In this document: positions 1 through 64,000 of the stretch, one piece after another
Position numbering within the stretch: the first letter of the stretch is position 1
How the letters are laid out: each line of letters starts with the position of its first letter
NCBI RefSeq assembly: GCF_001570605.1
Contig: NZ_BBXG01000007.1
Coordinates: forward strand, 118,042 to 182,041
Length of the DNA stretch: 64,000 bases
Direction: 5' to 3'
Origin: Herbidospora cretacea
GTDB lineage: Bacteria; Actinomycetota; Actinomycetes; Streptosporangiales; Streptosporangiaceae
Made by a program: the position numbers and the translations under genes
The notes under the pieces: model-generated
The model's input: only the letters and a program-made list of their open reading frames with translations
Database searches by the model: none
What the model was told of the DNA's origin: nothing

Positions 1-545
1 CTCTGCTCGACCAGCCGGGCCGACTGCTGGGCCACGGCCGTCATCTGGGCGTTCATCCGCTCGCCGAGGGAGGCGATGCACACGACGCCTTCCACGCGTC
101 CGCTCAGGGGGTTGCGCACGGGGGTGCCCACGGCGGCGAATCGCTGGAAATCCTCCCAGAGGTGTTCTTCGCCCGAGACCTGGTAGGTGCGGCGCTCCAG
201 CAGTGTGGAGCCGACGGCGTTGGTGCCGATGTCCGACTCGGCGTAGCTGAAGCCAGGGAGGATGCCGAGGGCGTCCGCGGCGGTGAGCAGCGACGAGTCG
301 CCCACGATGCGCCGGGTCAGCACTCCGGAGGCGTCGCTGAGGAACACCCCTGACGGCGTGTCGGAGATGGCCGTCTGGAGCCGGTCCAGCACGGGCTGGG
401 CCGCGCGGATGAGGAGGCTGTCGAGATCCAGGTCGTCGAGCAGGCGTGCTTTGAAGGTGCCGGGTTGGAGCCCGGCGTCCTGGCAGCGCCGCCACGAATT
501 CAGGATCGGCTCGCGCACCGCCTTCTCCGCAGAGGTTCTGCTCAC
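1..545 (-). CDS. GAF-domain transcriptional regulator, AcoR/DhaR-like N-terminus (3' end outside window)
   Basis: The N-terminal 181 residues of a protein that runs off the left edge of the window. The GAF sensor domain covers about residues 55-180 and contains the block SDIGTNAVGS at 104-113, which is typical of the small-molecule sensing domain of AcoR/DhaR-type activators; the opening REPILNSWRRC also fits that group. In actinobacteria such proteins usually end in a Fis-type helix-turn-helix, which cannot be seen here. I chose the GTG at 545 because GAGG lies about 6 bases upstream; a TTG two codons earlier is also in frame. The ligand is unknown. An inverted repeat lies just upstream at 569-607. 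Confidence 0.8.
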   Translation of the reverse strand, partial: MSRTSAEKAVREPILNSWRRCQDAGLQPGTFKARLLDDLDLDSLLIRAAQPVLDRLQTAISDTPSGVFLSDASGVLTRRIVGDSSLLTAADALGILPGFSYAESDIGTNAVGSTLLERRTYQVSGEEHLWEDFQRFAAVGTPVRNPLSGRVEGVVCIASLGERMNAQMTAVAQQSARLVEQ

Positions 546-568
546 AATCAACCTCGTCAGTCTCAGAG

Positions 569-607
569 ATATCCGGAATGGGGCGCTGAATGCGTAAAGC
601 CGGATAT
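569..607. promoter_or_regulatory. Inverted repeat ATATCCGG / CCGGATAT, candidate regulator site
   Basis: Perfect 8-bp arms at 569-576 and 600-607 separated by 23 bases, in the 172-bp spacer between the GAF regulator start (545) and the sensor kinase stop (718). The spacer is AT-richer than its surroundings and probably holds the regulator's promoter. The site could be an autoregulatory operator of the GAF protein; that is inference from position only. Confidence 0.35.
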
Positions 608-717
608 GTGCGGTGGATTGGAAAAAGCGTTACAATCTTCTACGATAAACCCTGCAAATGGGCGTGGATGCCCCCGTTTGGTAAATGTTCGTAAGGAATG
701 GGGAAAGAGCCGCCGGT

Positions 718-2103
718 TCAGGATGGGGTAACCGGGAGGCGGAGGACGAAGCGTGCCCCGTTCGGGGCCGCGTCCTCGACGTGGAGGGTGCCGTGGTGGG
801 CCCGGGCGATGTCGCGGGCGATGGCCAGGCCGAGCCCGGTGCCGCCGCGGTCGCGGCTGCGGGCGCTGTCCAGCCGGGTGAAGGGCTTGAAGATGTGCTC
901 CCGTTCCGTCACGCAGACTCCCGGGCCGTCGTCGGTGACGCTGAGCTCCGCCATGTCGCCGCTGCGGCGCACCCCGACGGTGACGAGGCGGGTGGCGTGC
1001 CGTTGCGCGTTGTTGACCAGGTTGTTCAGCACCCGGCACACCTGGATGGGGACGGCGTCGGCCACCACTCCGGGGGTGAGGTCGAGCCGTGCCGGGTGGG
1101 GATCGCCGATCCGGCGCGAGATCTCGGCTTCGACGAGGTCGGCCAGGTCCACCGGTTCCAGGTCGGTGAGCGGGGTGGCCCCGCTCCGGGCCAGCGAGAG
1201 CAGGTCGGTGAGGATGGCCTGCAACCGGTCGACATCGGTCAGGGCGTGGCTGAGCAGGTCGGCGAGGTCGGTCTCGTCCGGGTGGAGCTGGGCCTCCTCC
1301 AACTGGATCCGCAGGCCGGTCAGGGGGGTGCGCAGTTCGTGGGAGGCGTCGGCGGTGAACCGCCGCTGGTAGTCGAGCGCGTGCCGCAGGGACCTCGTGA
1401 CGTCCTCCAGTTCGGCGGCGATCGCGCGCTCGTGGGTGTAGCGGCAGGCGTTGTCGACGCACACCGCCGCCCGGTTGACCAGTTCCTCGGCCAGGGCGAG
1501 GTCGTCCTCCTCGAAGGGCTTCCTGGACCTGGAGCGGTAGAAGCTCACCACGCCGAAGGTGACGCCCCGAGCCCGTACCGGCGCCGCGATGAGGGAGCTG
1601 AGCGGTTCGAGCACCGGCTGCTCGATGGCCACGCTGCGGGCCTGGGGGGTGGAGGGCGGCATCGCTATGAGCGCACCGACCGGATGCAGGCCGGGATCCT
1701 CGCCCACCCCTGAGAGCGCGACCCGGCGGAGTCCCCCGTCGAGAGTGGTGGGCTCCATCCCCCGCAGCACCTGGTCGGACAGGTCGACGCCGACGTGGTC
1801 GGCGAAGCGCGGGACGGCGATCTCGGCCAGTTCCTCGGCGGTCCGGGTCACGTCCAGTGACGTGCCGACGTGGGAGCCGGCGTCGCACAGCAGATTGAGC
1901 CGCTCGCGGGCCTGGAGGGCCAACCGGCCGATTCCCGGCTCGCTCACGGCCAGAAGCCACCCGTCGGTCGCGACGGGCGCCGCCGGTTGGTCGTCTCTGG
2001 CGTACTCCGGACCTGCCACGTGTGCGATCTCCGTCCTCTGGGCTCGACGCCCGACGTCGAGGGAGACTCGGAGCGACGCGTCTGCCGCGGGATCCTGATG
2101 CAC
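718..2103 (-). CDS. GAF-domain sensor histidine kinase
   Basis: Soluble sensor kinase. A GAF domain covers about residues 55-225, followed by a HisKA dimerisation helix with the phospho-acceptor in SHELRTPLTG (His255) and a HATPase domain with the N-box NNLVNNAQRH (360-369), G1 box DDGPG (391-395) and G2 box GGTGLGLA (420-427). No membrane segment is seen, so the signal is probably cytosolic. No response regulator lies next to it, making it an orphan kinase within this window. The start is uncertain: GTG at 2103 gives 461 residues but has no clear ribosome site, and the family-like sequence begins near the GTG at 1947. It is divergent from the STAS gene. Confidence 0.85.
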   Translation of the reverse strand: MHQDPAADASLRVSLDVGRRAQRTEIAHVAGPEYARDDQPAAPVATDGWLLAVSEPGIGRLALQARERLNLLCDAGSHVGTSLDVTRTAEELAEIAVPRFADHVGVDLSDQVLRGMEPTTLDGGLRRVALSGVGEDPGLHPVGALIAMPPSTPQARSVAIEQPVLEPLSSLIAAPVRARGVTFGVVSFYRSRSRKPFEEDDLALAEELVNRAAVCVDNACRYTHERAIAAELEDVTRSLRHALDYQRRFTADASHELRTPLTGLRIQLEEAQLHPDETDLADLLSHALTDVDRLQAILTDLLSLARSGATPLTDLEPVDLADLVEAEISRRIGDPHPARLDLTPGVVADAVPIQVCRVLNNLVNNAQRHATRLVTVGVRRSGDMAELSVTDDGPGVCVTEREHIFKPFTRLDSARSRDRGGTGLGLAIARDIARAHHGTLHVEDAAPNGARFVLRLPVTPS

Positions 2104-2280
2104 TCGGCGGCGTTCTCGACTGGTTCGCCTGACGAGCCCAGTTCATCCTCTCCATCTCCGCTCGATCCCGACAACCGAGCACATCCCGATTTGAATCAGA
2201 TGAGGTGTTTCCTTTGCCGCTTTCCCCTCGTATCGACCCGAGTCAGACTGAAAGACAGTCGGGACTACGGAGGGAGCCTC

Positions 2281-2643
2281 GTGAGAGACCGGTCCGCCGC
2301 CCTGGAGATTCGTGGTGAGCTTCACGACGGGTACGGCATCGTGCACGTGAACGGCGAATTCGGCGCCGACCGCCGGTTGGGCGCCCGGCTCAAGGACGTG
2401 ATCGCGGAATTGGACCTCCCCGAACCGCCCCGGCTCGTTCTCGACCTGGGGGGCGTCGTGTCGTGGGACGCGCTGGCCATCGGCGCCATCCTGTCGACCG
2501 CGAAACGGGTGCTGTCGGCGGGCGGCGCGTTCATGATCGCGGCTGTTCCGGACGATCTCCTCGCCTACTGTCAGCAGGCCCGGCTGCCGTTCGGCTTCCA
2601 CGAGACGGTGGAGGCCGCCGTCGACGGCTTACGCGCCACCTGA
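2281..2643 (+). CDS. STAS-domain protein (anti-sigma factor antagonist-like)
   Basis: A 120-residue single-domain STAS protein. Starts at GTG 2281 with a strong ribosome site GGAGGGAG at 2269-2276; an upstream open frame to 1870 lacks coding character and overlaps the kinase on the other strand. The conserved strand-turn-helix reads LDLGGVVSWDALAIGAI at about residues 52-68. In SpoIIAA-type antagonists this position is normally D-S-S-G-L, with a phosphorylatable Ser; here the residues after Asp are A-L-A, so control by an RsbW-type kinase may be lost or altered. It lies between a sensor kinase and a GntR gene. Its partner protein is unknown. Confidence 0.8.
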   Translation: MRDRSAALEIRGELHDGYGIVHVNGEFGADRRLGARLKDVIAELDLPEPPRLVLDLGGVVSWDALAIGAILSTAKRVLSAGGAFMIAAVPDDLLAYCQQARLPFGFHETVEAAVDGLRAT

Positions 2644-2647
2644 CGGT

Positions 2648-2657
2648 GTACTAGTAC
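2648..2657. promoter_or_regulatory. Palindrome GTACTAGTAC, likely GntR operator
   Basis: A perfect 10-bp palindrome 10 bases before the GTG start of the GntR gene and 5 bases after the STAS stop. It follows the GT-N-TA-N-AC pattern known for HutC-subfamily GntR regulators and resembles the KorSA/TGTACTAGTACA sites of actinomycetes. It overlaps the expected -10 region, so autorepression is likely. The short distance also suggests a leaderless or nearly leaderless message. Confidence 0.6.
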
Positions 2658-2666
2658 GATTGACGG

Positions 2667-3425
2667 GTGTCCCCGAGCGTCGAACGTCCCGATCCGCCCT
2701 ACGTCCAGGTCGTGAACCACATCCGCGGGCAGATCCAGGCGGGCACGCTGAAAGAGGGCGACACCATCCCCTCGGCCCGGCAGATCGCGAAGGACTGGAA
2801 CATCGCCCTGGCCACGGCGACCAAGGTCCTGGCCTCGCTGCGGTCCGAAGGGCTGGTCGAGGGCGTGCCCGGCCGGGGGACCACCGTGTCGGCGCGGCGG
2901 CACCGCTCGCCTCGCGACCGGTTCCAGATGGTCCGCCGGACCGGCCGCATCTCGCCGCCGAACGAGGCGGCGCGGGTCAGGGAGGCGGATCTGGTCGCCG
3001 CTCCGGAGCAGGTGGCCGACGCGCTGGGCCTGGCCCACGGCGCGCGGGTCATCCGGCGTCACCGGGTCACGATGTCGACCGACACGAACACGCCGGTGTC
3101 CGCGTCCACCTCCTGGTTCGACGGCGCCCTGGCCGACAGGGCGCCGAGTTTGCTGGTCGCCGAACGCATCGCGGCGGGCACCCCCGCCTACATCGAACGC
3201 CAGACCGGCCGCGTGGCCGTGTCGGGGCGCGACCAGCAGTGCGCCGGAACGGCCGACGACCGGGACGCCCATGATCTCGGCGTTCCGGAGGGTACGACCG
3301 TTCTGCGCGGCCGGAACTGGGTCTACGACCAGGACGGCGTCGTGCTGGAATACGGCGAGTACGTGACCGTGGCGGGTCGCTGGTCCACCTATGAATACGG
3401 GCTCGAAGGGCAAGGAACCACGTGA
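2667..3425 (+). CDS. GntR-family transcriptional regulator (HutC/UTRA type)
   Basis: 252 residues. The winged helix lies at about 12-80 (the run PSARQIAKDWNIALATATKV holds the recognition helix) and a UTRA effector domain at about 95-245, with the HutC-like strands ARVIRRHRVT and the closing E-Y-G-E-Y-V. The GTG start at 2667 has no clear Shine-Dalgarno sequence, in keeping with a leaderless message. A perfect palindrome of the HutC operator type sits directly upstream. The gene overlaps purC by 4 bp (GTGA), so the two are co-transcribed, although a link to purine synthesis is not implied by the family. The effector is unknown. Confidence 0.9.
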   Translation: MSPSVERPDPPYVQVVNHIRGQIQAGTLKEGDTIPSARQIAKDWNIALATATKVLASLRSEGLVEGVPGRGTTVSARRHRSPRDRFQMVRRTGRISPPNEAARVREADLVAAPEQVADALGLAHGARVIRRHRVTMSTDTNTPVSASTSWFDGALADRAPSLLVAERIAAGTPAYIERQTGRVAVSGRDQQCAGTADDRDAHDLGVPEGTTVLRGRNWVYDQDGVVLEYGEYVTVAGRWSTYEYGLEGQGTT

Positions 3426-4252
3426 AGCTGATCCACTCAGGAAAAGTCCGGGACGTCTACGAGGACCGGGGCGACATCATCCTCGTCGCGTCCGACCGGA
3501 TCTCCGTCTACGACGCCATCCTGCCGACGCCGATCCCCGACAAGGGCAAGGTCCTGACGCAGTTGTCCCTGTGGTGGTTCGAGCAGCTCAAGGACGTCGT
3601 CCCGAACCACGTGATCTCCGCCACCGACGTGCCGGCCGAGTTCGAGGGCCGGGCGGTCCGGTGCCGGGCCCTGAAGATGGTCCAGGTCGAGTGCATCGCC
3701 CGGGGCTACCTGGCCGGTCTGGGGCTGAAGGAATACCAGCGTGACCAGGCCGTCTCGGGCCTCCCGCTCCCGGCGGGCCTGCTCGAAGGCTCCCAGCTGC
3801 CCGAGCCGATCTTCACGCCCACCACCAAGGCCCCGATGGGCGAGCACGACGAGTTCATCACCTTCGCCGACGTCGTGGCCGAGGAGGGCGAGGACGTCGC
3901 CGACCGGCTGCGGCAGATCACCCTGGACGTCTACCGGAAGGGCGCGGAGATCGCGCGCGAGCGTGGCGTGATCATCGCCGACACGAAACTGGAGTTCGGC
4001 TGGGACGCCGACGGCGTGCTCACCCTCGGCGACGAGGTCCTGACCTCCGACTCGTCCCGGTTCTGGCCCCTCGACGAGTGGGAGCCGGGCCGTCCGCAGT
4101 TCGCGTTCGACAAGCAGTTCGTCCGCGACTGGGCCGCCGGCACCGGCTGGGACAAGACGGGCCCCGCGCCCGAGGTCCCGCAGGAGGTCGTGGACGTCAC
4201 CCGGGCGCGTTACATCGAGGCCTACGAGAGGATCACCGGGCAGAGCTGGTGA
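3422..4252 (+). CDS. purC: Phosphoribosylaminoimidazole-succinocarboxamide synthase (SAICAR synthetase)
   Basis: Step of de novo purine synthesis: joins CAIR and aspartate using ATP to give SAICAR. 276 residues, normal for the family. The N-terminus HSGKVRDVYE (5-14) forms the ATP glycine-rich strand, with DRISVYD (25-31), ECIARGYLAG (about 90-99) and IIADTKLEFG (about 180-189) as further signatures. The GTG start overlaps the stop of the GntR gene by 4 bp, so translation is probably coupled. The 3' end overlaps the convergent DUF302-like gene by 20 bp. No other pur gene lies in the window. Confidence 0.97.
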   Translation: MKLIHSGKVRDVYEDRGDIILVASDRISVYDAILPTPIPDKGKVLTQLSLWWFEQLKDVVPNHVISATDVPAEFEGRAVRCRALKMVQVECIARGYLAGLGLKEYQRDQAVSGLPLPAGLLEGSQLPEPIFTPTTKAPMGEHDEFITFADVVAEEGEDVADRLRQITLDVYRKGAEIARERGVIIADTKLEFGWDADGVLTLGDEVLTSDSSRFWPLDEWEPGRPQFAFDKQFVRDWAAGTGWDKTGPAPEVPQEVVDVTRARYIEAYERITGQSW

Positions 4253-4778
4253 CCAACCGGCCGGGCACCGGCACTTCGAGGAACTCCAGCAGCGTCGCCA
4301 CCTCGCGGTCGAGCTCGACCCCGACGGCGGCGATGGCGGGGTCGCCGAAACCGGCGAACTGATGGCTCGGCTGGTCGATGGCGAACCGGGCGTATCCGTC
4401 GGAGTGCTCGTAGATGGTCGTACGGAGCGGCGCGTATTCCATCACGGCCGGGTCGTGCTGGAACATGCGCTGCGCGATGGTGTGGTTCCCCATCAGATAT
4501 TGGACGCTCCGCCACCTGTCGCCCGAAAGGCGGAAGATCGCGGAGTTGTCCAGCGACCAGTAGATGATGAAGTCGTGCGGGGCGTTGCGGTCGGTGAACC
4601 CGAGCACCGTCGACCAATCGGCCTCCTCGTCGATGAGCCGCTGGAAGCCGTCCCTGTCGAAGACCGGGACCGCCTCCTCGTAGCGCCGCCGGAACTCGTC
4701 GAACGACATGCCGGTGTCGACGGTCAGCCGGTGCGCCTCGTAGGCGACGTCGGCCACGTGTTCGTCCAGAACGGTCAT
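4233..4778 (-). CDS. DUF302-like protein
   Basis: 181 residues, soluble, no signal peptide. The middle and C-terminal part (from about residue 75; DFIIYWSLDNSAIF, MGNHTIAQRMFQHDP, APLRTTIYE, FAIDQPS) resembles actinobacterial proteins labelled DUF302, whose function is not known. The ATG at 4778 is preceded by a purine-rich GGGGGA. The gene converges on purC with a 20-bp overlap and is divergent from the VOC gene, so it stands alone. Family call is by resemblance and moderately sure. Confidence 0.7.
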   Translation of the reverse strand: MTVLDEHVADVAYEAHRLTVDTGMSFDEFRRRYEEAVPVFDRDGFQRLIDEEADWSTVLGFTDRNAPHDFIIYWSLDNSAIFRLSGDRWRSVQYLMGNHTIAQRMFQHDPAVMEYAPLRTTIYEHSDGYARFAIDQPSHQFAGFGDPAIAAVGVELDREVATLLEFLEVPVPGRLVTSSAR

Positions 4779-4912
4779 AGGTCATCCCCCTTTCCAGGTT
4801 CAACGCCCTGCCGGGGCCGTCGAGTCCCCATCGGTCAGGAACGGAGAAGCGGGACCATCCCGGTCGTGGATAGCGTGATCTGCGTAAACACCACCACGAC
4901 ACAAGGATCGAC

Positions 4913-5248
4913 ATGACCACTCAGGGCATCAAGACCGTTCTGCACCCCGTCACCGACCTCGCCGCCGCCAAGGCCGTCTACACCGCTCTGCTCGGCATGG
5001 AGCCCACGGCCGACTCGCCCTACTACGTCGGTTACGAGGCCGAGGGCCAGCAGATCGGGCTGGTCCCCAACAGCGACATGACCGGCCCGCTCGCCCACTG
5101 GCACGTCGTGGACATCGAGGCCAAGATCGCCGCGGTGACGGCCGCCGGGGCCACGCTCAAGTCCGGCCCCAAGGACGTCGGGGGCGGCCGGCTCGTCGCC
5201 ACAGTCGTCGACCCCGACGGCAATGTCCTCGGCTTGATCCAGGACTAG
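4913..5248 (+). CDS. VOC-family (glyoxalase/bleomycin-resistance fold) protein
   Basis: 111 residues, one VOC unit made of two beta-alpha-beta-beta-beta modules: the first starts at KTVLHPVTDLAAAKAVYTAL (8-27), the second at HWHVVDIEAKIAAV. The usual metal or active-site positions H (in VLHPV), H (HWHV) and E/D near VVDPDGNVLGL are partly present. The C-terminal V-D-P-D-G-N motif is the hallmark of the family. Substrate cannot be told; members include glyoxalases, dioxygenases and antibiotic-binding proteins. Confidence 0.85.
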   Translation: MTTQGIKTVLHPVTDLAAAKAVYTALLGMEPTADSPYYVGYEAEGQQIGLVPNSDMTGPLAHWHVVDIEAKIAAVTAAGATLKSGPKDVGGGRLVATVVDPDGNVLGLIQD

Positions 5249-5305
5249 TAAAAAAACGTCAGTGGCGGCACGTACCCTCGAAGCTGCCGAGAGCGGGGAG
5301 ACACC

Positions 5306-7666
<2,361 letters not shown>

Positions 7667-7854
7667 ACGACGGAGGGTCTACCGGGCGGTGCGGGCTCGA
7701 AAGCGATTGGAGCTCAGACAGCCATGGGGGCTGCTGTGCCCACTTCACCGAAACCTGCATCGCCATATGCTGAACCGCGGAGTCCTTCGCGTTGATCAAT
7801 GCTCAGTAGTGGACTTGGGGATCGCGCTGCCGACTCGTGAATGCGGATTCGGGT

Positions 7855-7886
7855 AATTCCGCCAAGTGTGCTTACTTGGCGGAATT
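7855..7886. repeat. Perfect 13-bp hairpin in the leader of the FG-GAP gene
   Basis: Arms AATTCCGCCAAGT (7855-7867) and its exact complement (7874-7886) enclose a 6-base loop. It lies in the 273-bp non-coding stretch 7667-7939, about 50 bases before the FG-GAP protein start. No T-run follows, so it may be a terminator of the factor-assisted kind, an attenuator or a protein site. Nothing else is recognised in this stretch. Confidence 0.55.
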
Positions 7887-7939
7887 GCTGAGCTTCGCGA
7901 CGCGTCAACCACAGTGCCGAATTGGACGTCTTTCCTTAT

Positions 7940-9172
7940 ATGGCGCTGTGGAGAAATGGTCTAGCTGTAAGTGTCGCGGTCGCGGCCGGGATCGCCTTGG
8001 TGGCTTCGCCCGCCGGGGCCGCGCCCAAGAAGCGGCCCGCGCTGCCCGGTGACGTCAACGGTGACGGCAGGGCCGACGTCATCGCGGGTGCGCCCCTGCT
8101 CAAGGTGGGTGGCAGGACCGACGCCGGGGCTGTTGTCGTCTGGTTCGGCGGGTCCAAGGTGTCGGCCAAGGCCAGGATCGCGTCGGCGTCCAAGCCGGTC
8201 GCCAAAGAGAATCTCGGTCACGTTCTGGCGACCGCCGATTTCGACCGGGACGGTTATTCCGACGTTCTCGCCTCGGCCCGTAAGAAGATCGTCGTCTTCC
8301 GGGGTTCGGCCACCGGGCTCCGATTCAGCAAGTCGTTCGCCTGGCCGGTCACCAACGCGCCCATGCAGGCCGCCGACTTCAACGGCGACGGCTACGGTGA
8401 CGTGGCGGTGCAGGGCGACAAGGAGATCGTCGTCTTCAAAGGTGGCGGCAAAGGGCTGGCCAAGTCGGTGACGTTGAAGAACGGCGCGGCGAAATTCGGC
8501 GCCGTGCTGGCCACGGGTGACGTGAACGGCGACAAGCGCCCCGATCTCGTGGCGACCGATTTCCGGCCCGCCTATCCGGAACCCACCGGCCCGCAGAGGA
8601 TCACCGTCATTCCTGGAAACGCGAAGGGCCTGGCCATGTCGCGCGCCTGGTCGTTCGAGCCCTCCCGCCGGGACATCGTCGATGTCGTCGCCGCCGACCT
8701 GACCGGTGACGGGAAGGCCGATCTGGCGCTGGCGACCGGTGAGGGCGGGGTGCTCGTCCAGAAGAGTTCGGGATCCGGTTTCGGCACGGCTCAGGTTCTC
8801 GCCTTCGACTACTACCCCGCCAATCTGTCGGCGGGCGACGTGACCGGCGACGGCCGCGCCGACCTGGCCGTCCACGTCTCGGCCGACAACCACGACTGGG
8901 CCGAGCTCTATTCGGGCACCTCGACCGGGGTGACGAAGACGGCTTCCCGGAAATACGACCGGGAGAACTACGAGACCCAATTCGGCCGCGCGATGTGGAT
9001 CGCCGACGTGGCCGGAGACGCGAAACTCGATGTCGTTGCGGGAATGCCGGGCGTCTATGGAATCGGTGAAATCCACATTCTTCCGAAGGGAAGCTACACC
9101 GGCCTCCAGCGCCTCAAATTGAGCTCCAAAGCGAGCAATGGGCTGGGCTTCAGCCTCCCCAGTCATCCATGA
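7940..9172 (+). CDS. Secreted FG-GAP/VCBS repeat (beta-propeller) protein
   Basis: About 410 residues. A Sec-type signal peptide is seen from the ATG at 7940 (positive start, hydrophobic core, cleavage near ASPAGAA). The mature part holds seven repeats with a calcium-binding-like D-x-N/T-G-D-x-x-x-D core: DVNGDGRAD, DFDRDGYSD, DFNGDGYGD, DVNGDKRPD, DLTGDGKAD, DVTGDGRAD and the weaker DVAGDAKLD. This predicts a seven-bladed integrin-type propeller exported from the cell. A TTG at 7922 is in frame but would put extra residues before the signal; neither start has a clear ribosome site. Binding partner unknown. Confidence 0.85.
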   Translation: MALWRNGLAVSVAVAAGIALVASPAGAAPKKRPALPGDVNGDGRADVIAGAPLLKVGGRTDAGAVVVWFGGSKVSAKARIASASKPVAKENLGHVLATADFDRDGYSDVLASARKKIVVFRGSATGLRFSKSFAWPVTNAPMQAADFNGDGYGDVAVQGDKEIVVFKGGGKGLAKSVTLKNGAAKFGAVLATGDVNGDKRPDLVATDFRPAYPEPTGPQRITVIPGNAKGLAMSRAWSFEPSRRDIVDVVAADLTGDGKADLALATGEGGVLVQKSSGSGFGTAQVLAFDYYPANLSAGDVTGDGRADLAVHVSADNHDWAELYSGTSTGVTKTASRKYDRENYETQFGRAMWIADVAGDAKLDVVAGMPGVYGIGEIHILPKGSYTGLQRLKLSSKASNGLGFSLPSHP

Positions 9173-9329
9173 CATCGCTCCATGCCGGGGCTGGTCCCAG
9201 GGAGACGCGACGGCTGCGGGCGGAGATCCCGGGCAGGTTGGAGACGGGTTGGTCGTAGGCGGCGCAGGGGCAGGCTGATTCCTGCGAGGCCTGGACCTTT
9301 CTGTCAGGGCCCGTTCCTAGGATCCAGGC

Positions 9330-9515
9330 ATGCGGGATGGGCTCATCTGGTGGTCGACGGAGAGGGCGACGTTCGGCCTGGTCGTCCGGGACGGCGTGGT
9401 CGTCGAGGCGGCGCCCTATGCGCGGCGCTGGGCTCAAGGGCGGCAGGCTGAGGCGATCTTCGCCAAGGGGCGTGAAGACGGGGCTGTCTCTGTCCGGTGG
9501 ATCCCGGAACAATGA
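9330..9515 (+). CDS. Small conserved-looking hypothetical protein (61 aa)
   Basis: Starts at ATG 9330 and ends 7 bases before the SARP regulator. The sequence has a compact pattern (LIWWSTERATFGLVV, then VVVEAAPYARRWAQGR) that I recall from short actinobacterial hypothetical proteins; no function is known. Third codon positions are mostly G or C. It shares its DNA with the spurious upstream extension of the regulator in another frame, which is why I start the regulator later. Confidence 0.6.
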   Translation: MRDGLIWWSTERATFGLVVRDGVVVEAAPYARRWAQGRQAEAIFAKGREDGAVSVRWIPEQ

Positions 9516-9522
9516 CGGCATC

Positions 9523-12500
9523 ATGTTGCGATTGCGGGTTTTGGGGCAGCTAGCGGCGTCCGTCGGAGATGTCCCGGTCGAGCTGGGAACGTTCCTTCAG
9601 CGGGCGGTCGTCGCCCGGCTTGTCGCCGGGGGTGGGCACATCGTATCGGCCGACCGGTTCATCGAGGATCTCTGGCGGGAGCAGCCGCCGCCGAAGGCCC
9701 TCGGCGCGCTGCAGGTCTACATCTCGAACCTGCGCAGGATCCTCGAACCCGGCAGGGCGCCCCGCACCCCGGCCACCGTGATCGTCTCCGCGCCGCCCGG
9801 CTACCGCCTTCAGCTCCCGCCGGGTGCGGTCGACGCCTGGCGGTTTCCCCGGCTGGTCGACGAGGCCGTGGCGAAGAAGGACCCCGTCGAGCGCCTCCGG
9901 ACGCTCGACGACGCCCTCGCCCTCTGGACCGGGCCGGCCTACGCCGAGTTCGCCGACGAGGAGTGGGCGGTCGCCGAGGCCGCGCAGCTCGACGAGTTGC
10001 GGCTGGTGGCCATCGAATATCGGGCGGAGGCGGCCATCGCGCTCGGGCGGCACGCCGAGGTCGTCGCGGAGCTCGATCGCCACGTCGGCGGCCATCCGCT
10101 GAGGGAGAACGCGGTCCGGCTGCTCGCGCTCGCCTACTACCGGGCCGGGCGGCAGCCTGAGGCGCTGGCGGTGATCCGGCGCACCCGCGAGACCCTCGCC
10201 GAGGAACTCGGCGTCGATCCGGGGCCCGCGTTGCGGACGCTCGAATCGGACATCCTCCACCAGACCGAGACCATCCAGTTCTCCCCGCCGCCTGAGCCGA
10301 TCAAGGTCAGTCCGAAGGCCGCGGACAGCGGTGAGATCGTCGGGCGGGAGGCCGAGCTCGATCGGCTCGCGCGCGCCGCCGAGCAGGCCACCGGCGGGTT
10401 CCGGGTCGCCTGGCTCGGGGGAGACGCCGGGTCGGGGAAGTCGACGGTCGCCGTCGCCCTCGCGCGGCGGCTGGCGTCCCAGGGGTGGACGACGGCCGCG
10501 GGGCGCTGCCCGGAAACGGTCGGCGGGGTGCCGCCGGCGTGGGCGTGGTCGGAGGTGCTCCGGGGGCTCGTCCCGGGACGGCCGCCCGCTCCGGCGCTCC
10601 TGCCGAAGCTGGCGCCGCTGCTGACCGACGACGCCGAGCCGGTGGGGCAGTTCTGGCTGGCCCGCGCGGTCGGCGACTATCTCGCCGAGCTCGCCGCGCC
10701 GCTGCTGGTCGTGCTGGAAGACGTGCACCGCGCCGACGACGAGACGCTCCACCTGCTGCGCCATCTCGCCACCCGGCTGGCCGGGACGCCGGTGCTGGTC
10801 CTGCTCACCCACCGGCCCGACGAGGCGACCACCGACCTGATGGCCACCGGCGCGGCGCTGGCCGCGCAGACAGCCGAGCACCTGACGCTCGGAGGGCTCG
10901 GGGAGGAGGAGATCGCCCGGCTGGTCCTCGACCGGTCGGGGGTCGCCGTCGGGCCGGCCACGCTGACCGTGCTCGCCGAACGGACCGGCGGGAACCCGCT
11001 CTTCGTCTCCGAGACCGCCCGGCTGCTCGCGGCCGAGGGCGTGCAGGCCGTCCACCGGCTGCCGCCGGGGGTCCGCGACGTCATCCGCAGGCGCATCGCC
11101 CGCCTCCCGGCCACCGCGCAGACCACGCTGCGCGACGCCGCCGTGGTGGGGCGGGACGCCGACGCCGACGTGCTGATCGCGATGCGCGACGCCGACGAGG
11201 ACACCGTCCTCGACGGGCTCGAAGCGGGGGTGCTGTCGGGGCTGCTGACCGAGCCCAACCCCGGCCAGGTCAGGTTCGCCCACGTGCTGGTCCGCGAGAC
11301 GCTCTACGAGGACATCCCCCGGCTGCGCCGGACCCGCCTCCACGGCAAGGTCGTCGACGCGCTGGAGGCGACCAGGCCGGGCGACGTCGGCTCGCTGGCC
11401 CACCACGCGCTGGCCGCCGCCACCGCCGCGACCGCCGCACGCGCGGTCGGTTACGCGGCCAGGGCCGCGGAGAAGGCCTCTTCCCTGTACGCCCACCGCG
11501 AGGCCGTCACCCTCCTGCGGGGCGCCGTGGAGATCGCCCCCGAAGACGCCGGGCGGCTCGACCTCCAGTGCCGCCTGGTCTCCGCCCTCGCGCACGCCGG
11601 TGACCTCGCCGGCGCCAAGAAGCTGCGGAGCCAGGCCCTCCCGGCGGCCCGCCGCCTCGGCGACCCGGCCCGGCTCGCCCGCCTGGTCACGTCGATCGAC
11701 GTGCCGCTGATCTGGAGCATCGTCACCGAGCACGTCCTCGACCTCGACATGATCGAAGCCATCCAGGACGCCCTGCCGGACGCCGACGACGCCATGCGCT
11801 GCCGCCTGCTCGTGGCCCTCTGCAACGAGACCGAGCCCTACGGCGGCGAGCAGATCGAACGTGACAGCGCGGAGGCGATCGAGATCGCCGGGCGGCTGGG
11901 CGATCCGATGCTGCTCTGCATGGCGTACAACGCGCGTTACTGGGTCTGCGTCCACGCCGGGCAGAGCGCGCGGCTCGACCGGCTGGCCGACGACGTGTTC
12001 GAGGTCGCGGAGGCCAACGGGCTGCAGGGCTACCTCACGCTGAGCCGCTACATGAAGATCATGGTGGCGCTGGCCCGGGGCGACCGCGCCCAGGCCCGCC
12101 ACTACGCGACCCTGGCGACCGGCAGCTCCACCAGCGGCCAGTTCGCCCACATCCTCGGGGTCTTCGCCCTGCTCGACACGCTCGACCTGTACATCGAGGG
12201 CCGTTTCGACGAGGCCGAGCACGCCGTCGTCGGGCTGGCCGGGCAGCTCGCCGCCATCGGCGACGGCAACGCCGTGGCCTACGGCCTGATGGCCCGCCTG
12301 GCCATCGGGATCACCCGTGGCGACACCGGCACGCTGATCGACGACTACGAGGCCGTCTGGAAGGACCTGGAGACCGTCCACGAGATCTACTCGCGCGCCC
12401 TGGTGTCCGCCGGGCGGCTCGACGAGGCGCGGGCCCGCTGGCAGCCCGACGAGCCGCCCTTCCCGGGCGTCTACCAGTCGCTCGTGCTGACGATGCGGGC

Positions 12501-12762
12501 GCAGACCGCGATGGCCCTCGGCCACCGCCGCGCCGCGAAGGAGACCTACGAGCAGCTCAGGCCGCTGGCCGGGGAGATGGCCGGGCTGTCCAGCGGCTCG
12601 GTCACCCACGGGCCGGTCGACCACTTCCTGGGCGACCTGGCCCGCTACCTGGGCGACGAGGAGGCGGCGGTCCGCCACTACGCGGCCGCCGCCGAGATCG
12701 CCGAGAGGGTCGGCTCGGCATTCTGGGCCGGCCGGGCACGGGAGGCGCTCACCCGAAGATGA
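9523..12762 (+). CDS. SARP/AfsR-type regulator with BTAD and AAA-ATPase domains
   Basis: 1079 residues from ATG 9523; the open frame extends to 9337 but that part overlaps the 61-aa gene. Order: OmpR-type winged helix (1-95), BTAD tetratricopeptide-like domain (about 95-245), an AAA ATPase starting at VGREAELDRL (about 270) with Walker A GGDAGSGKST (about 299-308) and Walker B LLVVLEDVH (about 394), then a long TPR-like helical C-terminus. This is the AfsR layout, used to control secondary metabolism or development in actinomycetes, in which the ATPase gates DNA binding. No biosynthetic genes are adjacent, so the target is unknown. The 3' end overlaps the convergent hemerythrin gene by 14 bp. 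Confidence 0.9.
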   Translation: MLRLRVLGQLAASVGDVPVELGTFLQRAVVARLVAGGGHIVSADRFIEDLWREQPPPKALGALQVYISNLRRILEPGRAPRTPATVIVSAPPGYRLQLPPGAVDAWRFPRLVDEAVAKKDPVERLRTLDDALALWTGPAYAEFADEEWAVAEAAQLDELRLVAIEYRAEAAIALGRHAEVVAELDRHVGGHPLRENAVRLLALAYYRAGRQPEALAVIRRTRETLAEELGVDPGPALRTLESDILHQTETIQFSPPPEPIKVSPKAADSGEIVGREAELDRLARAAEQATGGFRVAWLGGDAGSGKSTVAVALARRLASQGWTTAAGRCPETVGGVPPAWAWSEVLRGLVPGRPPAPALLPKLAPLLTDDAEPVGQFWLARAVGDYLAELAAPLLVVLEDVHRADDETLHLLRHLATRLAGTPVLVLLTHRPDEATTDLMATGAALAAQTAEHLTLGGLGEEEIARLVLDRSGVAVGPATLTVLAERTGGNPLFVSETARLLAAEGVQAVHRLPPGVRDVIRRRIARLPATAQTTLRDAAVVGRDADADVLIAMRDADEDTVLDGLEAGVLSGLLTEPNPGQVRFAHVLVRETLYEDIPRLRRTRLHGKVVDALEATRPGDVGSLAHHALAAATAATAARAVGYAARAAEKASSLYAHREAVTLLRGAVEIAPEDAGRLDLQCRLVSALAHAGDLAGAKKLRSQALPAARRLGDPARLARLVTSIDVPLIWSIVTEHVLDLDMIEAIQDALPDADDAMRCRLLVALCNETEPYGGEQIERDSAEAIEIAGRLGDPMLLCMAYNARYWVCVHAGQSARLDRLADDVFEVAEANGLQGYLTLSRYMKIMVALARGDRAQARHYATLATGSSTSGQFAHILGVFALLDTLDLYIEGRFDEAEHAVVGLAGQLAAIGDGNAVAYGLMARLAIGITRGDTGTLIDDYEAVWKDLETVHEIYSRALVSAGRLDEARARWQPDEPPFPGVYQSLVLTMRAQTAMALGHRRAAKETYEQLRPLAGEMAGLSSGSVTHGPVDHFLGDLARYLGDEEAAVRHYAAAAEIAERVGSAFWAGRAREALTRR

Positions 12763-13366
12763 GCCGCTGCCGCCGCCGGTGACCGGGGCGCAGCGCGGCC
12801 AGCATCAGCGTGACGACCGGCCCGCCCATCCTCCTGATGCGGGCCATCTCCTCGCGAGTGGCGTACTGGCCGACCCAGCACAGGTCGAAGCGGATGTCGC
12901 CGCCCTTGCGGATCCGCGTCTCCGCCTCGGCCCAGTCCCGCTCGGTGACGTACTGGAGGACGACGGGGAAGATCAGGCGTTCCTCGGCCTCGATGTGCTC
13001 GTCCAGGAGCTCGGAGAGGCGCTTGAGCGCCAGGTGGAGGGGTTTGGCGTCGCCGCCCGCGGCGAACGCCTTGGCGGCCGCGTCGGCCTCGTTCAGCAGC
13101 GGGTCGAGCAGCGAGTGGTCCTCGCTCAGGTCGCCGAGGTCGGCGGCGGCGCCGGCCGAGCGCTCGATCAGCGGCCACACGATCTCGTCCTCGCGCGTGT
13201 GGTGCTGGTGGATGGTGTGGGTGATCCGCCCCACGAAGTGGGCGATCGCCCTGGCGCGGGTCGGCGTGGTGGCCGCGAGGTGCTCGGTGAGGGCGACGAG
13301 ACGGTGCAGGTCGCCGCGCATGGCCCGGTGGATGATCCGGATGCCGGTCAGGTCGGGGGTCGTCAT
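12749..13366 (-). CDS. Hemerythrin HHE-domain protein
   Basis: 205 residues; a four-helix bundle that normally binds a di-iron centre for O2 or NO sensing or storage. Likely iron ligands: H13 (IIHRAM region), the HQHHTREDE block (about residues 53-61), H in EDHSLLDP, and DEHIEAEERLIFP. The extended C-terminal part after the bundle (RKGGDIRFDLCWVGQYATREE) is found in many actinobacterial members. Start ATG 13366. Converges on the SARP regulator with a 14-bp overlap; divergent from a small gene. Confidence 0.87.
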   Translation of the reverse strand: MTTPDLTGIRIIHRAMRGDLHRLVALTEHLAATTPTRARAIAHFVGRITHTIHQHHTREDEIVWPLIERSAGAAADLGDLSEDHSLLDPLLNEADAAAKAFAAGGDAKPLHLALKRLSELLDEHIEAEERLIFPVVLQYVTERDWAEAETRIRKGGDIRFDLCWVGQYATREEMARIRRMGGPVVTLMLAALRPGHRRRQRLIFG

Positions 13367-13465
13367 GCCCCGACGATGCGCCGTGGTGCTTGGCGGAGAC
13401 CTGTTGGCGACTTGGTGGGGCAGATGGGGCGAAACTGACGGTGGGGGACGCTAGTTTGTCGGGCT

Positions 13466-13645
13466 ATGAGGAGTCGATGGGTGGGGCCCGACGGCTACGC
13501 GATCGTGCCCGGGCTGTTCGGCGAGCGTCAAGTGCTCCGCGTCGAACGGCATGGCCGCCACCTCGCCGACTGCTTCTCGGTCGAGGAGGTCGCGCGCTTC
13601 GTCGACCTGGCCGACCTCTGCGAAGTCGTGTCACTGAGGCCATAA
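13466..13645 (+). CDS. Small hypothetical protein (59 aa)
   Basis: Begins at ATG 13466 and stops at 13645, inside a tandem 14-bp duplication. The sequence (WVGPDGYAIVPGLFGERQVL, then a region VEEVARFVDLADLCEVV) resembles short hypothetical proteins common in actinomycetes; no function is known. No strong ribosome site is seen. Codon use is G/C-rich at third positions, which supports a real gene. Confidence 0.5.
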   Translation: MRSRWVGPDGYAIVPGLFGERQVLRVERHGRHLADCFSVEEVARFVDLADLCEVVSLRP

Positions 13646-13659
13646 CACTGAGGCCATAA
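13632..13659. repeat. Tandem 14-bp duplication spanning a stop codon
   Basis: CACTGAGGCCATAA occurs twice head to tail (13632-13645 and 13646-13659). The first copy contains the TAA that ends the 59-aa gene. Looks like a slippage duplication. Confidence 0.8.
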
Positions 13660-13711
13660 CCACACCCCCAGGTGACAGGGTTTTCCCGACCCGGCCGTTT
13701 ACGGTCGAGAC

Positions 13712-14155
13712 ATGCGTCTGGTCACTGTGCTCGCCTTCTGCGTCGCTCTCGTCGCCTGCGGCTCCGCGACGCCGCCCGACGGGATCCCGATCCCGACGCC
13801 GCCCGCCGCGTCCGTGCCGTCGGCCCAGGACGTGTACGTGCTGAACTTCTTCGGCGACGAGCAGGGCTCGCCCGCGCAGAAGCCGGCCGACCTGGTCATC
13901 TCCGAATTCTCCACGATGAACAAGCTCACGTGGGAGAAGTGGGGGCCCGACACCGCCGTGGGCCGGGGCATGCTGACCGGGAGCTGGTGCCTGCCCGACT
14001 GCCTCCAGGAGCCCTACGGCGCCACGGTGACCCTCGCGACGCCCACGACCAAGGGCGGCCGCACCTACTTCACGAGCTACACGATCGAGCCCGACGACCT
14101 CCAGTCGGCCAAGGACCAGGGCGCCGACCTGATCGGAACCCTCCAGACGCCCTAG
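13712..14155 (+). CDS. Putative lipoprotein
   Basis: 147 residues with a type II signal peptide: MRLVTVLAFCVALVAC, lipobox LVAC with Cys16 as the lipid-attachment residue, followed by a Pro/Ala-rich linker (about 18-35). The mature domain has two cysteines in CLPDC (about 90-95) that could form a disulphide. No family is recognised. It stands alone upstream of two tRNA genes. ATG chosen because it gives the full signal peptide. Confidence 0.8.
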   Translation: MRLVTVLAFCVALVACGSATPPDGIPIPTPPAASVPSAQDVYVLNFFGDEQGSPAQKPADLVISEFSTMNKLTWEKWGPDTAVGRGMLTGSWCLPDCLQEPYGATVTLATPTTKGGRTYFTSYTIEPDDLQSAKDQGADLIGTLQTP

Positions 14156-14233
14156 GCCGATTGGATTTCGCATCCACTGCGCGGGACGTGTATGGTTTAC
14201 CTGTCCGCGAACGCGAGAGCGAACGCAGGGCCC

Positions 14234-14306
14234 GCCCCTATAGCTCAGTCGGCAGAGCGTCTCCATGGTAAGGAGAAGGTCAACGGTTCGATTCCGTTTG
14301 GGGGCT
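14234..14306 (+). tRNA. tRNA-Thr (anticodon GGT)
   Basis: Full cloverleaf: acceptor GCCCCTA / TGGGGGC, D stem GCTC/GAGC, anticodon stem TCTCC/GGAGA with loop ATGGTAA, T stem AACGG/CCGTT with loop TTCGATT. CCA is not encoded. Reads ACC codons. Confidence 0.95.
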
Positions 14307-14498
14307 CTAAAGCCATCAGGTCCTGTCCGATGAAATCGGGTGGGGCTTTTGGCTTGGCGGGTGAAAAACAATCCCCGCAAAAGTGATTTGGGGATTCCTC
14401 GTGAATTCCCGAAACCCGTTCCCAGTGGAATACCACGTGTGTGGCAGTCGCACGGGTCGGGTATCCTTGCGTGGCCGGTCAGTTTTGGTCGGTCTCCA

Positions 14499-14572
14499 GG
14501 CGGAGTAGCTCAGTCAGGCAGAGCAAACGGCTCATAATCGTTGTGTCGCCGGTTCAAGTCCGGCCTCCGCTA
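14499..14572 (+). tRNA. tRNA-Met (anticodon CAT, elongator type)
   Basis: Cloverleaf with acceptor GGCGGAG / CTCCGCT (G-U at 1-72), D stem GCTC/GAGC, anticodon stem AACGG/TCGTT with loop CTCATAA, T stem GCCGG/CCGGC. CCA not encoded. It lacks the C1-A72 mismatch of an initiator. Its position just before rpmG matches the actinomycete arrangement. Lysidine-modified tRNA-Ile2 is the only other option for a CAT anticodon. Confidence 0.93.
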
Positions 14573-14648
14573 CTACCCTTCCGGGCTCCCTTTCACAGGG
14601 ACCGGTGTGGGTTGTCCAGTAGTCCCAGACGTAGAAAGGCACTCCCAC

Positions 14649-14813
14649 GTGGCTGCCACCGACGTTAGGCCGAAGATCACGCTGGCCTGCCAGGAGTGCA
14701 AGCACCGCAACTACATCACGCGGAAGAACCGGCGCAACGACCCGGATCGGCTTGAGCTGAAGAAGTACTGCCCCAACTGCAAGACTCACCAGGCTCACCG
14801 AGAGACCCGCTAA
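14649..14813 (+). CDS. rpmG: 50S ribosomal protein L33
   Basis: 54 residues from GTG 14649, with AGAAAGG about 10 bases upstream. Zinc-ribbon form: CQEC near residue 14 and CPNC near residue 41, so it is the zinc-binding (C+) paralogue. The flanking order tRNA-Met, rpmG, MaoC, MaoC, murB is the conserved actinomycete block. The longer open frame to 14541 overlaps the tRNA and is not used. Confidence 0.96.
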
Positions 14814-15016
14814 AGCTGTAGTTCAGTTCCGCGAACGCCCGGCGGCCCCCCAGCCGCAGGCGCGGTGCTCGTTCTCACGCGAAACCGGCGACGCCACTTG
14901 AGGGCCGCCGGTTGTTCGCGTTTCTCCTTGCGTCACCTCTTCGGTTATCGGAGCGTTCGGCCGTACGGTAGAACTGGTCGTCCAGACGTATCGATCAACC
15001 AAGCGAGGAGCGCCCG

Positions 15017-15466
15017 ATGGCGTTGAACCGCGACTTCATCGGGCGGGCGTACTCTTCGCCGACGCCTTACGAGGTCAGCCGCCTCAAGATCAAGGAGTTC
15101 GCCGCCGCCATCGGCGACGCGAACCCGATCTACCGCGACACCGAGGCCGCCAAGGCCGCCGGGCACCCCGACGTGGTCGCCCCGCCGACCTTCCCGATCG
15201 TCTTCGCCCTCGCGGGCGCGGGCGAGGGGCTCAACGACCCCGAGTTCGGCCTCGACTGGGCCATGGTCGTCCACGGCGAGCAGCGGTTCACCTACGACCG
15301 GCCCATCTACGCCGGCGACCAGCTGCTGTGCACCTCCACGATCTCCGAAATCCGCTCGGTCGGCCGCAACGAGTTCGTGACCGTCCGCGGCGACGTGACC
15401 ACGCTCGACGGCGAGCCCGTCTGCACCAGCTTCAACGTCATCGTCGAGCGCGGAGGGGCGAAGTAA
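15017..15466 (+). CDS. MaoC-family dehydratase, HadA-like (UPF0336)
   Basis: 149 residues with an N-terminal MaoC hot-dog fold (FIGRAYSSPTPYEVSR, then AAAIGDANPIYRD). In mycobacteria the homologous proteins HadA/HadC pair with HadB to form the (3R)-hydroxyacyl-ACP dehydratase of long-chain fatty acid elongation; in this gene context other actinomycetes carry the same pair between rpmG and murB. This subunit usually lacks the catalytic Asp-His and gives substrate binding. Clear ribosome site GAGGAG before ATG 15017. Two bases separate it from the next gene, so the proteins probably form a heterodimer. Confidence 0.9.
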   Translation: MALNRDFIGRAYSSPTPYEVSRLKIKEFAAAIGDANPIYRDTEAAKAAGHPDVVAPPTFPIVFALAGAGEGLNDPEFGLDWAMVVHGEQRFTYDRPIYAGDQLLCTSTISEIRSVGRNEFVTVRGDVTTLDGEPVCTSFNVIVERGGAK

Positions 15467-15468
15467 CC

Positions 15469-15897
15469 ATGGGGGCCACCGTCAAATGGGACGAGGTCGA
15501 GCAGGGCCAGCAGCTGCCCCCGGCCGAATATCACGTCGAGCGCGTCAATCTGGTGATGTACGCCGGGGCCTCCGGCGACTTCAACCCCATCCACTGGAAC
15601 GAGCGGTTCGCCAAGTCGGTCGGCCTGCCCGACGTGATCGCCCACGGGATGTACACGATGGCCCAGGGCGGCCGTTACGTCACCGACTGGGCCGGCGACC
15701 CGGCCGCCGTGGTCGACTACGGCGTGCGGTTCTCGTCGATGGTCGTCGTCCCCGACGACGAGGCGGGCGCCACGATCAGCGTCTCCGGCCTCATCGAGGA
15801 GAAGCTTCCCGACAAGCGGGTGATCGTCGTGCTGACCGCGAGATCGGGCGACGCGCGGGTGCTGTCCAAAGCCAGGGCGGTAGTTCAGCTCGCATGA
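15469..15897 (+). CDS. MaoC-family dehydratase, HadB-like catalytic subunit
   Basis: 142 residues from ATG 15469, two bases after the stop of the first MaoC gene. Holds the hydratase-2 motif ASGDFNPIHWNERFA (about 35-49) followed by GLPDVIAHGMYTMA, with the catalytic Asp and His in D-F-N-P-I-H. It is the likely active partner of the upstream HadA-like subunit in an (R)-specific enoyl-acyl dehydratase or hydratase. The ribosome site GGAGGGG lies inside the end of the upstream gene. Confidence 0.9.
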   Translation: MGATVKWDEVEQGQQLPPAEYHVERVNLVMYAGASGDFNPIHWNERFAKSVGLPDVIAHGMYTMAQGGRYVTDWAGDPAAVVDYGVRFSSMVVVPDDEAGATISVSGLIEEKLPDKRVIVVLTARSGDARVLSKARAVVQLA

Positions 15898-15917
15898 TCG
15901 GGGGTAGCGCTCCTTAA

Positions 15918-16988
15918 GTGAGCCAACCACCGCAGAACGTCGTCGAGATCGCCGAGCGCCGCGCCGCCGCACGGGCCGACAAGGACTTCGAAGCCGCCGA
16001 CCGGCTGCGCCACGAGCTCGCCGAGGCCGGATACGACGTCTACGACACGCCCGGCGGGGGCTTCGAGCTGACCGAGCGCCCCCACTACGAGGTGTGGCCC
16101 TCGGTCCGGTCGATCCCGGTGTCGTCGATCGTCGAGGGCCGCCCGCCCGGCGATCCCGACCCGAAGTCGACCGTCCCCTATCCGGGCTCGATCACCGAGA
16201 CGGCCCTGAACGACGCGGGCACCCCGTCGATGGCCGCCTCGCAGGCTCTCTGGGACGGCGCGATCGCCACCTCCCGGGTCGACCGGCAGATCGACGTCCC
16301 CAAGCTGACCGCCTCGGTCGCGCTGCTGGTCGACGGGTGGCCCGACGACCTGCGGGCCTGCGTCGCGGCGCTGCTCGCGCACACCGACGCCGGGATCATC
16401 GCGCTCGACCTGGGCAACGTCGACGGCGCCGGGGACGTCCTGCACGAACTGGCCGAGGACCACCCCGACCGCATCAGGGCCTGGCACGTCGCCGAGCGGC
16501 CCCATTGGGCCGGCGGCACCGCCGAATGGGGCCCGGCGCGGACCAAGCTGCTCCAGCTCGACACGGCCGACGCCCATGTGGTCATGGAGACCTCGACGAT
16601 CCTCGAAGGCGACGCGATCAGGCCGCTGCTGCGGGCCCTCGAAGTGCCCGACGTGGTCGGCGCCGGATGGAAGGGCGTCGAGCCCGAGCCCGGCGGCAAC
16701 GAGTGGCGCGAGGCGGGCGCGGGCGAGGTCACGGCGCTGCTCGGCTACCTCTTCGCGGTCAACCGGGCCAGGGCGCTGGGCATCGGCGGTTTCCCGGAGC
16801 ACGCGCGCTTCTACCGCAACGCCGACCTGGAGTTCTCGCTGATGCTGCCGGGGCGTCTGGTCGTACCGGAAAAGGATCTTCCGGTACGTCAGGCCCGCCA
16901 CCGGGGCTATTTCGACACCGAGGCGGCCTACCGCGAGCAGGAGTCGCAGCGGACCTACGACAGAGTTCTCGCCCTGCTGCGCCGTTAG
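15918..16988 (+). CDS. Fusion: CysRS C-terminal-like helix segment + glycosyltransferase-like domain
   Basis: 356 residues. Residues about 8-52 (AERRAAARADKDFEAADRL, then YDVYDTPGGGFEL) match the anticodon-side C-terminal motif of cysteinyl-tRNA synthetase, where the same R-x-x-A-R-x-x-K-D-F-x-x-A-D pattern leads into D-T-P-x-G. From about residue 105 the protein looks like a family 2 glycosyltransferase with a Rossmann-type core (ASVALLVDGW, IIALDLGNV) and a late FYRNADLEFSLML block. A clear catalytic D-x-D is not evident: the expected place reads METSTI. GTG start 15918. It sits between the MaoC pair and murB, which suggests a cell-envelope role, but no reaction can be assigned. Confidence 0.75.
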   Translation: MSQPPQNVVEIAERRAAARADKDFEAADRLRHELAEAGYDVYDTPGGGFELTERPHYEVWPSVRSIPVSSIVEGRPPGDPDPKSTVPYPGSITETALNDAGTPSMAASQALWDGAIATSRVDRQIDVPKLTASVALLVDGWPDDLRACVAALLAHTDAGIIALDLGNVDGAGDVLHELAEDHPDRIRAWHVAERPHWAGGTAEWGPARTKLLQLDTADAHVVMETSTILEGDAIRPLLRALEVPDVVGAGWKGVEPEPGGNEWREAGAGEVTALLGYLFAVNRARALGIGGFPEHARFYRNADLEFSLMLPGRLVVPEKDLPVRQARHRGYFDTEAAYREQESQRTYDRVLALLRR

Positions 16989-16998
16989 GCTGGCGGGC

Positions 16999-18039
16999 AT
17001 GGAAGAGGGGGTGCGGCTGGCGCCGCACACGACGTTGCGGATGGGCGGGAACGCGCGGGCCTTCGTGACCGCCGAGACCGACGAGCGGCTCGTGGAGCTG
17101 GTGTCCGAGGCCGATGAGCGGCGCGAGCCGGTGCTGATCCTGGGCGGCGGGAGCAATCTGGTGCTCTCCGACGCCGGGTTCGACGGGCTCGTGGTCAAGG
17201 TCGGCACCCGCGGGATCACGAGCTTCGGCGGCCTGGTGACGGCGGCGGCCGGGGAGGACTGGGATCCCCTCGTCGAGCGGTGTGTGGCCGAGGGGCTGTC
17301 GGGGATCGAGTGCCTGTCGGGCATCCCCGGGCTGGTCGGCTCGACCCCGATCCAGAACGTGGGCGCCTACGGCCAGGACGTCTCCCAGACCATCGTGGCC
17401 GTGCGGGTCTACGACCGGCTGATGCGGGAGACGCTCGACCTGCCCGCCGGCGAGTGCGGTTTCGCCTACCGCGACAGCGCCTTCAAGGGCGCCCTCGACC
17501 GGTTCGTGGTCCTGTCGGTGACCTACAAGCTCCAGGAGAACGGCCTCTCGCAGCCCTTGGCGTACGCCGAACTGGCCAGGAGCCTCGGCGTCGCGCCCGG
17601 CGAGCGGGTGCCGCTGGCGCGGGCCCGTGCCAAGGTCCTCGAACTGCGCAGGGGCAAGGGCATGGTGCTCGACCCCGCCGACCCCGACACCATCAGCGCC
17701 GGGTCGTTCTTCACCAACCCGATCCTGGGCAAGGCGCAGGCCGACGCGCTGGAGGAGCTGGCCCCCGGCTACCCCCGCTGGCCCGCCGACGCCCCGGGGA
17801 TGGATGGCGCGGTGAAGGTCCCGGCCGCCTGGCTGATCGAGCACGCCGGGTTCCACAAGGGCTACGCCCGGGGGCCGGTCCGGCTGTCCACCAAGCACAC
17901 CCTCGCCCTCACCAACCCCACCGGTCAGGCCTCGGCCGCCGACCTCGTCGAGCTCGCCCGGGAAGTCCGGGATGGGGTGAAAGCGAAGTTCGGGGTGACC
18001 CTGGTGAATGAACCCGTGATGATAGGCGTTAGTCTGTGA
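16999..18039 (+). CDS. murB: UDP-N-acetylenolpyruvoylglucosamine reductase
   Basis: FAD- and NADPH-dependent step that makes UDP-N-acetylmuramate for peptidoglycan. 346 residues. Motifs: LGGGSNLVLSD (about 48-58) of the FAD domain, SGIPGLVGSTPIQNVGAYGQ (about 106-125), AYRDSAFK, and the catalytic SAGSFFTNP (about 233-241). The C-terminal H-T-L-A-L-T-N-P and final E-P carry the remaining active-site Glu. ATG 16999 lies 10 bases after the fusion gene, which suggests an operon. Confidence 0.96.
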   Translation: MEEGVRLAPHTTLRMGGNARAFVTAETDERLVELVSEADERREPVLILGGGSNLVLSDAGFDGLVVKVGTRGITSFGGLVTAAAGEDWDPLVERCVAEGLSGIECLSGIPGLVGSTPIQNVGAYGQDVSQTIVAVRVYDRLMRETLDLPAGECGFAYRDSAFKGALDRFVVLSVTYKLQENGLSQPLAYAELARSLGVAPGERVPLARARAKVLELRRGKGMVLDPADPDTISAGSFFTNPILGKAQADALEELAPGYPRWPADAPGMDGAVKVPAAWLIEHAGFHKGYARGPVRLSTKHTLALTNPTGQASAADLVELAREVRDGVKAKFGVTLVNEPVMIGVSL

Positions 18040-18043
18040 GACA

Positions 18044-18142
18044 GCCCGAAGGGGAGTAGTCCACAACACCGCTGGTCGACATACTGACGCGTTCGCCGCG
18101 TCCGGCCGCGGGGGCCCGTGTGGCGGACGAGACCTTCGGCCC
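18044..18142 (+). promoter_or_regulatory. yybP-ykoY manganese riboswitch
   Basis: Closing stem CCGAAGG (18046-18052) with CCTTCGG (18133-18139). Between the arms lie the family's conserved elements: GGGGAGTAG directly after the 5' arm, GACATAC in the middle (18078-18084), and GAGACC just before the 3' arm. These are the core bases of the Mn2+-sensing yybP-ykoY class. It begins 5 bases after the murB stop and lies before a UPF0016/GDT1 exporter gene, a known target of this riboswitch. Confidence 0.85.
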
Positions 18143-18171
18143 GACAGTGTTCGAACGCTGCCGGGCCGAAG
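18134..18171 (+). terminator. Riboswitch expression platform: hairpin that competes with the closing stem
   Basis: CTTCGGCCCG (18134-18143) pairs perfectly with CGGGCCGAAG (18162-18171), and the enclosed bases extend the stem by CAGTG/CGCTG. Bases 18134-18139 are also the 3' arm of the riboswitch closing stem, so only one of the two can form. Mn2+ binding should favour the closing stem and block this hairpin. No T-run follows, so whether it terminates transcription is inference. Confidence 0.65.
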
Positions 18172-18227
18172 TGATGCTCCCCGGCAGAACTCGGCCCGGT
18201 CGCGCTGATGCGAAAGGCGACCTCCGA

Positions 18228-18800
18228 GTGGATGCGTTCTGGATCTCCCTCGCCGTGATCTTCGTGGCCGAGCTGGGCGACAAGAGCCAGCTGATGGCCA
18301 TGACCTTCGCCACCAGGTTCCGGCCCCTTCCGGTCCTGGCCGGCATCACGATCGCGACGGCCGTCGTCCACCTGTTCTCCGTCGCCCTCGGCGGCCTCCT
18401 CGGCGACCACCTCCCCACCACCGCGATCTCCATCGTGGCGGGCATCGCGTTCCTCGGCTTCGCGCTGTGGACGCTGCGCGGCGACTCCCTGACCGACGAG
18501 GAGGCCGCGAAGGCCAAGCGGGCGACCAAGTCGGTGCTGCTGGCGGTGACGGTCGCGTTCTTCCTGAGCGAGCTCGGCGACAAGACCATGCTGGCCACCA
18601 TCACCCTGGCCACCCAGTACGGCTGGGTCGGCACCTGGATCGGCTCGACGGTCGGCATGGTGGCCGCCGACGCGCTGGCCATCGTGGTCGGCGGGCTGCT
18701 CGGCAAGCACCTGCCGGAGAAGTGGATCAAATACGGCGCCGCCGCCGCGTTCGCCGTCTTCGGCGTGCTCCTGCTGCTGGAGCCCGTGCTTAGTTCGTGA
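18228..18800 (+). CDS. GDT1/TMEM165-family (UPF0016) manganese exporter
   Basis: 190 residues from GTG 18228, with GAAAGG about 10 bases upstream. Two copies of the family motif are seen: VAELGDKSQL (about 13-22) and SELGDKTML (about 118-126), each at the start of a three-helix half, giving about six membrane segments. Bacterial members such as MntX/MneA export Mn2+; others move Ca2+. The upstream Mn2+ riboswitch supports manganese here. An in-frame extension to GTG 18120 would overlap the riboswitch and is rejected. It ends 50 bases before the convergent LAL regulator. Confidence 0.9.
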   Translation: MDAFWISLAVIFVAELGDKSQLMAMTFATRFRPLPVLAGITIATAVVHLFSVALGGLLGDHLPTTAISIVAGIAFLGFALWTLRGDSLTDEEAAKAKRATKSVLLAVTVAFFLSELGDKTMLATITLATQYGWVGTWIGSTVGMVAADALAIVVGGLLGKHLPEKWIKYGAAAAFAVFGVLLLLEPVLSS

Positions 18801-18852
18801 AGCGAGACGCGGACGGCCGAAGGCCGGCCGTGGCTCGCGCTGGGAATCTGCC

Positions 18853-21708
18853 CTAATTGAACAGCGAGAGGCGGTGGGCCGCCGCGGCGGCCTCGCCCCG
18901 GGTCGAGACGCTCAGCTTGGACAGGATGTTGGAGACGTGGACGCTGGCGGTCTTCGCCGAGATCGTCAGCGTCTGGGCGATGTCCCGGTTCGACCGGCCC
19001 TCGGTCAGCAGCCGCAGCACCTCGATCTCCCGGGGGGTCAGCAGCGCCGTCGTCTCGGCCGGGGCGTCGGTCAGCGCGATGCCCGACCGCCGGGCCAGCG
19101 CCCCGATCTGGTCGATCAGCGGGGCGGCGCGCAGGCCGGTCGCGAGCGCGTGGGCCTCGCGGAGCCGGACGGCCATCGCGTCCCTCTCCCGGCCGTGGGC
19201 GGCCATGAGCAGGTTGCGGGCCCGCTGGTAGGGGCGCCTGAGCTGGGCCCACAGGGCCGCGGCCTCGTCGAACTCGCCGTGGCACTCCCGCTCGTAGGCC
19301 TCGCCGACCGGCCCTTTGGCCTGCATCGTGACGCGGAACTCGTCGGCCCTGGCCCGCAGGGCGGCGGCCCGGTTGGGGCTGATCGGCAGCGCGGCGTCGC
19401 TCACCCGGTAGGCCGTCGCGAGCAGCCGCCAGCCGAGCATCGGCTTGCGGGACAGCGGCCAGCTGTTGAGCGCCTCCTCGGCCCTGGTCAGCGCGGTCTC
19501 CGGGTTGCCGGTGAGCAGATGCCACTGGAGGGCCGCGCGGGTGTTGAGGATGCGCTCCTGGGTGTACTCCTCGGTGTGGCCGGACAGGGCGCCCACGTCG
19601 GTCAGGTCGGCGAGGGTCTGCTCCAGCTCGCCGCGGGCCATGCCGATCTGGATCCGCACCCGGAGCAGGTGCCACCGGTTGAGCGGGGACGGGTCGAGCA
19701 TCAGCGACCGGTTGATCAGGTCGAGCGCCTCGTCCCAGCGGCCCAGCGATTCGAGCGCCTCGGCCCGGTTGTTGGCGATGAAGACGCCCTGGTTGCGGTA
19801 GCGGCCGTATTCGCGGGCGAGCTTCTCGGCCTCCAGGGCCAGCGCCACGGCCTCCTCGGAGCGGCCCAGGTTCTCCAGCGCGTCGACGTTGTTGGCCAGC
19901 GCCCGCAGCACCACCCGGCCGCTCTTGAGGCGGGTGCCGATCGCCTGGGCGCGGGCGTTGACGGCCAGCGCGGCCTCCAGGTCGTCGTTGATCGAGTGGC
20001 CGAGCGACAGGTTCATCAGGAGGTCGGCCTCCCGGCACTCGTCGCCCATCTCCCTGGCGATGCGCAGCGCCTCGGTGGTGAGCGCGGTGCCCTCGACGAT
20101 CTCGTCGGCCATGATCAGCAGGGTGCCGAGGCGGGTCAGCACCAGCGTCCGCGTCTCGCTGGGCAGCGGCACCAGCCGCTCGGCCCTCCTGAGGTCGTCG
20201 ATGGCCCCGGCCCGGCCGCGCTGCTTCTTGCAGCTCGCCATCCGGACCAGCAGCTCGGCGACCCGCTCGGGGGCGGTCTCGTCGTCGAGCTCGGCCAGCG
20301 CCGCTTTCACGTATTTGAGCGCCCGGTCGACGTCGCCGGCCGCGTAGGCGCCCTCGGAAGCGCGTTCGAGCACCGTGGTGTGGTCGGCGCCGATGCGCTG
20401 CGCGGCGTCGGGGACCTTGTCCCAGAGCGTGAGCACCCGTTCGAGGAGCTGCACCTTCTCCGTGTACGCGAATGCCTTGGTCGCCTTCTCGGAGGCCTCC
20501 CAGGCCGAGACGAGCGCCCACAGGTCGTCTCTGGCCGAATGCCAGTGGTGGGCGATCTCGATGGCCGCCCGGCCCGGCGGCACCAGGGCGCGGTCGCGGT
20601 CGATCTCCTGCGCGAAGCGGGCGTGCAGCCGGGCGTGCTCACCGGGCAGCAGTTCGTCGTGGACGGCCTCGCGGATCAGCGCGTGCCGGAAGGTGTAGCC
20701 GCCGTCGGCGACCTGGAGCACGTTGCGGGCCACGGCGGGCCTGATCGCGTCTTCGAGGTCCGACTCGGACAGCCCGCTGACCGCGCAGAGCAGGGGATGG
20801 CCGATCCGGTTGCCGCCGGCCGCCGCGATGCGCAGCACCCGCTGGGTCTCCTCGGGCAGGCGCTCCACCTGGCCGATGATCAGGTCGTGCAGCGACTCGG
20901 GCAGGTTGCCGTCGGTGCCGCAGTCGAGCAGCGCCTCGACGAACAGCGGGATGCCCGCGCTGCGGTCGAAGATGGTCGACACCCGGCCGTAGGTCGGGGT
21001 GGTGCCCAGGATCCCGGCCATCTGCCGGGCCACCTCGTCTTCGGTGAAGCGGGGCACCTCGACCTTGACGACCCCTTCGACGCGGGTGAGTTCGGCGAGC
21101 ACCGGCCGGAGCGGATGGGTGCGGTGGAGTTCGTCCGACCGGTACGTCAGCACCATGAGCATCGGAATCGCCGACACGTTCCGGCTCAGGAAGGCGATGA
21201 GGTCACGGCTCGACCGGTCGGCCCAGTGGACGTCCTCGATGACGAGGACCATCGGGCGGCGCTCGGCCAGCCGTTCCAGCAGCGTGAGGATCTGTTCGAA
21301 CAGGCGGGCCCTGGCCGTGTCGGTCTCGACGTCGCCGCTGGGCTCGCCGAACTCCGGCAGCAGCCGGGCCAGGTCCCGCCCCGCGCCCTCGGGCAGCAGC
21401 GCGGCGACGTCCGCGGCCCCCATGTCGCGGACGAGCTGGCGCAGCACCGCCGTGAACGGCGCGTAGGCGAGGCCTTCGGTGGACAGCTCGACGCAGCCCC
21501 CGGCGAAGACCTGCGCTCCGCCGGCGGCCGCCTGCTCGGCGAACCTCGTGACCAGCCGGGTCTTGCCGACCCCCGCCTCGCCGCCCACGAGGACGGCGGC
21601 GGCGGCCTGTTTACGGGCCTGGTCGAAAATCTCGCCGAGCTGCTCCAGCTCGATCTCCCGTCCGACGAAGACGGGGCTAGCGGCCCGACCCATCATGGCG
21701 TCCAGCAT
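18853..21708 (-). CDS. LuxR-family regulator of the LAL type (large ATP-binding)
   Basis: 951 residues. N-terminal AAA ATPase opens with FVGREIELEQL (14-24), Walker A GGEAGVGKTR (about 42-51) and Walker B MVLVIEDVHWAD (about 155). A long TPR-like middle follows and a C-terminal LuxR helix-turn-helix (LTPREIEVLRLLTEGRSNRD begins about residue 886). LAL proteins (MalT group) are ATP-dependent activators often tied to secondary metabolism or sugar use. ATGs at 21708, 21696 and 21693 are all possible starts. No obvious target operon is adjacent; deoC lies 470 bp away on the other strand. Confidence 0.92.
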   Translation of the reverse strand: MLDAMMGRAASPVFVGREIELEQLGEIFDQARKQAAAAVLVGGEAGVGKTRLVTRFAEQAAAGGAQVFAGGCVELSTEGLAYAPFTAVLRQLVRDMGAADVAALLPEGAGRDLARLLPEFGEPSGDVETDTARARLFEQILTLLERLAERRPMVLVIEDVHWADRSSRDLIAFLSRNVSAIPMLMVLTYRSDELHRTHPLRPVLAELTRVEGVVKVEVPRFTEDEVARQMAGILGTTPTYGRVSTIFDRSAGIPLFVEALLDCGTDGNLPESLHDLIIGQVERLPEETQRVLRIAAAGGNRIGHPLLCAVSGLSESDLEDAIRPAVARNVLQVADGGYTFRHALIREAVHDELLPGEHARLHARFAQEIDRDRALVPPGRAAIEIAHHWHSARDDLWALVSAWEASEKATKAFAYTEKVQLLERVLTLWDKVPDAAQRIGADHTTVLERASEGAYAAGDVDRALKYVKAALAELDDETAPERVAELLVRMASCKKQRGRAGAIDDLRRAERLVPLPSETRTLVLTRLGTLLIMADEIVEGTALTTEALRIAREMGDECREADLLMNLSLGHSINDDLEAALAVNARAQAIGTRLKSGRVVLRALANNVDALENLGRSEEAVALALEAEKLAREYGRYRNQGVFIANNRAEALESLGRWDEALDLINRSLMLDPSPLNRWHLLRVRIQIGMARGELEQTLADLTDVGALSGHTEEYTQERILNTRAALQWHLLTGNPETALTRAEEALNSWPLSRKPMLGWRLLATAYRVSDAALPISPNRAAALRARADEFRVTMQAKGPVGEAYERECHGEFDEAAALWAQLRRPYQRARNLLMAAHGRERDAMAVRLREAHALATGLRAAPLIDQIGALARRSGIALTDAPAETTALLTPREIEVLRLLTEGRSNRDIAQTLTISAKTASVHVSNILSKLSVSTRGEAAAAAHRLSLFN

Positions 21709-21752
21709 GTCATGCCTACTTCGGGAGATTCGCGCCTTTTTACGGGGGATGA

Positions 21753-21788
21753 GATGCCGGGCCGGGAGGGAGGTTCCGGCCCGGCATC
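21753..21788 (-). terminator. 13-bp perfect hairpin after the 52-aa gene
   Basis: GATGCCGGGCCGG (21753-21765) pairs with CCGGCCCGGCATC (21776-21788) around a 10-base loop. It starts 10 bases after the stop of the small minus-strand gene and precedes the LAL start, so it likely ends that short message. There is no T-run, as is common in high-GC actinomycetes. Confidence 0.6.
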
Positions 21789-21798
21789 TGGACGCGGG

Positions 21799-21957
21799 TC
21801 ACAGCGCCCGGAACTTGCCGAGGCTGGCGCGGAGGCGGTGATGCCCGCCCCGCTCGCGCGCCTTCTCGGCCTCCCTGACACGGCGGTAGCTGGTCGCCTC
21901 GTCGTGGAGCTCGGCCACGCGGTTGAGGATCACCTGGTAGTGCAGTTCGGGGGTCAT
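21799..21957 (-). CDS. Small basic hypothetical protein (52 aa)
   Basis: Starts at the minus-strand ATG 21957 with GGAGAAGG about 6 bases upstream, which beats the longer frame start at 22023. Sequence features: an amphipathic helix (LHYQVILNRVAELHDEATSY) followed by a very basic tail rich in Arg and Lys and ending LGKFRAL. Short proteins of this form are common in actinomycetes, with no known function. A strong hairpin follows the stop. Confidence 0.6.
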   Translation of the reverse strand: MTPELHYQVILNRVAELHDEATSYRRVREAEKARERGGHHRLRASLGKFRAL

Positions 21958-22182
21958 CCGACCTTCTCCTTGTTCGGTTCTTCTTTCCTTACTCAAGGTT
22001 CCGGCTAAGACCCCGTCCGGCACATCGGGCGGATGCCCTATGTCCTGGAGGCTCTGTGGGCATTCGTACCTAAGACCCTGCTTAGGCCGGTTGTGAGATG
22101 TGCCAAAAACGGAGGCCCAGTGTCGTGAGCACCCGGTTTGGCGGTATTCCCCAAGGTCGGCGATGCTGGGGAGGTGTCAACT

Positions 22183-23103
22183 GTGACTGCCTCGTCGAAT
22201 GCCTCACTGCGGGCGTTCCTGCACGGCCTGCCCGGTGTCGACCGGGTCGGCGCCGACGCCAGGGCCGCGATGCTGAGCACTCGATCGATCAAGACGTCCG
22301 CCAAACGCCAGGCCATCGACATGGCCATCTCCATGGTCGACCTCACGACCCTGGAGGGCGCCGACACCCGGGGCAAGGTCCGGGCGATGTGCGCGAAAGC
22401 CGTCCACCCCGACCCGGCCGACCCCACCGTGCCCAGTGTCGCGGCGGTCTGCGTCTACCCCGACCTGGTGGCCGAGGCGCGCGACGTCGTCGGCTCGTCG
22501 GGGGTGAAGGTCGCCTCCGTCGCGACCGCGTTCCCCAGCGGGCGCTCCACCCTTGAGGTGAAGGTCTCCGACACGGCGTTCGCCGTCGCGGCCGGGGCCG
22601 ACGAGATCGACATGGTCATCGACCGGGGCGCGTTCCTGTCCGGCGACTACCTCAAGGTCTTCGAGGAGATCCAGGCGGTCAAGGCGGCCTGCGGGGAGGC
22701 CCACCTCAAGGTCATCTTGGAGACGGGCGAGCTGGCCACCTACGACAACGTGCGCCGGGCCTCGTGGCTGGCGATGCTGGCCGGGGGAGACTTCATCAAG
22801 ACGTCCACCGGCAAGGTCCAGCCCGCCGCCACGCTGCCGGTGACGCTGGTCATGCTGGAGGCGGTGCGCGACTTCCTCGCCGTCGAGGGCCGCAAGGTGG
22901 GCGTGAAGCCGGCCGGCGGCATCCGGACGACCAAAGACGCGATCAAGATGCTCGTGCTGGTCAACGAGACCGCCGGGCCCGACTGGCTCGACCCCGACTG
23001 GTTCCGGCTCGGCGCGTCGTCGGTCCTCAACGACCTGCTGATGCAGCGCCAGAAGCTCACCACCGGCCGTTACGCCGGCCCCGACTACTTCACCCTGGAC
23101 TGA
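22183..23103 (+). CDS. deoC: Deoxyribose-phosphate aldolase
   Basis: Class I aldolase that splits 2-deoxyribose-5-phosphate into glyceraldehyde-3-phosphate and acetaldehyde. About 306 residues. The Schiff-base lysine lies in GGDFIKTSTGK (about residue 206), the proton-relay lysine in VGVKPAGGI (about 243), and the catalytic Asp in ADEIDMVID (about 142). GTG 22183 is chosen because GGGGAGG ends 8 bases upstream; GTG 22174 is in frame but overlaps that site. Two aldehyde dehydrogenase-family genes follow immediately and may handle the acetaldehyde. Confidence 0.95.
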   Translation: MTASSNASLRAFLHGLPGVDRVGADARAAMLSTRSIKTSAKRQAIDMAISMVDLTTLEGADTRGKVRAMCAKAVHPDPADPTVPSVAAVCVYPDLVAEARDVVGSSGVKVASVATAFPSGRSTLEVKVSDTAFAVAAGADEIDMVIDRGAFLSGDYLKVFEEIQAVKAACGEAHLKVILETGELATYDNVRRASWLAMLAGGDFIKTSTGKVQPAATLPVTLVMLEAVRDFLAVEGRKVGVKPAGGIRTTKDAIKMLVLVNETAGPDWLDPDWFRLGASSVLNDLLMQRQKLTTGRYAGPDYFTLD

Positions 23104-23104
23104 G

Positions 23105-24532
23105 ATGATCTTCGAGTACGCACCGGCGCCCGAGTCGCGCGACGTCGTCGACATCAGACCGTCGTACGGGCTGTTCATCAACGGCGAATTCGTCGACGGG
23201 TCGGGGACCCCCTTCAAGACGATCAACCCCGCCTCCGAGGAGACCCTGGCCGAGGTCGCGACCGCGACCGAGGCCGACGTCGACCGGGCCGTCCAGGCCG
23301 CCCGCAAGGCCTTCGGGGTCTGGTCGGCGCTGCCCGGCTCCGAGCGGGCCAAGTACCTGTTCCGGATCGCCCGGATCATCCAGGAGCGCGCCCGCGAGCT
23401 GGCCGTGCTGGAGTCGATCGACAACGGCAAGCCCATCCGCGAGTCGCGTGACGTCGACCTGCCCCTGGTCGCGGCCCACTTCTTCTACTACGCGGGCTGG
23501 GCCGACAAGCTCCAGTACGCCGGCTACGGCACCACCCCGCTCGGCGTCGCCGGGCAGGTCATCCCGTGGAACTTCCCGCTGCTGATGCTGGCCTGGAAGA
23601 TCGCGCCCGCGCTGGCCTGCGGCAACACCGTCGTGCTGAAGCCCGCCGAGACCACGCCGCTGACCGCGCTGCTGTTCGCCGAGATCTGCCAGCAGGCCGA
23701 CCTGCCGCCCGGCGTGGTCAACATCGTCACCGGCGCGGGGGAGACCGGCGCCGCCGTCGTCGGCCACCCCGACGTCGACAAGGTCGCCTTCACCGGCTCG
23801 ACCGAGGTCGGGCGGCTGATCGCGAAGTCGGTCGCCGGCACGACCAAGAAGGTGACGCTCGAACTCGGCGGCAAGGCCGCCAACATCGTCTTCGACGACG
23901 CGGCCCTCGACCAGGCCGTCGAGGGCATCGTGACCGGCATCTTCTTCAACCAGGGGCACGTCTGCTGCGCCGGGTCGCGGCTGCTGGTCCAGGAGTCGAT
24001 CGCCGAGGAGCTGATGGCCTCGCTGAAGCGGCGGCTGTCCACGCTGCGGCTCGGCGACCCGCTCGACAAGAACACCGACATCGGCGCGATCAACTCCGCC
24101 GCCCAGCTCGCCAAGATCCGCGAGCTGTCCGACTCGGGCGAGGGCGAGGGGGCCGAGCGCTGGTCGCCGGCCTGCGCGCTGCCCGACAAGGGGTTCTGGT
24201 TCCCGCCGACCGTCTTCACCGGGGTCTCGCAGTCCCACCGGATCGCCCGTGAGGAGATCTTCGGGCCGGTCCTGTCAGTGCTCACCTTCCGTACCCCGGC
24301 CGAGGCCGTCGAGAAGGCGAACAACACGCCCTACGGGCTGTCGGCCGGAGTGTGGACGGAGAAGGCCTCCCGGATGCTGTGGATGGCGTCCAGGCTGCGG
24401 GCCGGGGTCGTCTGGTCCAACACGTTCAACAAGTTCGATCCCACCTCGCCGTTCGGTGGGTTCAAGGAGTCGGGCTACGGGCGTGAGGGCGGCCGCCACG
24501 GGCTCGAGGCGTACCTGAAGGAGATCTCGTGA
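23105..24532 (+). CDS. Aldehyde dehydrogenase
   Basis: 475 residues, full-length NAD(P)-dependent aldehyde dehydrogenase. Motifs: PWNFPLLMLAWKIAPALACG (about 157-176), VAFTGSTEVG, general base Glu in LELGGK (about 251-256), catalytic Cys in GHVCCAGSR (about 282-290), and PFGGFKESGYGRE near the end. It starts one base after the deoC stop and overlaps the next gene by 4 bp, so all three are one operon. Oxidation of the acetaldehyde released by DeoC is a reasonable inference. Confidence 0.95.
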   Translation: MIFEYAPAPESRDVVDIRPSYGLFINGEFVDGSGTPFKTINPASEETLAEVATATEADVDRAVQAARKAFGVWSALPGSERAKYLFRIARIIQERARELAVLESIDNGKPIRESRDVDLPLVAAHFFYYAGWADKLQYAGYGTTPLGVAGQVIPWNFPLLMLAWKIAPALACGNTVVLKPAETTPLTALLFAEICQQADLPPGVVNIVTGAGETGAAVVGHPDVDKVAFTGSTEVGRLIAKSVAGTTKKVTLELGGKAANIVFDDAALDQAVEGIVTGIFFNQGHVCCAGSRLLVQESIAEELMASLKRRLSTLRLGDPLDKNTDIGAINSAAQLAKIRELSDSGEGEGAERWSPACALPDKGFWFPPTVFTGVSQSHRIAREEIFGPVLSVLTFRTPAEAVEKANNTPYGLSAGVWTEKASRMLWMASRLRAGVVWSNTFNKFDPTSPFGGFKESGYGREGGRHGLEAYLKEIS

Positions 24533-25392
24533 GCGAGCGGCTGTCGGTGCGGAAGACGTACAAGCTGTACATCGGCGGTGCGTTCCCACGCTCGGAGAGC
24601 GGGAGGTCCTACGCCGTGACCGGCGCCAAGGGCGAGTTTCTGGCCAACGCGTCCAAAGCCTCCCGCAAGGACCTCCGGGACGCCGTCACGGCCGCCCGGA
24701 AGGCCTTCCCGGGATGGTCGTCCGCGACCGCCTACAACCGGGGGCAGATCCTCTACCGGATCGCCGAGATGCTGGAGGGCCGCCGGGCGCAGTTCGTCTC
24801 GGAGGTCGCCGAGGCCGACGGGGTGTCGGGGAAGAAGGCCGGCGAACTCGTCGACGCCGCCGTCGACCGGCTGGTCTGGTACGCGGGGTGGTCCGACAAG
24901 ATCACGTCCCTGCGGGGATCGGCCAACCCCGTCGCCGGGCCCTACTTCAACCTCTCCACGCCCGAGCCGACCGGCGTCGTCGGGATCGTGGCCCCGCCGA
25001 TGGGGCCGCTGTTCGGCCTCGTCTCGGTGATCGCGCCGGTGATCGTGACGGGGAACACGTGCGTGGTGATCGCCTCCGAGCGGGCGCCGCTGCCGTCGAT
25101 CACCCTGGCCGAGGTGCTGGCCACCTCCGACCTGCCGGGCGGGGTGGTCAACATCCTGACGGGGTCGGCCGCCGAGATGGCCCCGTGGATGGCCGGGCAC
25201 ATGGACGTCAACGGTCTCGACCTCACCGGGGCCGACGCCGAGCTGGCGCAGAAGTGCGAGGAGCTGGCGGCGGAGAACCTCAAGCGGGTGCTGCGGCCGG
25301 GCGGCAAGACCGACTGGGCGGCCGACCCGGGCACGGCGCGGATGACGGCGTTCCTGGAGACCAAGACGGTCTGGCACCCGATCGGGATCTAG
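24529..25392 (+). CDS. Short aldehyde dehydrogenase-family protein without the catalytic domain
   Basis: 287 residues against about 480 for the family. It aligns with the N-terminal cofactor-domain half (KLYIGGAFPRSESGRSY, then TGVVGIVAPPMGPLFGL, LPGGVVNILTGS) but ends before the region of catalytic Cys; the L-E-L-G-G-K and G-x-x-C-C motifs are absent. The reading frame is intact and the GTG start overlaps the upstream ALDH (GTGA), so it is more likely a maintained partner subunit than a decaying gene. Similar short ALDH-like genes follow deoC-ALDH in other actinomycetes, from memory. It may form a mixed oligomer with the full-length enzyme. Confidence 0.8.
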   Translation: MSERLSVRKTYKLYIGGAFPRSESGRSYAVTGAKGEFLANASKASRKDLRDAVTAARKAFPGWSSATAYNRGQILYRIAEMLEGRRAQFVSEVAEADGVSGKKAGELVDAAVDRLVWYAGWSDKITSLRGSANPVAGPYFNLSTPEPTGVVGIVAPPMGPLFGLVSVIAPVIVTGNTCVVIASERAPLPSITLAEVLATSDLPGGVVNILTGSAAEMAPWMAGHMDVNGLDLTGADAELAQKCEELAAENLKRVLRPGGKTDWAADPGTARMTAFLETKTVWHPIGI

Positions 25393-25395
25393 GCC

Positions 25396-25929
25396 TCATA
25401 AGAGGCCGTGCCGACGGGCGAACTCACCGAAGGACGAACCGGAACACGGCAGTCGCATACCTGTGGCGATCAGCGCGTCGATGATGTTTCCGGCCGAGAC
25501 TTCGGTGAGTTTTCCCTCTCGGCACGCCATGGCGAGCAGCCAGACCGTGCCGTGGGTCCTCAGCCCATGGGCGATGCCTACTTTCTTCGCATCCGCATCG
25601 TCAATGATCGATATCGCGCCTGCGCGCTCGGCCGCGGCGAAAACGCTCGCCTCGCCACGATCGCGCTGCGTCGAACCGATGCGCCGGGTCCATTCGACGA
25701 AGTCTTCGAAGGCTTTCCTCGATGAGATGGTGACTACCCCGAGCCAGTCGGCGTCGAGCACACTGCGAAGAAGTGGACGGTCTGGCAGGCCGTCACGGAT
25801 CTCCGCCCGGACGATCTCCGTGGTCATGCACTCAGTTCCGACCATCAGGTCACGCAGAACGTCGAACCGATCGGCGAGGGCGAAGTGATTCAGGCAGGGG
25901 GCGTCGAAGACGAGGGGAGTCGGCGTCAC
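25396..25929 (-). CDS. PIN-domain protein, putative toxin-type nuclease
   Basis: 177 residues. PIN-like fold with spaced acidic residues: Asp9 in LVFDAPCLNHF, Glu in TTEIVRAEIRDG (about 37-48), Glu in RGEASVFAAAERAG (about 92-105) and Asp in SIIDDADAKKVG (about 107-118). The closing G-T-V-W-L-L and N-I-I-D-A-L-I resemble DUF3368-type PIN proteins. It overlaps the XRE-ImmA gene by 4 bp, giving a two-gene unit like a toxin-antitoxin or regulated-nuclease pair. It converges on the short ALDH gene with only 3 bases between. Confidence 0.75.
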   Translation of the reverse strand: MTPTPLVFDAPCLNHFALADRFDVLRDLMVGTECMTTEIVRAEIRDGLPDRPLLRSVLDADWLGVVTISSRKAFEDFVEWTRRIGSTQRDRGEASVFAAAERAGAISIIDDADAKKVGIAHGLRTHGTVWLLAMACREGKLTEVSAGNIIDALIATGMRLPCSGSSFGEFARRHGLL

Positions 25930-27014
25930 GGAGCGGAGTCGCCCTCCTCCAGATCGGGCAGACCATCTGCCCGAACAGCGCCGCGCATCATCTCCAATGC
26001 TCGCGATGTTGTGACGAGCCGTCTTTGATATGCCTCATAAACGGCATCCAAATAGCTGGGCGGCACTCTGATCTCATTCAGATCGGGCTGCGGCTTCCAG
26101 CCGATCGCCGCCTTGAGTTCGGCCTCTGGGGGATTGCGCCGCTTCAGGAGGTTGGCGGTGTCACGGGTGACGAAACCTGCGACGCAGGCTTGCCGGACCG
26201 TCAGTGACCAGGATGCCCGGTACTGCGCGGCGATCCGAACCAGGGGCTCCCTTACCTTGTCGGAGTCGAGCGTGGAGAACACGGACGTCGGAATCAGCAG
26301 TTCGGCTGCGAAGGCGTCGACCACCGCCTCGCGATCGCCGCGAGGGGCGCTGACCCCGAGGTCGGTCGAGTATTCATCTCCGATGATGAGATGCCCGAGT
26401 TCGTGGGCCGCCGTCGCGCGTCGGCGACCGGGATCGGCGTGTCTGCTCACCACGGCGGCGGCGAGGTCATCGTCGACCGCCGAAGCGCCGTCCCCGGGAA
26501 GGTCGACCACGGCGACGAGTTGCCCGACCTGTTCGGAAACGGAAATCATCGACTCGATGGGGCTGTCCCCCAGACCCACCGTCCGGCGAACCCAAAGTGC
26601 GGCCATACGCGCGCTGGTCACATCTGTGACCGGCTTCGGGTATCGCTTGATCGCGGGAACCGCGAGAAGTCCCACTTCGATCAGTTGCCGGATGTCCGCC
26701 AGCCAGGCGGAAAGCCCCACGCTCAGCCGAAAGGCTTGGCGGCCGGCATCCGTCGCGGTGTCCTCGGAGAGTTGGGCGCGGCGGGAGATGACGGGCGGTG
26801 GGGAACTGATCAGGTAGTCGAGCGGAACCCGCAGGACATCGGACAGCCGGATCAGCTCCAGCGCGTCGATGCGCCGTGTGCCGAGTTCGATCTTCGCGAC
26901 CATGGTCCGATCGAGGCCCAGAGCGCGCGCGAGCTCCTCCTGCGAAAGCGAGGCCGCCAATCTGCTCTCGCGAACGCGCTCACCGACATCCGCCCACTGC
27001 TCCGGGTCTTTCAT
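25926..27014 (-). CDS. XRE helix-turn-helix + ImmA/IrrE zinc metallopeptidase
   Basis: 362 residues from ATG 27014; an ATG six codons upstream (27032) is possible but lies across the likely operator. N-terminal XRE domain at 9-65 (SQEELARALGLDRTMVAKIE). The C-terminal half has the zinc protease motif TAAHELGHLII with HELGH at 204-208 and a possible third ligand in DREAVVDAFAAELLIP. The layout matches ImmA/IrrE-type proteins, which cleave repressors upon a signal. Translation is coupled to the PIN gene by a 4-bp overlap. The peptidase may control a repressor, or its own DNA-binding half. Confidence 0.88.
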   Translation of the reverse strand: MKDPEQWADVGERVRESRLAASLSQEELARALGLDRTMVAKIELGTRRIDALELIRLSDVLRVPLDYLISSPPPVISRRAQLSEDTATDAGRQAFRLSVGLSAWLADIRQLIEVGLLAVPAIKRYPKPVTDVTSARMAALWVRRTVGLGDSPIESMISVSEQVGQLVAVVDLPGDGASAVDDDLAAAVVSRHADPGRRRATAAHELGHLIIGDEYSTDLGVSAPRGDREAVVDAFAAELLIPTSVFSTLDSDKVREPLVRIAAQYRASWSLTVRQACVAGFVTRDTANLLKRRNPPEAELKAAIGWKPQPDLNEIRVPPSYLDAVYEAYQRRLVTTSRALEMMRGAVRADGLPDLEEGDSAP

Positions 27015-27015
27015 A

Positions 27016-27030
27016 GTGCGATAATCGCAC
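27016..27030. promoter_or_regulatory. Inverted repeat GTGCGAT-A-ATCGCAC, likely XRE operator
   Basis: Perfect 7-bp arms around one base, placed directly before the ATG at 27014 of the XRE-ImmA gene. It probably binds the XRE domain for autorepression. Its position inside the longer alternative start argues for the shorter protein. Confidence 0.6.
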
Positions 27031-27053
27031 ATTGTTTAGACTGTGGCTACCTG

Positions 27054-27087
27054 AAGTATTAAAGAACAGTCGACATAAGTGTTAAAG
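27054..27087. repeat. Direct repeat AAGTATTAAAG / AAGTGTTAAAG upstream of XRE-ImmA
   Basis: Two 11-bp copies with one mismatch at 27054-27064 and 27077-27087, 23 bp apart, in the most AT-rich stretch of the window (27033-27096). They may be a second binding site or part of the promoter of the XRE-ImmA/PIN unit. Confidence 0.4.
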
Positions 27088-27096
27088 TAATTCGAA

Positions 27097-28395
27097 CTAT
27101 TTAAAAAGCGGTGCGTGTCTCGGCCACGGGCGGGCGCGTTCCAGGTGGCCCGCCAGGCTGAGCAGCATGCCCTCTCCGTCCGGTGGGGCGATGAGCTGGA
27201 TGCCGATCGGCAGGCCCGAGCTGTGCCGGCCGAACGGGATCGTCATGGCGGGCCAGCCCGCCATGTTCCACGCCCCGGTCAGCGGGGCGAACCTGATCTC
27301 GGCCCAGGGGCTGCGGGATATCCCCCGCACTTCTGGTGGCGGGTGGGCGACGGTCGGGGTGATCAGCACGTCGGCCTCGCCGAACCAGAGGTCGGCGCCG
27401 CTGGCGCGCCAGCCGTCGCGGCCCCGGGAGCCGTCGCGACGGACCTTCTGGAGCAGCCGGCCGGTGCGGGCCATCGAGCGGGTGCGCCCTTCGAGCCTGG
27501 TCTCGTCGAGGTCGTGGGCGTCGGCGGCGGCGCAGGAGTACCAGGCGGCGACGGTCGACCAGCCGAGTGACGCCGGGAACCGGCGGCCGTGGTCGACGAC
27601 CGTGTGGCCGGCCTCGCGCAGGGTCGCCCCGGCGGCGCGGGCGGCGTCCTGGAGTTCGGGGTCGACCGAGAAGCCGGGGGGCAGCGGGTTGGGGGCGACC
27701 GCGATCCGCAGGTCTTCGGCCTCGGGGAGGATCGGCGTGCCCGTCATCACGGCCAGGGCCAGGACCGTGTCGTCGACGCTGGTGGCCAGGGGGCCGTTCT
27801 CGGCCATCGCGAACCAGTCGTGCGGCGGGGGCTCCATCAGGCCGTGTCCGGGTTTGAGGGCCATCACGCCGCAGCACGCGCCGGGGATGCGTAAGGAGCC
27901 CAGGCCGTCGTTCCCGAGGGCCAGCGGGACCATCCCGGCCGCCACGGCGGCGGCGCTGCCGCCGGAGGATCCGCCGGCCGTCCGCGTGGGGTCCCAGGGG
28001 TTGCGGGTCTCGGTGAGGGCGTACAGACAGAGTTCGGGGACGTTCGTCAGGCCGATGACGATCGCGCCCGCCGCGCGGAGCCGGGCCACCACGGGGTGGT
28101 CGTCCGCGGCGGGGGCAGACGGTGAGGCGAGCGAGCCGTTCGCGGCGGTGTGACCGGCCACGGCGACGTTGTCCTTGACGGCCACCGGCACCCCCGCCAG
28201 CGGCAGGCCGGGCCGGTGCCCGAGCGCCTTCGCCTCGGCGAGCGCGGTGTCGGCCAGCACGGTCCGGAAGGCGCCGATGGCCCCGTCACGTGCGGCGATG
28301 ACCTCAAGGTGGTCGGCCACGACCTGTTCCGCGGTCGTCTCGCCGGCGCGCACGGCGTCGGCTATCTCCACGGCGGTGCGTCCGGCCCACGACAT
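27097..28395 (-). CDS. Amidase (amidase-signature family)
   Basis: About 432 residues. Ser-cisSer-Lys hydrolase: Lys in VAVKDNVAVAGH, the cis-Ser in TAGGSSGGSAAAVAAGM, and the nucleophile Ser in GNDGLGSLRIPG (family usual G-G-S). Hydrolyses an amide or acts in amide transfer; the substrate is unknown and no gatB/gatC genes are near, so it is not the tRNA enzyme. ATG 28395 is chosen because MSWAGRTAVEIADAVRAGE is how the family begins; GTG 28419 is the alternative. It stands alone. Confidence 0.88.
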   Translation of the reverse strand: MSWAGRTAVEIADAVRAGETTAEQVVADHLEVIAARDGAIGAFRTVLADTALAEAKALGHRPGLPLAGVPVAVKDNVAVAGHTAANGSLASPSAPAADDHPVVARLRAAGAIVIGLTNVPELCLYALTETRNPWDPTRTAGGSSGGSAAAVAAGMVPLALGNDGLGSLRIPGACCGVMALKPGHGLMEPPPHDWFAMAENGPLATSVDDTVLALAVMTGTPILPEAEDLRIAVAPNPLPPGFSVDPELQDAARAAGATLREAGHTVVDHGRRFPASLGWSTVAAWYSCAAADAHDLDETRLEGRTRSMARTGRLLQKVRRDGSRGRDGWRASGADLWFGEADVLITPTVAHPPPEVRGISRSPWAEIRFAPLTGAWNMAGWPAMTIPFGRHSSGLPIGIQLIAPPDGEGMLLSLAGHLERARPWPRHAPLFK

Positions 28396-28452
28396 GTCCA
28401 GAGTGTGGACCGGACGCACCCGCCATTTGAAGGCTCGTAACCAAGACGATGC

Positions 28453-28635
28453 CTACTCGACCTTCTTCGGCGCCCGTCCCGCCTGACTGAGCGCCATGCG
28501 GAGCGCGTATTCGATCTGCGCGTTGACGCTGCGGAGGTCGTCGGCCGCCCACTTGGCGAGAGCCTCGTGGACGGCCGGGTCGAGCCGCAGCAGGAGCTTC
28601 TTCGGCTCCTTCTTGGCGGGACGTTCGTCAGGCAT
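28453..28635 (-). CDS. Ribbon-helix-helix (Arc/CopG-like) protein
   Basis: 60 residues. A basic N-terminus leads into the beta strand [15 protein letters not shown] and two helices ([20 protein letters not shown]), the ribbon-helix-helix pattern of Arc-type DNA-binding proteins; V-N-A-Q-I-E-Y is the Arc/HicB signature. It overlaps the 3' end of the SPFH gene by 8 bp and so is translated from the same message. A 26-bp near-perfect palindrome before that operon is a good candidate for its operator (inference). Confidence 0.8.
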
Positions 28636-29479
28636 ACAGACTGCCGGCGTTGACCACCGGCTGGGTCGCCCGGTCGCCGCACAGCACGACCAGGAGGTTG
28701 GAGACCATCGCGGCGCGTCGCTCCTCGTCGAGTTCGACGACGTGCTCGGCGCTCAGCCGGTCGAGGGCGAGTTGGACCATGCCGACCGCGCCCTCGACGA
28801 TCTGCCGCCGGGCGGCGACGACCTGGGCGGCCTGCTGGCGGACCAGCATCGCCTGGGCGATCTCGGGGGCGTAGGCCAGGTGGGTGATGCGGGCCTCCAG
28901 CAGCTCGATCCCGGCCAGCTCGGTGCGCTCGCGGAGCTCGGTGGTGAGCTCCTCGGCGACCGTCGCGCCGTCGCGGAGGCTGGTGCGGTCCTCGATGTGG
29001 GAGTCGTAGGGATGCGTCGTCGCCAGGTGCCGGACGGCGGCCTCCGACTGGATGGCGACGAAGTTCTCGTAGTCGTCGACCGAGAACGAGGCCTTGGCGG
29101 TGTCGACGACCCGGTAGACGACGACCGCGCCGATCTCGACGGGGTTGCCGTCGGCGTCGTTGACCTTGAGCTTGGCGGTCTCGAAGTTGCGCACGCGGAG
29201 GCTGATGCGGTTCTTCTCGGTGAAGGGGACCGTCCAGGTGAACCCGGCCGTCTTGACGGTGCCGATGTAGCGGCCGAAGAACTGCACGACCTTGGCCTCG
29301 TTGGGGTTGACGATCGCGAACCCGGACGCCGGGAGGAACACGATCACCGCCGCCACGACCACGCACACGATGAAGAACGCCTCGTCCTGGGTCATGCCGA
29401 ACAGCACCAGCGCGGCCGCCACGACGAGCAGCGCGACCAGGACGACGAACCCGTTCATCCGGTAGGCCTCTCGCTCCAT
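28628..29479 (-). CDS. SPFH/Band 7 membrane protein
   Basis: 283 residues. Two membrane helices near the N-terminus (about 9-28 and 34-51) followed by the Band 7 domain ([20 protein letters not shown] onward) and a coiled-coil-prone region ([20 protein letters not shown]). SPFH proteins build ring oligomers in lipid microdomains. Membrane-anchored near the cell edge with the domain probably outside or in the cytosol, which cannot be told here. ATG 29479 has AGGAGA about 8 bases upstream; the start overlaps none of the next gene. Co-transcribed with the RHH gene. Confidence 0.9.
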
Positions 29480-29493
29480 GCGCTATCTCCTGA

Positions 29494-29519
29494 CTATCGA
29501 AGTGATATCACTACGATAG
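29494..29519. promoter_or_regulatory. 26-bp near-perfect palindrome before the SPFH-RHH operon
   Basis: Outer arms CTATCG/CGATAG flank a perfect 12-bp centre AGTGATATCACT; only the positions 7 and 20 fail to pair. It lies 15 bases before the SPFH start, overlapping the stop of the upstream 97-aa gene. A related half (AGTGATAT) recurs at about 29568-29575 inside that gene. The symmetrical repeat suits a tetrameric ribbon-helix-helix repressor. Confidence 0.65.
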
Positions 29520-29804
29520 CTCATCGACGGTCTCCAGGGTCAAGAGCTCGGCCACGACGACTCTGTAGTGATATTTCGCGGTCGCCCCTTTGACGGTGGT
29601 CAGGTACTCGTCGTCGCTGATGCGGTAGACGCTGCGGGTTCCGTGGTTCATCGGATGCTGCGGGGCGTGCCGCACGGCGAGCTCGTACGCGATCGACCTG
29701 GCCTCCGCCCGCTCGCCCTTGACCTCGTAGATGTCCGAGACGCGCCACTCCTTGCGGTTGGCGCTGCCGACGTTCTCCTCGATGAGGACTCTCCACTGGC
29801 TCAT
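29511..29804 (-). CDS. Hypothetical protein (97 aa)
   Basis: 97 residues from ATG 29804. No family is recognised. Visible: an opening MSQWRVLIEENV, alternating charged and hydrophobic segments suggestive of a small alpha-beta fold, and no signal peptide or membrane helix. It lies directly upstream of the SPFH-RHH operon on the same strand and its stop falls inside the operon palindrome, so it may be a separate unit that the same repressor touches. Confidence 0.65.
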   Translation of the reverse strand: MSQWRVLIEENVGSANRKEWRVSDIYEVKGERAEARSIAYELAVRHAPQHPMNHGTRSVYRISDDEYLTTVKGATAKYHYRVVVAELLTLETVDELS

Positions 29805-29820
29805 GACCGGCGATCATGCC

Positions 29821-29851
29821 AAAACGCGCCCTCCCCGGAGGGAGGGCGCGT
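29821..29851 (-). terminator. Rho-independent terminator of the LppX-like gene
   Basis: Stem ACGCGCCCTCC (29824-29834) with GGAGGGCGCGT (29841-29851), 11 perfect pairs and a 6-base loop. On the minus strand a TTTT run follows (29824-29821). It begins 18 bases past the stop of the exported protein gene. Confidence 0.85.
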
Positions 29852-29868
29852 CTAGATGGGCTGCTGAG

Positions 29869-30780
29869 CTACTCGCCCAGAAGGTTCTTCAGGGTCTGCT
29901 GGTCGACTTCCTTGACCTGGTCGGCCGGCGGAGTCTGCACGGTGACCGGCTTGTCGTAGTCCTTGACCGTCAGGTTCAGGTTGAACGGCTGCCCGCCTTC
30001 CTCGTTGCGGAACTGCTGCCGCTTGACCATGCCCGAGGAGTCGACCCAGGTGTCCACCCGCAGGGTCTTCGGCCAGTTGCCGGGCGACGCCGTCGGCGTG
30101 GGCAGGCCGGCGGCCTGCGCCGCCTCCTGCGTGTCGAGGCTGGAGCTGTAGTGGGTGACGGTCTGGCCGCCGACCTCCTCCTCGCCCTCGTTCTGGACGT
30201 CCTTGTGCGCGGCCGCGATCTCCTTGATCGTCGCGGGGTCCTGGAGGCGTCCGCTGGTGAGCAGATCGGAGATCATCTTTCCGCGCTCACCGGGCAGGTT
30301 GTCCAGCGGCACCCGCCACCAGGTGTTGCCCTGGTTCGGGATCAGGCCGCCGCCGTTCACCAGGGCGTTGTCGCCGTTGACGATGATCTGCGGCTGCGCC
30401 GGGTTGGGCTTGCCGTTGAGCGTGAGCTGGTTGACCTTCGCGGTCAGGAGTCGGGGTTCGTTCTGGCGGGCCCATGTGCCGCGCGCGTCGATCTTTCCCT
30501 TGCTGGTGAAGTGCATGCTGCCCGACGCCGTCTTGGCCTCGGCGCTCTTCGTGAGAGCGTCCTGCAGGGCCGTCGCCGGTTCGGCGGTCGTCGTGGGGCT
30601 GGCGGACGGGCTCTCCGAGCCTGATGGGCTCAAGGACGGCTCAGGACTCCCCGCGGGTGCGGATGAGGGGACGTCCGGTACGGGTGTTGCCCATGCCGCC
30701 GTCGTCCCGACCCAGGCAGCGGCCGAGACCACTGCCGAGGCCGTGCCGAGAGCGGCGAGCCGAAGACGAGCGTGTCGCAT
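29869..30780 (-). CDS. Exported LppX/LprG-like protein
   Basis: 303 residues from the minus-strand ATG 30780, with GGGGG about 6 bases upstream; the longer frame to 31134 has no coding support. A Sec signal (RLRLAALGTASAVVSAAAWV) ends near ATPVP, without a lipobox Cys. A Ser/Pro/Thr-rich linker covers about 37-68. The mature domain (TALQDALTKSAEAKTASGSM, then strands such as GKIDARGTW and VDTWVDSSGMVKRQQF) has the shape of the LppX/LprAFG fold, which carries lipids across the mycobacterial periplasm. Lipid binding here is inference. A strong terminator follows. Confidence 0.75.
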   Translation of the reverse strand: MRHARLRLAALGTASAVVSAAAWVGTTAAWATPVPDVPSSAPAGSPEPSLSPSGSESPSASPTTTAEPATALQDALTKSAEAKTASGSMHFTSKGKIDARGTWARQNEPRLLTAKVNQLTLNGKPNPAQPQIIVNGDNALVNGGGLIPNQGNTWWRVPLDNLPGERGKMISDLLTSGRLQDPATIKEIAAAHKDVQNEGEEEVGGQTVTHYSSSLDTQEAAQAAGLPTPTASPGNWPKTLRVDTWVDSSGMVKRQQFRNEEGGQPFNLNLTVKDYDKPVTVQTPPADQVKEVDQQTLKNLLGE

Positions 30781-30914
30781 GTGTCCCCCTATATGCGATT
30801 TGTGCTGTCTCAAGCACCGTAAGTGCGCAAATGGGCGAAAAGTAGGGGAATGTCCATTTGGGGAATTACGCGGATGATCGCTTGACCGATGAGCGCCGGA
30901 TCTTGACTGATCGT

Positions 30915-33269
30915 CTAGCGACGACGGGGATTGGTCCGGGCTGTGGGCGGTGCGGACAGCGGGTCCTCCGGCCAGGGATGCTTCGGATAACGCCCCCGCA
31001 GCTCGGCCCGGACCTGCCGGTAGCCCTCCCGCCAGAACGACGCCAGATCCCCCGTCACGGCGACCGGTCTTCCCGCCGGTGAGAGCAGGTGGATCGTGAC
31101 CGGCACCCCCGCCACGGCCGGGGTCGCCGTCCACCCGAAGAGCTCCTGCACTTTGGCCGCCAGCACCGGCCGGTCACCGCTGTAGTCGAGCCGGACCTGC
31201 GCGCCGGTGGGAATCTCCAGTCGTTCCGGCACGACGTCGTCGAGCCGTGCCGACCAGGGAACGAGCCCCCGCAGAGCGGCGGCGACGTCGACGGCGGCCA
31301 GGTCGGCGCGGCGGCGGACCCTGGTCAGGTCCAGCCTCTCCACCAGCCCCCGCTCGACGTCGGGCCAAGGGTCGCCGAGCGCTCTGCGGGCGAACTCCAT
31401 CCTCTCCCTGAGGGACTGAGCGGCCGGGGTCCACCTGAGCAGGCCCAGCCCTTCGAGCCGCAGGCCCTCCTTGACGGCCTCCTCGACGTTCACGTTCTTC
31501 AGGGGCCTGGACGACAACTCGATCGCCCCCAGCCTGCGCGTCCGCCGGGCGACGACGTCGCCGTCCCGCCAGGCGATCTCGTCGTCCTCGGTGACCGGCC
31601 CCGACATCAGCGCGGTGTCCTCGTCGATGACGGCGGCCTGGCGGACCCGCGCGGCGGCCCGCCCGGTGGCCCGGTCGGCGACCGCCACGGCCAGCCACTC
31701 GGCCTCGGCCAGGCGGGAGCCCTGCTGGACCTCGGCCCCGGTCCCGGAGGCCATGACGAACCCGGAACCGGGCCGCCGCCGGGCCACCCGCTCGGGATAG
31801 GCGAGGGCGACGACGATCCCGGCGGCCTGGTCGTCGGTGAGCCGCGCGATGCGGGGGGCCTCCGGGGCGGTCGCCTCACGCGTGAGCCGCTCGGCCTCGC
31901 GCCGGACCTCCGGCGTGCGGGTGGTCCGCCAGACCGTGACGAGGTCGTCGGAGGCGTCGCGGGGGAGCTGCCCGGACAGCAGGGCCACGATCTCGGCGGC
32001 CCTGCGGGCGCCGGTCACCGGCGCACCGTCCAGCAGCGCGCGGGCGAGCCGGGGGTGCACCCCGACGGCGGCGATGCGTCGCCCATGGGGGGTGACCTGG
32101 CCGTCGTCGAGCGCTTGGAGGAGCGTGAGGGTCTCCCGAGCCGCTTTCATCGCCCCGGCGGGCGGCTGGTCGAGCAGCGACAGCCGCTCGGAGCCCCAGC
32201 ACGCCGCCTGGAGGGCGAACGAGGTCAGGTCGGCCAGCGCGATCTCGGGCTGCGGGTGGTCGGCCCGCCGCTCGGCCTCCGGCCAGCACCGGTAGACGAC
32301 CCCCGGCCCCTCACGCCCGGCCCGGCCGGCCCGCTGGGTGGCCGCCGCCCTCGACGCGGGGACGGTCACCAGCGATCCCAGCCCTCGCGCGTGGTCCATC
32401 CGGGGTTCGCGGGCCAGCCCGGAGTCGACCACGATCCGCACCCCGGGGACGGTCAGGCTCGACTCGGCGACGGACGTGGCCAGGATGACCCGGCGTTCCT
32501 CACTGGGGGAGAGCGCCGCGTCCTGGACCTGCGCCGGCGAGCCGCCGTGCACCTGGAGGACGTGGAGATCGCCGAGCTGCCGCCCGACCGCGCCGAGCTC
32601 GGCCACACCGGGCAGGAAGCAGAGCACGTCGCCGTCGTGCTCCGCGTGGGCCCTGCGGACGACGGACGCGACATGGGAGAGGAAGGCCGCGTCCACCCGG
32701 GGCCAGATCACCGCGGGCCGGGGCGGCGGCGCCCAGACGGTCTCCACGGGGTGGACCGCGCCCAGGGCCTCGACCACGGGGCCGCCGACGAGCGAGGCCC
32801 ACCGGGGCGCGTCGGCGGTGGCCGACATGGCGAGGATCCGCAGGTCGGGACGGAGCGCCGCGCGTACGTCCAGAAGAAAGGCCAGGGTGGTGTCGGCGTC
32901 GAGATGACGCTCGTGGCACTCGTCGACGATGACCACGTCGACCCCGTCGAGCTCGGGGTCGCGCTGGAGCCGCTGGAGCAGGACACCGGTCGTCACGACC
33001 TCGATCGCGGTCTTCGCCGAGACCTGGCGTTCGCCGCGAATGGTGTAGCCGACCGTCTCGCCCACCTTCTGGCCCAGCGACCAGGCCATCCGCCGCGCGG
33101 CGGCCCGGACGGCGATCCGCCGGGGCTCGGCCACCACGACCTTGCGGGGGGCCAGCGCGAGCGGGACGAGCGTGGTCTTGCCACTGCCCGGAGACCCGGT
33201 GAGCACGGCCGCGCCGGCGTCGTCGAGGGCGGCCAGCAGCCGTGGCAGGGCGTCGGTGACCGGGAGCAC
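30915..33269 (-). CDS. hrpB: ATP-dependent RNA helicase HrpB
   Basis: 784 residues. DEAH/DExH helicase: Walker A GSPGSGKTT (25-33), DECH box in VIVDECHERH (113-122), SAT motif (149-151), and motif VI QRAGRAGREGPG. The family-specific C-terminal HrpB domain follows (DRPVLAAKVQELFGWTATP near the end). HrpB unwinds RNA or RNP; its role in actinomycetes is not clear. The start is 10 bases after the stop of the Rho-like gene, so the two are likely co-transcribed, giving an RNA-remodelling pair. Confidence 0.93.
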   Translation of the reverse strand: MLPVTDALPRLLAALDDAGAAVLTGSPGSGKTTLVPLALAPRKVVVAEPRRIAVRAAARRMAWSLGQKVGETVGYTIRGERQVSAKTAIEVVTTGVLLQRLQRDPELDGVDVVIVDECHERHLDADTTLAFLLDVRAALRPDLRILAMSATADAPRWASLVGGPVVEALGAVHPVETVWAPPPRPAVIWPRVDAAFLSHVASVVRRAHAEHDGDVLCFLPGVAELGAVGRQLGDLHVLQVHGGSPAQVQDAALSPSEERRVILATSVAESSLTVPGVRIVVDSGLAREPRMDHARGLGSLVTVPASRAAATQRAGRAGREGPGVVYRCWPEAERRADHPQPEIALADLTSFALQAACWGSERLSLLDQPPAGAMKAARETLTLLQALDDGQVTPHGRRIAAVGVHPRLARALLDGAPVTGARRAAEIVALLSGQLPRDASDDLVTVWRTTRTPEVRREAERLTREATAPEAPRIARLTDDQAAGIVVALAYPERVARRRPGSGFVMASGTGAEVQQGSRLAEAEWLAVAVADRATGRAAARVRQAAVIDEDTALMSGPVTEDDEIAWRDGDVVARRTRRLGAIELSSRPLKNVNVEEAVKEGLRLEGLGLLRWTPAAQSLRERMEFARRALGDPWPDVERGLVERLDLTRVRRRADLAAVDVAAALRGLVPWSARLDDVVPERLEIPTGAQVRLDYSGDRPVLAAKVQELFGWTATPAVAGVPVTIHLLSPAGRPVAVTGDLASFWREGYRQVRAELRGRYPKHPWPEDPLSAPPTARTNPRRR

Positions 33270-33279
33270 GCCCGTCAGC

Positions 33280-34341
33280 TTAGGCCGCTTGGGCGAGGCC
33301 GAGGAGAAGCTCGGCGTTGGAGCCGGTGTCCTTGAGCCTGGACAGGAACGGCTCGTAACTCTCGTGGCTGTGCAGCGCCTTGCGCAGCCGCCAGACCAGC
33401 GGCAGCTCGGCGGCGTCGAAGAGGAGCTCCTCCCGGCGGGTGCTCGACCCGGTGACGTCGACGGCGGGGAAGACCCGCCGCTCCGACAGGGCGCGGCTGA
33501 GCCGCAGCTCCATGTTGCCGGTGCTCTTGAACTCTTCGAAGAGGTTGTCGTCCATCTTCGACCCGGTCTCCACCAGGGCCGTCGCGATGATCGTGAGCGA
33601 ACCGCCCTCGCGCAGCTTCCGCGCCGCGCCCAGCACCCGCTTCGGCGGGTGGACGGCCCGCACGTCGATCCCGCCGCTGAGCGTCTTCCCGCCGCCGGGC
33701 AGGGTCATGTTGTACGCCCTCCCGACCCGGGTGATCGAGTCGATCAGCATCACGACGTCGTGCCCGTCCTCGACGAGCCTCTTGGCCCGCTCGATCGCGA
33801 GCTCCACGACGGCGATGTGATCGGCAGGCGGCCGGTCGAACGTCGAGGCGATGACCTCGCCCCGCACGGATTCCCGCATGTCCGTGACCTCCTCCGGCCG
33901 TTCGTCGACGAGAACGACCATGAGGTGCACGTCAGGATGGTTGGTGGCGACGGCGTCGGCGATGGCCTTGAGGATCAGCGTCTTCCCGGCCTTGGGCGGC
34001 GCCACGATGAGCCCCCGCTGCCCCTTGCCGATGGGGGCCAGCAGGTCGATCACCCGCGTGGACAGAACGGATTTGCCCGTCTCCAGCCGGAGCCGCTCTT
34101 CCGGATGGACGGGCGTGAGGTCCGCGAAATGCGGCCTGCCGGCAGGCGGCCCGGCGTCGATGGACACGAGCCGGCCGCCCTGGGCGGTGCCGTGGACGAC
34201 ATCGCCCTGCCGGAGCCCTTTCAGCAGCTCGGGCGGGACGGCGACGTCTTCGGACGATCGAAGGTAGCCGTCGACCCGCAGGTGACGGCCGTCGAGGATG
34301 CCGCCCACTTTTCGGGTACGGCGAACGAGGGGGGTTGCCAT
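33280..34341 (-). CDS. Short Rho transcription termination factor paralogue
   Basis: 353 residues, shorter than E. coli Rho (about 420) and much shorter than housekeeping actinobacterial Rho (600+). Present: a cold-shock-like RNA-binding fold (LRVDGYLRSSEDVAVPPELL, 21-40), Walker A APPKAGKT (114-121), catalytic Glu in LVDERPEE (144-151), Walker B VVMLID (196-201), Q-loop YNMTLPGGGKT (210-220) and R-loop SLTIIATALVETGSKMDD (248-265). Missing: the N-terminal helical bundle and the long acidic/basic insertion. All ATPase parts look intact. It is most likely a second Rho. Clustered with hrpB. Confidence 0.88.
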   Translation of the reverse strand: MATPLVRRTRKVGGILDGRHLRVDGYLRSSEDVAVPPELLKGLRQGDVVHGTAQGGRLVSIDAGPPAGRPHFADLTPVHPEERLRLETGKSVLSTRVIDLLAPIGKGQRGLIVAPPKAGKTLILKAIADAVATNHPDVHLMVVLVDERPEEVTDMRESVRGEVIASTFDRPPADHIAVVELAIERAKRLVEDGHDVVMLIDSITRVGRAYNMTLPGGGKTLSGGIDVRAVHPPKRVLGAARKLREGGSLTIIATALVETGSKMDDNLFEEFKSTGNMELRLSRALSERRVFPAVDVTGSSTRREELLFDAAELPLVWRLRKALHSHESYEPFLSRLKDTGSNAELLLGLAQAA

Positions 34342-34469
34342 GATGAGCTCCTTGGGAGCACGGGAAGGCAGGCCACGAAGGCCCTGTGGGACGCCTTCGG
34401 CGAATCAGAGTGAGTTCCGGGAACGTGCGCCGCTCAGCGGCCAGAAACACGCGGTCCCGATGTCACGGT

Positions 34470-34495
34470 AACACGGAGAGGCTCGCGGGTGTTCC
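34470..34495 (-). promoter_or_regulatory. GGAAC-N18-GTT, SigR-like promoter candidate for the Rho paralogue
   Basis: On the minus strand GGAAC (34495-34491) and GTT (34472-34470) are 18 bases apart, the spacing of SigR/ECF promoters in actinomycetes. It lies in the 169-bp leader before the Rho paralogue. Such a short pattern can arise by chance, so this is a weak call. Confidence 0.3.
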
Positions 34496-34510
34496 CTGAC
34501 TTTTTCCGGA

Positions 34511-34933
34511 TCAGCGCCCGAACCGCTGGGCCACCAGCCTCGCGACCTCCTCGGGCCGCAGGTCGATGCGGGCCAGCCGGTCGAGGGGGACGGGCTCGAT
34601 GACGTACTCGCCGCGGGTGGGGTCGGCGAACTCGGGCCCGTTTCTGAGGGCGGGATCCCAGGTGTCGATCCGGCCCAGGTAGAAGTGCTCTCCCGGGGTG
34701 ACGTGGAAGATCGACTCGATGACAGCGGTCCCGCCGAGCTCCTCACGGACCTCCCGCAGCAGCGCCTCTTCCAGGCCGGCGTCGCCGGGCTCGACGCCGC
34801 CGCCGGGGAAGACCCAGTAAGGCGGCTGGCCCGGCCGCACCCGCTTGATCGTCAGCAGTTGTCCATCCGGCGTGAAGAGAACCGCCCGCACTCGACCTCG
34901 CGCCGCCTGCCGGTGCTCACGTTCATGGTTCAT
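34511..34933 (-). CDS. Nudix hydrolase
   Basis: 140 residues from the minus-strand ATG 34933; the longer frame to 35332 runs across the divergent NYN gene and is not used. Nudix box GGGVEPGDAGLEEALLREVR continuing to EELGG (44-67) matches G-x5-E-x7-R-E-U-x-E-E-x-G. Hydrolyses a nucleoside diphosphate linked to a group X; the substrate is unknown. It shares a 58-bp divergent promoter region and a 12-bp palindrome with the NYN gene. Confidence 0.9.
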   Translation of the reverse strand: MNHEREHRQAARGRVRAVLFTPDGQLLTIKRVRPGQPPYWVFPGGGVEPGDAGLEEALLREVREELGGTAVIESIFHVTPGEHFYLGRIDTWDPALRNGPEFADPTRGEYVIEPVPLDRLARIDLRPEEVARLVAQRFGR

Positions 34934-34951
34934 GGCCGGATATCCTGGTTC

Positions 34952-34963
34952 AGTACATGTACT
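34952..34963. promoter_or_regulatory. Palindrome AGTACATGTACT between Nudix and NYN genes
   Basis: A perfect 12-bp palindrome in the middle of the 58-bp divergent spacer, 19 bases from the Nudix start and 28 from the NYN start. It is well placed to control both genes at once. No regulator gene is adjacent, so its protein is unknown. Confidence 0.5.
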
Positions 34964-34990
34964 AGACCGAAAATTGCTAACTTCCCGCCT

Positions 34991-35710
34991 ATGCGTATCG
35001 GGGTTTACGTCGACGGATTCAATCTCTACTACGGGGGCCGCGCCACATGCGGGCGAGGCACACCAGGATGGCGCTGGCTCGATATCCGAGCTCTCGCCCA
35101 CTCGCTGATTCAGCAGCGACGGGCGCACATCGAACGTGTCGTGTACTGCACGGCCCGCATCGACGGGGCGACAGATCCTTCTCGGCAGGCTGATCAGGAC
35201 AGATATCTGAAAGCACTGCTCGCTCACGGCAGCGTCGACCACATCGAATACGGCCATTACGTGGCTCGCGTCAAGAAAGCTCCGCTGGCCGTTGAGGATG
35301 CCAGAGGCCGTCCTCAACTGGTGGTGCCGCAATGGCCGCTAATGATTCAGGACGAGAACGGAAGACACATGGACAAAGCGGTCTTCATGGGGTCCTTCGC
35401 GAATCGGGAGGAGAAGGGCTCCGACGTCAATGTCGCTTCTCATCTCATCCTCGATGTCTTCACCGGAGTCGTCGACGGCGCGGTGGTCATCTCCAACGAC
35501 AGCGACCTCCGTTTCCCCATCCAGAAGGTGCGGGACCTTGTGCCGGTGGGGCTGGTGAATCCGGCGCCCGGCCGCCTGGCCGGAGCGTTGCGGGACCAGG
35601 CTGACGCGGGTGTCGGCGGTCACTGGTGGCGGCAGCTGACCAGCGCGGACTTCTTCGCTCACCAACTGCCCGACCCGGTCGCCAACTACACCCGCCCGCC
35701 TGACTGGTGA
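34991..35710 (+). CDS. NYN-domain protein, putative ribonuclease (LabA/PIN-like)
   Basis: 239 residues from ATG 34991. NYN fold: first acidic residue and Asn in VYVDGFNLYYG (Asp8, Asn11), Asp in KGSDVNVASHLILD, and Asp pair in VVISNDSDLRFPI; these form a PIN-like metal site. Such proteins are RNA nucleases. The insert KAVFMGSFANREEKGSDVNV is the LabA-type arrangement. It is divergent from Nudix and ends in a clear terminator. The longer frame to 34685 overlaps the Nudix gene and is not used. Confidence 0.88.
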   Translation: MRIGVYVDGFNLYYGGRATCGRGTPGWRWLDIRALAHSLIQQRRAHIERVVYCTARIDGATDPSRQADQDRYLKALLAHGSVDHIEYGHYVARVKKAPLAVEDARGRPQLVVPQWPLMIQDENGRHMDKAVFMGSFANREEKGSDVNVASHLILDVFTGVVDGAVVISNDSDLRFPIQKVRDLVPVGLVNPAPGRLAGALRDQADAGVGGHWWRQLTSADFFAHQLPDPVANYTRPPDW

Positions 35711-35769
35711 CGGATCACTCAGAAACTCGCCACGCACAGCAAACGATCAGCTACAATCGAAGTAACACC

Positions 35770-35799
35770 ACCCGGTTCCCTTGTGGGCCGGGTTTTTTT
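35770..35799 (+). terminator. Rho-independent terminator after the NYN gene
   Basis: Stem ACCCGG (35770-35775) with CCGGGT (35788-35793), inner pairs CCC/GGG, followed by seven T (35793-35799). It also lies just past the stop of the convergent minus-strand gene. Confidence 0.9.
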
Positions 35800-35814
35800 A
35801 TTGCCTGAAACCGC

Positions 35815-36393
35815 TCACCTCGACTGCAGGGCGTCGAGCGCCACCGCCATGGCGATGACCAGGCGGCGGTCCAGCCTTGGGTCGTTGATCTCGATGGCGT
35901 ATCGGTCGCGCAGGCCCCACTTGCGGTCGACCGAGAACGCGATCGACGCGCCCACGCTGAAGTCGAAGTGGTAGGGCAGCCACTCCAGGGAGTCGGCGAA
36001 GCGCCTTAACAAGGCCACCGACAGCCGGCGTTCCGTTCCCGTGTACGTCGGCAGGCCCGGCTGCTGGACGTGCCACGTCGAGCGGAGCAGCGACTTGCCG
36101 AAGTCCTTGCGGAACATGCCGATCGACGTGCCGGAGGCGTCGACCACGTCGTAGCCGCTCGCGAGGTCGATCACCTTCCGCGCCTTGAAGGAGGCGAGGG
36201 CCTCGGCGCGGGACTCGTCGGTGTAGAAGGTCACCTGTTCCTTGAGGGTCAGGCGTTTCTGTTCGGCGAACGCGACCACCGAGCCCTCGGAGCCGTCGGG
36301 TGACTCCGTGCTCACCACGTAGCGGTTGACCATCGGGGTGATCTTCTGGCGAAGGATCAGCTTCGAGTGGGTCTGGAGGACCGTCGCGTCCAC
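35815..36393 (-). CDS. LURP-one/tubby-like fold protein
   Basis: 192 residues from GTG 36393, chosen because GGAGG stands 5 bases upstream; a longer frame to 36435 overlaps the TetR gene. Repeated strands (LILRQKITPMVNRYVVST, KQVTFYTDES, SGYDVVDASGTSIGMFRKDF) fit the LURP-one-related/scramblase fold. Function in bacteria is unknown. Its ATG-distal end lies close to the NYN terminator; it follows the TetR gene on the same strand, but the 34-bp gap permits co-transcription. Confidence 0.6.
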   Translation of the reverse strand: MDATVLQTHSKLILRQKITPMVNRYVVSTESPDGSEGSVVAFAEQKRLTLKEQVTFYTDESRAEALASFKARKVIDLASGYDVVDASGTSIGMFRKDFGKSLLRSTWHVQQPGLPTYTGTERRLSVALLRRFADSLEWLPYHFDFSVGASIAFSVDRKWGLRDRYAIEINDPRLDRRLVIAMAVALDALQSR

Positions 36394-36427
36394 AAGAACC
36401 TCCGTTTTCAGGGCTTTTTCCACCCTA

Positions 36428-37018
36428 TTACCCAAGATCCCCTGTCAGATAGCGCTGGACGGACGGGCCTACGGAGATCGTCAGTTCGTCGACGGTCATG
36501 CTCGCCAGGGGCTCGACGGCCAGGACGTAGCGGGCGAAGGCCAAGCCCATGAGCTGGGCGGCGGCCAGGATCGCGCGGCGGTCGGGGTGTTGCCCGGGGA
36601 GGTTCTTGGCCAGCGGGGCGGCCAGGGCGCCGCCCATGAAGTCGCGCATGATCTGGGCCGCGGCGGGTGTGGTGGCTATGGAGCCGACGATGGCGCGGAT
36701 TCTGGGGCCGGTCTCGGGGCTCTCCCAGACCTCCAGGTAGCGGCGCGTCAGTCGTACACCCAGCGAGGAGAGGTCGCCCGCCAGGACCGACGCGAGTTCC
36801 TCGATCGGCATGGCGCCGCGCAGGGCGGCGTCGAAGAGGCCGTCCTTGTTGCCGAAGAAGTGCATGACCAGGGCCGGGTCGACGTCGGCGGCGCGGGCGA
36901 CGCCGCGGATCGTGGTGGCGGCGTAGCCGGACTCGGTGAAGGAGGCGATGGCGGCCTCCAGGATCGCGTCTCTCGTCTGGGTCGAGCCGGTGCGGCGGCC
37001 GGTCTTTCCTGTCTCCAT
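36428..37018 (-). CDS. TetR-family regulator
   Basis: 196 residues. N-terminal TetR helix-turn-helix at about 14-60 (TRDAILEAAIASFTESGYAA, then GVARAADVDPALVMHFFGNK). The C-terminal ligand domain is all-helical, of the TetR_C type, ligand unknown. It is divergent from the membrane protein at 37091 across a 72-bp spacer with 15-bp repeats and two inverted repeats, so it very likely represses itself and the transporter-like gene. Confidence 0.92.
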   Translation of the reverse strand: METGKTGRRTGSTQTRDAILEAAIASFTESGYAATTIRGVARAADVDPALVMHFFGNKDGLFDAALRGAMPIEELASVLAGDLSSLGVRLTRRYLEVWESPETGPRIRAIVGSIATTPAAAQIMRDFMGGALAAPLAKNLPGQHPDRRAILAAAQLMGLAFARYVLAVEPLASMTVDELTISVGPSVQRYLTGDLG

Positions 37019-37026
37019 GGGGACTA

Positions 37027-37080
37027 TTCAACCATGTTGAATTCATCTATGTTGAACTCAACAGCGTTGAAGTCATCAAT
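37027..37080. promoter_or_regulatory. TetR operator region: three GTTGAA repeats, 15 bp apart
   Basis: GTTGAA recurs at 37036, 37051 and 37066, each followed by n-TCA, so the unit is 15 bp long. Two inverted repeats lie within it: TTCAACcatGTTGAA (37027-37041) and TGTTGAacTCAACA (37050-37063). The block fills the spacer between the divergent TetR and membrane genes. In the membrane gene's frame it also reads as M-L-N-S-S units with extra ATG codons at 37034 and 37049. Confidence 0.7.
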
Positions 37081-37090
37081 GGGAGAAATC

Positions 37091-37999
37091 ATGAAGAGGC
37101 TGATCCCGGCCGTGGTGCTGGCCACGCTCATCGGGATGTTCTTCGTCGGGTCGTTCGTCGGGGCGCTGCACGCGCCCGAGCCCCACGACGTGCCGGTCGG
37201 CGTCGTCGGGCCGCCGCAGGCCCTCGCGCAGATGGCCCAGAAGCTCGACGGCAAGTTCGAGCTCACCGGCTACGCCGACGAGGCCGCCGCCCGGGAGGCG
37301 CTCGGCGGGCGCGAGGTCGACGCGGTGCTGCTGCCGCAGCAGCAGAAGCTGGTGGTGGCGAGCGCGGCGAGCCGGTCGGCGTCGACGGTCATCACCTCGG
37401 TGTTCACCGCCGCCGCGCCGCTGACCGTGGAGGACGCGCATCCGCTGCCGCCCGGTGACCAGGGCGGGATCGCCGGGATGTTCTTCGTGATCGGGCTGGT
37501 CGTCCCGGGCATCGCCATCGGCGTGGCGGCGGGCCGGGAGAAGGCGCTGCCGGGCATCGGGGCCGTCGTGCTGGCCGGGGTCACCGCCGGGCTGGCCAAC
37601 GCGTGGCTCGGCGACGTCGTGTTCGGCGCGCTGCCCGGGGCGTTCCTCGGGCTGGCGGGGGTCTCGGCGGCGGTCGTGATCACGCTCGGGCTGGTCGTCT
37701 CGGGGCTGGTGCGGCTCATCGGGACGGCGGGCGCGGGGCTCGCCGGTCTGCTCTTCGTGGTGATCGGGGTGCCGGCCAGCGGCGGGCCGCTCGGGGCGCG
37801 GTTCATTCCCGAGTGGTACGCGGCGGTCGGGAGCTTCCTCCCGGTGGGGCAGGGATCGGCCGCCATCAGGAACGTCGTGTTCTTCGACGGAGCGGCTCTC
37901 GGGATGCCGCTGCTGGTCATGGCGGGTTGGGCCGCGGTTGGCTTGACCCTGACCCTCTCAGCGAGGTCTCAGGTCAGAGGTGCATCATTCGTGGGGTGA
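37091..37999 (+). CDS. Integral membrane protein, YhgE/ABC-2-permease-like
   Basis: 302 residues from ATG 37091 with GGGAGA 4 bases upstream; earlier in-frame ATGs fall inside the operator repeats. An N-terminal helix (LIPAVVLATLIGMFFVGSFV) is followed by an extracytoplasmic domain (VPVGVVGPPQALAQMAQKLD onward), then about five or six membrane helices from residue 130. This resembles YhgE/Pip and ABC-2-type permease proteins, in which the outer domain lies between helix 1 and 2. No ATPase is adjacent. TetR-controlled; possibly efflux. Overlaps the next gene by 4 bp. Confidence 0.75.
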   Translation: MKRLIPAVVLATLIGMFFVGSFVGALHAPEPHDVPVGVVGPPQALAQMAQKLDGKFELTGYADEAAAREALGGREVDAVLLPQQQKLVVASAASRSASTVITSVFTAAAPLTVEDAHPLPPGDQGGIAGMFFVIGLVVPGIAIGVAAGREKALPGIGAVVLAGVTAGLANAWLGDVVFGALPGAFLGLAGVSAAVVITLGLVVSGLVRLIGTAGAGLAGLLFVVIGVPASGGPLGARFIPEWYAAVGSFLPVGQGSAAIRNVVFFDGAALGMPLLVMAGWAAVGLTLTLSARSQVRGASFVG

Positions 38000-38988
38000 G
38001 GTTGATTCGCCGGTTGAAATGGCCGGCCATGGCGGGGCTGGCCGTGCTGGCGTACCTCACGCTGCGGGAGGCCCTGCCGGCGCCGTCCGAGGTGTGGGAC
38101 GTGATCACCGCGGCCGACTCCAACTGGCTGATGGTGGCGGCGGCGTTCCAGGTGCTGGCGATGGTCGTCTTCGCCCGGTTCTTCCGCCGGCTGCTGGCGC
38201 TCGGCGGGGTCACGGTCTCCCGGCCGCGCATCCTCGCGGTGACCTTCGCCAGGAACGCCGTGGCGGGGTCGCTGCCCGCCGGGCCGGTGGTGTCGGTGGC
38301 GTACACGACCCAGGTGTTCGCCAAGCTCGGGGCCGGGAAGCGGCTGATCGCGGCGGTGCTGGTGCTGGCGGCCGGCTACTCCGGGGCGACGTTCGGGCTG
38401 CTGGCGCTGGTGGCGCTGGTCTTCTCTCCGGGGACCCGGGTGATCACGCTGATCGCGCTCGGCGCGGTGGTCGTGCTCGGCGTCCTCGTCTTCAAGGCGG
38501 GGCATCTGATCGACCGGATGCCCAAGGTCGCCGGGCAGTTGCGGGCCACCTTCGCCACCGTCGGCGGGACCCGGCGCGACCACTTCCGGCTGGCCCATCT
38601 GGCGCTGCTGAACTGGGTGCTCGACGTGATCAGCCTGGGGGCGGTCTGCGTCGCCATCGAGGCGACCGCCAACCCCCACACGGTCCTGCTGGGCTTCGTG
38701 GCGGCCAAGACGGCCGCCGCGCTCGCGGTGGTGCCGGGCGGTCTCGGGGTGGCCGAGGTGGGGATGGCGGCGACGTACATCGCAGCCGGGATGTCGGGCG
38801 GGCAGGCGGCGGCGGTCGTGCTGCTCTACCGGCTGGTGTCCTACTGGATGAACCTCGTCCTGGGCTGGATCGCGTGGATCCTCCTGCACGACTCGATCCG
38901 CAGGACCCTCGTCGGAGGGCTGGTCAGGTTCGGGGCGGCGCTGAGCCCGTTCGCCTATCCGCCCTCCGACCGGCACGCCGCCCCCTAG
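37996..38988 (+). CDS. Lysylphosphatidylglycerol synthase-TM/UPF0104-like flippase
   Basis: 330 residues, about eight membrane helices. GTG 37996 overlaps the upstream stop by 4 bp. The helix containing VVPGGLGVAEVGMAATYIAAG (about 247-267) is the family's conserved P-G-G-L-G-x-x-E motif, as found in the MprF flippase domain and glycosyl-2-phosphate transporters. No MprF synthase domain is present. The role may be lipid flipping in the same TetR unit as the upstream membrane gene. It meets the next TetR gene tail to tail with a 4-bp overlap. Confidence 0.85.
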   Translation: MRLIRRLKWPAMAGLAVLAYLTLREALPAPSEVWDVITAADSNWLMVAAAFQVLAMVVFARFFRRLLALGGVTVSRPRILAVTFARNAVAGSLPAGPVVSVAYTTQVFAKLGAGKRLIAAVLVLAAGYSGATFGLLALVALVFSPGTRVITLIALGAVVVLGVLVFKAGHLIDRMPKVAGQLRATFATVGGTRRDHFRLAHLALLNWVLDVISLGAVCVAIEATANPHTVLLGFVAAKTAAALAVVPGGLGVAEVGMAATYIAAGMSGGQAAAVVLLYRLVSYWMNLVLGWIAWILLHDSIRRTLVGGLVRFGAALSPFAYPPSDRHAAP

Positions 38989-39536
38989 GGGCGCAGCCCG
39001 TCGAGCAGCCGGGCCACCGTGCGGCGGCGCAGGTCGGGGGTCCATCCGGCGGCCAGCGCGCCGTGGCAGGCGGCGGTCAGCAGCGCGGTGACCTCGTCGG
39101 CCGCCACGCCGGCCCGCACCGTGCCGGCTTCCCGCGCCCGCGCGAGCAGCACCTCCACGACCCCGCCCAGCCCCGCCACCTGGCGGTCGACCCCCACGTC
39201 GGTGCCGCCGGCGGCGAGCAGGTGGACGACCGTGCGCGCGCCCGCCGCGTGGTCGACGACCTCGGCGAAGAACGTGAACAGCGCCTGCCCGTCTCCTTCG
39301 GCGGCCAGCGTCGCGGCCCGGACGGCCAGCCGCTCCTGGACGTCCTTCATCAGCGCGGCGAGCAGGTCGGCCTTGGTCGGGAAGTGGCGGAAGACGGTCC
39401 CGATCGCGACCCCCGCCGACCGGGCGACCTCCTCGGTGGACGCGGACGTCCCCAGGGCGTCGAAGACCTCGGCGGCGGCGGCCAGGATGCGGGCCCGGTT
39501 GCGCCGGGCGTCGGCGCGCAGAGGAGGTTCGGGCAT
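38985..39536 (-). CDS. TetR-family regulator
   Basis: 183 residues. Helix-turn-helix at about 10-60 (RRNRARILAAAAEVFDALGT, then VARSAGVAIGTVFRHFPTK); a short helical ligand domain ends in ARLLDGLRP. Divergent from the SnoaL-like gene across 80 bp that hold two 14-bp palindromes, most likely its operators. Tail overlap of 4 bp with the upstream flippase-like gene. Ligand unknown. Confidence 0.92.
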   Translation of the reverse strand: MPEPPLRADARRNRARILAAAAEVFDALGTSASTEEVARSAGVAIGTVFRHFPTKADLLAALMKDVQERLAVRAATLAAEGDGQALFTFFAEVVDHAAGARTVVHLLAAGGTDVGVDRQVAGLGGVVEVLLARAREAGTVRAGVAADEVTALLTAACHGALAAGWTPDLRRRTVARLLDGLRP

Positions 39537-39554
39537 CGGCTCTCATTGACAAGG

Positions 39555-39601
39555 TGAGTGGTGACTCATAATTTAGGCCAGACAAAGTGAGTCGCCACTC
39601 A
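39555..39601. promoter_or_regulatory. Two 14-bp palindromes TGAGT-N4-ACTCA, TetR operators
   Basis: TGAGTGGTGACTCA (39555-39568) and TGAGTCGCCACTCA (39588-39601), centres 33 bp apart, about three helix turns, so two TetR dimers would sit on the same face. They fill the spacer between the TetR gene and the SnoaL-like gene. Confidence 0.7.
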
Positions 39602-39616
39602 TGTTAGGAGTCCAGC

Positions 39617-40030
39617 GTGCTGCTGACCGGACCTCGCGAGGCGTTCGAACGATTCCGCGACCACCTGCTGACCCCCGCCGCCCCCGGCCTCGAACACTTC
39701 CTGGCCGACGACGGGGTGGTGGAGAGCCCGTTCGCCCCGCCGGGCGCGCCCCGGCGCGTCGAAGGGCGGCAGGCGTTCGCGGCCGGAGTGGTGCCGCAGC
39801 GGGAGGCGCTGCGGGCGCGCGTCACGTTCACCGACGTGCGGGACGTGGTCGTCCACGAGACGGCCGACCCCGAGGTGGCCGTCGTCGAATACGAGATCGA
39901 AGGGGTCCGGGAAGCCGACGGGATGCGGGCGGCGGCGCCGTTCGCCGTGGTCGTGAGGGTGACGGACGGGAAAGTGGCGCTCTGGCGGGAGTACCAGAAC
40001 CCGGCGGCGATGGCACTCCTCGTCACCTAG
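39617..40030 (+). CDS. SnoaL-like/NTF2-fold protein
   Basis: 137 residues from GTG 39617; AGGAG at 39606-39610 gives the start. The fold is marked by an N-terminal helix pair (EAFERFRDHLLTPAAPGLEH, FLADDGVVESPFAPPG) and the final WREYQNPAAM. NTF2-like proteins are isomerases, hydrolases or ligand binders; this one's substrate is unknown. It is the probable target of the adjacent TetR regulator, which makes a role in response to a small molecule likely. Confidence 0.8.
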   Translation: MLLTGPREAFERFRDHLLTPAAPGLEHFLADDGVVESPFAPPGAPRRVEGRQAFAAGVVPQREALRARVTFTDVRDVVVHETADPEVAVVEYEIEGVREADGMRAAAPFAVVVRVTDGKVALWREYQNPAAMALLVT

Positions 40031-40116
40031 GGGTTTTCTCAGGGTTCGTGGTGGAACGGGGCTATTTGCCGGTTCGTTGAGCCGGATAACCGAACCACAC
40101 GATGGAGGAACTCCTG

Positions 40117-40311
40117 ATGCACCGATCCCGTCACCACAAGATGATCGCCGGGGTCTGCGGCGGCATCGCCGAGCGCTACAACATGTCCCCGACGGTCGTC
40201 CGTCTGCTGTTCGTCGCCTCCTGCATCCTCCCCGGCCCGCAGTTCGTGGCGTACCTGATCATGTGGGTGCTCTTCCCCAAGGCACCCGCGCAGAAGTACG
40301 CGCACCACTGA
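40117..40311 (+). CDS. PspC-domain small membrane protein
   Basis: 64 residues. ATG 40117 has GGAGGAA six bases upstream (40105-40110), better than the earlier ATG 40102, which lies inside that site. Domain: MIAGVCGGIAERYNMSPTVV (9-28) followed by one membrane helix (LLFVASCILPGPQFVAYLIM). PspC proteins are envelope-stress components in E. coli; in actinomycetes they are usually short and of unknown role. Confidence 0.9.
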   Translation: MHRSRHHKMIAGVCGGIAERYNMSPTVVRLLFVASCILPGPQFVAYLIMWVLFPKAPAQKYAHH

Positions 40312-40326
40312 CCTATCCTCGGTTCC

Positions 40327-40962
40327 ATGGACGCACGGCCGCTGACCCTGATCCACGATGAGCTGGTCGACTACGAGAAGGCCATGGCCACCATGGACGA
40401 ACTCATCGCCGACCGGCAGGAGGATCGCCGACCCGACACCCTGTGGCTCCTCAGCCACCCGAAGGTGTTCACGGTCGGCCGGCGGACCCTGACAGAACAC
40501 CTGCCCGACCCCTCCCACGGGATCCCCGTGGTGACGACCACCCGGGGCGGGCAGCTCACCTACCACGGCCCCGGGCAGCTCGTCGGTTATCTGATCGTCA
40601 AGCTGCGCACCGGAGAGGGGGTCGTCGACTACATCCGCGAGGTGGAACTCCGGCTGGTCGACGCCCTCGCCGCGGTCGGCGTCGAGGCCGAGCGGCGCGA
40701 CACCCCGCCCGGCTCCGAACTGCTCACCGGGGTCTGGACCCGCGCCACCGCCCGGAAGATCGTCTCCATCGGCATGCGCGCCTCCAAGGGCGTGACCAGC
40801 CACGGCTTCGCCATCAACGTCGACGGCGACCTCACTCCGTGGGACCTGGCGGTGCCCTGCGGGATGCCCGACGTCGACATGACCTCGGTCTCCCGCGAGA
40901 CCCACACCGGCGACATGGCGACGGTGGCCGCCGCCGTGGCGGCGGCCTTCGAAGCTAGCTGA
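40327..40962 (+). CDS. lipB: Octanoyl-ACP:protein octanoyltransferase
   Basis: Moves octanoate from acyl carrier protein to lipoyl domains, the first step of lipoic acid synthesis. 211 residues. Catalytic Cys178 in VPCGMPD and Lys144 in ARKIVSIG; TTRGGQLTYHGPGQLVGY (71-88) is the family signature. The usual partner lipA is not in the window. Converges on the APC permease with an 8-bp overlap. Confidence 0.95.
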   Translation: MDARPLTLIHDELVDYEKAMATMDELIADRQEDRRPDTLWLLSHPKVFTVGRRTLTEHLPDPSHGIPVVTTTRGGQLTYHGPGQLVGYLIVKLRTGEGVVDYIREVELRLVDALAAVGVEAERRDTPPGSELLTGVWTRATARKIVSIGMRASKGVTSHGFAINVDGDLTPWDLAVPCGMPDVDMTSVSRETHTGDMATVAAAVAAAFEAS

Positions 40963-42469
40963 CCGATTCCTCGTCCACGGTCCTGCGGGGGCCGGTGAAC
41001 CAGTGGCGGGCCGACAGCGCCCACCACAGGCCGACGCCGAGCACCATCACCCCGACGACGATGGGTGCGAAATTCACCGCCGTCCAGGTGAAGTCAGCGC
41101 TGAACGGCACGCCGGCGGGGACCAGCGGCATGATGAAGTAGATCGACACGATCGCGATCTCGATGATCGCGATCCAGCTCATCACCTTGTACTTGCGCCC
41201 GAGCGTCCACGGGCCGGGCTGGAACCGGTCGCCCATCCGCAACCGCAGGTAGATCGGGATCGCGAAGGCGATGTAGAGCCCGATGACCGCGACGGAGACG
41301 ACCGCGTAGAACGCCAGCGGCGCGCCACCGGGCGCCTCGTAAAGGGCGGGCAGGGTCAGCACCAGGGCCGCGACGCAGCCGAGGATGATCGCGTTCACCG
41401 GTGTCCGGTTCCGGTCCACCCTGGACCAGAGCCGCCACCCAGGAACGGCACCGTCCCGGGAGAACGCGTAGGTCATGCGTGACATCGAGGTCACACAGCT
41501 CATACCGCAGAAGAACTGGCCGATCGTGGAGATCGCCAGGATCGCGTTGGCGAGGTTGCCCGACAGGGCGGTGTCGAAAATGGTTGCGACGGGGACCTTA
41601 GAGGCACTGATCGCGTCGACGTCGGTAGCAGCGAACAGGAACGCCAGCAGCAGGATCCAGCCGCCGATCGCCGAATAGAAGATTGACTGCCAGAGGCCGC
41701 GCGCTGCGGACATGGACGCGCCCTGGGTCTCCTCCGACACGTGGGCACAGGCGTCGAATCCGGTGATCGTGTACTGGGTGAGCAGGAAGCCCAGCGGCAG
41801 TACATAGAACCAGAAGCTGCTGTCGCTGAAGCCCGAGTTGTTGATCGTCTCGGTGAAGACGAATGAGAAGGACTGGTGCGAGTCCGGACCGAAGATCAGA
41901 ATCAGCACGATGATCGCCGCACCGAATACGTGCCACCAGACCGAGACGTTCTGGAGCAGCGCGATCAGCCGGTGGCTGTAGACGTTGATGAGGGCGTGCA
42001 GTGCCAGGACGACCGCGAACAGGATGAACGTCGTCGTCAGCGAGACCTCAAGACCGACGAACCGGTTCAGGGTGATGTTCAGGAAGGTCGCGCAGCCGTA
42101 GTCGACCGACGCGGTCACCGCCACCAGGCCGATCAGGTTGAACCAGCCGGTGAACCAGCCGTGGATCGGCTTGCCCATCTTCGCGGCCCACCAGTAGATG
42201 CCGCCCGCCGTGGGATAGGCCGACACCAGCTCCGACATGCACAAGCCGATGATCAGAATGAAGATCGAGATGATCGGCCAGCCCCACGAGATGGCGATGG
42301 GGCCGCCGTTGTTCCACGCCTGGCCGAACGTGGTGAAGCAGCCGGCCAGGATCGAGATGATGGAGAAGGAGATCGCGAAGTTGGAGAAGCCGCTCCAGGT
42401 CCGGGACAGCTCCTGCTTGTAGCCGAGTTCCGCCAGCCGTTTGGCGTCCTCGTCGAGGGATTGAGCCAT
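40955..42469 (-). CDS. APC-family amino acid/amine permease
   Basis: 504 residues, about 12 membrane helices, with the opening LGYKQELSRTWSGFSNFAIS that is typical of the amino acid/choline transporter group. A strong ribosome site lies upstream (GAGGAGG). It is 30 bp downstream of the phosphotransferase gene on the same strand and divergent from a dimethylglycine-dehydrogenase-like enzyme, so the substrate is probably a choline-, betaine- or glycine-type amine. Substrate is inferred from context. Confidence 0.85.
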   Translation of the reverse strand: MAQSLDEDAKRLAELGYKQELSRTWSGFSNFAISFSIISILAGCFTTFGQAWNNGGPIAISWGWPIISIFILIIGLCMSELVSAYPTAGGIYWWAAKMGKPIHGWFTGWFNLIGLVAVTASVDYGCATFLNITLNRFVGLEVSLTTTFILFAVVLALHALINVYSHRLIALLQNVSVWWHVFGAAIIVLILIFGPDSHQSFSFVFTETINNSGFSDSSFWFYVLPLGFLLTQYTITGFDACAHVSEETQGASMSAARGLWQSIFYSAIGGWILLLAFLFAATDVDAISASKVPVATIFDTALSGNLANAILAISTIGQFFCGMSCVTSMSRMTYAFSRDGAVPGWRLWSRVDRNRTPVNAIILGCVAALVLTLPALYEAPGGAPLAFYAVVSVAVIGLYIAFAIPIYLRLRMGDRFQPGPWTLGRKYKVMSWIAIIEIAIVSIYFIMPLVPAGVPFSADFTWTAVNFAPIVVGVMVLGVGLWWALSARHWFTGPRRTVDEESVS

Positions 42470-42499
42470 TGAGGCCTCCTCATGCCGTGCTTGGGGGGA

Positions 42500-43405
42500 T
42501 TACCGGCCAGCGGCGTCCATGAGGGATCCGAAGCCGGGGTCCGTGAGATCGCCCGTCGCCTTGGCGAACTTGGTCGCGGCTTCGGCGTTGTAGTCGAAGT
42601 CGCGCTGCTGGGCGACCAGGCCGTGGTGCACGACGAACCAGAGTGTCCAGGTCAGATTGGACATGATCGCGTTCAGTCGCACACGGGCGATCAGCGCCTC
42701 GTCGTGGGTGCCGAAATAGGCTCGGGTGAGCCGTTCGACGTCGTCGGGGTCGAAGGAGGCCTCGGCGGCGATGTCGCCCAGTTCGAAGCAGGGGTCGTTG
42801 TTGCCGGAGAGCTGGTAGTCGACGATTCTGACCCGGCCGTGCGCCTCGATGAAGTTCTCGGGGAGCAGGTCGTTGTGGCAGGGTACGTCCGTTATGTGGC
42901 GTTTCGCCAGGGTCTCTTCGATCGCGTGGACGGTCCCGGCCCACTCGAAGTAACCGGCGGGGGCCGGCAGGCCGTGCTCCCGGCACAGGGCGGTGAAGGC
43001 CTCGTACTTGCGGAAGATCGAGAAGTCGTTGGCGAAGCGCGGGCCCGCGTGGAGCGCCTTGCAGGCCGCCGCGATGCCGGCGATCCGGTCGCGGACGGCG
43101 GGGGCGTCGAGCGTCACGCCGTCGATGTACTCCAGGATCAGCGCGCCCGGCAGTTCGTGCAGCACCCGGGCGCCCACGCCGGTCCCGGCGGCGACCACGG
43201 TGTTGGCGATCTCCTGGTCGAGGGGGAGGCCGAGCCCGGTCGCGGCGATCTTCGGATCGAGCACGCGCAGCAGCCAGCGGTCGCCCTCGTCGGTCTCCAC
43301 CCGGGCGATGTAGTGGCTCAGGCCGCCCTTGATCCGCGTGTGCGTGACGGGCCGTCCGGCCCAGGACGCGACCAGACCCAGCGCGTCCGCGACGGGATCT
43401 GGCAT
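42500..43405 (-). CDS. Phosphotransferase, choline/ethanolamine kinase-like
   Basis: 301 residues from the minus-strand ATG 43405 with AGGAG upstream. Kinase-like fold: N-lobe VTHTRIKGGLSHYIARVETD, hinge region ALILEYIDG, catalytic loop VPCHNDLLPENF and metal-binding Asp in VDYQLSGNNDPCFELGDIA. That pattern matches the choline/aminoglycoside phosphotransferase family. It precedes an APC permease and is divergent from the dimethylglycine-dehydrogenase-like gene, so an amine alcohol or betaine-related substrate is likely. Confidence 0.87.
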   Translation of the reverse strand: MPDPVADALGLVASWAGRPVTHTRIKGGLSHYIARVETDEGDRWLLRVLDPKIAATGLGLPLDQEIANTVVAAGTGVGARVLHELPGALILEYIDGVTLDAPAVRDRIAGIAAACKALHAGPRFANDFSIFRKYEAFTALCREHGLPAPAGYFEWAGTVHAIEETLAKRHITDVPCHNDLLPENFIEAHGRVRIVDYQLSGNNDPCFELGDIAAEASFDPDDVERLTRAYFGTHDEALIARVRLNAIMSNLTWTLWFVVHHGLVAQQRDFDYNAEAATKFAKATGDLTDPGFGSLMDAAGR

Positions 43406-43418
43406 GCGCTGCTCCTTT

Positions 43419-43436
43419 TGGTCTACGTTTAGACCA
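43419..43436. promoter_or_regulatory. 18-bp operator TGGTCTAcgttTAGACCA
   Basis: Perfect 7-bp arms around a 4-base spacer, in the 72-bp divergent region between the kinase-like gene (start 43405) and the flavoprotein gene (start 43478). It can regulate both directions. The arms recall GntR/IclR-type sites, but no regulator gene is adjacent, so the protein acts from elsewhere. Confidence 0.65.
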
Positions 43437-43477
43437 TTGATCGCATTTTGGGCGTCAGTTGTTACAGGACGGTACCG

Positions 43478-45832
43478 ATGGTGCAACTTCCCGCAGACGC
43501 CCGCGCGGTCGTCGTCGGGGGCGGGGTGGCCGGGTGTTCGGTCGCCTACCACCTGGCCCGGCTCGGCTGGCAGGACGTCGTCCTCGTCGAGCGGCACGAC
43601 CTGACCGAGGGGACGACCTGGCACTCGGCGGGCTTCGTCGGGCAGCTCCGCTCGACGGTCACCCAGACCCGCATGATCATGTACTCGGCTGGTTTGTACC
43701 CCGAACTCCGCGATCTCACCGGCCTCGACCCCGGCTGGCACGGCGTCGGCGGGCTCCGGCTCGCGACCACGCCCGAGCGGCACGAGGAGCTCGTCCGGCA
43801 GGCCGGCGCGGCCGAGACCTACGGGCTCGACCTGGAACTTCTGACCGGCGCCCAGGCCAAGGAGCGGCTGCCGCTGCTGGAGACCGACGACGTGCTGTCC
43901 GCACTCTGGCTGCCCGGCGACGGCTGGCTCGACCCGGCGCGGCTGGCCCAGGCGCTCGCCGAGGGCGCCCGGAGACTCGGGGTGCGGATCTTCACCGGGG
44001 TGACGGTCACCGGGCTGTCGGTGGAGAACGGCCGCATCGCCGGAGTGCGCGTGGGCGATCACGTCATCCGGACCGAGACGGTCGTCAACGCGGCCGGGGC
44101 GGCGTCCGGGGTGATCGGGCGGATGGCCGGGGTGGATCTTCCGATCGTGCCGATCAAGCACCAATACGTCGTGACCGAATCGACCGGGGTTCCGGACGGC
44201 ATGCCCACGGTCCGCGACCCCGACAACATCGTCTACTTCCGCGAGGAGGGCGGCGGCATCCTGGTCGGCGGCTACGTCCGCACCCCGCAGGTCTGGGACG
44301 AGCCCCACCCGCTCCGGGAGCGCCGGTTCCTGTTCGAGCCCGACATGCCGAAGTTCGAGGAGTCGTGGACGTCGGCCGTCAAACGCCTGCCCCACCTGCG
44401 CGAACGCGGCGAGATCGTCAAGGTCGTTCATGGGCCCGAGGCGTTCACCCCCGACGGGGAGTTCCTGCTCGGGGAGACCTCGGTACGCGGCCTCTGGGTC
44501 GCCGCCGGTTTCTGCGTGCACGGCCTGGCCGCCGCCGGGGGCGTGGGCAAGGTGACCGCCGAGTGGATCGTCGACGGGGCCCCCGAATACGACATGTTCG
44601 CCATGGACGTCACGCGCTTCGGGCCGCAAGCCCGGTCTGCGGCGTGGGCGCGGGCGAAGGTGCTGGACTCGTACAGCGCCTATTACGACATCGTCTACCC
44701 GGGTCAGGAGCGCCTCGCCGCTCGCCCGCTGCGGCGCTCGCCCGCCTATGCCCGGCACGCCGAGCTGGGCGCGGAGTTCGGCGAGAAGGCCGGCTGGGAG
44801 CGGGTCAACTGGTACGGTGCGGCCACCACTGACGCGCCGCGGCCGAAGGGCTGGGCCGGGCGGATCTGGTCGCCGGCGGTCCGGGAGGAGTGCCTGGCCA
44901 CTGCCAACGCGGCCGGGCTGTTCGACCAGACCTCGTTCGCCAAGTTCGACCTGCGCGGCTTCGAGCCGCTCCAGGCGCTGGCCGGGAACGACCTCGACCG
45001 CCCGGTCGGCACGGTCGTCTACACCCAGCTGCTCAACGCGCGCGGCGGCATCGACGCCGACGTCACGATCACCCGCCTCGGCGACGACTGGTTCCGGCTG
45101 GTGACGGGCACCGCCTTCGGCGGCCACGACGCGGCGCTGCTGCGCCGGAACGGCGTCGACGTCACCGACGTGACCTCGGCCCACGCCTGCTACTGCCTGT
45201 GGGGACCGGCCTCCCACGACATCCTGAGCAGCCTGACCGGCGACGACCTGGGCTTCGGCTACATGCAGTCGCGGGAGATCAGCGTCGGCTATGTGCCGGT
45301 CCGCGCCCAGCGGGTGACCTTCGTCGGGGAGTACGGCTGGGAGCTCTACACGCCGGTCGAGTTCGGGCTGACCCTGTGGGACACGCTGATGGAGGCCGGG
45401 GCCCCGCTCGGGCTGCGGCCCGGCGGCTACAAGGCGATCGAGTCGATGAGACTGGAGAAGGGCTACCGGGTCTGGGGCTCCGACATCACGCCGGAGACGA
45501 CCCCGTTCGAGGCCGGGCTGGGCTTCGCCGTCAGGAAGACGCTTCCCCGCACCGAATCGGCGGTCGAACTCGCCTGCCTCGTCGTCGACGACCCGTCGGA
45601 GGTCTGCCTCGGCGGCGAGCCGGTGCGGGTCGACGGGGCGCCGGCCTCGCGGGTCACCTCGGGCGGCTACGGCCACCGGACCGACACCTCGATCGCCTAC
45701 GCCTACCTGCCCAAGGGCGTGACCAGGGTGGAGGTCGGCGTGAACGGCGGCTGGACGGGGGCCTCCGTCCATCGCGGCGGCCCCGTCTACGATCCGGCGA
45801 ACCTCAGGGTGAGATCACGGGGGCAGTTCTGA
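43478..45832 (+). CDS. Dimethylglycine/sarcosine dehydrogenase-like flavoprotein fused to a GcvT domain
   Basis: 784 residues from ATG 43478. N-terminal FAD-dependent oxidoreductase with the dinucleotide motif VVGGGVAGCS (12-21) and GTTWHSAGF (45-53), whose His49 is the usual covalent FAD site. A linker domain leads to the aminomethyltransferase (GcvT) part from about residue 430 (EECLATANAAGLFDQTSFAK), ending in a GcvT C-terminal barrel. It removes methyl groups from dimethylglycine or sarcosine and passes them to tetrahydrofolate. Substrate among these is not certain. Converges on a PfkB-like gene with an 18-bp overlap. Confidence 0.92.
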   Translation: MVQLPADARAVVVGGGVAGCSVAYHLARLGWQDVVLVERHDLTEGTTWHSAGFVGQLRSTVTQTRMIMYSAGLYPELRDLTGLDPGWHGVGGLRLATTPERHEELVRQAGAAETYGLDLELLTGAQAKERLPLLETDDVLSALWLPGDGWLDPARLAQALAEGARRLGVRIFTGVTVTGLSVENGRIAGVRVGDHVIRTETVVNAAGAASGVIGRMAGVDLPIVPIKHQYVVTESTGVPDGMPTVRDPDNIVYFREEGGGILVGGYVRTPQVWDEPHPLRERRFLFEPDMPKFEESWTSAVKRLPHLRERGEIVKVVHGPEAFTPDGEFLLGETSVRGLWVAAGFCVHGLAAAGGVGKVTAEWIVDGAPEYDMFAMDVTRFGPQARSAAWARAKVLDSYSAYYDIVYPGQERLAARPLRRSPAYARHAELGAEFGEKAGWERVNWYGAATTDAPRPKGWAGRIWSPAVREECLATANAAGLFDQTSFAKFDLRGFEPLQALAGNDLDRPVGTVVYTQLLNARGGIDADVTITRLGDDWFRLVTGTAFGGHDAALLRRNGVDVTDVTSAHACYCLWGPASHDILSSLTGDDLGFGYMQSREISVGYVPVRAQRVTFVGEYGWELYTPVEFGLTLWDTLMEAGAPLGLRPGGYKAIESMRLEKGYRVWGSDITPETTPFEAGLGFAVRKTLPRTESAVELACLVVDDPSEVCLGGEPVRVDGAPASRVTSGGYGHRTDTSIAYAYLPKGVTRVEVGVNGGWTGASVHRGGPVYDPANLRVRSRGQF

Positions 45833-46690
45833 GCGGTTGGGCAGGCCCTGCCAGGTCGAGTGGCTGGCCACGGCGAACGCCGCGACCGCGATGCCGCGCT
45901 TGAGGCGGTCGGAGGGGTGGACCCCGTCGAGGTGGGCGCTCAGGTAACCGGCCACGAACGCGCCGCCGACCTCGGTGGCGTCGACGACCGTCACGGGGGC
46001 GGCCTGGGTGTCGTACCGGAAACCCTCGACCGTGGCGCTCGCGCCCTTGCTCCCGCGCATCACCACGAGTTCGGGCACCCGCGCGAGGGCGGGCTCGACC
46101 AGGCTGAGCTCGTCCTGGTTGGCGAAGAGGATGTCGGCCGAGGCGGAGAGCTCGCGCAGGCCCTCGCGGGCCTCCTCCACGCTGTCCCACAGGTTCGCCC
46201 GGTGGTTCACGTCGACCGAGACGAGCACTCCGGCGTCCCTGGCCAGCTTCACCGCGTGGTGGACGGCGCTCCACGCGAACCCGCTCAGCGCCGGGGTGAT
46301 GCCGGAGACGTGGAGGATGCGGGCGTCCTGGAGGGCCGTCGGCACGTCACCCGTCGACAACCGCGACCCGGCCGAGCCCTCGCGGTAGAAGACGGCGTGC
46401 GCGACCCGGCCGATCCGGCGCTGGCGCAGGGCCAGGCCGCTGGCGGCGGTCTCGTCGACGCGCATGTGGGAGACGTCCACGCCCTCGCCACGCAACACCG
46501 TCGAGGTGCGGACCCCGATCTCGTCGTCGCTGACCCGGCCGACGTAGGCCACCGAGTGCCCGAGCCGGGCCAGGCCGACCGCCACGGTCAGCTCCGGGCC
46601 CTCCAGGTCGAGCCGGGCGGACATGTCGTGCCGGATCCGGTCGGCGGTCACGACGCCCAGCACCTCGCCGAGCGTGAACAGTTCGGTCAT
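45815..46690 (-). CDS. PfkB-family carbohydrate kinase homologue with degenerate active site
   Basis: 291 residues from ATG 46690 (GGAGAA 8 bases upstream; GTG 46696 is too close to it). The fold is clear: VAYVGRVSDDEIGV, LVSVDVNHRANLW, ADILFANQDELSLVEP. Two key motifs are changed. The N-terminal signature, usually G-G-x-x-x-N-x-A, reads GPELTVAVGLARLG. The catalytic signature, usually D-T-x-G-A-G-D-A-F, reads DATEVGGAFVAG, with Gly for the catalytic Asp. It may be a sensor or an inactive kinase. It stands alone; its 3' end meets the flavoprotein gene. Confidence 0.85.
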   Translation of the reverse strand: MTELFTLGEVLGVVTADRIRHDMSARLDLEGPELTVAVGLARLGHSVAYVGRVSDDEIGVRTSTVLRGEGVDVSHMRVDETAASGLALRQRRIGRVAHAVFYREGSAGSRLSTGDVPTALQDARILHVSGITPALSGFAWSAVHHAVKLARDAGVLVSVDVNHRANLWDSVEEAREGLRELSASADILFANQDELSLVEPALARVPELVVMRGSKGASATVEGFRYDTQAAPVTVVDATEVGGAFVAGYLSAHLDGVHPSDRLKRGIAVAAFAVASHSTWQGLPNRSELPP

Positions 46691-46755
46691 ACGCACTCTT
46701 CTCCGCTATTGATCGGAAGAAGCATGGCAGAACCGTTCCAATGCCGGGAATGGTG

Positions 46756-46788
46756 TCGGCCCCCGCCCATGGAGGAGGCGGGGGCCGA
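46756..46788 (-). terminator. 12-bp hairpin terminator after the 142-aa gene
   Basis: TCGGCCCCCGCC (46756-46767) pairs with GGCGGGGGCCGA (46777-46788), loop of 9 bases, directly after the stop (46803) of the minus-strand membrane protein gene and before the PfkB start. No T-run, as often in high-GC genomes. Confidence 0.7.
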
Positions 46789-46802
46789 AGATCGGTGAGT
46801 GC

Positions 46803-47231
46803 TCAGAAGGCGTCGTCGCGCCGGGAGTGCCGGCCGCCTGCCACGAGCTGGTCGTTGTCCTCGGCGCGGTCGACCGGCCGGGTCTCGTCGCGGTCGTCGA
46901 CGCCGTTGTGGTTCTGGTCGACGAGCTTGCGCTCCAGGTTCCGCTTCTCGCTCTCCAGCCGGGAGACGCGGTCACGCTCGGCCAGCCGCTCCTCGCGCAG
47001 GCGGCGGCGCTTGGTCACGCTGCGGCGCATGCCGCCGCTGACCATCGCCAGGCCGATGAGGACGCCCGCCGCGGTGGCCGCGCCGAGCAGGAACATCTCG
47101 AAGGCGGTGAGCGTGAAGTTCCAGTCGAAGACGGAGATGGGGGTGGAGGCCGTCGCGGTGGTGTCCTGAATGGAGATCTCGATCAAGACTGCACCCGCGA
47201 CCACGATCAGGAGAAGGCCCAGAAGAACCAT
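46803..47231 (-). CDS. Small two-helix membrane protein, LapA-like
   Basis: 142 residues from ATG 47231. Two membrane helices (VLLGLLLIVVAGAVLIEISI, 2-21; EMFLLGAATAAGVLIGLAMV, 45-64) with a 20-residue loop outside, followed by a long basic and then acidic coiled-coil-prone tail (RRRLREERLAERDRVSRLES). This is the LapA/DUF1049 pattern. Its role is not known; alone in its unit, with a strong hairpin behind it. Confidence 0.75.
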   Translation of the reverse strand: MVLLGLLLIVVAGAVLIEISIQDTTATASTPISVFDWNFTLTAFEMFLLGAATAAGVLIGLAMVSGGMRRSVTKRRRLREERLAERDRVSRLESEKRNLERKLVDQNHNGVDDRDETRPVDRAEDNDQLVAGGRHSRRDDAF

Positions 47232-47283
47232 GTGTTCTCACCTCGAATGCAGATGTGGCGTGGCCCACTCGTCTGCCCGCGAA

Positions 47284-47508
47284 TCAGCCGTTCATGTCTG
47301 CCCAGGCCCGTTCTTTCCGGCGCGGCGCCACCTCCGCCGGCCCGGCCAGGGCGGTGAACAGGTCGCGGCGTTCCGCCCCGCCCAGTTCGGTTCTCAGCCT
47401 GTACGCCTCCGCGGCCAGCCTCCCCATCCGCTCGATCGTTGTGTACTCCTCGGCGAACCGGCTCAGGCCGGGGAGCGTGAGAGGGCGGTCCAGGCGCCCC
47501 GGCCTCAC
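47284..47508 (-). CDS. Small hypothetical protein (74 aa)
   Basis: From the minus-strand GTG 47508. Codon third positions are almost all G or C, which favours coding. Sequence: a mixed opening, then a helix (RFAEEYTTIERMGRLAAEAY) and a short basic end. No family is recognised, and the ribosome site is weak. An overlapping plus-strand frame at 47170-47772 has less convincing composition. Confidence 0.45.
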   Translation of the reverse strand: MRPGRLDRPLTLPGLSRFAEEYTTIERMGRLAAEAYRLRTELGGAERRDLFTALAGPAEVAPRRKERAWADMNG

Positions 47509-47800
47509 GGTGGGCCGCCGCCGCTTCGGGCTGGCCCCAGCGCCGCCGGGATGAAGGATTCCGGCTGGAACCGGGGCGTCGGGGAAGGTCGGAGATCGCG
47601 TACCGGAAACCGATGCCGCCGCTCAGACCGGCTCATATCGCCTCCGAGAGCGGAATGCCCGACTGCTGGAGCATCCGGCTCACCAGGCCGCCGCGTGGTG
47701 GGTGCCGCCTCCGGTCGGCGGGGACCACGGATGAGGGCGTCATCTCCCGGTTTTACATCGGGCGATCCATGAACTCCATTTGACCGGGTAGGGGGCTTTC
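47509..47800. other. Non-coding stretch, nothing recognised
   Basis: About 290 bp between a minus-strand small gene and the plus-strand coiled-coil gene. It must contain the promoter of one or both. I see no RNA gene, strong hairpin or repeat in it. Confidence 0.4.
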
Positions 47801-48004
47801 ATGAGTGAGCTGCAGCAGGTTGAAGAGGAGATCGCCCGCATTCGCGCCGAGGCCCGTTCCCTGCGGGAGCAGATCGGCGACCGGGCGGGTGACGGCCCGG
47901 CCGACTCGGCCGAGCTTTCCTCCCTCATCGCCAACGCCGACCAGCTCGACACCCTCGCGGAGGAGCTGGAAGGCCGACGAGAAGCCCTGAAATCCCAGGG
48001 CTGA
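47801..48004 (+). CDS. Small coiled-coil protein (67 aa)
   Basis: Starts at ATG 47801 with GGGGG about 7 bases upstream. Almost entirely helical and charged (QQVEEEIARIRAEARSLREQ, then LIANADQLDTLAEELEGRRE), with heptad spacing of Leu, Ile and Val and a short Gly/Asp break in the middle, giving a helical hairpin. No family is recognised. Likely a partner or scaffold protein in the cytosol. Confidence 0.65.
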   Translation: MSELQQVEEEIARIRAEARSLREQIGDRAGDGPADSAELSSLIANADQLDTLAEELEGRREALKSQG

Positions 48005-48087
48005 CACCCCGTGATCCGCGCTGCCCCGGTCGGCGCGGACAGTGTCACCATGACCCGCTTACGCCGACGTCGAAGGCCGTGACCAGC

Positions 48088-48151
48088 GGCGTTCGGTCGC
48101 GTTGAGAGCGGTGACCGACGGCGTTCGGTGGCGTTGAGAGCGGTGACCGCC
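48088..48151. repeat. Tandem 32-bp repeat, two copies plus a partial third
   Basis: Units at 48088-48119 and 48120-48151 begin GGCGTTCGGT and differ at only a few positions; a short third piece (GGCGTTCGGTG) occurs at 48174-48184. No spacers separate them, so it is not a CRISPR. Similar sequence seems, from memory, to occur in other actinomycete intergenic regions. Confidence 0.6.
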
Positions 48152-48419
48152 GGTTGGCGGAAGTGTGATCGGTGGCGTTCGGTGCCGGTTGGGTCCGGCG
48201 CGACCCTTCCGGCACCGACGGTCCGGTACTGCTCGCACCTTCTTGCCACGCATCCCGCAGTGCCTCCTGCGGTGATTCTGCGGTGTCCTCCGCAGTGCCT
48301 CCTGCGGTGGACCGTCGAGCGCGCCCTGTCTCCGGCCCCGCGTGCCTGACCACCTGGGCTGATCTCCCCATGGGACCTCCTCGGCGGAAAGACGGCGCTG
48401 AGCCGTGCCTGAGAGAACA

Positions 48420-48518
48420 GAAAGCGCTCTCGCGGCAGGATCGTCCTGCCGAATCTGGACTTTTGTCAAGACTAGGATTAACTTGCGGGAAATCCAGTGA
48501 CAATCGAGAAAGCGCTCT
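48420..48518. promoter_or_regulatory. Two GAAAGCGCTCT sites, 88 bp apart
   Basis: Identical 11-bp copies at 48420-48430 and 48508-48518. The core AGCGCT is palindromic, as in CebR/LacI-type sites that control cellobiose genes in actinomycetes. They lie upstream of the binding-protein gene and may be remote operators for the LacI protein of the operon. Confidence 0.5.
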
Positions 48519-48575
48519 ACCTGATTCAGGAGATCCCTGATGCACGCCTGTGAACTGCTGAAACACGTGAAAACG

Positions 48576-48593
48576 CCAGGGAACGTTCCCTGG
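48576..48593. promoter_or_regulatory. Perfect 18-bp palindrome CCAGGGAACGTTCCCTGG, LacI operator
   Basis: A perfect palindrome with central CG, as LacI-family proteins prefer. It stands about 110 bases before the binding-protein start and 30 bases before the TTGACA at 48624. Strong candidate for the operon's own LacI regulator. Confidence 0.75.
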
Positions 48594-48657
48594 AGGTCAC
48601 GACGATCGTTATCTCGCAGCCCATTGACAACCCCCTGGGCCCAGCTCGACCCTCACT

Positions 48658-48673
48658 CCAGGGAACGTTCTCT
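48658..48673. promoter_or_regulatory. Second, imperfect copy of the LacI operator
   Basis: CCAGGGAACGTTCTCT repeats the left part of the perfect palindrome exactly and its right arm with changes. It lies 29 to 35 bp downstream of the TTGACA box, near the likely transcript start, so it could block polymerase together with the upstream site by looping. Confidence 0.6.
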
Positions 48674-48704
48674 TCATGATCAAAAATAGGAAGGTTCCAT
48701 CGGC

Positions 48705-50012
48705 ATGTCTCACCCCCCTCGCCGCCGTGCCGCGCGGCTGCTGGTGCTCCTGATCGCCGCTTCCCTCCTGGCCGCCTGTGGTGGTGGCGAGAACACGCCG
48801 GCCCCGGGCGCCGCCAGTGGTTCGGCCGCTCCCGCCAACACCGAGCCGGTCAAGCTGACAGTCGCCCTCTTCAGTGACTTCCACTACGGGCCGCTGTACG
48901 AGGAGTTCAAGAAGACCCACCCGAACGTCGAGATCACCGAACGCCGGGCGCAGTTCAACGACCACCACAACAACCTGGTCACCCAGGTCGCCACCGGCGC
49001 GGGCGCCGCCGACATCGTCGCCGTCGAGGGCGGCTTCATCGCCACCTTCCGCGAGGTCGCCGACAAGTTCCACAACCTGAACGACTACGGCCTGAACTCC
49101 CGCCAGTCGGAGTACCTCGACTGGAAGTGGCAGCTCGGCCTGTCGAAGGACGGCTCCCAGCTCATCGGCCTCGGCACCGACGTCGGCGGCCTGGCCATGT
49201 GCTACCGGCCCGACCTCTTCAAGGAGGCCGGCCTGCCGACCAACCGCGACGAGGTCAGCGCCCTGTGGCCGACCTGGGAGCAGTACGTCGAGACCGGCAA
49301 GAAGTTCGTCGCCGCGGGCGGCAAGGCCGCCTTCACCGACGGCCCCGGTGAGCACTTCCGTGCGATGGTCGAGCAGGCCCCCGTCGGCTTCTACGACACC
49401 AGCGACAAGGTCGTCGTCGGCAGCAACCCCGACGTGCGCAAGGCCTGGGACGTCGCCGTCTCGATGATCCAGAACAAGCTGTCGGGCAAGCTCACCGCGT
49501 TCACCCCCGAGTGGACCACCGGCATCGCCAAGGGCACCTTCGCGACCATGGTCTGCCCCGCCTGGAAGACCGGCGTGATCAAGGACCAGAAGCCCGGCGA
49601 GGGCACCTGGGACATCGCGGCCGTGCCCGGCGGCGGCGGCAACCAGGGCGGCACCCACCTGCTCGCCCCCAAGCAGGGCAAGCACCCCAAGGAGGCCGCC
49701 GAGCTGATCAACTTCCTGACCAGCAAGGAGAGCCAGCTCTCCCTGTGGAAGGACGCCTCGGCCCTGCCGTCGTTGCCCGCCCTGTACACCGACCCGGCCG
49801 TCGCCGACTTCGTGAACCCCTACTTCGGCGACGCCCCCATCGGCAAGATCTTCACCGACGCCGCCAAGGCGCTGAAGCCGCAGTACACCGGCCCCAAGTC
49901 GGGTGACGTCAACGTGGCCATGGGCAACGGCCTCGGCCGCATCGAGCTCCAGGGCCAGGACCCCGAGGAAGCCTGGAAGCAGGCCGTCGCGGACTCCGAG
50001 AAGATCAAGTAG
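48705..50012 (+). CDS. Sugar ABC transporter substrate-binding lipoprotein
   Basis: 435 residues, type II signal (RLLVLLIAASLLAAC) with lipid-anchored Cys25. Extracellular solute-binding protein family 1 (SBP_bac_1): VKLTVALFSDFHYGPLYEEF, then PGEGTWDIAAVPGGGGNQGG and LAPKQGKHPKEAAELINFLT. It delivers a sugar to the two permeases downstream. A beta-glucoside (cellobiose-like) substrate is inferred from the GH1 enzyme in the same operon. First gene of five, behind LacI operators. Confidence 0.93.
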   Translation: MSHPPRRRAARLLVLLIAASLLAACGGGENTPAPGAASGSAAPANTEPVKLTVALFSDFHYGPLYEEFKKTHPNVEITERRAQFNDHHNNLVTQVATGAGAADIVAVEGGFIATFREVADKFHNLNDYGLNSRQSEYLDWKWQLGLSKDGSQLIGLGTDVGGLAMCYRPDLFKEAGLPTNRDEVSALWPTWEQYVETGKKFVAAGGKAAFTDGPGEHFRAMVEQAPVGFYDTSDKVVVGSNPDVRKAWDVAVSMIQNKLSGKLTAFTPEWTTGIAKGTFATMVCPAWKTGVIKDQKPGEGTWDIAAVPGGGGNQGGTHLLAPKQGKHPKEAAELINFLTSKESQLSLWKDASALPSLPALYTDPAVADFVNPYFGDAPIGKIFTDAAKALKPQYTGPKSGDVNVAMGNGLGRIELQGQDPEEAWKQAVADSEKIK

Positions 50013-50070
50013 CCGTACGCCGCGGGGTGGCCCCACCGGGGTCACCCCGCCTTCCCTCGAAAGGAGCGCC

Positions 50071-51036
50071 ATGGCCACGCGTGCCCCGGAACGTCCCGCG
50101 CCGCCACGGCGACCGGGAGGCAAGCGCCGGCTGACCGCCCGCCACTGGCGGCACACCGTCGACGTCAAGGCCTCCCCGTACGCGTACGTCGCCCCGTTCT
50201 TCCTGCTGTTCTGCGCCTTCGGGCTCTTCCCCATCGGCTACACGCTCTGGGTGAGCCTGCACGAGTGGACGCTGCTGGACGACGAGCACACCTTCGTGGG
50301 CCTGGAGAACTTCCGGGTCCTGCTGGCGGACTCCTACTTCTGGAACGCCACGTTCAACACGCTGTCGATCGGCCTGCTGTCGATGCTGCCGCAGCTGCTG
50401 CTGGCCCTGTGGCTGGCCCATCTGCTGAACCGGCCGCTGCGGGCGCAGAACTTCTTCCGGATCACCCTGCTGCTGCCCAACGTCACCAGCGTCGTGGCGG
50501 TCGTGGTGATCTTCTCGCAGATCTTCGGCCGCGACTTCGGCCTGATCAACTGGGTCATCACCAGCTTCGGCCTCGACGGGATCGCCTGGCGTGACGGCAC
50601 CCTGAGCTCCCACGTGGCCATCTCGACCATGATCATGTGGCGGTGGACGGGCTACAACGCGCTCATCCTGCTGGCCGCGATGCAGGCCGTACCGAGAGAG
50701 CTGTATGAGGCCGCCACCATCGACGGCGCGTCGAGCTTCACCCAGCTCCGCAAGGTCACGGTGCCGATGATCCGGCCCACGATCGCGTTCGTGGTGATCA
50801 CCTCGACCATCGGGTCGATGCAGATCTTCGCCGAGCCGCTGCTGTTCGGCGCCTACACCCTCACCGGCGGACAGGACCGGCAGTACCAGACGCTCTCGCT
50901 GTTCTTCTACGAGAACTACATGCGCCTCGACTTCGGCTTCTCCTCTGCCATCTCCTGGATGATCTTCGTCTTCATCCTGATCATCGCAGGGATCAACTAC
51001 CTGCTCACCAACAGGATGAAGGGAAGCATCCGATGA
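50071..51036 (+). CDS. Sugar ABC transporter permease 1
   Basis: 321 residues from ATG 50071 with AAGGAG 7 bases upstream (an upstream open frame to 49903 overlaps the binding-protein gene). About six membrane helices of the MalF type and the EAA loop YEAATIDGASSFTQLRKVTV (about 211-230), which docks the ATPase. The next gene overlaps by 4 bp. No ATPase gene is present, so a shared MsiK-type ATPase elsewhere in the genome is likely. Confidence 0.94.
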   Translation: MATRAPERPAPPRRPGGKRRLTARHWRHTVDVKASPYAYVAPFFLLFCAFGLFPIGYTLWVSLHEWTLLDDEHTFVGLENFRVLLADSYFWNATFNTLSIGLLSMLPQLLLALWLAHLLNRPLRAQNFFRITLLLPNVTSVVAVVVIFSQIFGRDFGLINWVITSFGLDGIAWRDGTLSSHVAISTMIMWRWTGYNALILLAAMQAVPRELYEAATIDGASSFTQLRKVTVPMIRPTIAFVVITSTIGSMQIFAEPLLFGAYTLTGGQDRQYQTLSLFFYENYMRLDFGFSSAISWMIFVFILIIAGINYLLTNRMKGSIR

Positions 51037-51857
51037 CCGGCCGTCGGGTCAACAACCGGCTGACCTACCTCACCCTGACCGCGGTCGCGTTCTTCTTCAC
51101 GATCCCGCTCTACTACTCGGTCGTGGTGGCCTCGCGCGACAACGCGTCGCTGGCGTCGGTGCCGCCGCCGCTCTTCCCCGGCGGCAACTTCTTCGAGAAC
51201 GTCTCGCGGGTCTTCGACACCGTGCCGTTCGGCCTGGCGATGCTCAACTCGGTCCTGGTGGCGGGCTCGATCTCGATCTCGGTCATGTTCTTCTCGACCC
51301 TGGCCGGCTTCGCCTTCGCCAAACTGCGCTTCCGCGGCCGCAACATCCTGCTGCTCATGACGGTCGGCACGATGATGGTGCCGACCCTGGCCGGAATCAT
51401 CCCGCTCTACATCCTCATGGTGAAGCTGGAGTGGGTCGGTTCCCTGTACGCCGTCGTCGTGCCCGCCCTGGTCAACGCGTTCGGCGTGTTCTTCATGACG
51501 CAGTTCCTGTCCCGCGCGCTGCCGACCGAGCTGCTGGAGGCGGGCCGGGTCGACGGCTGCACGACCTGGGGCCTGGTGTGGCACGTCGTCTTCCCGGCGG
51601 CCCGCCCGGCCGCCGCCGTGCTCGGCATGCTCACCTTCATGACGGCCTGGAACGACTACATGTGGCCGCTCATGGTGCTCACCCCGGAGAACCCGACGGT
51701 CCAGGTGGCGCTCTCCACCCTCGCCGCCGGTTACGTCAACGACTACGTGATGGGCCTCGCGGGGACCGCCCTCGGCACCCTGCCGCTGGTCATCGTGTTC
51801 GCCCTGCTCGGCAAGCACATCATCGGAGGAATCATGCAGGGGGCGGTCAAGGGATGA
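51033..51857 (+). CDS. Sugar ABC transporter permease 2
   Basis: 274 residues, about six membrane helices of the MalG type. EAA loop LLEAGRVDGCTTWGLVWHVV (about 168-187), with the usual second Ala changed to Arg-Val. ATG 51033 overlaps the upstream stop (ATGA). Forms a heterodimer with permease 1. The next gene overlaps it by 4 bp, so the operon is tightly coupled. Confidence 0.94.
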   Translation: MTGRRVNNRLTYLTLTAVAFFFTIPLYYSVVVASRDNASLASVPPPLFPGGNFFENVSRVFDTVPFGLAMLNSVLVAGSISISVMFFSTLAGFAFAKLRFRGRNILLLMTVGTMMVPTLAGIIPLYILMVKLEWVGSLYAVVVPALVNAFGVFFMTQFLSRALPTELLEAGRVDGCTTWGLVWHVVFPAARPAAAVLGMLTFMTAWNDYMWPLMVLTPENPTVQVALSTLAAGYVNDYVMGLAGTALGTLPLVIVFALLGKHIIGGIMQGAVKG

Positions 51858-53227
51858 CGCCGGACATCGAGTTTCCCGAGGGGTTCATCTGGGGCGCCGC
51901 CACGGCGTCGTACCAGGTGGAGGGGGCCGCCCGGGAAGACGGCCGCGGCGTGTCCATCTGGGACACCTTCGCGCGCACCCCCGGCAAGGTCGCCGACGGC
52001 CACACCGGAGACGTGGCCTGCGACCACTACCACCGCTATCCGGAGGACGTGCGTCTCATGGCCGATCTCGGCCTGGACGTCTACCGCTTCTCCACCGCCT
52101 GGCCCCGGGTCGTCCCCGACGGCTCGGGCCCGGCCAACCCCCGCGGCCTCGACTTCTACGACCGCCTGGTCGACGAGCTCCTCGCGGCGGGGATCACCCC
52201 GTACGTGACCCTCTACCACTGGGACCTGCCCCAGAACCTGGAGGACCGCGGCGGCTGGACCTCCCGCGACACCGCCTACTACTTCGCCGACTACGCGGCG
52301 GCCGTGCACGCCCGGCTCTCCGACCGGGTCTCCACCTGGACGACCCTGAACGAGCCCTGGGTCTCGGCGTTCCTCGGCTACGGCAGCGGCGTGCACGCCC
52401 CCGGCGTCACCGACCCCGCCGCGGCGTTCAAGGCGGCCCACCACCTGCTGCTCGCCCACGGCCTGGCCGCCCAGAACCTGACCGGCACCCTGGCCCTGAC
52501 GCTGAACATGGCCCCGGTCGTGACTCCGGCGCAGATCCTGGACGCGGGGATCGCGCTGTCGGGGGAGGACTCCGCCGCCGTGCACCTGGTGGACGCCCTG
52601 CTCAACCGGCAGTTCCTCGACCCGGCGCTGAAGGGGACCTACCCGGCGGAGGTCCTGGAGATCGCCGAACGCCACGGCGGCCTCGACCACATCCGCGACG
52701 GCGACCTGGACATCATCTGCCAGCCGATCGACCTGCTCGGGATCAACTACTACAACCCGTGCGTCGTCCAGGCCGCCGCCGGAGCCGTGGCCCCGACGGC
52801 CTGGCCGGGCACCGACGGCGTCGAGTTCGCCGTCATCGAGGGCCCGCAGACCTCCATGGGCTGGCCCATCATCCCGTCGGGCCTGTCCCGGCTGCTGGTG
52901 CGCCTGTCGCGCGACTACCCGGACGTCGGCCTCCTCGTCACCGAGAACGGCGCCGCCTTCCACGACAAGGTCGTCGGCGACCGGGTGCCCGACAGCGACC
53001 GGGTCTCCTACCTCGACGGTCACCTGCGCGCCTGCCACGAGGCCATCGCGGCGGGAGCCGATCTGCGCGGCTACCTCGTGTGGTCCCTTTTCGACAATTT
53101 CGAGTGGGCGGAGGGGTACCACCAGCGATTCGGTATCGTTCGAGTCGATTACGCCACTCAGCGCCGCCTGCCCAAGGACAGCGCCCTGTGGTATCGCGAC
53201 GTCATCCAGCGGAACGGCATCGAGTGA
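51854..53227 (+). CDS. GH1 beta-glucosidase
   Basis: 457 residues from ATG 51854, overlapping the permease stop by 4 bp. Glycoside hydrolase family 1: FIWGAATASYQVEGA near the start, acid/base Glu in TTLNEPW (about 166-172), nucleophile Glu in LLVTENGAAF (about 360-369). It cleaves beta-glucosides taken up by the transporter in the cytosol, since no signal peptide is present. The downstream LacI gene overlaps by 4 bp. Confidence 0.96.
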   Translation: MTPDIEFPEGFIWGAATASYQVEGAAREDGRGVSIWDTFARTPGKVADGHTGDVACDHYHRYPEDVRLMADLGLDVYRFSTAWPRVVPDGSGPANPRGLDFYDRLVDELLAAGITPYVTLYHWDLPQNLEDRGGWTSRDTAYYFADYAAAVHARLSDRVSTWTTLNEPWVSAFLGYGSGVHAPGVTDPAAAFKAAHHLLLAHGLAAQNLTGTLALTLNMAPVVTPAQILDAGIALSGEDSAAVHLVDALLNRQFLDPALKGTYPAEVLEIAERHGGLDHIRDGDLDIICQPIDLLGINYYNPCVVQAAAGAVAPTAWPGTDGVEFAVIEGPQTSMGWPIIPSGLSRLLVRLSRDYPDVGLLVTENGAAFHDKVVGDRVPDSDRVSYLDGHLRACHEAIAAGADLRGYLVWSLFDNFEWAEGYHQRFGIVRVDYATQRRLPKDSALWYRDVIQRNGIE

Positions 53228-54219
53228 AACGTCCTACCTTGGAGGCGGTCGCCGCCCGCGCCGGCGTGTCCAAGTCGACCGTCTCAAGGGTGGTCAACGG
53301 CGACACGACCGTGACGCCGAACTTCCGCGAGCTGGTGCTGCGGGCGGTGAACGAACTGGGCTACGTGCCCAACTCGGTCGCCCGCAGCCTGGTGACCCAG
53401 CGGACGAACTCGATCGCCCTGGTGGTGTCCGACCCGCCCGCCGGCCTGTTCTCCGACGACCCCATGTTCTCGGCCGTGGTGCGTTCGGCGTCGCGGGCGC
53501 TGGAGGCGGCGTCCAAGCAGGTCGTTCTGATGCTGGCCGGGTCGGACGAGAGCCGGGTGCGCGTCCAGGAGTACGTCGCCGCCGGTCACGTCGACGGCGT
53601 CATGCTCGTGTCCTTCTACGGCGCCGATCCGCTTCCAGCGGCGCTGATGCGGATGGGCCTGCCGATGGCGTCCTTCGGCAAGCCCGTCTCGGCGCCCTCG
53701 GTCCCCTACGTCGACAACGACAACCTGGGCGGGGCGCGGCAGGCCGTCGAGCACCTGCTGGCCCGGGGACGGCGGCGGATCGCCACCATCTCGGGGCCGC
53801 TCGACATGATCGCGTCCCAGGACCGGCTGACCGGGTATCGCGAGACGCTGCGCGACACGGGCCGCCGGTCGATCATCGCGGTCGGCGACTTCACCAGGGT
53901 GTCCGGGGACCAGGCGATGTGCCAGCTCCTGGAGGACGACCCCGGGCTCGACGCGGTCTTCGCGGCGAACGACCTGATGGCCATAGGAGCACTGCACGCC
54001 CTGAGACGGGCCGGCCGGCGGGTGCCGGACGACGTGGCCGTGGTCGGGTTCGACGACATAGAGGCCGCGCTCTACACCGACCCCCCGCTGACCACGGTCC
54101 GCAGCCCGATGGCCGACCAGGCGCTCGCCGTGGTCAGCCTGCTGCTGGGGCTGTTCGAGGACGGGCCCGCCGACCCGGTGATACTGCCGACGGAACTGGT
54201 GGTCCGGGAGTCGGGCTGA
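53224..54219 (+). CDS. LacI-family repressor of the beta-glucoside operon
   Basis: 331 residues from GTG 53224. The N-terminal LacI helix-turn-helix LEAVAARAGVSKSTVSRVVN (6-25) is followed by the hinge helix NSVARSLV and a periplasmic-binding-type effector domain with FAANDLMAIGAL and AVVGFDDIEAA. It is the last gene of the operon and probably binds the palindrome at 48576-48593; the sugar acts as inducer. Its own gene is therefore under its own control. Confidence 0.95.
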   Translation: MKRPTLEAVAARAGVSKSTVSRVVNGDTTVTPNFRELVLRAVNELGYVPNSVARSLVTQRTNSIALVVSDPPAGLFSDDPMFSAVVRSASRALEAASKQVVLMLAGSDESRVRVQEYVAAGHVDGVMLVSFYGADPLPAALMRMGLPMASFGKPVSAPSVPYVDNDNLGGARQAVEHLLARGRRRIATISGPLDMIASQDRLTGYRETLRDTGRRSIIAVGDFTRVSGDQAMCQLLEDDPGLDAVFAANDLMAIGALHALRRAGRRVPDDVAVVGFDDIEAALYTDPPLTTVRSPMADQALAVVSLLLGLFEDGPADPVILPTELVVRESG

Positions 54220-54633
54220 TCAGCGGCGCAGCGCCCACTCCACGGCCGGGCAGCGGTTCATGACCACGTCGAGCCCGGCCGCCAGCGCCCGGTCGCCGGC
54301 CTCCTCGTCGTAGACGTCGAGCGGCAGCCAGACCGCCCCCGCCCCGATCTCGACGGCCTCGTCGATCATGCCGCCCGCGAAGGCGGTGCGCCGGTAGATC
54401 GCGACCACCTCGACGGGGACCGGTATCTCGGCGAGGGTCCGGTAGGTCGTCTCGCCGAGGACGGGGCGTCCGTCCGGATGGACCGGAATGATCTTTTTGC
54501 CGCGTTGCTTCATGAGTTGTGCCTGGTTGTAGACGGTCCTGCCCGGATCGCCGGACAAACCGACGAAAGCCCACGTCGTCGTCTCGTTCAGCAGGCGCCG
54601 GATGACCGTCAGGTCGGCGAAACGATCTCCCAT
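54220..54633 (-). CDS. CoA-binding-domain protein (YccU-like)
   Basis: 137 residues from ATG 54633; a TTG five codons earlier is also in frame. Rossmann-type CoA-binding domain: WAFVGLSGDPGRTVYNQAQL, KKIIPVHPDGRPVLGE, PVEVVAIYRR, then GAVWLPLDVYDEEAG. Similar small proteins bind CoA or acyl-CoA; reaction unknown. It starts right after the LacI stop, on the opposite strand, and is divergent from the lanthipeptide cluster. Confidence 0.85.
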   Translation of the reverse strand: MGDRFADLTVIRRLLNETTTWAFVGLSGDPGRTVYNQAQLMKQRGKKIIPVHPDGRPVLGETTYRTLAEIPVPVEVVAIYRRTAFAGGMIDEAVEIGAGAVWLPLDVYDEEAGDRALAAGLDVVMNRCPAVEWALRR

Positions 54634-54800
54634 GTCTTGGTGCAACAACGTGATCGTCGGCTCTCTTCCGGCACAGGTCAGGCCGGGTATTCACGACGGC
54701 ACCCGTGACGTTTGCCCACAGAGGATTGATTGAACTTGTAACTAGAAGCTCTTGGGGTTATCCGCAATTCTTCCTGTTAGCAGAAAGCAGGGAGATGGCA

Positions 54801-57305
54801 GTGAATGACCAATATGAGCTTTATTGCCTCGCGGACCGGCTTTTCTATGACACCCCCGACCGGCGCGGAACCGAAATTCCCGATTTCGCCGTGGCCGGGC
54901 GTGACGTTCCGCGTGGCTGGTCCCACCAGCCGTCCGACACCTGGTTCCACTACGCCCCGACCGGCCACGATGTTCCGCCGCAGGGCTGGAAGATCCATGT
55001 GTCGGCCGGGCTGGCCGACGCGGCGCGGGTGCTGGAAATCGTCTGGGACTATTGCGTCGAGCGTGATATTCCCTTCAAATTCCTGCGCAGCCGGTCCGTT
55101 GTCACCATGCTCAACTCAAAAGGTGCCTCGCGGGGCGCGAGCGGCAAACTGGTCACCATCTACCCGCGCCAGGACTGTCTCGAACTGACGCTCAAGGAGC
55201 TCGACGGCCTGCTGGCGGGGGTACGGGGGCCGTACATCCTGAGTGATCTCCGCTACGGCGACGGGCCCCTTTTCGTGCGCTACGGAGGATTCGTGGCCCG
55301 GCGCTGCGCCGCCCCCAACGGGGAGCTCGTGCCGGCGATGGAGAACGACCGGGGCGAGCTGGTGCCCGACGAGCGGGGGCCCTCGTTCACGATCCCGCCG
55401 TGGGTGACGCTGCCCGACTTCCTCCACGCCCATCTCGAGGCCAGGAACGCGGTCACCACGACCGAGCTGCCCTACGCGGTCGACTCCGTCATGCACTTCT
55501 CCAACGGGGGCGGGGTCTACCTGGCCACCGACCGGCGGACCGGCGAGCGGGTCGTCCTCAAGGAGGCCCGGCCGATGGCGGGGCTCGACGCGTCCGAGCG
55601 TGACGCGGTGGCACGGCTCCAACACGAGCGCGACGTGCTGCGACGGCTCGACGGGCTCGACTGCGCGCCCGGCTACCGCGACTACTTCGTGCTCGGCGAC
55701 CACCACTTCCTGGTGATGGAGTTCGTCGACGCCACGCCGCTGCAGCGCACGCTGGTCCGCACGTTCCCGCTGACCAGGGCCGACGCCTCGGCCGGGTCGA
55801 TCGCCGAATACACCGTCTGGGCGCTCGACACGCTGCCAAAGGTCCAGGCCGCCGTCGCGGCGCTCCACGAACGGGGCGTCGTCTTCTGCGACCTCCATCC
55901 GAACAACATCCTGATCACGCCCGACGGGCGGCTCGTCCTCATCGACTTCGAGGTGGCGACGTTCGCCGAGGACCTCGGCCGGTCGGTGCTGGCCCATCCG
56001 GCCTTCCAGGCGCCCGCCGACCGGCGGGGCACCGACGTCGACCACTACGCCCTGGCCTGTCTCACGCTGGGCCTGTTCGCGCCGCAGCTCACGATCACCG
56101 TGCCGCTGGCGCGGGCCAAGGCGGCCCAGCTCGGGCAGATGATCGTCGACACCTTCCCGGTGCCGGCCGAGCTGATCAAACGGGCCGTCCACACGATCAC
56201 CGGGGCCCTCGGGGGCGGGCCCACGGTGAGCGTGACCAGCGGCGATCCGATGACGGCGATGGCGCGGGCGATCCTGGCCAGCGCCACCCCCCACCGCGCC
56301 GACCGGCTGTTCCCCGGCGACGTCGCCCAGTTCCGGCCCGGCGGCGGGATCAACATGGCCCACGGCGCGGCCGGGGTGCTGTTCGCGCTCGACGCGTCGG
56401 GGGCCGGACGGTTCCCCGACCACGAAGAGTGGCTCCTGCGCCAGCAGGGCGAGGCCCCGCCCGGCTTCTACGACGGGCTCCACGGCGTCGCCTACGTCCT
56501 CGACCGGTTCGGGCACGTCGACAGGGCGCTCGACCTCGTCGACCGGGCCATGGCCGGCCCGTGGCGCGATCTCGACCTCAGCCTCTGGTCGGGGCTGCCC
56601 GGCATCGGGCTCAACCTGCTCCACCTGGGGCTCGACGCCCAGCCGCTGGTCGAACTCTGCGCCGACCGGCTGCCCGCCGACGTGCCGGAGATCTCCGGCG
56701 GCGCCAACCCCAGAGCCGGTCTTCTCCACGGCCTGAGCGGCCCCGCCCTCCTCTTCCTGCGCGCCTACGACCACACCCGCGACCCCGCCCTGCTCGACCT
56801 GGCCGAACACGCGCTGCGCCTCGACCTGAAACGGTGCACGACCACCGCCGACGGATCGCTGCAGGTCGACCAGGGCTGGCGGACGCTGCCCTACCTCGAC
56901 GAGGGGTCGGTCGGCATCGCGATCGCGCTGGCCGACCTGCTCCGCCACCGGCCCGGGTCACCCCTGGCCGCCGCGCTGCCCGACCTGGTGAAAGTGGGCC
57001 GCTGCCGCTTCTTCGTGCAGCCCGGCCTGTTCTCCGGGCGGGCCGGCATGATCCTGGCCGACCGGACGCTGATCCCCGGCCTCGACTGGCACATCCTTCC
57101 CTACCGCGACGGGATCGCCTTCCCCGGCGACCAGCTGCTCCGGCTGTCGATGGACTTCGCGACCGGCACCGCCGGCGTCCTCTACGCCCTCAGCGGCAAC
57201 CCGTTGCCCTTCACACATCCACTCGGCGCGGAGCCCCACGCCGTGCCCGGTGGCGCCCCCCCGCACCCACCGGCCAAGGAGGTGATCGGGGCCCCGAACA
57301 GCTAG
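54801..57305 (+). CDS. Class III lanthipeptide synthetase (LanKC)
   Basis: 834 residues from GTG 54801, with GGGAG six bases upstream (ATG 54795 is too close to it). Three domains: N-terminal lyase (1-215, SGKLVTIYPRQD about 113), Ser/Thr kinase (about 220-480: VVLK with Lys254, VVFCDLHPNNIL with catalytic Asp364, LIDFEVATF with Asp382) and a LanC-like cyclase (about 515-834: MAHGAAGVLFAL, GLPGIGLNLL, GLLHGLSGPALL, TGTAGVLYAL). The zinc Cys-Cys-His ligands of class I, II and IV cyclases are absent, which defines class III (RamC, LabKC). The kinase-lyase pair forms dehydroalanines. Confidence 0.95.
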   Translation: MNDQYELYCLADRLFYDTPDRRGTEIPDFAVAGRDVPRGWSHQPSDTWFHYAPTGHDVPPQGWKIHVSAGLADAARVLEIVWDYCVERDIPFKFLRSRSVVTMLNSKGASRGASGKLVTIYPRQDCLELTLKELDGLLAGVRGPYILSDLRYGDGPLFVRYGGFVARRCAAPNGELVPAMENDRGELVPDERGPSFTIPPWVTLPDFLHAHLEARNAVTTTELPYAVDSVMHFSNGGGVYLATDRRTGERVVLKEARPMAGLDASERDAVARLQHERDVLRRLDGLDCAPGYRDYFVLGDHHFLVMEFVDATPLQRTLVRTFPLTRADASAGSIAEYTVWALDTLPKVQAAVAALHERGVVFCDLHPNNILITPDGRLVLIDFEVATFAEDLGRSVLAHPAFQAPADRRGTDVDHYALACLTLGLFAPQLTITVPLARAKAAQLGQMIVDTFPVPAELIKRAVHTITGALGGGPTVSVTSGDPMTAMARAILASATPHRADRLFPGDVAQFRPGGGINMAHGAAGVLFALDASGAGRFPDHEEWLLRQQGEAPPGFYDGLHGVAYVLDRFGHVDRALDLVDRAMAGPWRDLDLSLWSGLPGIGLNLLHLGLDAQPLVELCADRLPADVPEISGGANPRAGLLHGLSGPALLFLRAYDHTRDPALLDLAEHALRLDLKRCTTTADGSLQVDQGWRTLPYLDEGSVGIAIALADLLRHRPGSPLAAALPDLVKVGRCRFFVQPGLFSGRAGMILADRTLIPGLDWHILPYRDGIAFPGDQLLRLSMDFATGTAGVLYALSGNPLPFTHPLGAEPHAVPGGAPPHPPAKEVIGAPNS

Positions 57306-57364
57306 CTCCACCTTTCTAAGATCTCGAATTCCTCCCGATAGACATCTCACAAAGGAGCATGACC

Positions 57365-57511
57365 ATGGTTCTTCTCGACCTTCAGGCGATGGAGCTTCCC
57401 GGCGGCGGTCACCCCGGTGGCGGCGGTCACGGCGGCGGCGGCAGCACGCTGACCCTGCTCGGCTGCGCGTCCCAGACGCCCAGCAACCTGAGCCTGCTGC
57501 TCTGCCACTAG
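57365..57511 (+). CDS. Class III lanthipeptide precursor peptide with Gly/His-rich leader
   Basis: 48 residues; ATG 57365 with AAAGGAG seven bases upstream (an ATG six bases earlier is too close to that site). The leader opens MVLLDLQAME, whose L-x-x-L-Q box is the recognition site of class III synthetases, as in SapB. It then runs into a stretch made mostly of Gly with three His and two Pro (11-26). The core (about 27-48) has two units, S27-x2-T30-x3-C34 and S40-x2-S43-x3-C47, the spacing that gives labionin or lanthionine rings in labyrinthopeptin and SapB. Too short for many gene callers; stands 59 bp after the LanKC stop. Confidence 0.92.
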   Translation: MVLLDLQAMELPGGGHPGGGGHGGGGSTLTLLGCASQTPSNLSLLLCH

Positions 57512-57522
57512 GCACCCGATCG

Positions 57523-57552
57523 GGGCCCTGGGCTCGCGGGAGCTCAGGGCCC
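57523..57552 (+). terminator. Attenuator hairpin between precursor and ABC genes
   Basis: GGGCCCTG (57523-57530) pairs with CAGGGCCC (57545-57552), with an inner GCTC/GAGC stem. It begins 12 bases after the precursor stop. A partial stop here would give more precursor message than transporter message, as in other lanthipeptide clusters. No T-run beyond TCCCTTG. Confidence 0.65.
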
Positions 57553-57613
57553 TCCCTTGTTCATGCGCAGTTGTTCGTTCAGTTCTCGCCCACGTGAAGA
57601 GAGGGACCCGGCG

Positions 57614-59209
57614 TTGCGGACGGCCGATCGGCTGACAGCCGAGGCGATCAGGCGGAGCGGGCCCGCGGCGGGCGTGCTCGCCGCTGTCGCGCTGGCCGGC
57701 GCCGGCCTTGAGCTGGCGCTGCCGTTCGTGCTCGGCCGCGCCGTCGACACCTTCTCTCCCTCCTGGGTGGCGTTGGCCGGGGCCGTCGTGGTGCTCCTCG
57801 TCGCCTGCGACGGTCTCGGCGTCTACGCGAGCGGGACCGGTGGCGCGCGGGCGGCGGCCTGGCTGCGTCACCGGACGCTCACCCATCTGCTGGGCGTCGG
57901 CCCCGGGGTGACCCGGCGGATCCCCGAGGGCGACCTGGTCACCCGGCTCGGCGTCAACGCCGAGGAGGCGGGGCGGGCCGGTGACGCGATGGTCGCGTCG
58001 GTGGCGCTCGTGGTGCCGTCGGCCGGGGCGCTCGTGCTGCTGGTGCTGATCGATCCGTGGCTGGCGCTGACGCTGGCGGGCGGGCTGGTCGTGATCGCCT
58101 TCGTGCTGAAGCGGTTTCTGAAGACGTCCACGGTGATCGCCGGGGGCTACCAGGAGGCGCAGGCCGACATCGCGTCCCGGCTGGTCGAGGCGGTCGCCGG
58201 GGCCCGCACCATCGCCGCCGCCGGGACCGCCGAGCGGGAGACCTCGCGGGTGCTGACCGCGCTGCCGGTGGTCCGGGGCCACGCGATGGCGCTGTGGCGG
58301 GCCAACGCCGACGCGGGGGCGCGGGCCGCGATCGTGGTGCCGCTGCTTGAGGTGCTGGTGCTGGCCGTAGGCGGCTGGCGGCTGTCGGCCGGGGAACTCT
58401 CGGTCGGCGAGCTCTACGCCGCCGCCCGCTATGTGGTCATCGGCGCGGGCCTGGGGCCCGCGATCGGATCACTCGGGCGGCTGGCCCGCGCCCGCGCGGC
58501 CGGCGCGCGGCTGGCGGAGATCCTCGACGAGTGCCCCCGGACCCACGGGGTGCGGACGCTGCCCGCCGGACCCGGAAGACTGACCTTCCACGACGTCCCC
58601 GGCCTCGCACTGGAGATCCCGGGCGGCGCCTCGGTGGCCGTGGTCGGCGCCGGGGCCGCCCGGTTCGCGCGTCTCGCGGCGCGCCTCGACGACCCGGAGA
58701 GCGGTGAGGTCCTGCTCGACGGCGTGCCCCTGCGGTCGCTGACCCGCGCGTCGCTCCGCGCCGCCGTCGGCTATGCCGTCGCCCGGCCCCATCTGGTCGG
58801 CGACACCGTCGCCGACGCGATCGGCGGCTCCCGTCCCGCGGCCGTGGCCGCCGGGGCCGACGACTTCGTCCGCCGCCTGCCCCACGGCTACCAGACCGCC
58901 CTCGCCGAGGCCCCCCTGTCGGGCGGCGAACGCCAGCGGCTCGGCCTGGCCAGGGCGTTCGCGAAGGGCAACCGGCTGCTGGTGCTCGACGACGCCACAT
59001 CCAGCCTCGACACCATCACCGAGCGGCAGGTCTCCAACGCCCTGTCCGCCGACGCCCGCACCCGCGTCACGGTGACCCACCGGGCCGCCGTCGCCGCGCG
59101 GGCCGACCGGGTGGTCTGGCTCCACGACGGGCGGCTGCGCGGCTTCGACCGCCATCTCGCGCTGTGGCACGACCCGGCCTACCGGGCCGTCTTCCAGGGG
59201 GGCGCGTGA
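57614..59209 (+). CDS. Half ABC exporter, subunit 1, with degenerate Walker A (RamA/RamB-like)
   Basis: About 531 residues from TTG 57614, chosen because GAGAGGG lies 8 bases before it; ATG 57563 is in frame but has no ribosome site. Membrane domain of about six helices (20-300) and an ATPase domain. The Walker A is broken: VVGAGAARFARL in place of G-x-x-G-x-G-K-S/T. The Walker B end is DDATS rather than DEATS, and the Q-loop Gln is missing (VARPHLV). The signature LSGGERQRL (about 435) and H-loop His are intact. This suits one half of a heterodimer. Overlaps the partner gene by 4 bp. Confidence 0.88.
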   Translation: MRTADRLTAEAIRRSGPAAGVLAAVALAGAGLELALPFVLGRAVDTFSPSWVALAGAVVVLLVACDGLGVYASGTGGARAAAWLRHRTLTHLLGVGPGVTRRIPEGDLVTRLGVNAEEAGRAGDAMVASVALVVPSAGALVLLVLIDPWLALTLAGGLVVIAFVLKRFLKTSTVIAGGYQEAQADIASRLVEAVAGARTIAAAGTAERETSRVLTALPVVRGHAMALWRANADAGARAAIVVPLLEVLVLAVGGWRLSAGELSVGELYAAARYVVIGAGLGPAIGSLGRLARARAAGARLAEILDECPRTHGVRTLPAGPGRLTFHDVPGLALEIPGGASVAVVGAGAARFARLAARLDDPESGEVLLDGVPLRSLTRASLRAAVGYAVARPHLVGDTVADAIGGSRPAAVAAGADDFVRRLPHGYQTALAEAPLSGGERQRLGLARAFAKGNRLLVLDDATSSLDTITERQVSNALSADARTRVTVTHRAAVAARADRVVWLHDGRLRGFDRHLALWHDPAYRAVFQGGA

Positions 59210-60855
59210 CCTCCTTCGGACGCCGGACCCGGGTCGGGCCGTTCCTCTGGCGGTCGTTCCACGCCCAGCCGGGGCAGGCGCGGCGGTTCGTCCTCTGGTC
59301 GCTGGTCGAGGCCGCCCCGGCGTTCGTCATCGGGCTGGCCATCGCGCGGGCGGTCGACGCGTTCACCGCGCAGCGGGCCGTCGCCGGGCTCTCCTGGACG
59401 CTGCTGCTCGGGGTCTCCTGGGTCTTCGCCGCCGTCGGGGCGCGGCAGGTGGTCGTCACGCTGGCGACCATCGTCGAGCCCGTGCGGGAGGGGCTGCTGA
59501 CGGCGACCGTGCGCGGGGCGCTGGAGTCGGGCAAGGACGACCCCGCCGCCGTGACCAGGGCCAACCTCCAGGTCGAGGTGGCCCGCGACGCCTTCACCGG
59601 GGTCATCGGGTCGGTCAAGGCGTTCGTGTTCGCCCTTCTCGGGGTCGTCGCCGGGGTGGCGGCGCTGATGCCGGAGCTGCTCCTGCTGGTGCTGCCGCCG
59701 CTGCTGCTCGGGCTCGGCGCGTTCCTCTTCTCGCTGCCGGAGCTGGCCAGGCGGCAGCACGGCTATCTGCTCGCCGACGAGGCCACCGCCGAGAGCCTGG
59801 TCAGGGTCACCGCCGCGCTCGGCGACGTCGCCGCGTCCGGTGAGGAGGAGCACGCCGCCCGCTACGCCGGCGCCCGCTTCGACGGCCAGCGACGGGCGGC
59901 GCGCAGGCTGGCCGGGGTGACCACGCTCCGCACCGTCGTGCTGGGGGCGGGGGCGTGGGCGCCGATCCTGCTCGTGCTGGCCTACGGGCCGCGCCTGGGC
60001 GCGACCCCCGGTGTCGTGCTCGGGACGCTGGCCTACGTGATGCAGTCACTCACGCCCGCGCTGTTCAACCTGGCCAGCGGGCTGGGGGAGAGCGGGGTGC
60101 GGCTCTGGGTCACGCTGACCCGGCTGCGGGCCGCCCTGCCACCACCGGCGCAGGAGACCCGCCGGGCCGAGGGGGTGCACACCGAGCTGAAGGGGGTCAC
60201 GTTCGCCTACGGGCCCCAGGCGCTGCCGGTCGTCGACCACCTCGACCTGGTCATCGCCGAAGGGGAGCACCTCGCGGTCGTCGGGCCGAGCGGGATCGGC
60301 AAGTCCACCCTCGCCGCCCTGATCGCCGGGATGGTCGCGCCCGGTCAGGGCAGGGTGATCGTCGGCGGGGTCCCGGCCGCGCGGGTCGACAGGGGACAGC
60401 GGGCGCTGATCCCGCAGGAGGCCTACGTCTTCCGGGGGACCGTCGCCGAGAACCTGGGCGACCACGAGCCGCGACGGATGCGGGAGGCCCTCGACGCCCT
60501 CGGCGCGGGGCACATCAGGCTTCAGTCGGCGGCCACCGAGCTCGGACCGTCCGACCGGCAGCTCGTCGCGCTGGCCAGGGCCTACCTCGCCGACGCCCCG
60601 CTGGTCATCCTCGACGAGGCCACGTCGTGCCTCGACCCGGCGGCCGAGGCGCTCGTCGAGCAGGCGTTCGCGGCGCGCGGCGGCACCCTGATCGTCGTCG
60701 CCCACCGCGTCAGCTCGGCCCTCCGGGCCCGGAATGTGCTGGTCATGGACGGCACCCGCGTCGTCACCGGCACCCATCAGGAACTTCTCGCCGCCTCGCC
60801 GCTCTACGCGGATCTGGCCGGGCACTGGGACCCCCGACTCAGGCAGGTTTCATGA
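59206..60855 (+). CDS. Half ABC exporter, subunit 2, with degenerate signature motif
   Basis: 549 residues from GTG 59206, overlapping subunit 1 by 4 bp. Membrane domain (about 30-320), then the ATPase: intact Walker A GPSGIGKST (361-369), Q-loop LIPQEAYVF, Walker B LVILDEATS (466-474). The signature motif LSGGQ is replaced by LGPSDRQ (446-452). The pattern is the exact complement of subunit 1, so the heterodimer has one complete and one dead ATP site. It probably exports the lanthipeptide. Stop overlaps the peptidase start by 4 bp. Confidence 0.92.
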   Translation: MTSFGRRTRVGPFLWRSFHAQPGQARRFVLWSLVEAAPAFVIGLAIARAVDAFTAQRAVAGLSWTLLLGVSWVFAAVGARQVVVTLATIVEPVREGLLTATVRGALESGKDDPAAVTRANLQVEVARDAFTGVIGSVKAFVFALLGVVAGVAALMPELLLLVLPPLLLGLGAFLFSLPELARRQHGYLLADEATAESLVRVTAALGDVAASGEEEHAARYAGARFDGQRRAARRLAGVTTLRTVVLGAGAWAPILLVLAYGPRLGATPGVVLGTLAYVMQSLTPALFNLASGLGESGVRLWVTLTRLRAALPPPAQETRRAEGVHTELKGVTFAYGPQALPVVDHLDLVIAEGEHLAVVGPSGIGKSTLAALIAGMVAPGQGRVIVGGVPAARVDRGQRALIPQEAYVFRGTVAENLGDHEPRRMREALDALGAGHIRLQSAATELGPSDRQLVALARAYLADAPLVILDEATSCLDPAAEALVEQAFAARGGTLIVVAHRVSSALRARNVLVMDGTRVVTGTHQELLAASPLYADLAGHWDPRLRQVS

Positions 60856-62744
60856 TCGACATCATTCACGGACACGTCGTCGCGGACCCCTACCGCTGGC
60901 TCGAAGACCCCGGCTCCGACGAGACCCGGGCCTGGCAGGCGCAGCAGGAGGCCGTCTGGCAGAGCCAGCTCCTGCCCGAGCGGGACAGGTTCCGGGCCAG
61001 GATCGACGAGCTGAGCGACACCGGCGTCGTGGGGGCCCCGATCTGGCGCGCCGGCACCGCCTTCCGGGTCCGCCGCGACCCGGGCCGCCGCCTGCCCGTC
61101 CTCTACGCCGATGACCGGCCGATCCTCGACCCCGAGGCGATCGACCCCGGCGCGACCACCCTGCTGGAGGCCTGGCACCCCTCACCCGACGGCACGCTCG
61201 TCGCCTGCCAGCTCTCCCGGGGCGGCGACGAACGCTCCGAGCTCTACGTCATCGACGCCCGGACCGGGGGCCTCGTCGGCGGCCCGGTCGGGGGGCTGCG
61301 CCGCTCGCCGGTGGCCTGGCTGCCGGGTGGCGACGGCTTCTACTACGTCCGCGACCGCCGGGCCCGCCTCCACCGCCTCGGCGGCGACGACCTCGACGTG
61401 GCCGACGCCGACGGCCTGGCCCTCAGCGCCGACGGCCGCTGGCTCACCCTGTCGGTCAACCGGGGGCCGGGCAACGACGTGTGGCTGTGCGACCTGGTCA
61501 GCCCGGCCAGGCGGGTCGTCCAGCAGGACGTCGCGGCCAGGTCGGCGGTCGCGGTGGGGGGCGACGGGAGGGCGTACATGATCACGACCCTCGACGCCCC
61601 CCGGGGACGCCTGCGCGTGGCCGACCCCGCCGCGCCCCACGACTTCCGCGACCTGGTCCCGGAGGACGCCGAAGCGGTGATCGCCGACTTCGCCCTGCTC
61701 GACGGGGTTCTCCTGGTGGCGTGGGTGCGCCACGCGATCGGAGAGATCTCCGTCCACGATCCCGAGACCGGGGAGCGTCAAGGAGCGGTCCCGCTCCCCG
61801 GTCTCGGCTCCATCGGGCGGATGTCCGCCCGCGACCACGAGGTGTGGTTCACCTACTCCGACTACGTCACCCCCGAGAGCGTCTACCGCTACGACGCCCG
61901 AACCGGCGAGACCACCCTGTGGGAGGCCGCCCCGGGCCGGGCCGAGCTGCCCGAGATCGAGTCCCACCAGGTCGTCTACCAGTCGGCCGACGGCACCCCG
62001 GTCCGGATGGTCGTGCTCAGCCGGGGGCTGCCGGGGCCGAGCCCGTGCGTCCTCTACGGCTACGGCGGGTTCGGGGTGCCGCTCACCCCCTCCTACTCCT
62101 CCTACGTCCTGCCCTGGCTGGAGGCGGGTGGCGTCTTCGCGTTCGCCCAGGTCAGAGGGGGCGGAGAAGAGGGTGAGGGGTGGCACCGGGCCGGGATGCG
62201 GGGGCGCAAGCAGAACTCGTTCGACGACTTCGCCGCCGCCGCCGAGACCCTGATCGCGGCGGGCTGGACCCGGCCCGACCTGCTCGGGGTCACCGGCGAG
62301 TCGGGCGGCGGGCTGCTCGTCGGGGCGCTCGTCACCCAGCGGCCGGAACTGGTGGCCGCCGCCGTCTGCTCCGCGCCGGTGCTCGACATGATCAGGTTCG
62401 AACGGTCGGGGCTCGGGGCCTCGTGGGTGCCGGAATACGGCTCCGCCGACGACCCCGAGCAGTTCGCCTGGCTGCTGGCCTACTCGCCCTACCACCACGT
62501 CAAGGAGGGGGTCGACTACCCGGCCACCCTGTTCACCGTCTTCGACGGCGACAGCCGGGTCGACCCGCTCCACGCCCGCAAGATGTGCGCCGCCCTCCAG
62601 GGGGCGACCTCCGGCGTGCGGCCGATCCTGTTCCGCCACGAGGCCGGCGTCGGCCACGCGGGCCGATCGGCCGACCGCGCGGCCGGGCTGGCCGCCGACA
62701 TGCTGGCGTTCCTGGCCCGTGAGCTGGGCCTCGACCAGGGTTAG
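60852..62744 (+). CDS. Prolyl oligopeptidase (S9A), likely lanthipeptide leader peptidase
   Basis: 630 residues from ATG 60852, overlapping the exporter gene (ATGA). Family S9: N-terminal YRWLEDP (14-20), a seven-bladed propeller (about 60-370), then an alpha/beta hydrolase with Ser484 in GESGGG (family usual G-G-S-N-G-G), Asp571 in DSRVDPLH and His602 in VGHAGR. It cuts after Pro in short peptides; FlaP in the flavipeptin cluster is a known class III example. The precursor's leader has Pro only at 12 and 17, so cuts after these are predicted. Cytosolic, no signal peptide. Confidence 0.92.
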   Translation: MIDIIHGHVVADPYRWLEDPGSDETRAWQAQQEAVWQSQLLPERDRFRARIDELSDTGVVGAPIWRAGTAFRVRRDPGRRLPVLYADDRPILDPEAIDPGATTLLEAWHPSPDGTLVACQLSRGGDERSELYVIDARTGGLVGGPVGGLRRSPVAWLPGGDGFYYVRDRRARLHRLGGDDLDVADADGLALSADGRWLTLSVNRGPGNDVWLCDLVSPARRVVQQDVAARSAVAVGGDGRAYMITTLDAPRGRLRVADPAAPHDFRDLVPEDAEAVIADFALLDGVLLVAWVRHAIGEISVHDPETGERQGAVPLPGLGSIGRMSARDHEVWFTYSDYVTPESVYRYDARTGETTLWEAAPGRAELPEIESHQVVYQSADGTPVRMVVLSRGLPGPSPCVLYGYGGFGVPLTPSYSSYVLPWLEAGGVFAFAQVRGGGEEGEGWHRAGMRGRKQNSFDDFAAAAETLIAAGWTRPDLLGVTGESGGGLLVGALVTQRPELVAAAVCSAPVLDMIRFERSGLGASWVPEYGSADDPEQFAWLLAYSPYHHVKEGVDYPATLFTVFDGDSRVDPLHARKMCAALQGATSGVRPILFRHEAGVGHAGRSADRAAGLAADMLAFLARELGLDQG

Positions 62745-62751
62745 GGAGCCG

Positions 62752-63240
62752 TCAGGCCGACCGCTGCAGGAGCAGGGCCATCGCGGCGGGCGGGGCGGTG
62801 GTCAGGGACATCTCGAACCAGACCTTGTTGCGGCCGCCCTCGCGGACGATGCCCCACCGGTCGGCCAGGGCGTCGAGCAGCGGCAGGCCCCGGCCGTTGG
62901 TGGCGGTCGCGGTCGAGTGGCCGGCACACGGCGGTTCGGCCGAGCCGTCGTCCTGGACGCAGACCCGCACCTCGTCGGAGGAGAACCAGACCGTCACGGT
63001 GAACACGCCGCCGTCGCCGGATCTGGAGTGGACGACCGCGTTCGTGGCGATCTCACTCGTGAGCAGCACGCAGTCGTCGTGGAGCGGGTGGTCCCTGCCG
63101 ATCGTGGCCGAGACGAGCCGCCGGGCCAGGACGATCTGGTCGCGGCCCCCCGCGAGCCGGGCGACCCTGGCGGCCCGGAGATCGGTGGTGATAGTCGTGT
63201 CGATGGAGTCGAGTGTGGTGACGTTCCCCGAACCGTTCAT
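62752..63240 (-). CDS. HATPase anti-sigma-type kinase (RsbW/SpoIIAB-like)
   Basis: 162 residues from the minus-strand ATG 63240, with GAGGAGG four bases upstream. The HATPase fold is marked by an N-box LLTSEIATNAVVHS (about 58-71), the DDGS motif in VRVCVQDDGS (about 90-99) and the G2 loop NGRGLPLLDALAD (about 115). Such proteins bind sigma factors or their antagonists and phosphorylate them on Ser. No partner is adjacent; the STAS protein at 2281 is a remote candidate. Converges on the peptidase with an 8-bp gap. Confidence 0.85.
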   Translation of the reverse strand: MNGSGNVTTLDSIDTTITTDLRAARVARLAGGRDQIVLARRLVSATIGRDHPLHDDCVLLTSEIATNAVVHSRSGDGGVFTVTVWFSSDEVRVCVQDDGSAEPPCAGHSTATATNGRGLPLLDALADRWGIVREGGRNKVWFEMSLTTAPPAAMALLLQRSA

Positions 63241-63354
63241 GCGTCCTCCTCGATGACTGCGCAATGAAGACGCGCCACCACGGCGTCCGAGATGTCACGC
63301 GAAGGTGCGACTGTGCTTCCCTGAGGGAACCGGCGCTGCCGTAGTGTCGGGACC

Positions 63355-64000
63355 ATGCTGACGCTGATGGCGGTGCACGCCCACCCCGACGACGAGGTCA
63401 TGGGCACCGGGGGCATCTTCGCGAAATACGCCGCCGAAGGGGTGCGTACCGTCCTGGTGACCTGCACCAACGGCGACCAGGGCGACGGGCCGGGCGGGGT
63501 GAAGCCGGGGCAGCCGGGCCACTCCGAGGCCGACGTGGTCAAACAGCGGCTGGCCGAGCTGGCCGAGTCGGTGGGCCACCTGAACATCGGCCACGTCGAG
63601 CTGCTCGGATACCGCGACTCGGGCATGGACGGCTGGGACGGCAACGCCAGCCCCGACGCGTTCGCCAACGTCGACTTCGACCAGGCGGTGGCCAAGGTGG
63701 CGGCGCTGATGGCCGAATATCGGCCGGAGGTCGTCGTGACGTATGACGAGAACGGCAACTACGGCCATCCGGATCACATCCAGGCCCACCGGGTGGCGGT
63801 GGCGGCGAGCGACGCGACCGGGATTCCGGTGAAGTTCTACTACACGGCGGTGCCCCGGGGGGTCATCCAGGCGTCGGTCGCGGCGATGAAGGAGCAGGGC
63901 ATGGACCCGGGGTGGGAGGTGCCCGACGACTTCGGCACCCCCGACGAACTGATCACCACGGTGGTCGACACCCACGAGCAGGCCGAGGCGAAGGTCGCCG
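63355..64000 (+). CDS. PIG-L/LmbE-family deacetylase, MshB/Mca-like (3' end outside window)
   Basis: 215 visible residues from ATG 63355. The zinc motif HAHPDDEVMG (8-17) and the second ligand in GNYGHPDHI (about 137-145) mark the LmbE fold. In actinomycetes the closest-known members are the mycothiol enzymes MshB (GlcNAc-Ins deacetylase) and Mca (mycothiol conjugate amidase). Which one it is cannot be told from the part seen. Divergent from the HATPase gene across 114 bp. Confidence 0.88.
   Translation, partial: MLTLMAVHAHPDDEVMGTGGIFAKYAAEGVRTVLVTCTNGDQGDGPGGVKPGQPGHSEADVVKQRLAELAESVGHLNIGHVELLGYRDSGMDGWDGNASPDAFANVDFDQAVAKVAALMAEYRPEVVVTYDENGNYGHPDHIQAHRVAVAASDATGIPVKFYYTAVPRGVIQASVAAMKEQGMDPGWEVPDDFGTPDELITTVVDTHEQAEAKVA

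What the first reader, a model, noticed from the sequence alone, without database searches (positions are those of the whole stretch)
57365..57511. Unusual Gly/His-rich leader in a class III precursor
After the L-x-x-L-Q recognition box, leader residues 11-26 are nearly all Gly with His at 16, 22 and Pro at 12, 17. Known class III leaders (SapB, labyrinthopeptin) are acidic and mixed. A flexible His-bearing linker could bind metal, or simply present the Pro sites to the peptidase. I do not know of a described precursor with this linker.
Basis: partly seen in the sequence, partly recalled or inferred. Interest (0 to 1): 0.75.

Follow-up and report, generated by a model that had tools for sequence, protein, structure and literature searches.

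The report
SapB-like precursor with common Gly/His linker
The gene encodes a member of a known bacterial peptide family (SapB/AmfS lanthipeptides), and its odd glycine/histidine leader turns out to be common in relatives, most likely a flexible tether that a neighbouring proline-cutting enzyme helps to remove.

Summary
In detail: 57365-57511 encodes MVLLDLQAMELPGGGHPGGGGHGGGGSTLTLLGCASQTPSNLSLLLCH, with an LxxLQ box and a linker (residues 11-26) of 11 Gly, 2 His, 2 Pro, 1 Leu. It is not peculiar to this precursor. The peptide matches NF033212 (SapB/AmfS) and PF19402 (RamS) over its whole length, far above the curated cut-offs. Of 118 related loci read, 69 carry a linker of at least 60% Gly+His.

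The cluster (genus Herbidospora) is LanKC, LanA, two ABC genes and a prolyl oligopeptidase (POP). POP follows the core type (C-x-S-x-x-P-S-N-L-S...C-H): 43 of 43 assessable loci, against 0 of 74 others (two of those on stretches too short to judge). It does not follow the Gly/His linker (39 with POP, 30 without). L185, nested inside the POP clade, lacks POP, leader Pro12 and core Pro together.

Best reading: LanKC holds the LxxLQ helix, the Gly tract is a flexible tether, and POP cuts after Pro12 as reported for FlaP. Unexplained: a His is kept in most linkers, usually 2-4 residues after Pro12. Metal binding is untested.

The parts
54705..57305 (+). LanKC, class III lanthionine synthetase (lyase/kinase/cyclase); exact GTG start not settled
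   Evidence: NF038151 1004 bits against a cut-off of 575; PF25816 RamC_N; Pkinase; LANC_like; aligns to ThurKC and SalKC structures
57351..57357 (+). Shine-Dalgarno AAAGGAG, 7 nt before the start codon at 57365
   Evidence: sequence; ggag kept in all 7 Herbidospora loci aligned
57365..57511 (+). lanA precursor gene (48 aa), SapB/AmfS/RamS family
   Evidence: NF033212 56.3 bits (cut-off 25), PF19402 55 bits (cut-off 24.3), both over the full length
57371..57385 (+). LanKC recognition box L3-L-D-L-Q7
   Evidence: translation; by comparison with the ThurKC leader helix (PMC10604976)
57395..57442 (+). Gly/His linker, residues 11-26; Pro12 codon 57398-57400 is the proposed POP cut, Pro17 codon 57413-57415 a second possible one
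   Evidence: translation; Pro12 in 77 of 77 type-A precursors
57443..57508 (+). core, residues 27-48, STLTLLGCASQTPSNLSLLLCH: two S/T-x2-S/T-x3-C ring motifs separated by A-S-Q-T-P
   Evidence: consensus of 38 unique type-A cores
57522..57553 (+). hairpin between lanA and ABC1, possible transcript-end or attenuation signal
   Evidence: -31.3 kcal/mol, z -2.9, 0 of 200 shuffles as stable; both arms present in all 7 Herbidospora loci aligned
57557..59209 (+). ABC transporter 1 (membrane + ATPase); no C39 peptidase domain reported
   Evidence: PF00664, PF00005
59164..60855 (+). ABC transporter 2; only the ATPase domain is recognised by Pfam
   Evidence: PF00005
60852..62744 (+). prolyl oligopeptidase, S9 (LanPB/FlaP-like), 630 aa; its ATG overlaps the ABC2 stop (ATGA)
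   Evidence: PF02897 and PF00326 (on the longer ORF); 2bkl prolyl endopeptidase 393 bits, Ser/Asp/His motif regions aligned; overlap read

Best explanation
This is a SapB/AmfS-type class III lanthipeptide cluster of a Herbidospora. LanKC binds the helical LxxLQ box of the leader. The Gly-rich stretch behind it is a disordered tether that lets the core reach the kinase, lyase and cyclase sites. The core is dehydrated and closed at S27-T30-C34 and S40-S43-C47, and the ABC proteins export it. The clustered prolyl oligopeptidase then cuts after leader Pro12 (possibly Pro17), as FlaP is reported to do after Pro(-12), and an aminopeptidase trims the Gly/His remnant. Shown: family membership, gene order, POP identity, perfect co-occurrence of POP with this core type. 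Inferred: tether role, cut site, trimming, export order, ring pattern.
For: Full-length family matches. LanKC equivalog match, and the ThurKC residues reported to contact the leader Gln (Arg112, Tyr243, Glu258) are conserved in the alignment (positions counted by hand, chain offset of 3 inferred). In ThurKC the leader after the Gln leaves the helix as an extended coil, its last ten residues are not resolved, L(-13)A had no effect, and leader fusions with (GS) linkers of 7 or 10 residues were used (PMC10604976: passages; section 12). Gly/His linkers occur in 69 of 118 loci with 9-17 residues and variable make-up. POP is present in 43 of 43 assessable loci with the PSNLS-type core and in 0 of 74 others. 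Pro12 occurs in 77 of 77 type-A precursors, with 8-15 residues between it and the first ring Ser, which brackets FlaP's Pro(-12) (FlaP passage). The clustered POPs separate from 22 other POPs by one branch (100*). In L185, nested in the clade, POP, Pro12 and the core Pro are absent together.
Against: Pro12 is equally invariant (47 of 47) in type B, which has Gly/His linkers and no POP within the fetched stretch, so Pro12 alone does not imply a clustered POP. L185 still has a Pro at 17, two residues before its core. The co-occurrence rests on about one gain and one loss on the LanKC tree, so it is not many independent events. In Brevibacterium, flaP-like genes occur in six clusters but only one of six precursors has a leader Pro (PMC5719810 passage). 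A pure spacer does not explain why His is kept.
Confidence: 0.68

Rival explanations
1. The POP cuts inside the core, after the invariant Pro39 between the two rings, releasing two one-ring peptides.
For: POP presence follows the core type with the Pro (43 of 43 against 0 of 74), while leader Pro12 also occurs without POP. The core Pro is in 38 of 38 unique type-A cores. L185 lacks both the core Pro and POP.
Against: The next residue (S40) becomes a ring residue, which should hinder cleavage (inference). FlaP, the reported precedent, cuts in the leader. Core and POP share one clade, so descent alone can give the match.
Confidence: 0.1
2. The linker His is a working metal (Cu/Ni/Zn) site, in the leader or in the N-terminal remnant after cleavage at Pro12.
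For: His is the commonest non-Gly residue in 74 unique linkers (85 His against 13 residues one base from GGC/GGT). Most linkers keep one (64 of 77 type A, 41 of 47 type B). A copper-binding class III peptide, noursin, exists and binds only after leader removal (PMC10206099 passages).
Against: 13 of 77 type-A and 6 of 47 type-B precursors have no linker His; most have one only; H to Y occurs within Herbidospora (L032, L033). An N-terminal Gly-Gly-His after a Pro12 cut is typical of type B, which lacks the clustered POP; type A mostly has Gly3-4-His.
Confidence: 0.07
3. The Gly/His tract is a neutral low-complexity expansion made by slippage in GC-rich DNA, with no function.
For: Length varies from 9 to 17 residues in types A and B, and type-A loci with an Ala/Ser/Gly linker (L101, L104, L105, L109) still have intact gene clusters.
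Against: Gly codons avoid GGG/GGA very strongly (29 of 973 against 2078 of 6109); the codons are mixed GGC/GGT; His is retained and placed non-randomly (0 of 20000 simulations as tight).
Confidence: 0.12

Closest known systems
SapB/AmfS (RamS) class III lanthipeptides, NF033212 / PF19402
   Same: full-length profile match, LLDLQ box, two ring motifs, LanKC and two ABC genes alongside
   Different: Gly/His linker in place of the acidic stretch; core with an inter-ring P-S-N-L-S and a C-terminal CH; clustered POP
Flavipeptin, FlaA/FlaP (Kribbella flavida)
   Same: class III cluster with its own POP; a leader Pro at a comparable distance from the core (passage in PMC10885120)
LanPB prolyl oligopeptidases of class III clusters (Walker et al. 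2020, PMC7268733, passages)
   Same: POP-family protease in a class III cluster
   Different: those described there are from Streptococcus pneumoniae family III 3, together with a CAAX protease
Noursin (NorA/NorKC/NorP), PMC10206099
   Same: class III cluster with an S9 peptidase; His is functional
   Different: His lies in the core and forms a histidinobutyrine; the core has one Cys; NorKC homologues are a separate synthetase subgroup

Membership tests
SapB/AmfS lanthipeptide precursor (NF033212, PF19402) | profile match above the curated cut-off | tested here: met
   56.3 against 25 bits and 55 against 24.3 bits, full length
SapB/AmfS lanthipeptide precursor (NF033212, PF19402) | two S/T-x2-S/T-x3-C ring motifs in the core | tested here: met
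   STLTLLGC and SNLSLLLC
SapB/AmfS lanthipeptide precursor (NF033212, PF19402) | morphogenetic activity of the mature peptide | not testable with these tools
   needs production of the peptide and a bald-mutant assay
Class III lanthipeptide system | LanKC synthetase next to the precursor | tested here: met
   NF038151 1004 bits against 575; class IV model 354 bits against a cut-off of 650
FlaP/LanPB leader protease | S9 prolyl oligopeptidase with the catalytic motifs, in the cluster | tested here: met
   2bkl 393 bits with Ser, Asp and His motif regions aligned; ATGA overlap with ABC2
FlaP/LanPB leader protease | cuts the modified precursor after a leader Pro | not testable with these tools
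   needs an enzyme assay
FlaP/LanPB leader protease | sequence kinship with FlaP itself | not tested
   no named Kribbella flavida record was fetched
Double-glycine leader cut by a C39 (PCAT) transporter | C39 peptidase domain on the ABC transporter | tested here: not met
   Pfam at E up to 0.1 lists no C39 domain in ABC1 or ABC2
Noursin-type LanKC-Hbt | NorKC-subgroup cyclase and a histidinobutyrine crosslink | not tested
   NorKC was not fetched; the chemistry needs mass spectrometry or NMR

The most novel reading that the evidence does not exclude
The Pro12-Gly(2-5)-His element is a working part and not a spacer detail: a second contact with LanKC, or a His that binds copper or adds to a dehydrobutyrine from T28/T30, so that part of the linker stays in the mature, POP-released peptide.
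Probability: 0.07. Interest if true: 0.7.

Novelty: new member of a known kind. Interest (0 to 1): 0.33.

Why it matters
It replaces a supposed singular oddity with a family-level pattern: in the Streptosporangiaceae-type relatives sampled, Gly/His tethers are common in SapB/AmfS precursors, and one core type travels with its own prolyl oligopeptidase. That gives a ready test set for which Pro the protease uses, and L185 is a natural case in which POP and both conserved prolines are absent together. It also gives candidate POP/LanKC pairs for making SapB-like peptides with the protease supplied.

Tried and rejected
Chance run from GC-rich DNA: rejected by the homologues, by 1 of 935 frames and by codon choice. 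Start-codon error: rejected. C39 double-glycine cleavage: no C39 domain found by Pfam. POP linked to the Gly/His linker: rejected as the driver (39 with POP, 30 without; and 4 type-A loci with POP lack the linker). POP linked to leader Pro alone: rejected (43 with POP, 50 without). Exposed Gly-Gly-His copper site after a Pro12 cut: weak, because it is typical of type B, which lacks the clustered POP. My first count of the Pro-to-His gap (sd 0.80 in type A) took the nearest Pro in one linker; counted strictly from Pro12 the sd is 1.26, with correlations to linker length of 0.43 (Pro-His) and 0.76 (His-core), so the anchoring is weaker than I first thought, though still non-random. The FlaA sequence could not be obtained from any held paper.

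Sample limits: loci were taken from the best-scoring PF19402 matches, not at random. 119 stretches (the window, L031-L110, L157-L196 without L186 and L188) went in; L179 gave no precursor by my pattern, leaving 118. L110 (contig ends) was left out of the POP tables. L058 and L103 have only 4.5 and 4.0 kb downstream, so POP absence is not shown there. Twenty further LanKC loci without a PF19402 match (L230-L249) were looked at apart and are not in the 118; one of them, L242, has a distant POP.

Full report
Observation. Start codon, ribosome-binding site and frame hold up. The linker is exceptional within the window (1 of 935 stop-to-stop frames).

Identity. The peptide matches NF033212 (56.3 bits, cut-off 25) and PF19402 RamS (55 bits, cut-off 24.3) over its whole length. 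Upstream lies LanKC (NF038151, 1004 bits, cut-off 575). Downstream lie two ABC genes and a 630-residue prolyl oligopeptidase whose ATG overlaps the ABC2 stop. The POP's best solved relative is a prolyl endopeptidase (2bkl, 393 bits), with the Ser, Asp and His motif regions aligned. Six named Herbidospora species carry LanKC at 89-92% identity, so the window is from that genus. The window genome has one NF033212 match, three M1-peptidase matches that could trim a remnant and a second POP at 56% identity.

Relatives. PF19402 rings in 157 of 297 genomes of the family and 48 of 394 of the class. I read 118 loci with 181 precursors, chosen from the best-scoring matches. Linkers of at least 60% Gly+His occur in 69 of 118 loci (120 of 181 precursors, 79 different linkers). 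The main core types are: A (S-[TS]-L-T...C-x-S-x-x-P-S-N-L-S...C-H; 44 loci, 77 precursors, including the window), B (...TPHENSSLS..CG; 25 loci, 47 precursors), C (SapB-like, 22 loci, 24 precursors) and smaller groups. Gly/His linkers are found in A (72 of 77), B (43 of 47), D (3 of 6) and two others; none of the 24 type-C precursors reaches the threshold.

Protease. POP is present in 43 of 43 assessable type-A loci and in 0 of 74 others (no tblastn hit at E up to 1e-5; two of the 74, L058 and L103, are too short downstream to judge). Gly/His linker against POP: 39 with, 30 without, 4 POP without linker, 44 neither. Leader Pro against POP: 43, 50, 0, 24. His against POP: 37, 45, 6, 29. So POP follows the core type. 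On a LanKC tree of 120 rows, type A needs 2 changes, the Gly/His linker 7, and POP 3, one of the three rows being the truncated L110 (quick tree, no bootstrap). L185, nested in the type-A clade beside L074, L091 and L092 (99*), has precursor MALLDLQALESATKGGPDSTVSLLLCSHHDSTLSAVC: no Pro12, no core Pro, no Gly/His linker, no POP; it does have a Pro at 17. Nine ORFs scanned around it show ABC genes but no peptidase. The 43 clustered POPs are one side of a branch against 22 other POPs (100*). In L173-L175, from another family code, the POP follows the precursor directly. Reading side by side, the eight class-level genomes with a listed POP within 15 kb of LanKC are all type A; the list is capped. 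L242 is a different case: a distant POP (45% over 198 bits; PF00326 134 bits) beside a LanKC and a precursor ending DAP-FSSISYFACH, with its Pro just before the ring motif.

Mechanism. In ThurKC the leader is held as a helix ending near the LxxLQ Gln, the rest leaves as an extended coil thought to let the core shuttle, and the last ten residues are not resolved (PMC10604976; passages; section 12). Arg112, Tyr243 and Glu258, which contact that Gln, and Phe306 are conserved in the window LanKC; Trp302 is replaced by Gly (my hand count). A Gly tract behind the box suits that coil. FlaP cuts modified FlaA after Pro(-12) (PMC10885120 passage); in type A, Pro12 lies 8-15 residues before the first ring Ser. 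FlaA homologues with FlaP-like proteases are reported in Kribbella, Streptomyces, Amycolatopsis and Jiangella (PMC8960859 passage). Against a simple rule: Pro12 is invariant in POP-less type B, and Brevibacterium flaP-like clusters mostly lack a leader Pro (PMC5719810 passage).

His. His makes up 85 of the residues after Pro in 74 unique A/B linkers, against 13 of the kinds one base from GGC/GGT. With one His per linker, the gap from Pro12 is 3-4 in 23 of 30 type-A and 2 in 15 of 22 type-B unique linkers; no simulation with random placement was as tight (0 of 20000 each; related sequences, so not a probability). His is therefore kept, for a reason I cannot give; 19 of 124 A/B precursors lack it.

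Print. Searches with 'glycine-rich', Herbidospora, Nonomuraea, prolyl oligopeptidase and flavipeptin turned up no description of this linker in the open library; I saw listings and passages only, and supplements were not available. The SapB/AmfS group is said to hold over 4,000 annotated sequences (PMC13380574 passage).

Verdict. A true observation on an ordinary member of a known family; the interesting remainder is the tie of POP to one core type and the retained His.

Noticed in passing
57522-57553: Strong hairpin between lanA and ABC1 (-31.3 kcal/mol), both arms present in all seven Herbidospora loci aligned; may set precursor to transporter ratio.
   Followed up: partly
L185 (precursor at 9111, minus strand): Locus nested in the POP clade that lacks POP, Pro12, the core Pro and the Gly/His linker.
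   Followed up: partly
L242:1528-10335: Different class III cluster with a distant POP, an FtsX-like permease and an MFS gene; the precursor has its Pro just before the ring motif.
   Followed up: partly
L231:7214-7798 (minus strand): Second class III cluster of a Herbidospora genome with five different small precursor-like ORFs in tandem.
   Followed up: no
49903-54219: Upstream sugar-use genes: two permease-type ORFs (PF00528), a GH1 glycosidase and a LacI-type regulator; apparently unrelated to the cluster.
   Followed up: no
62752-63264: Minus-strand HATPase_c_2 protein just behind the POP gene.
   Followed up: no
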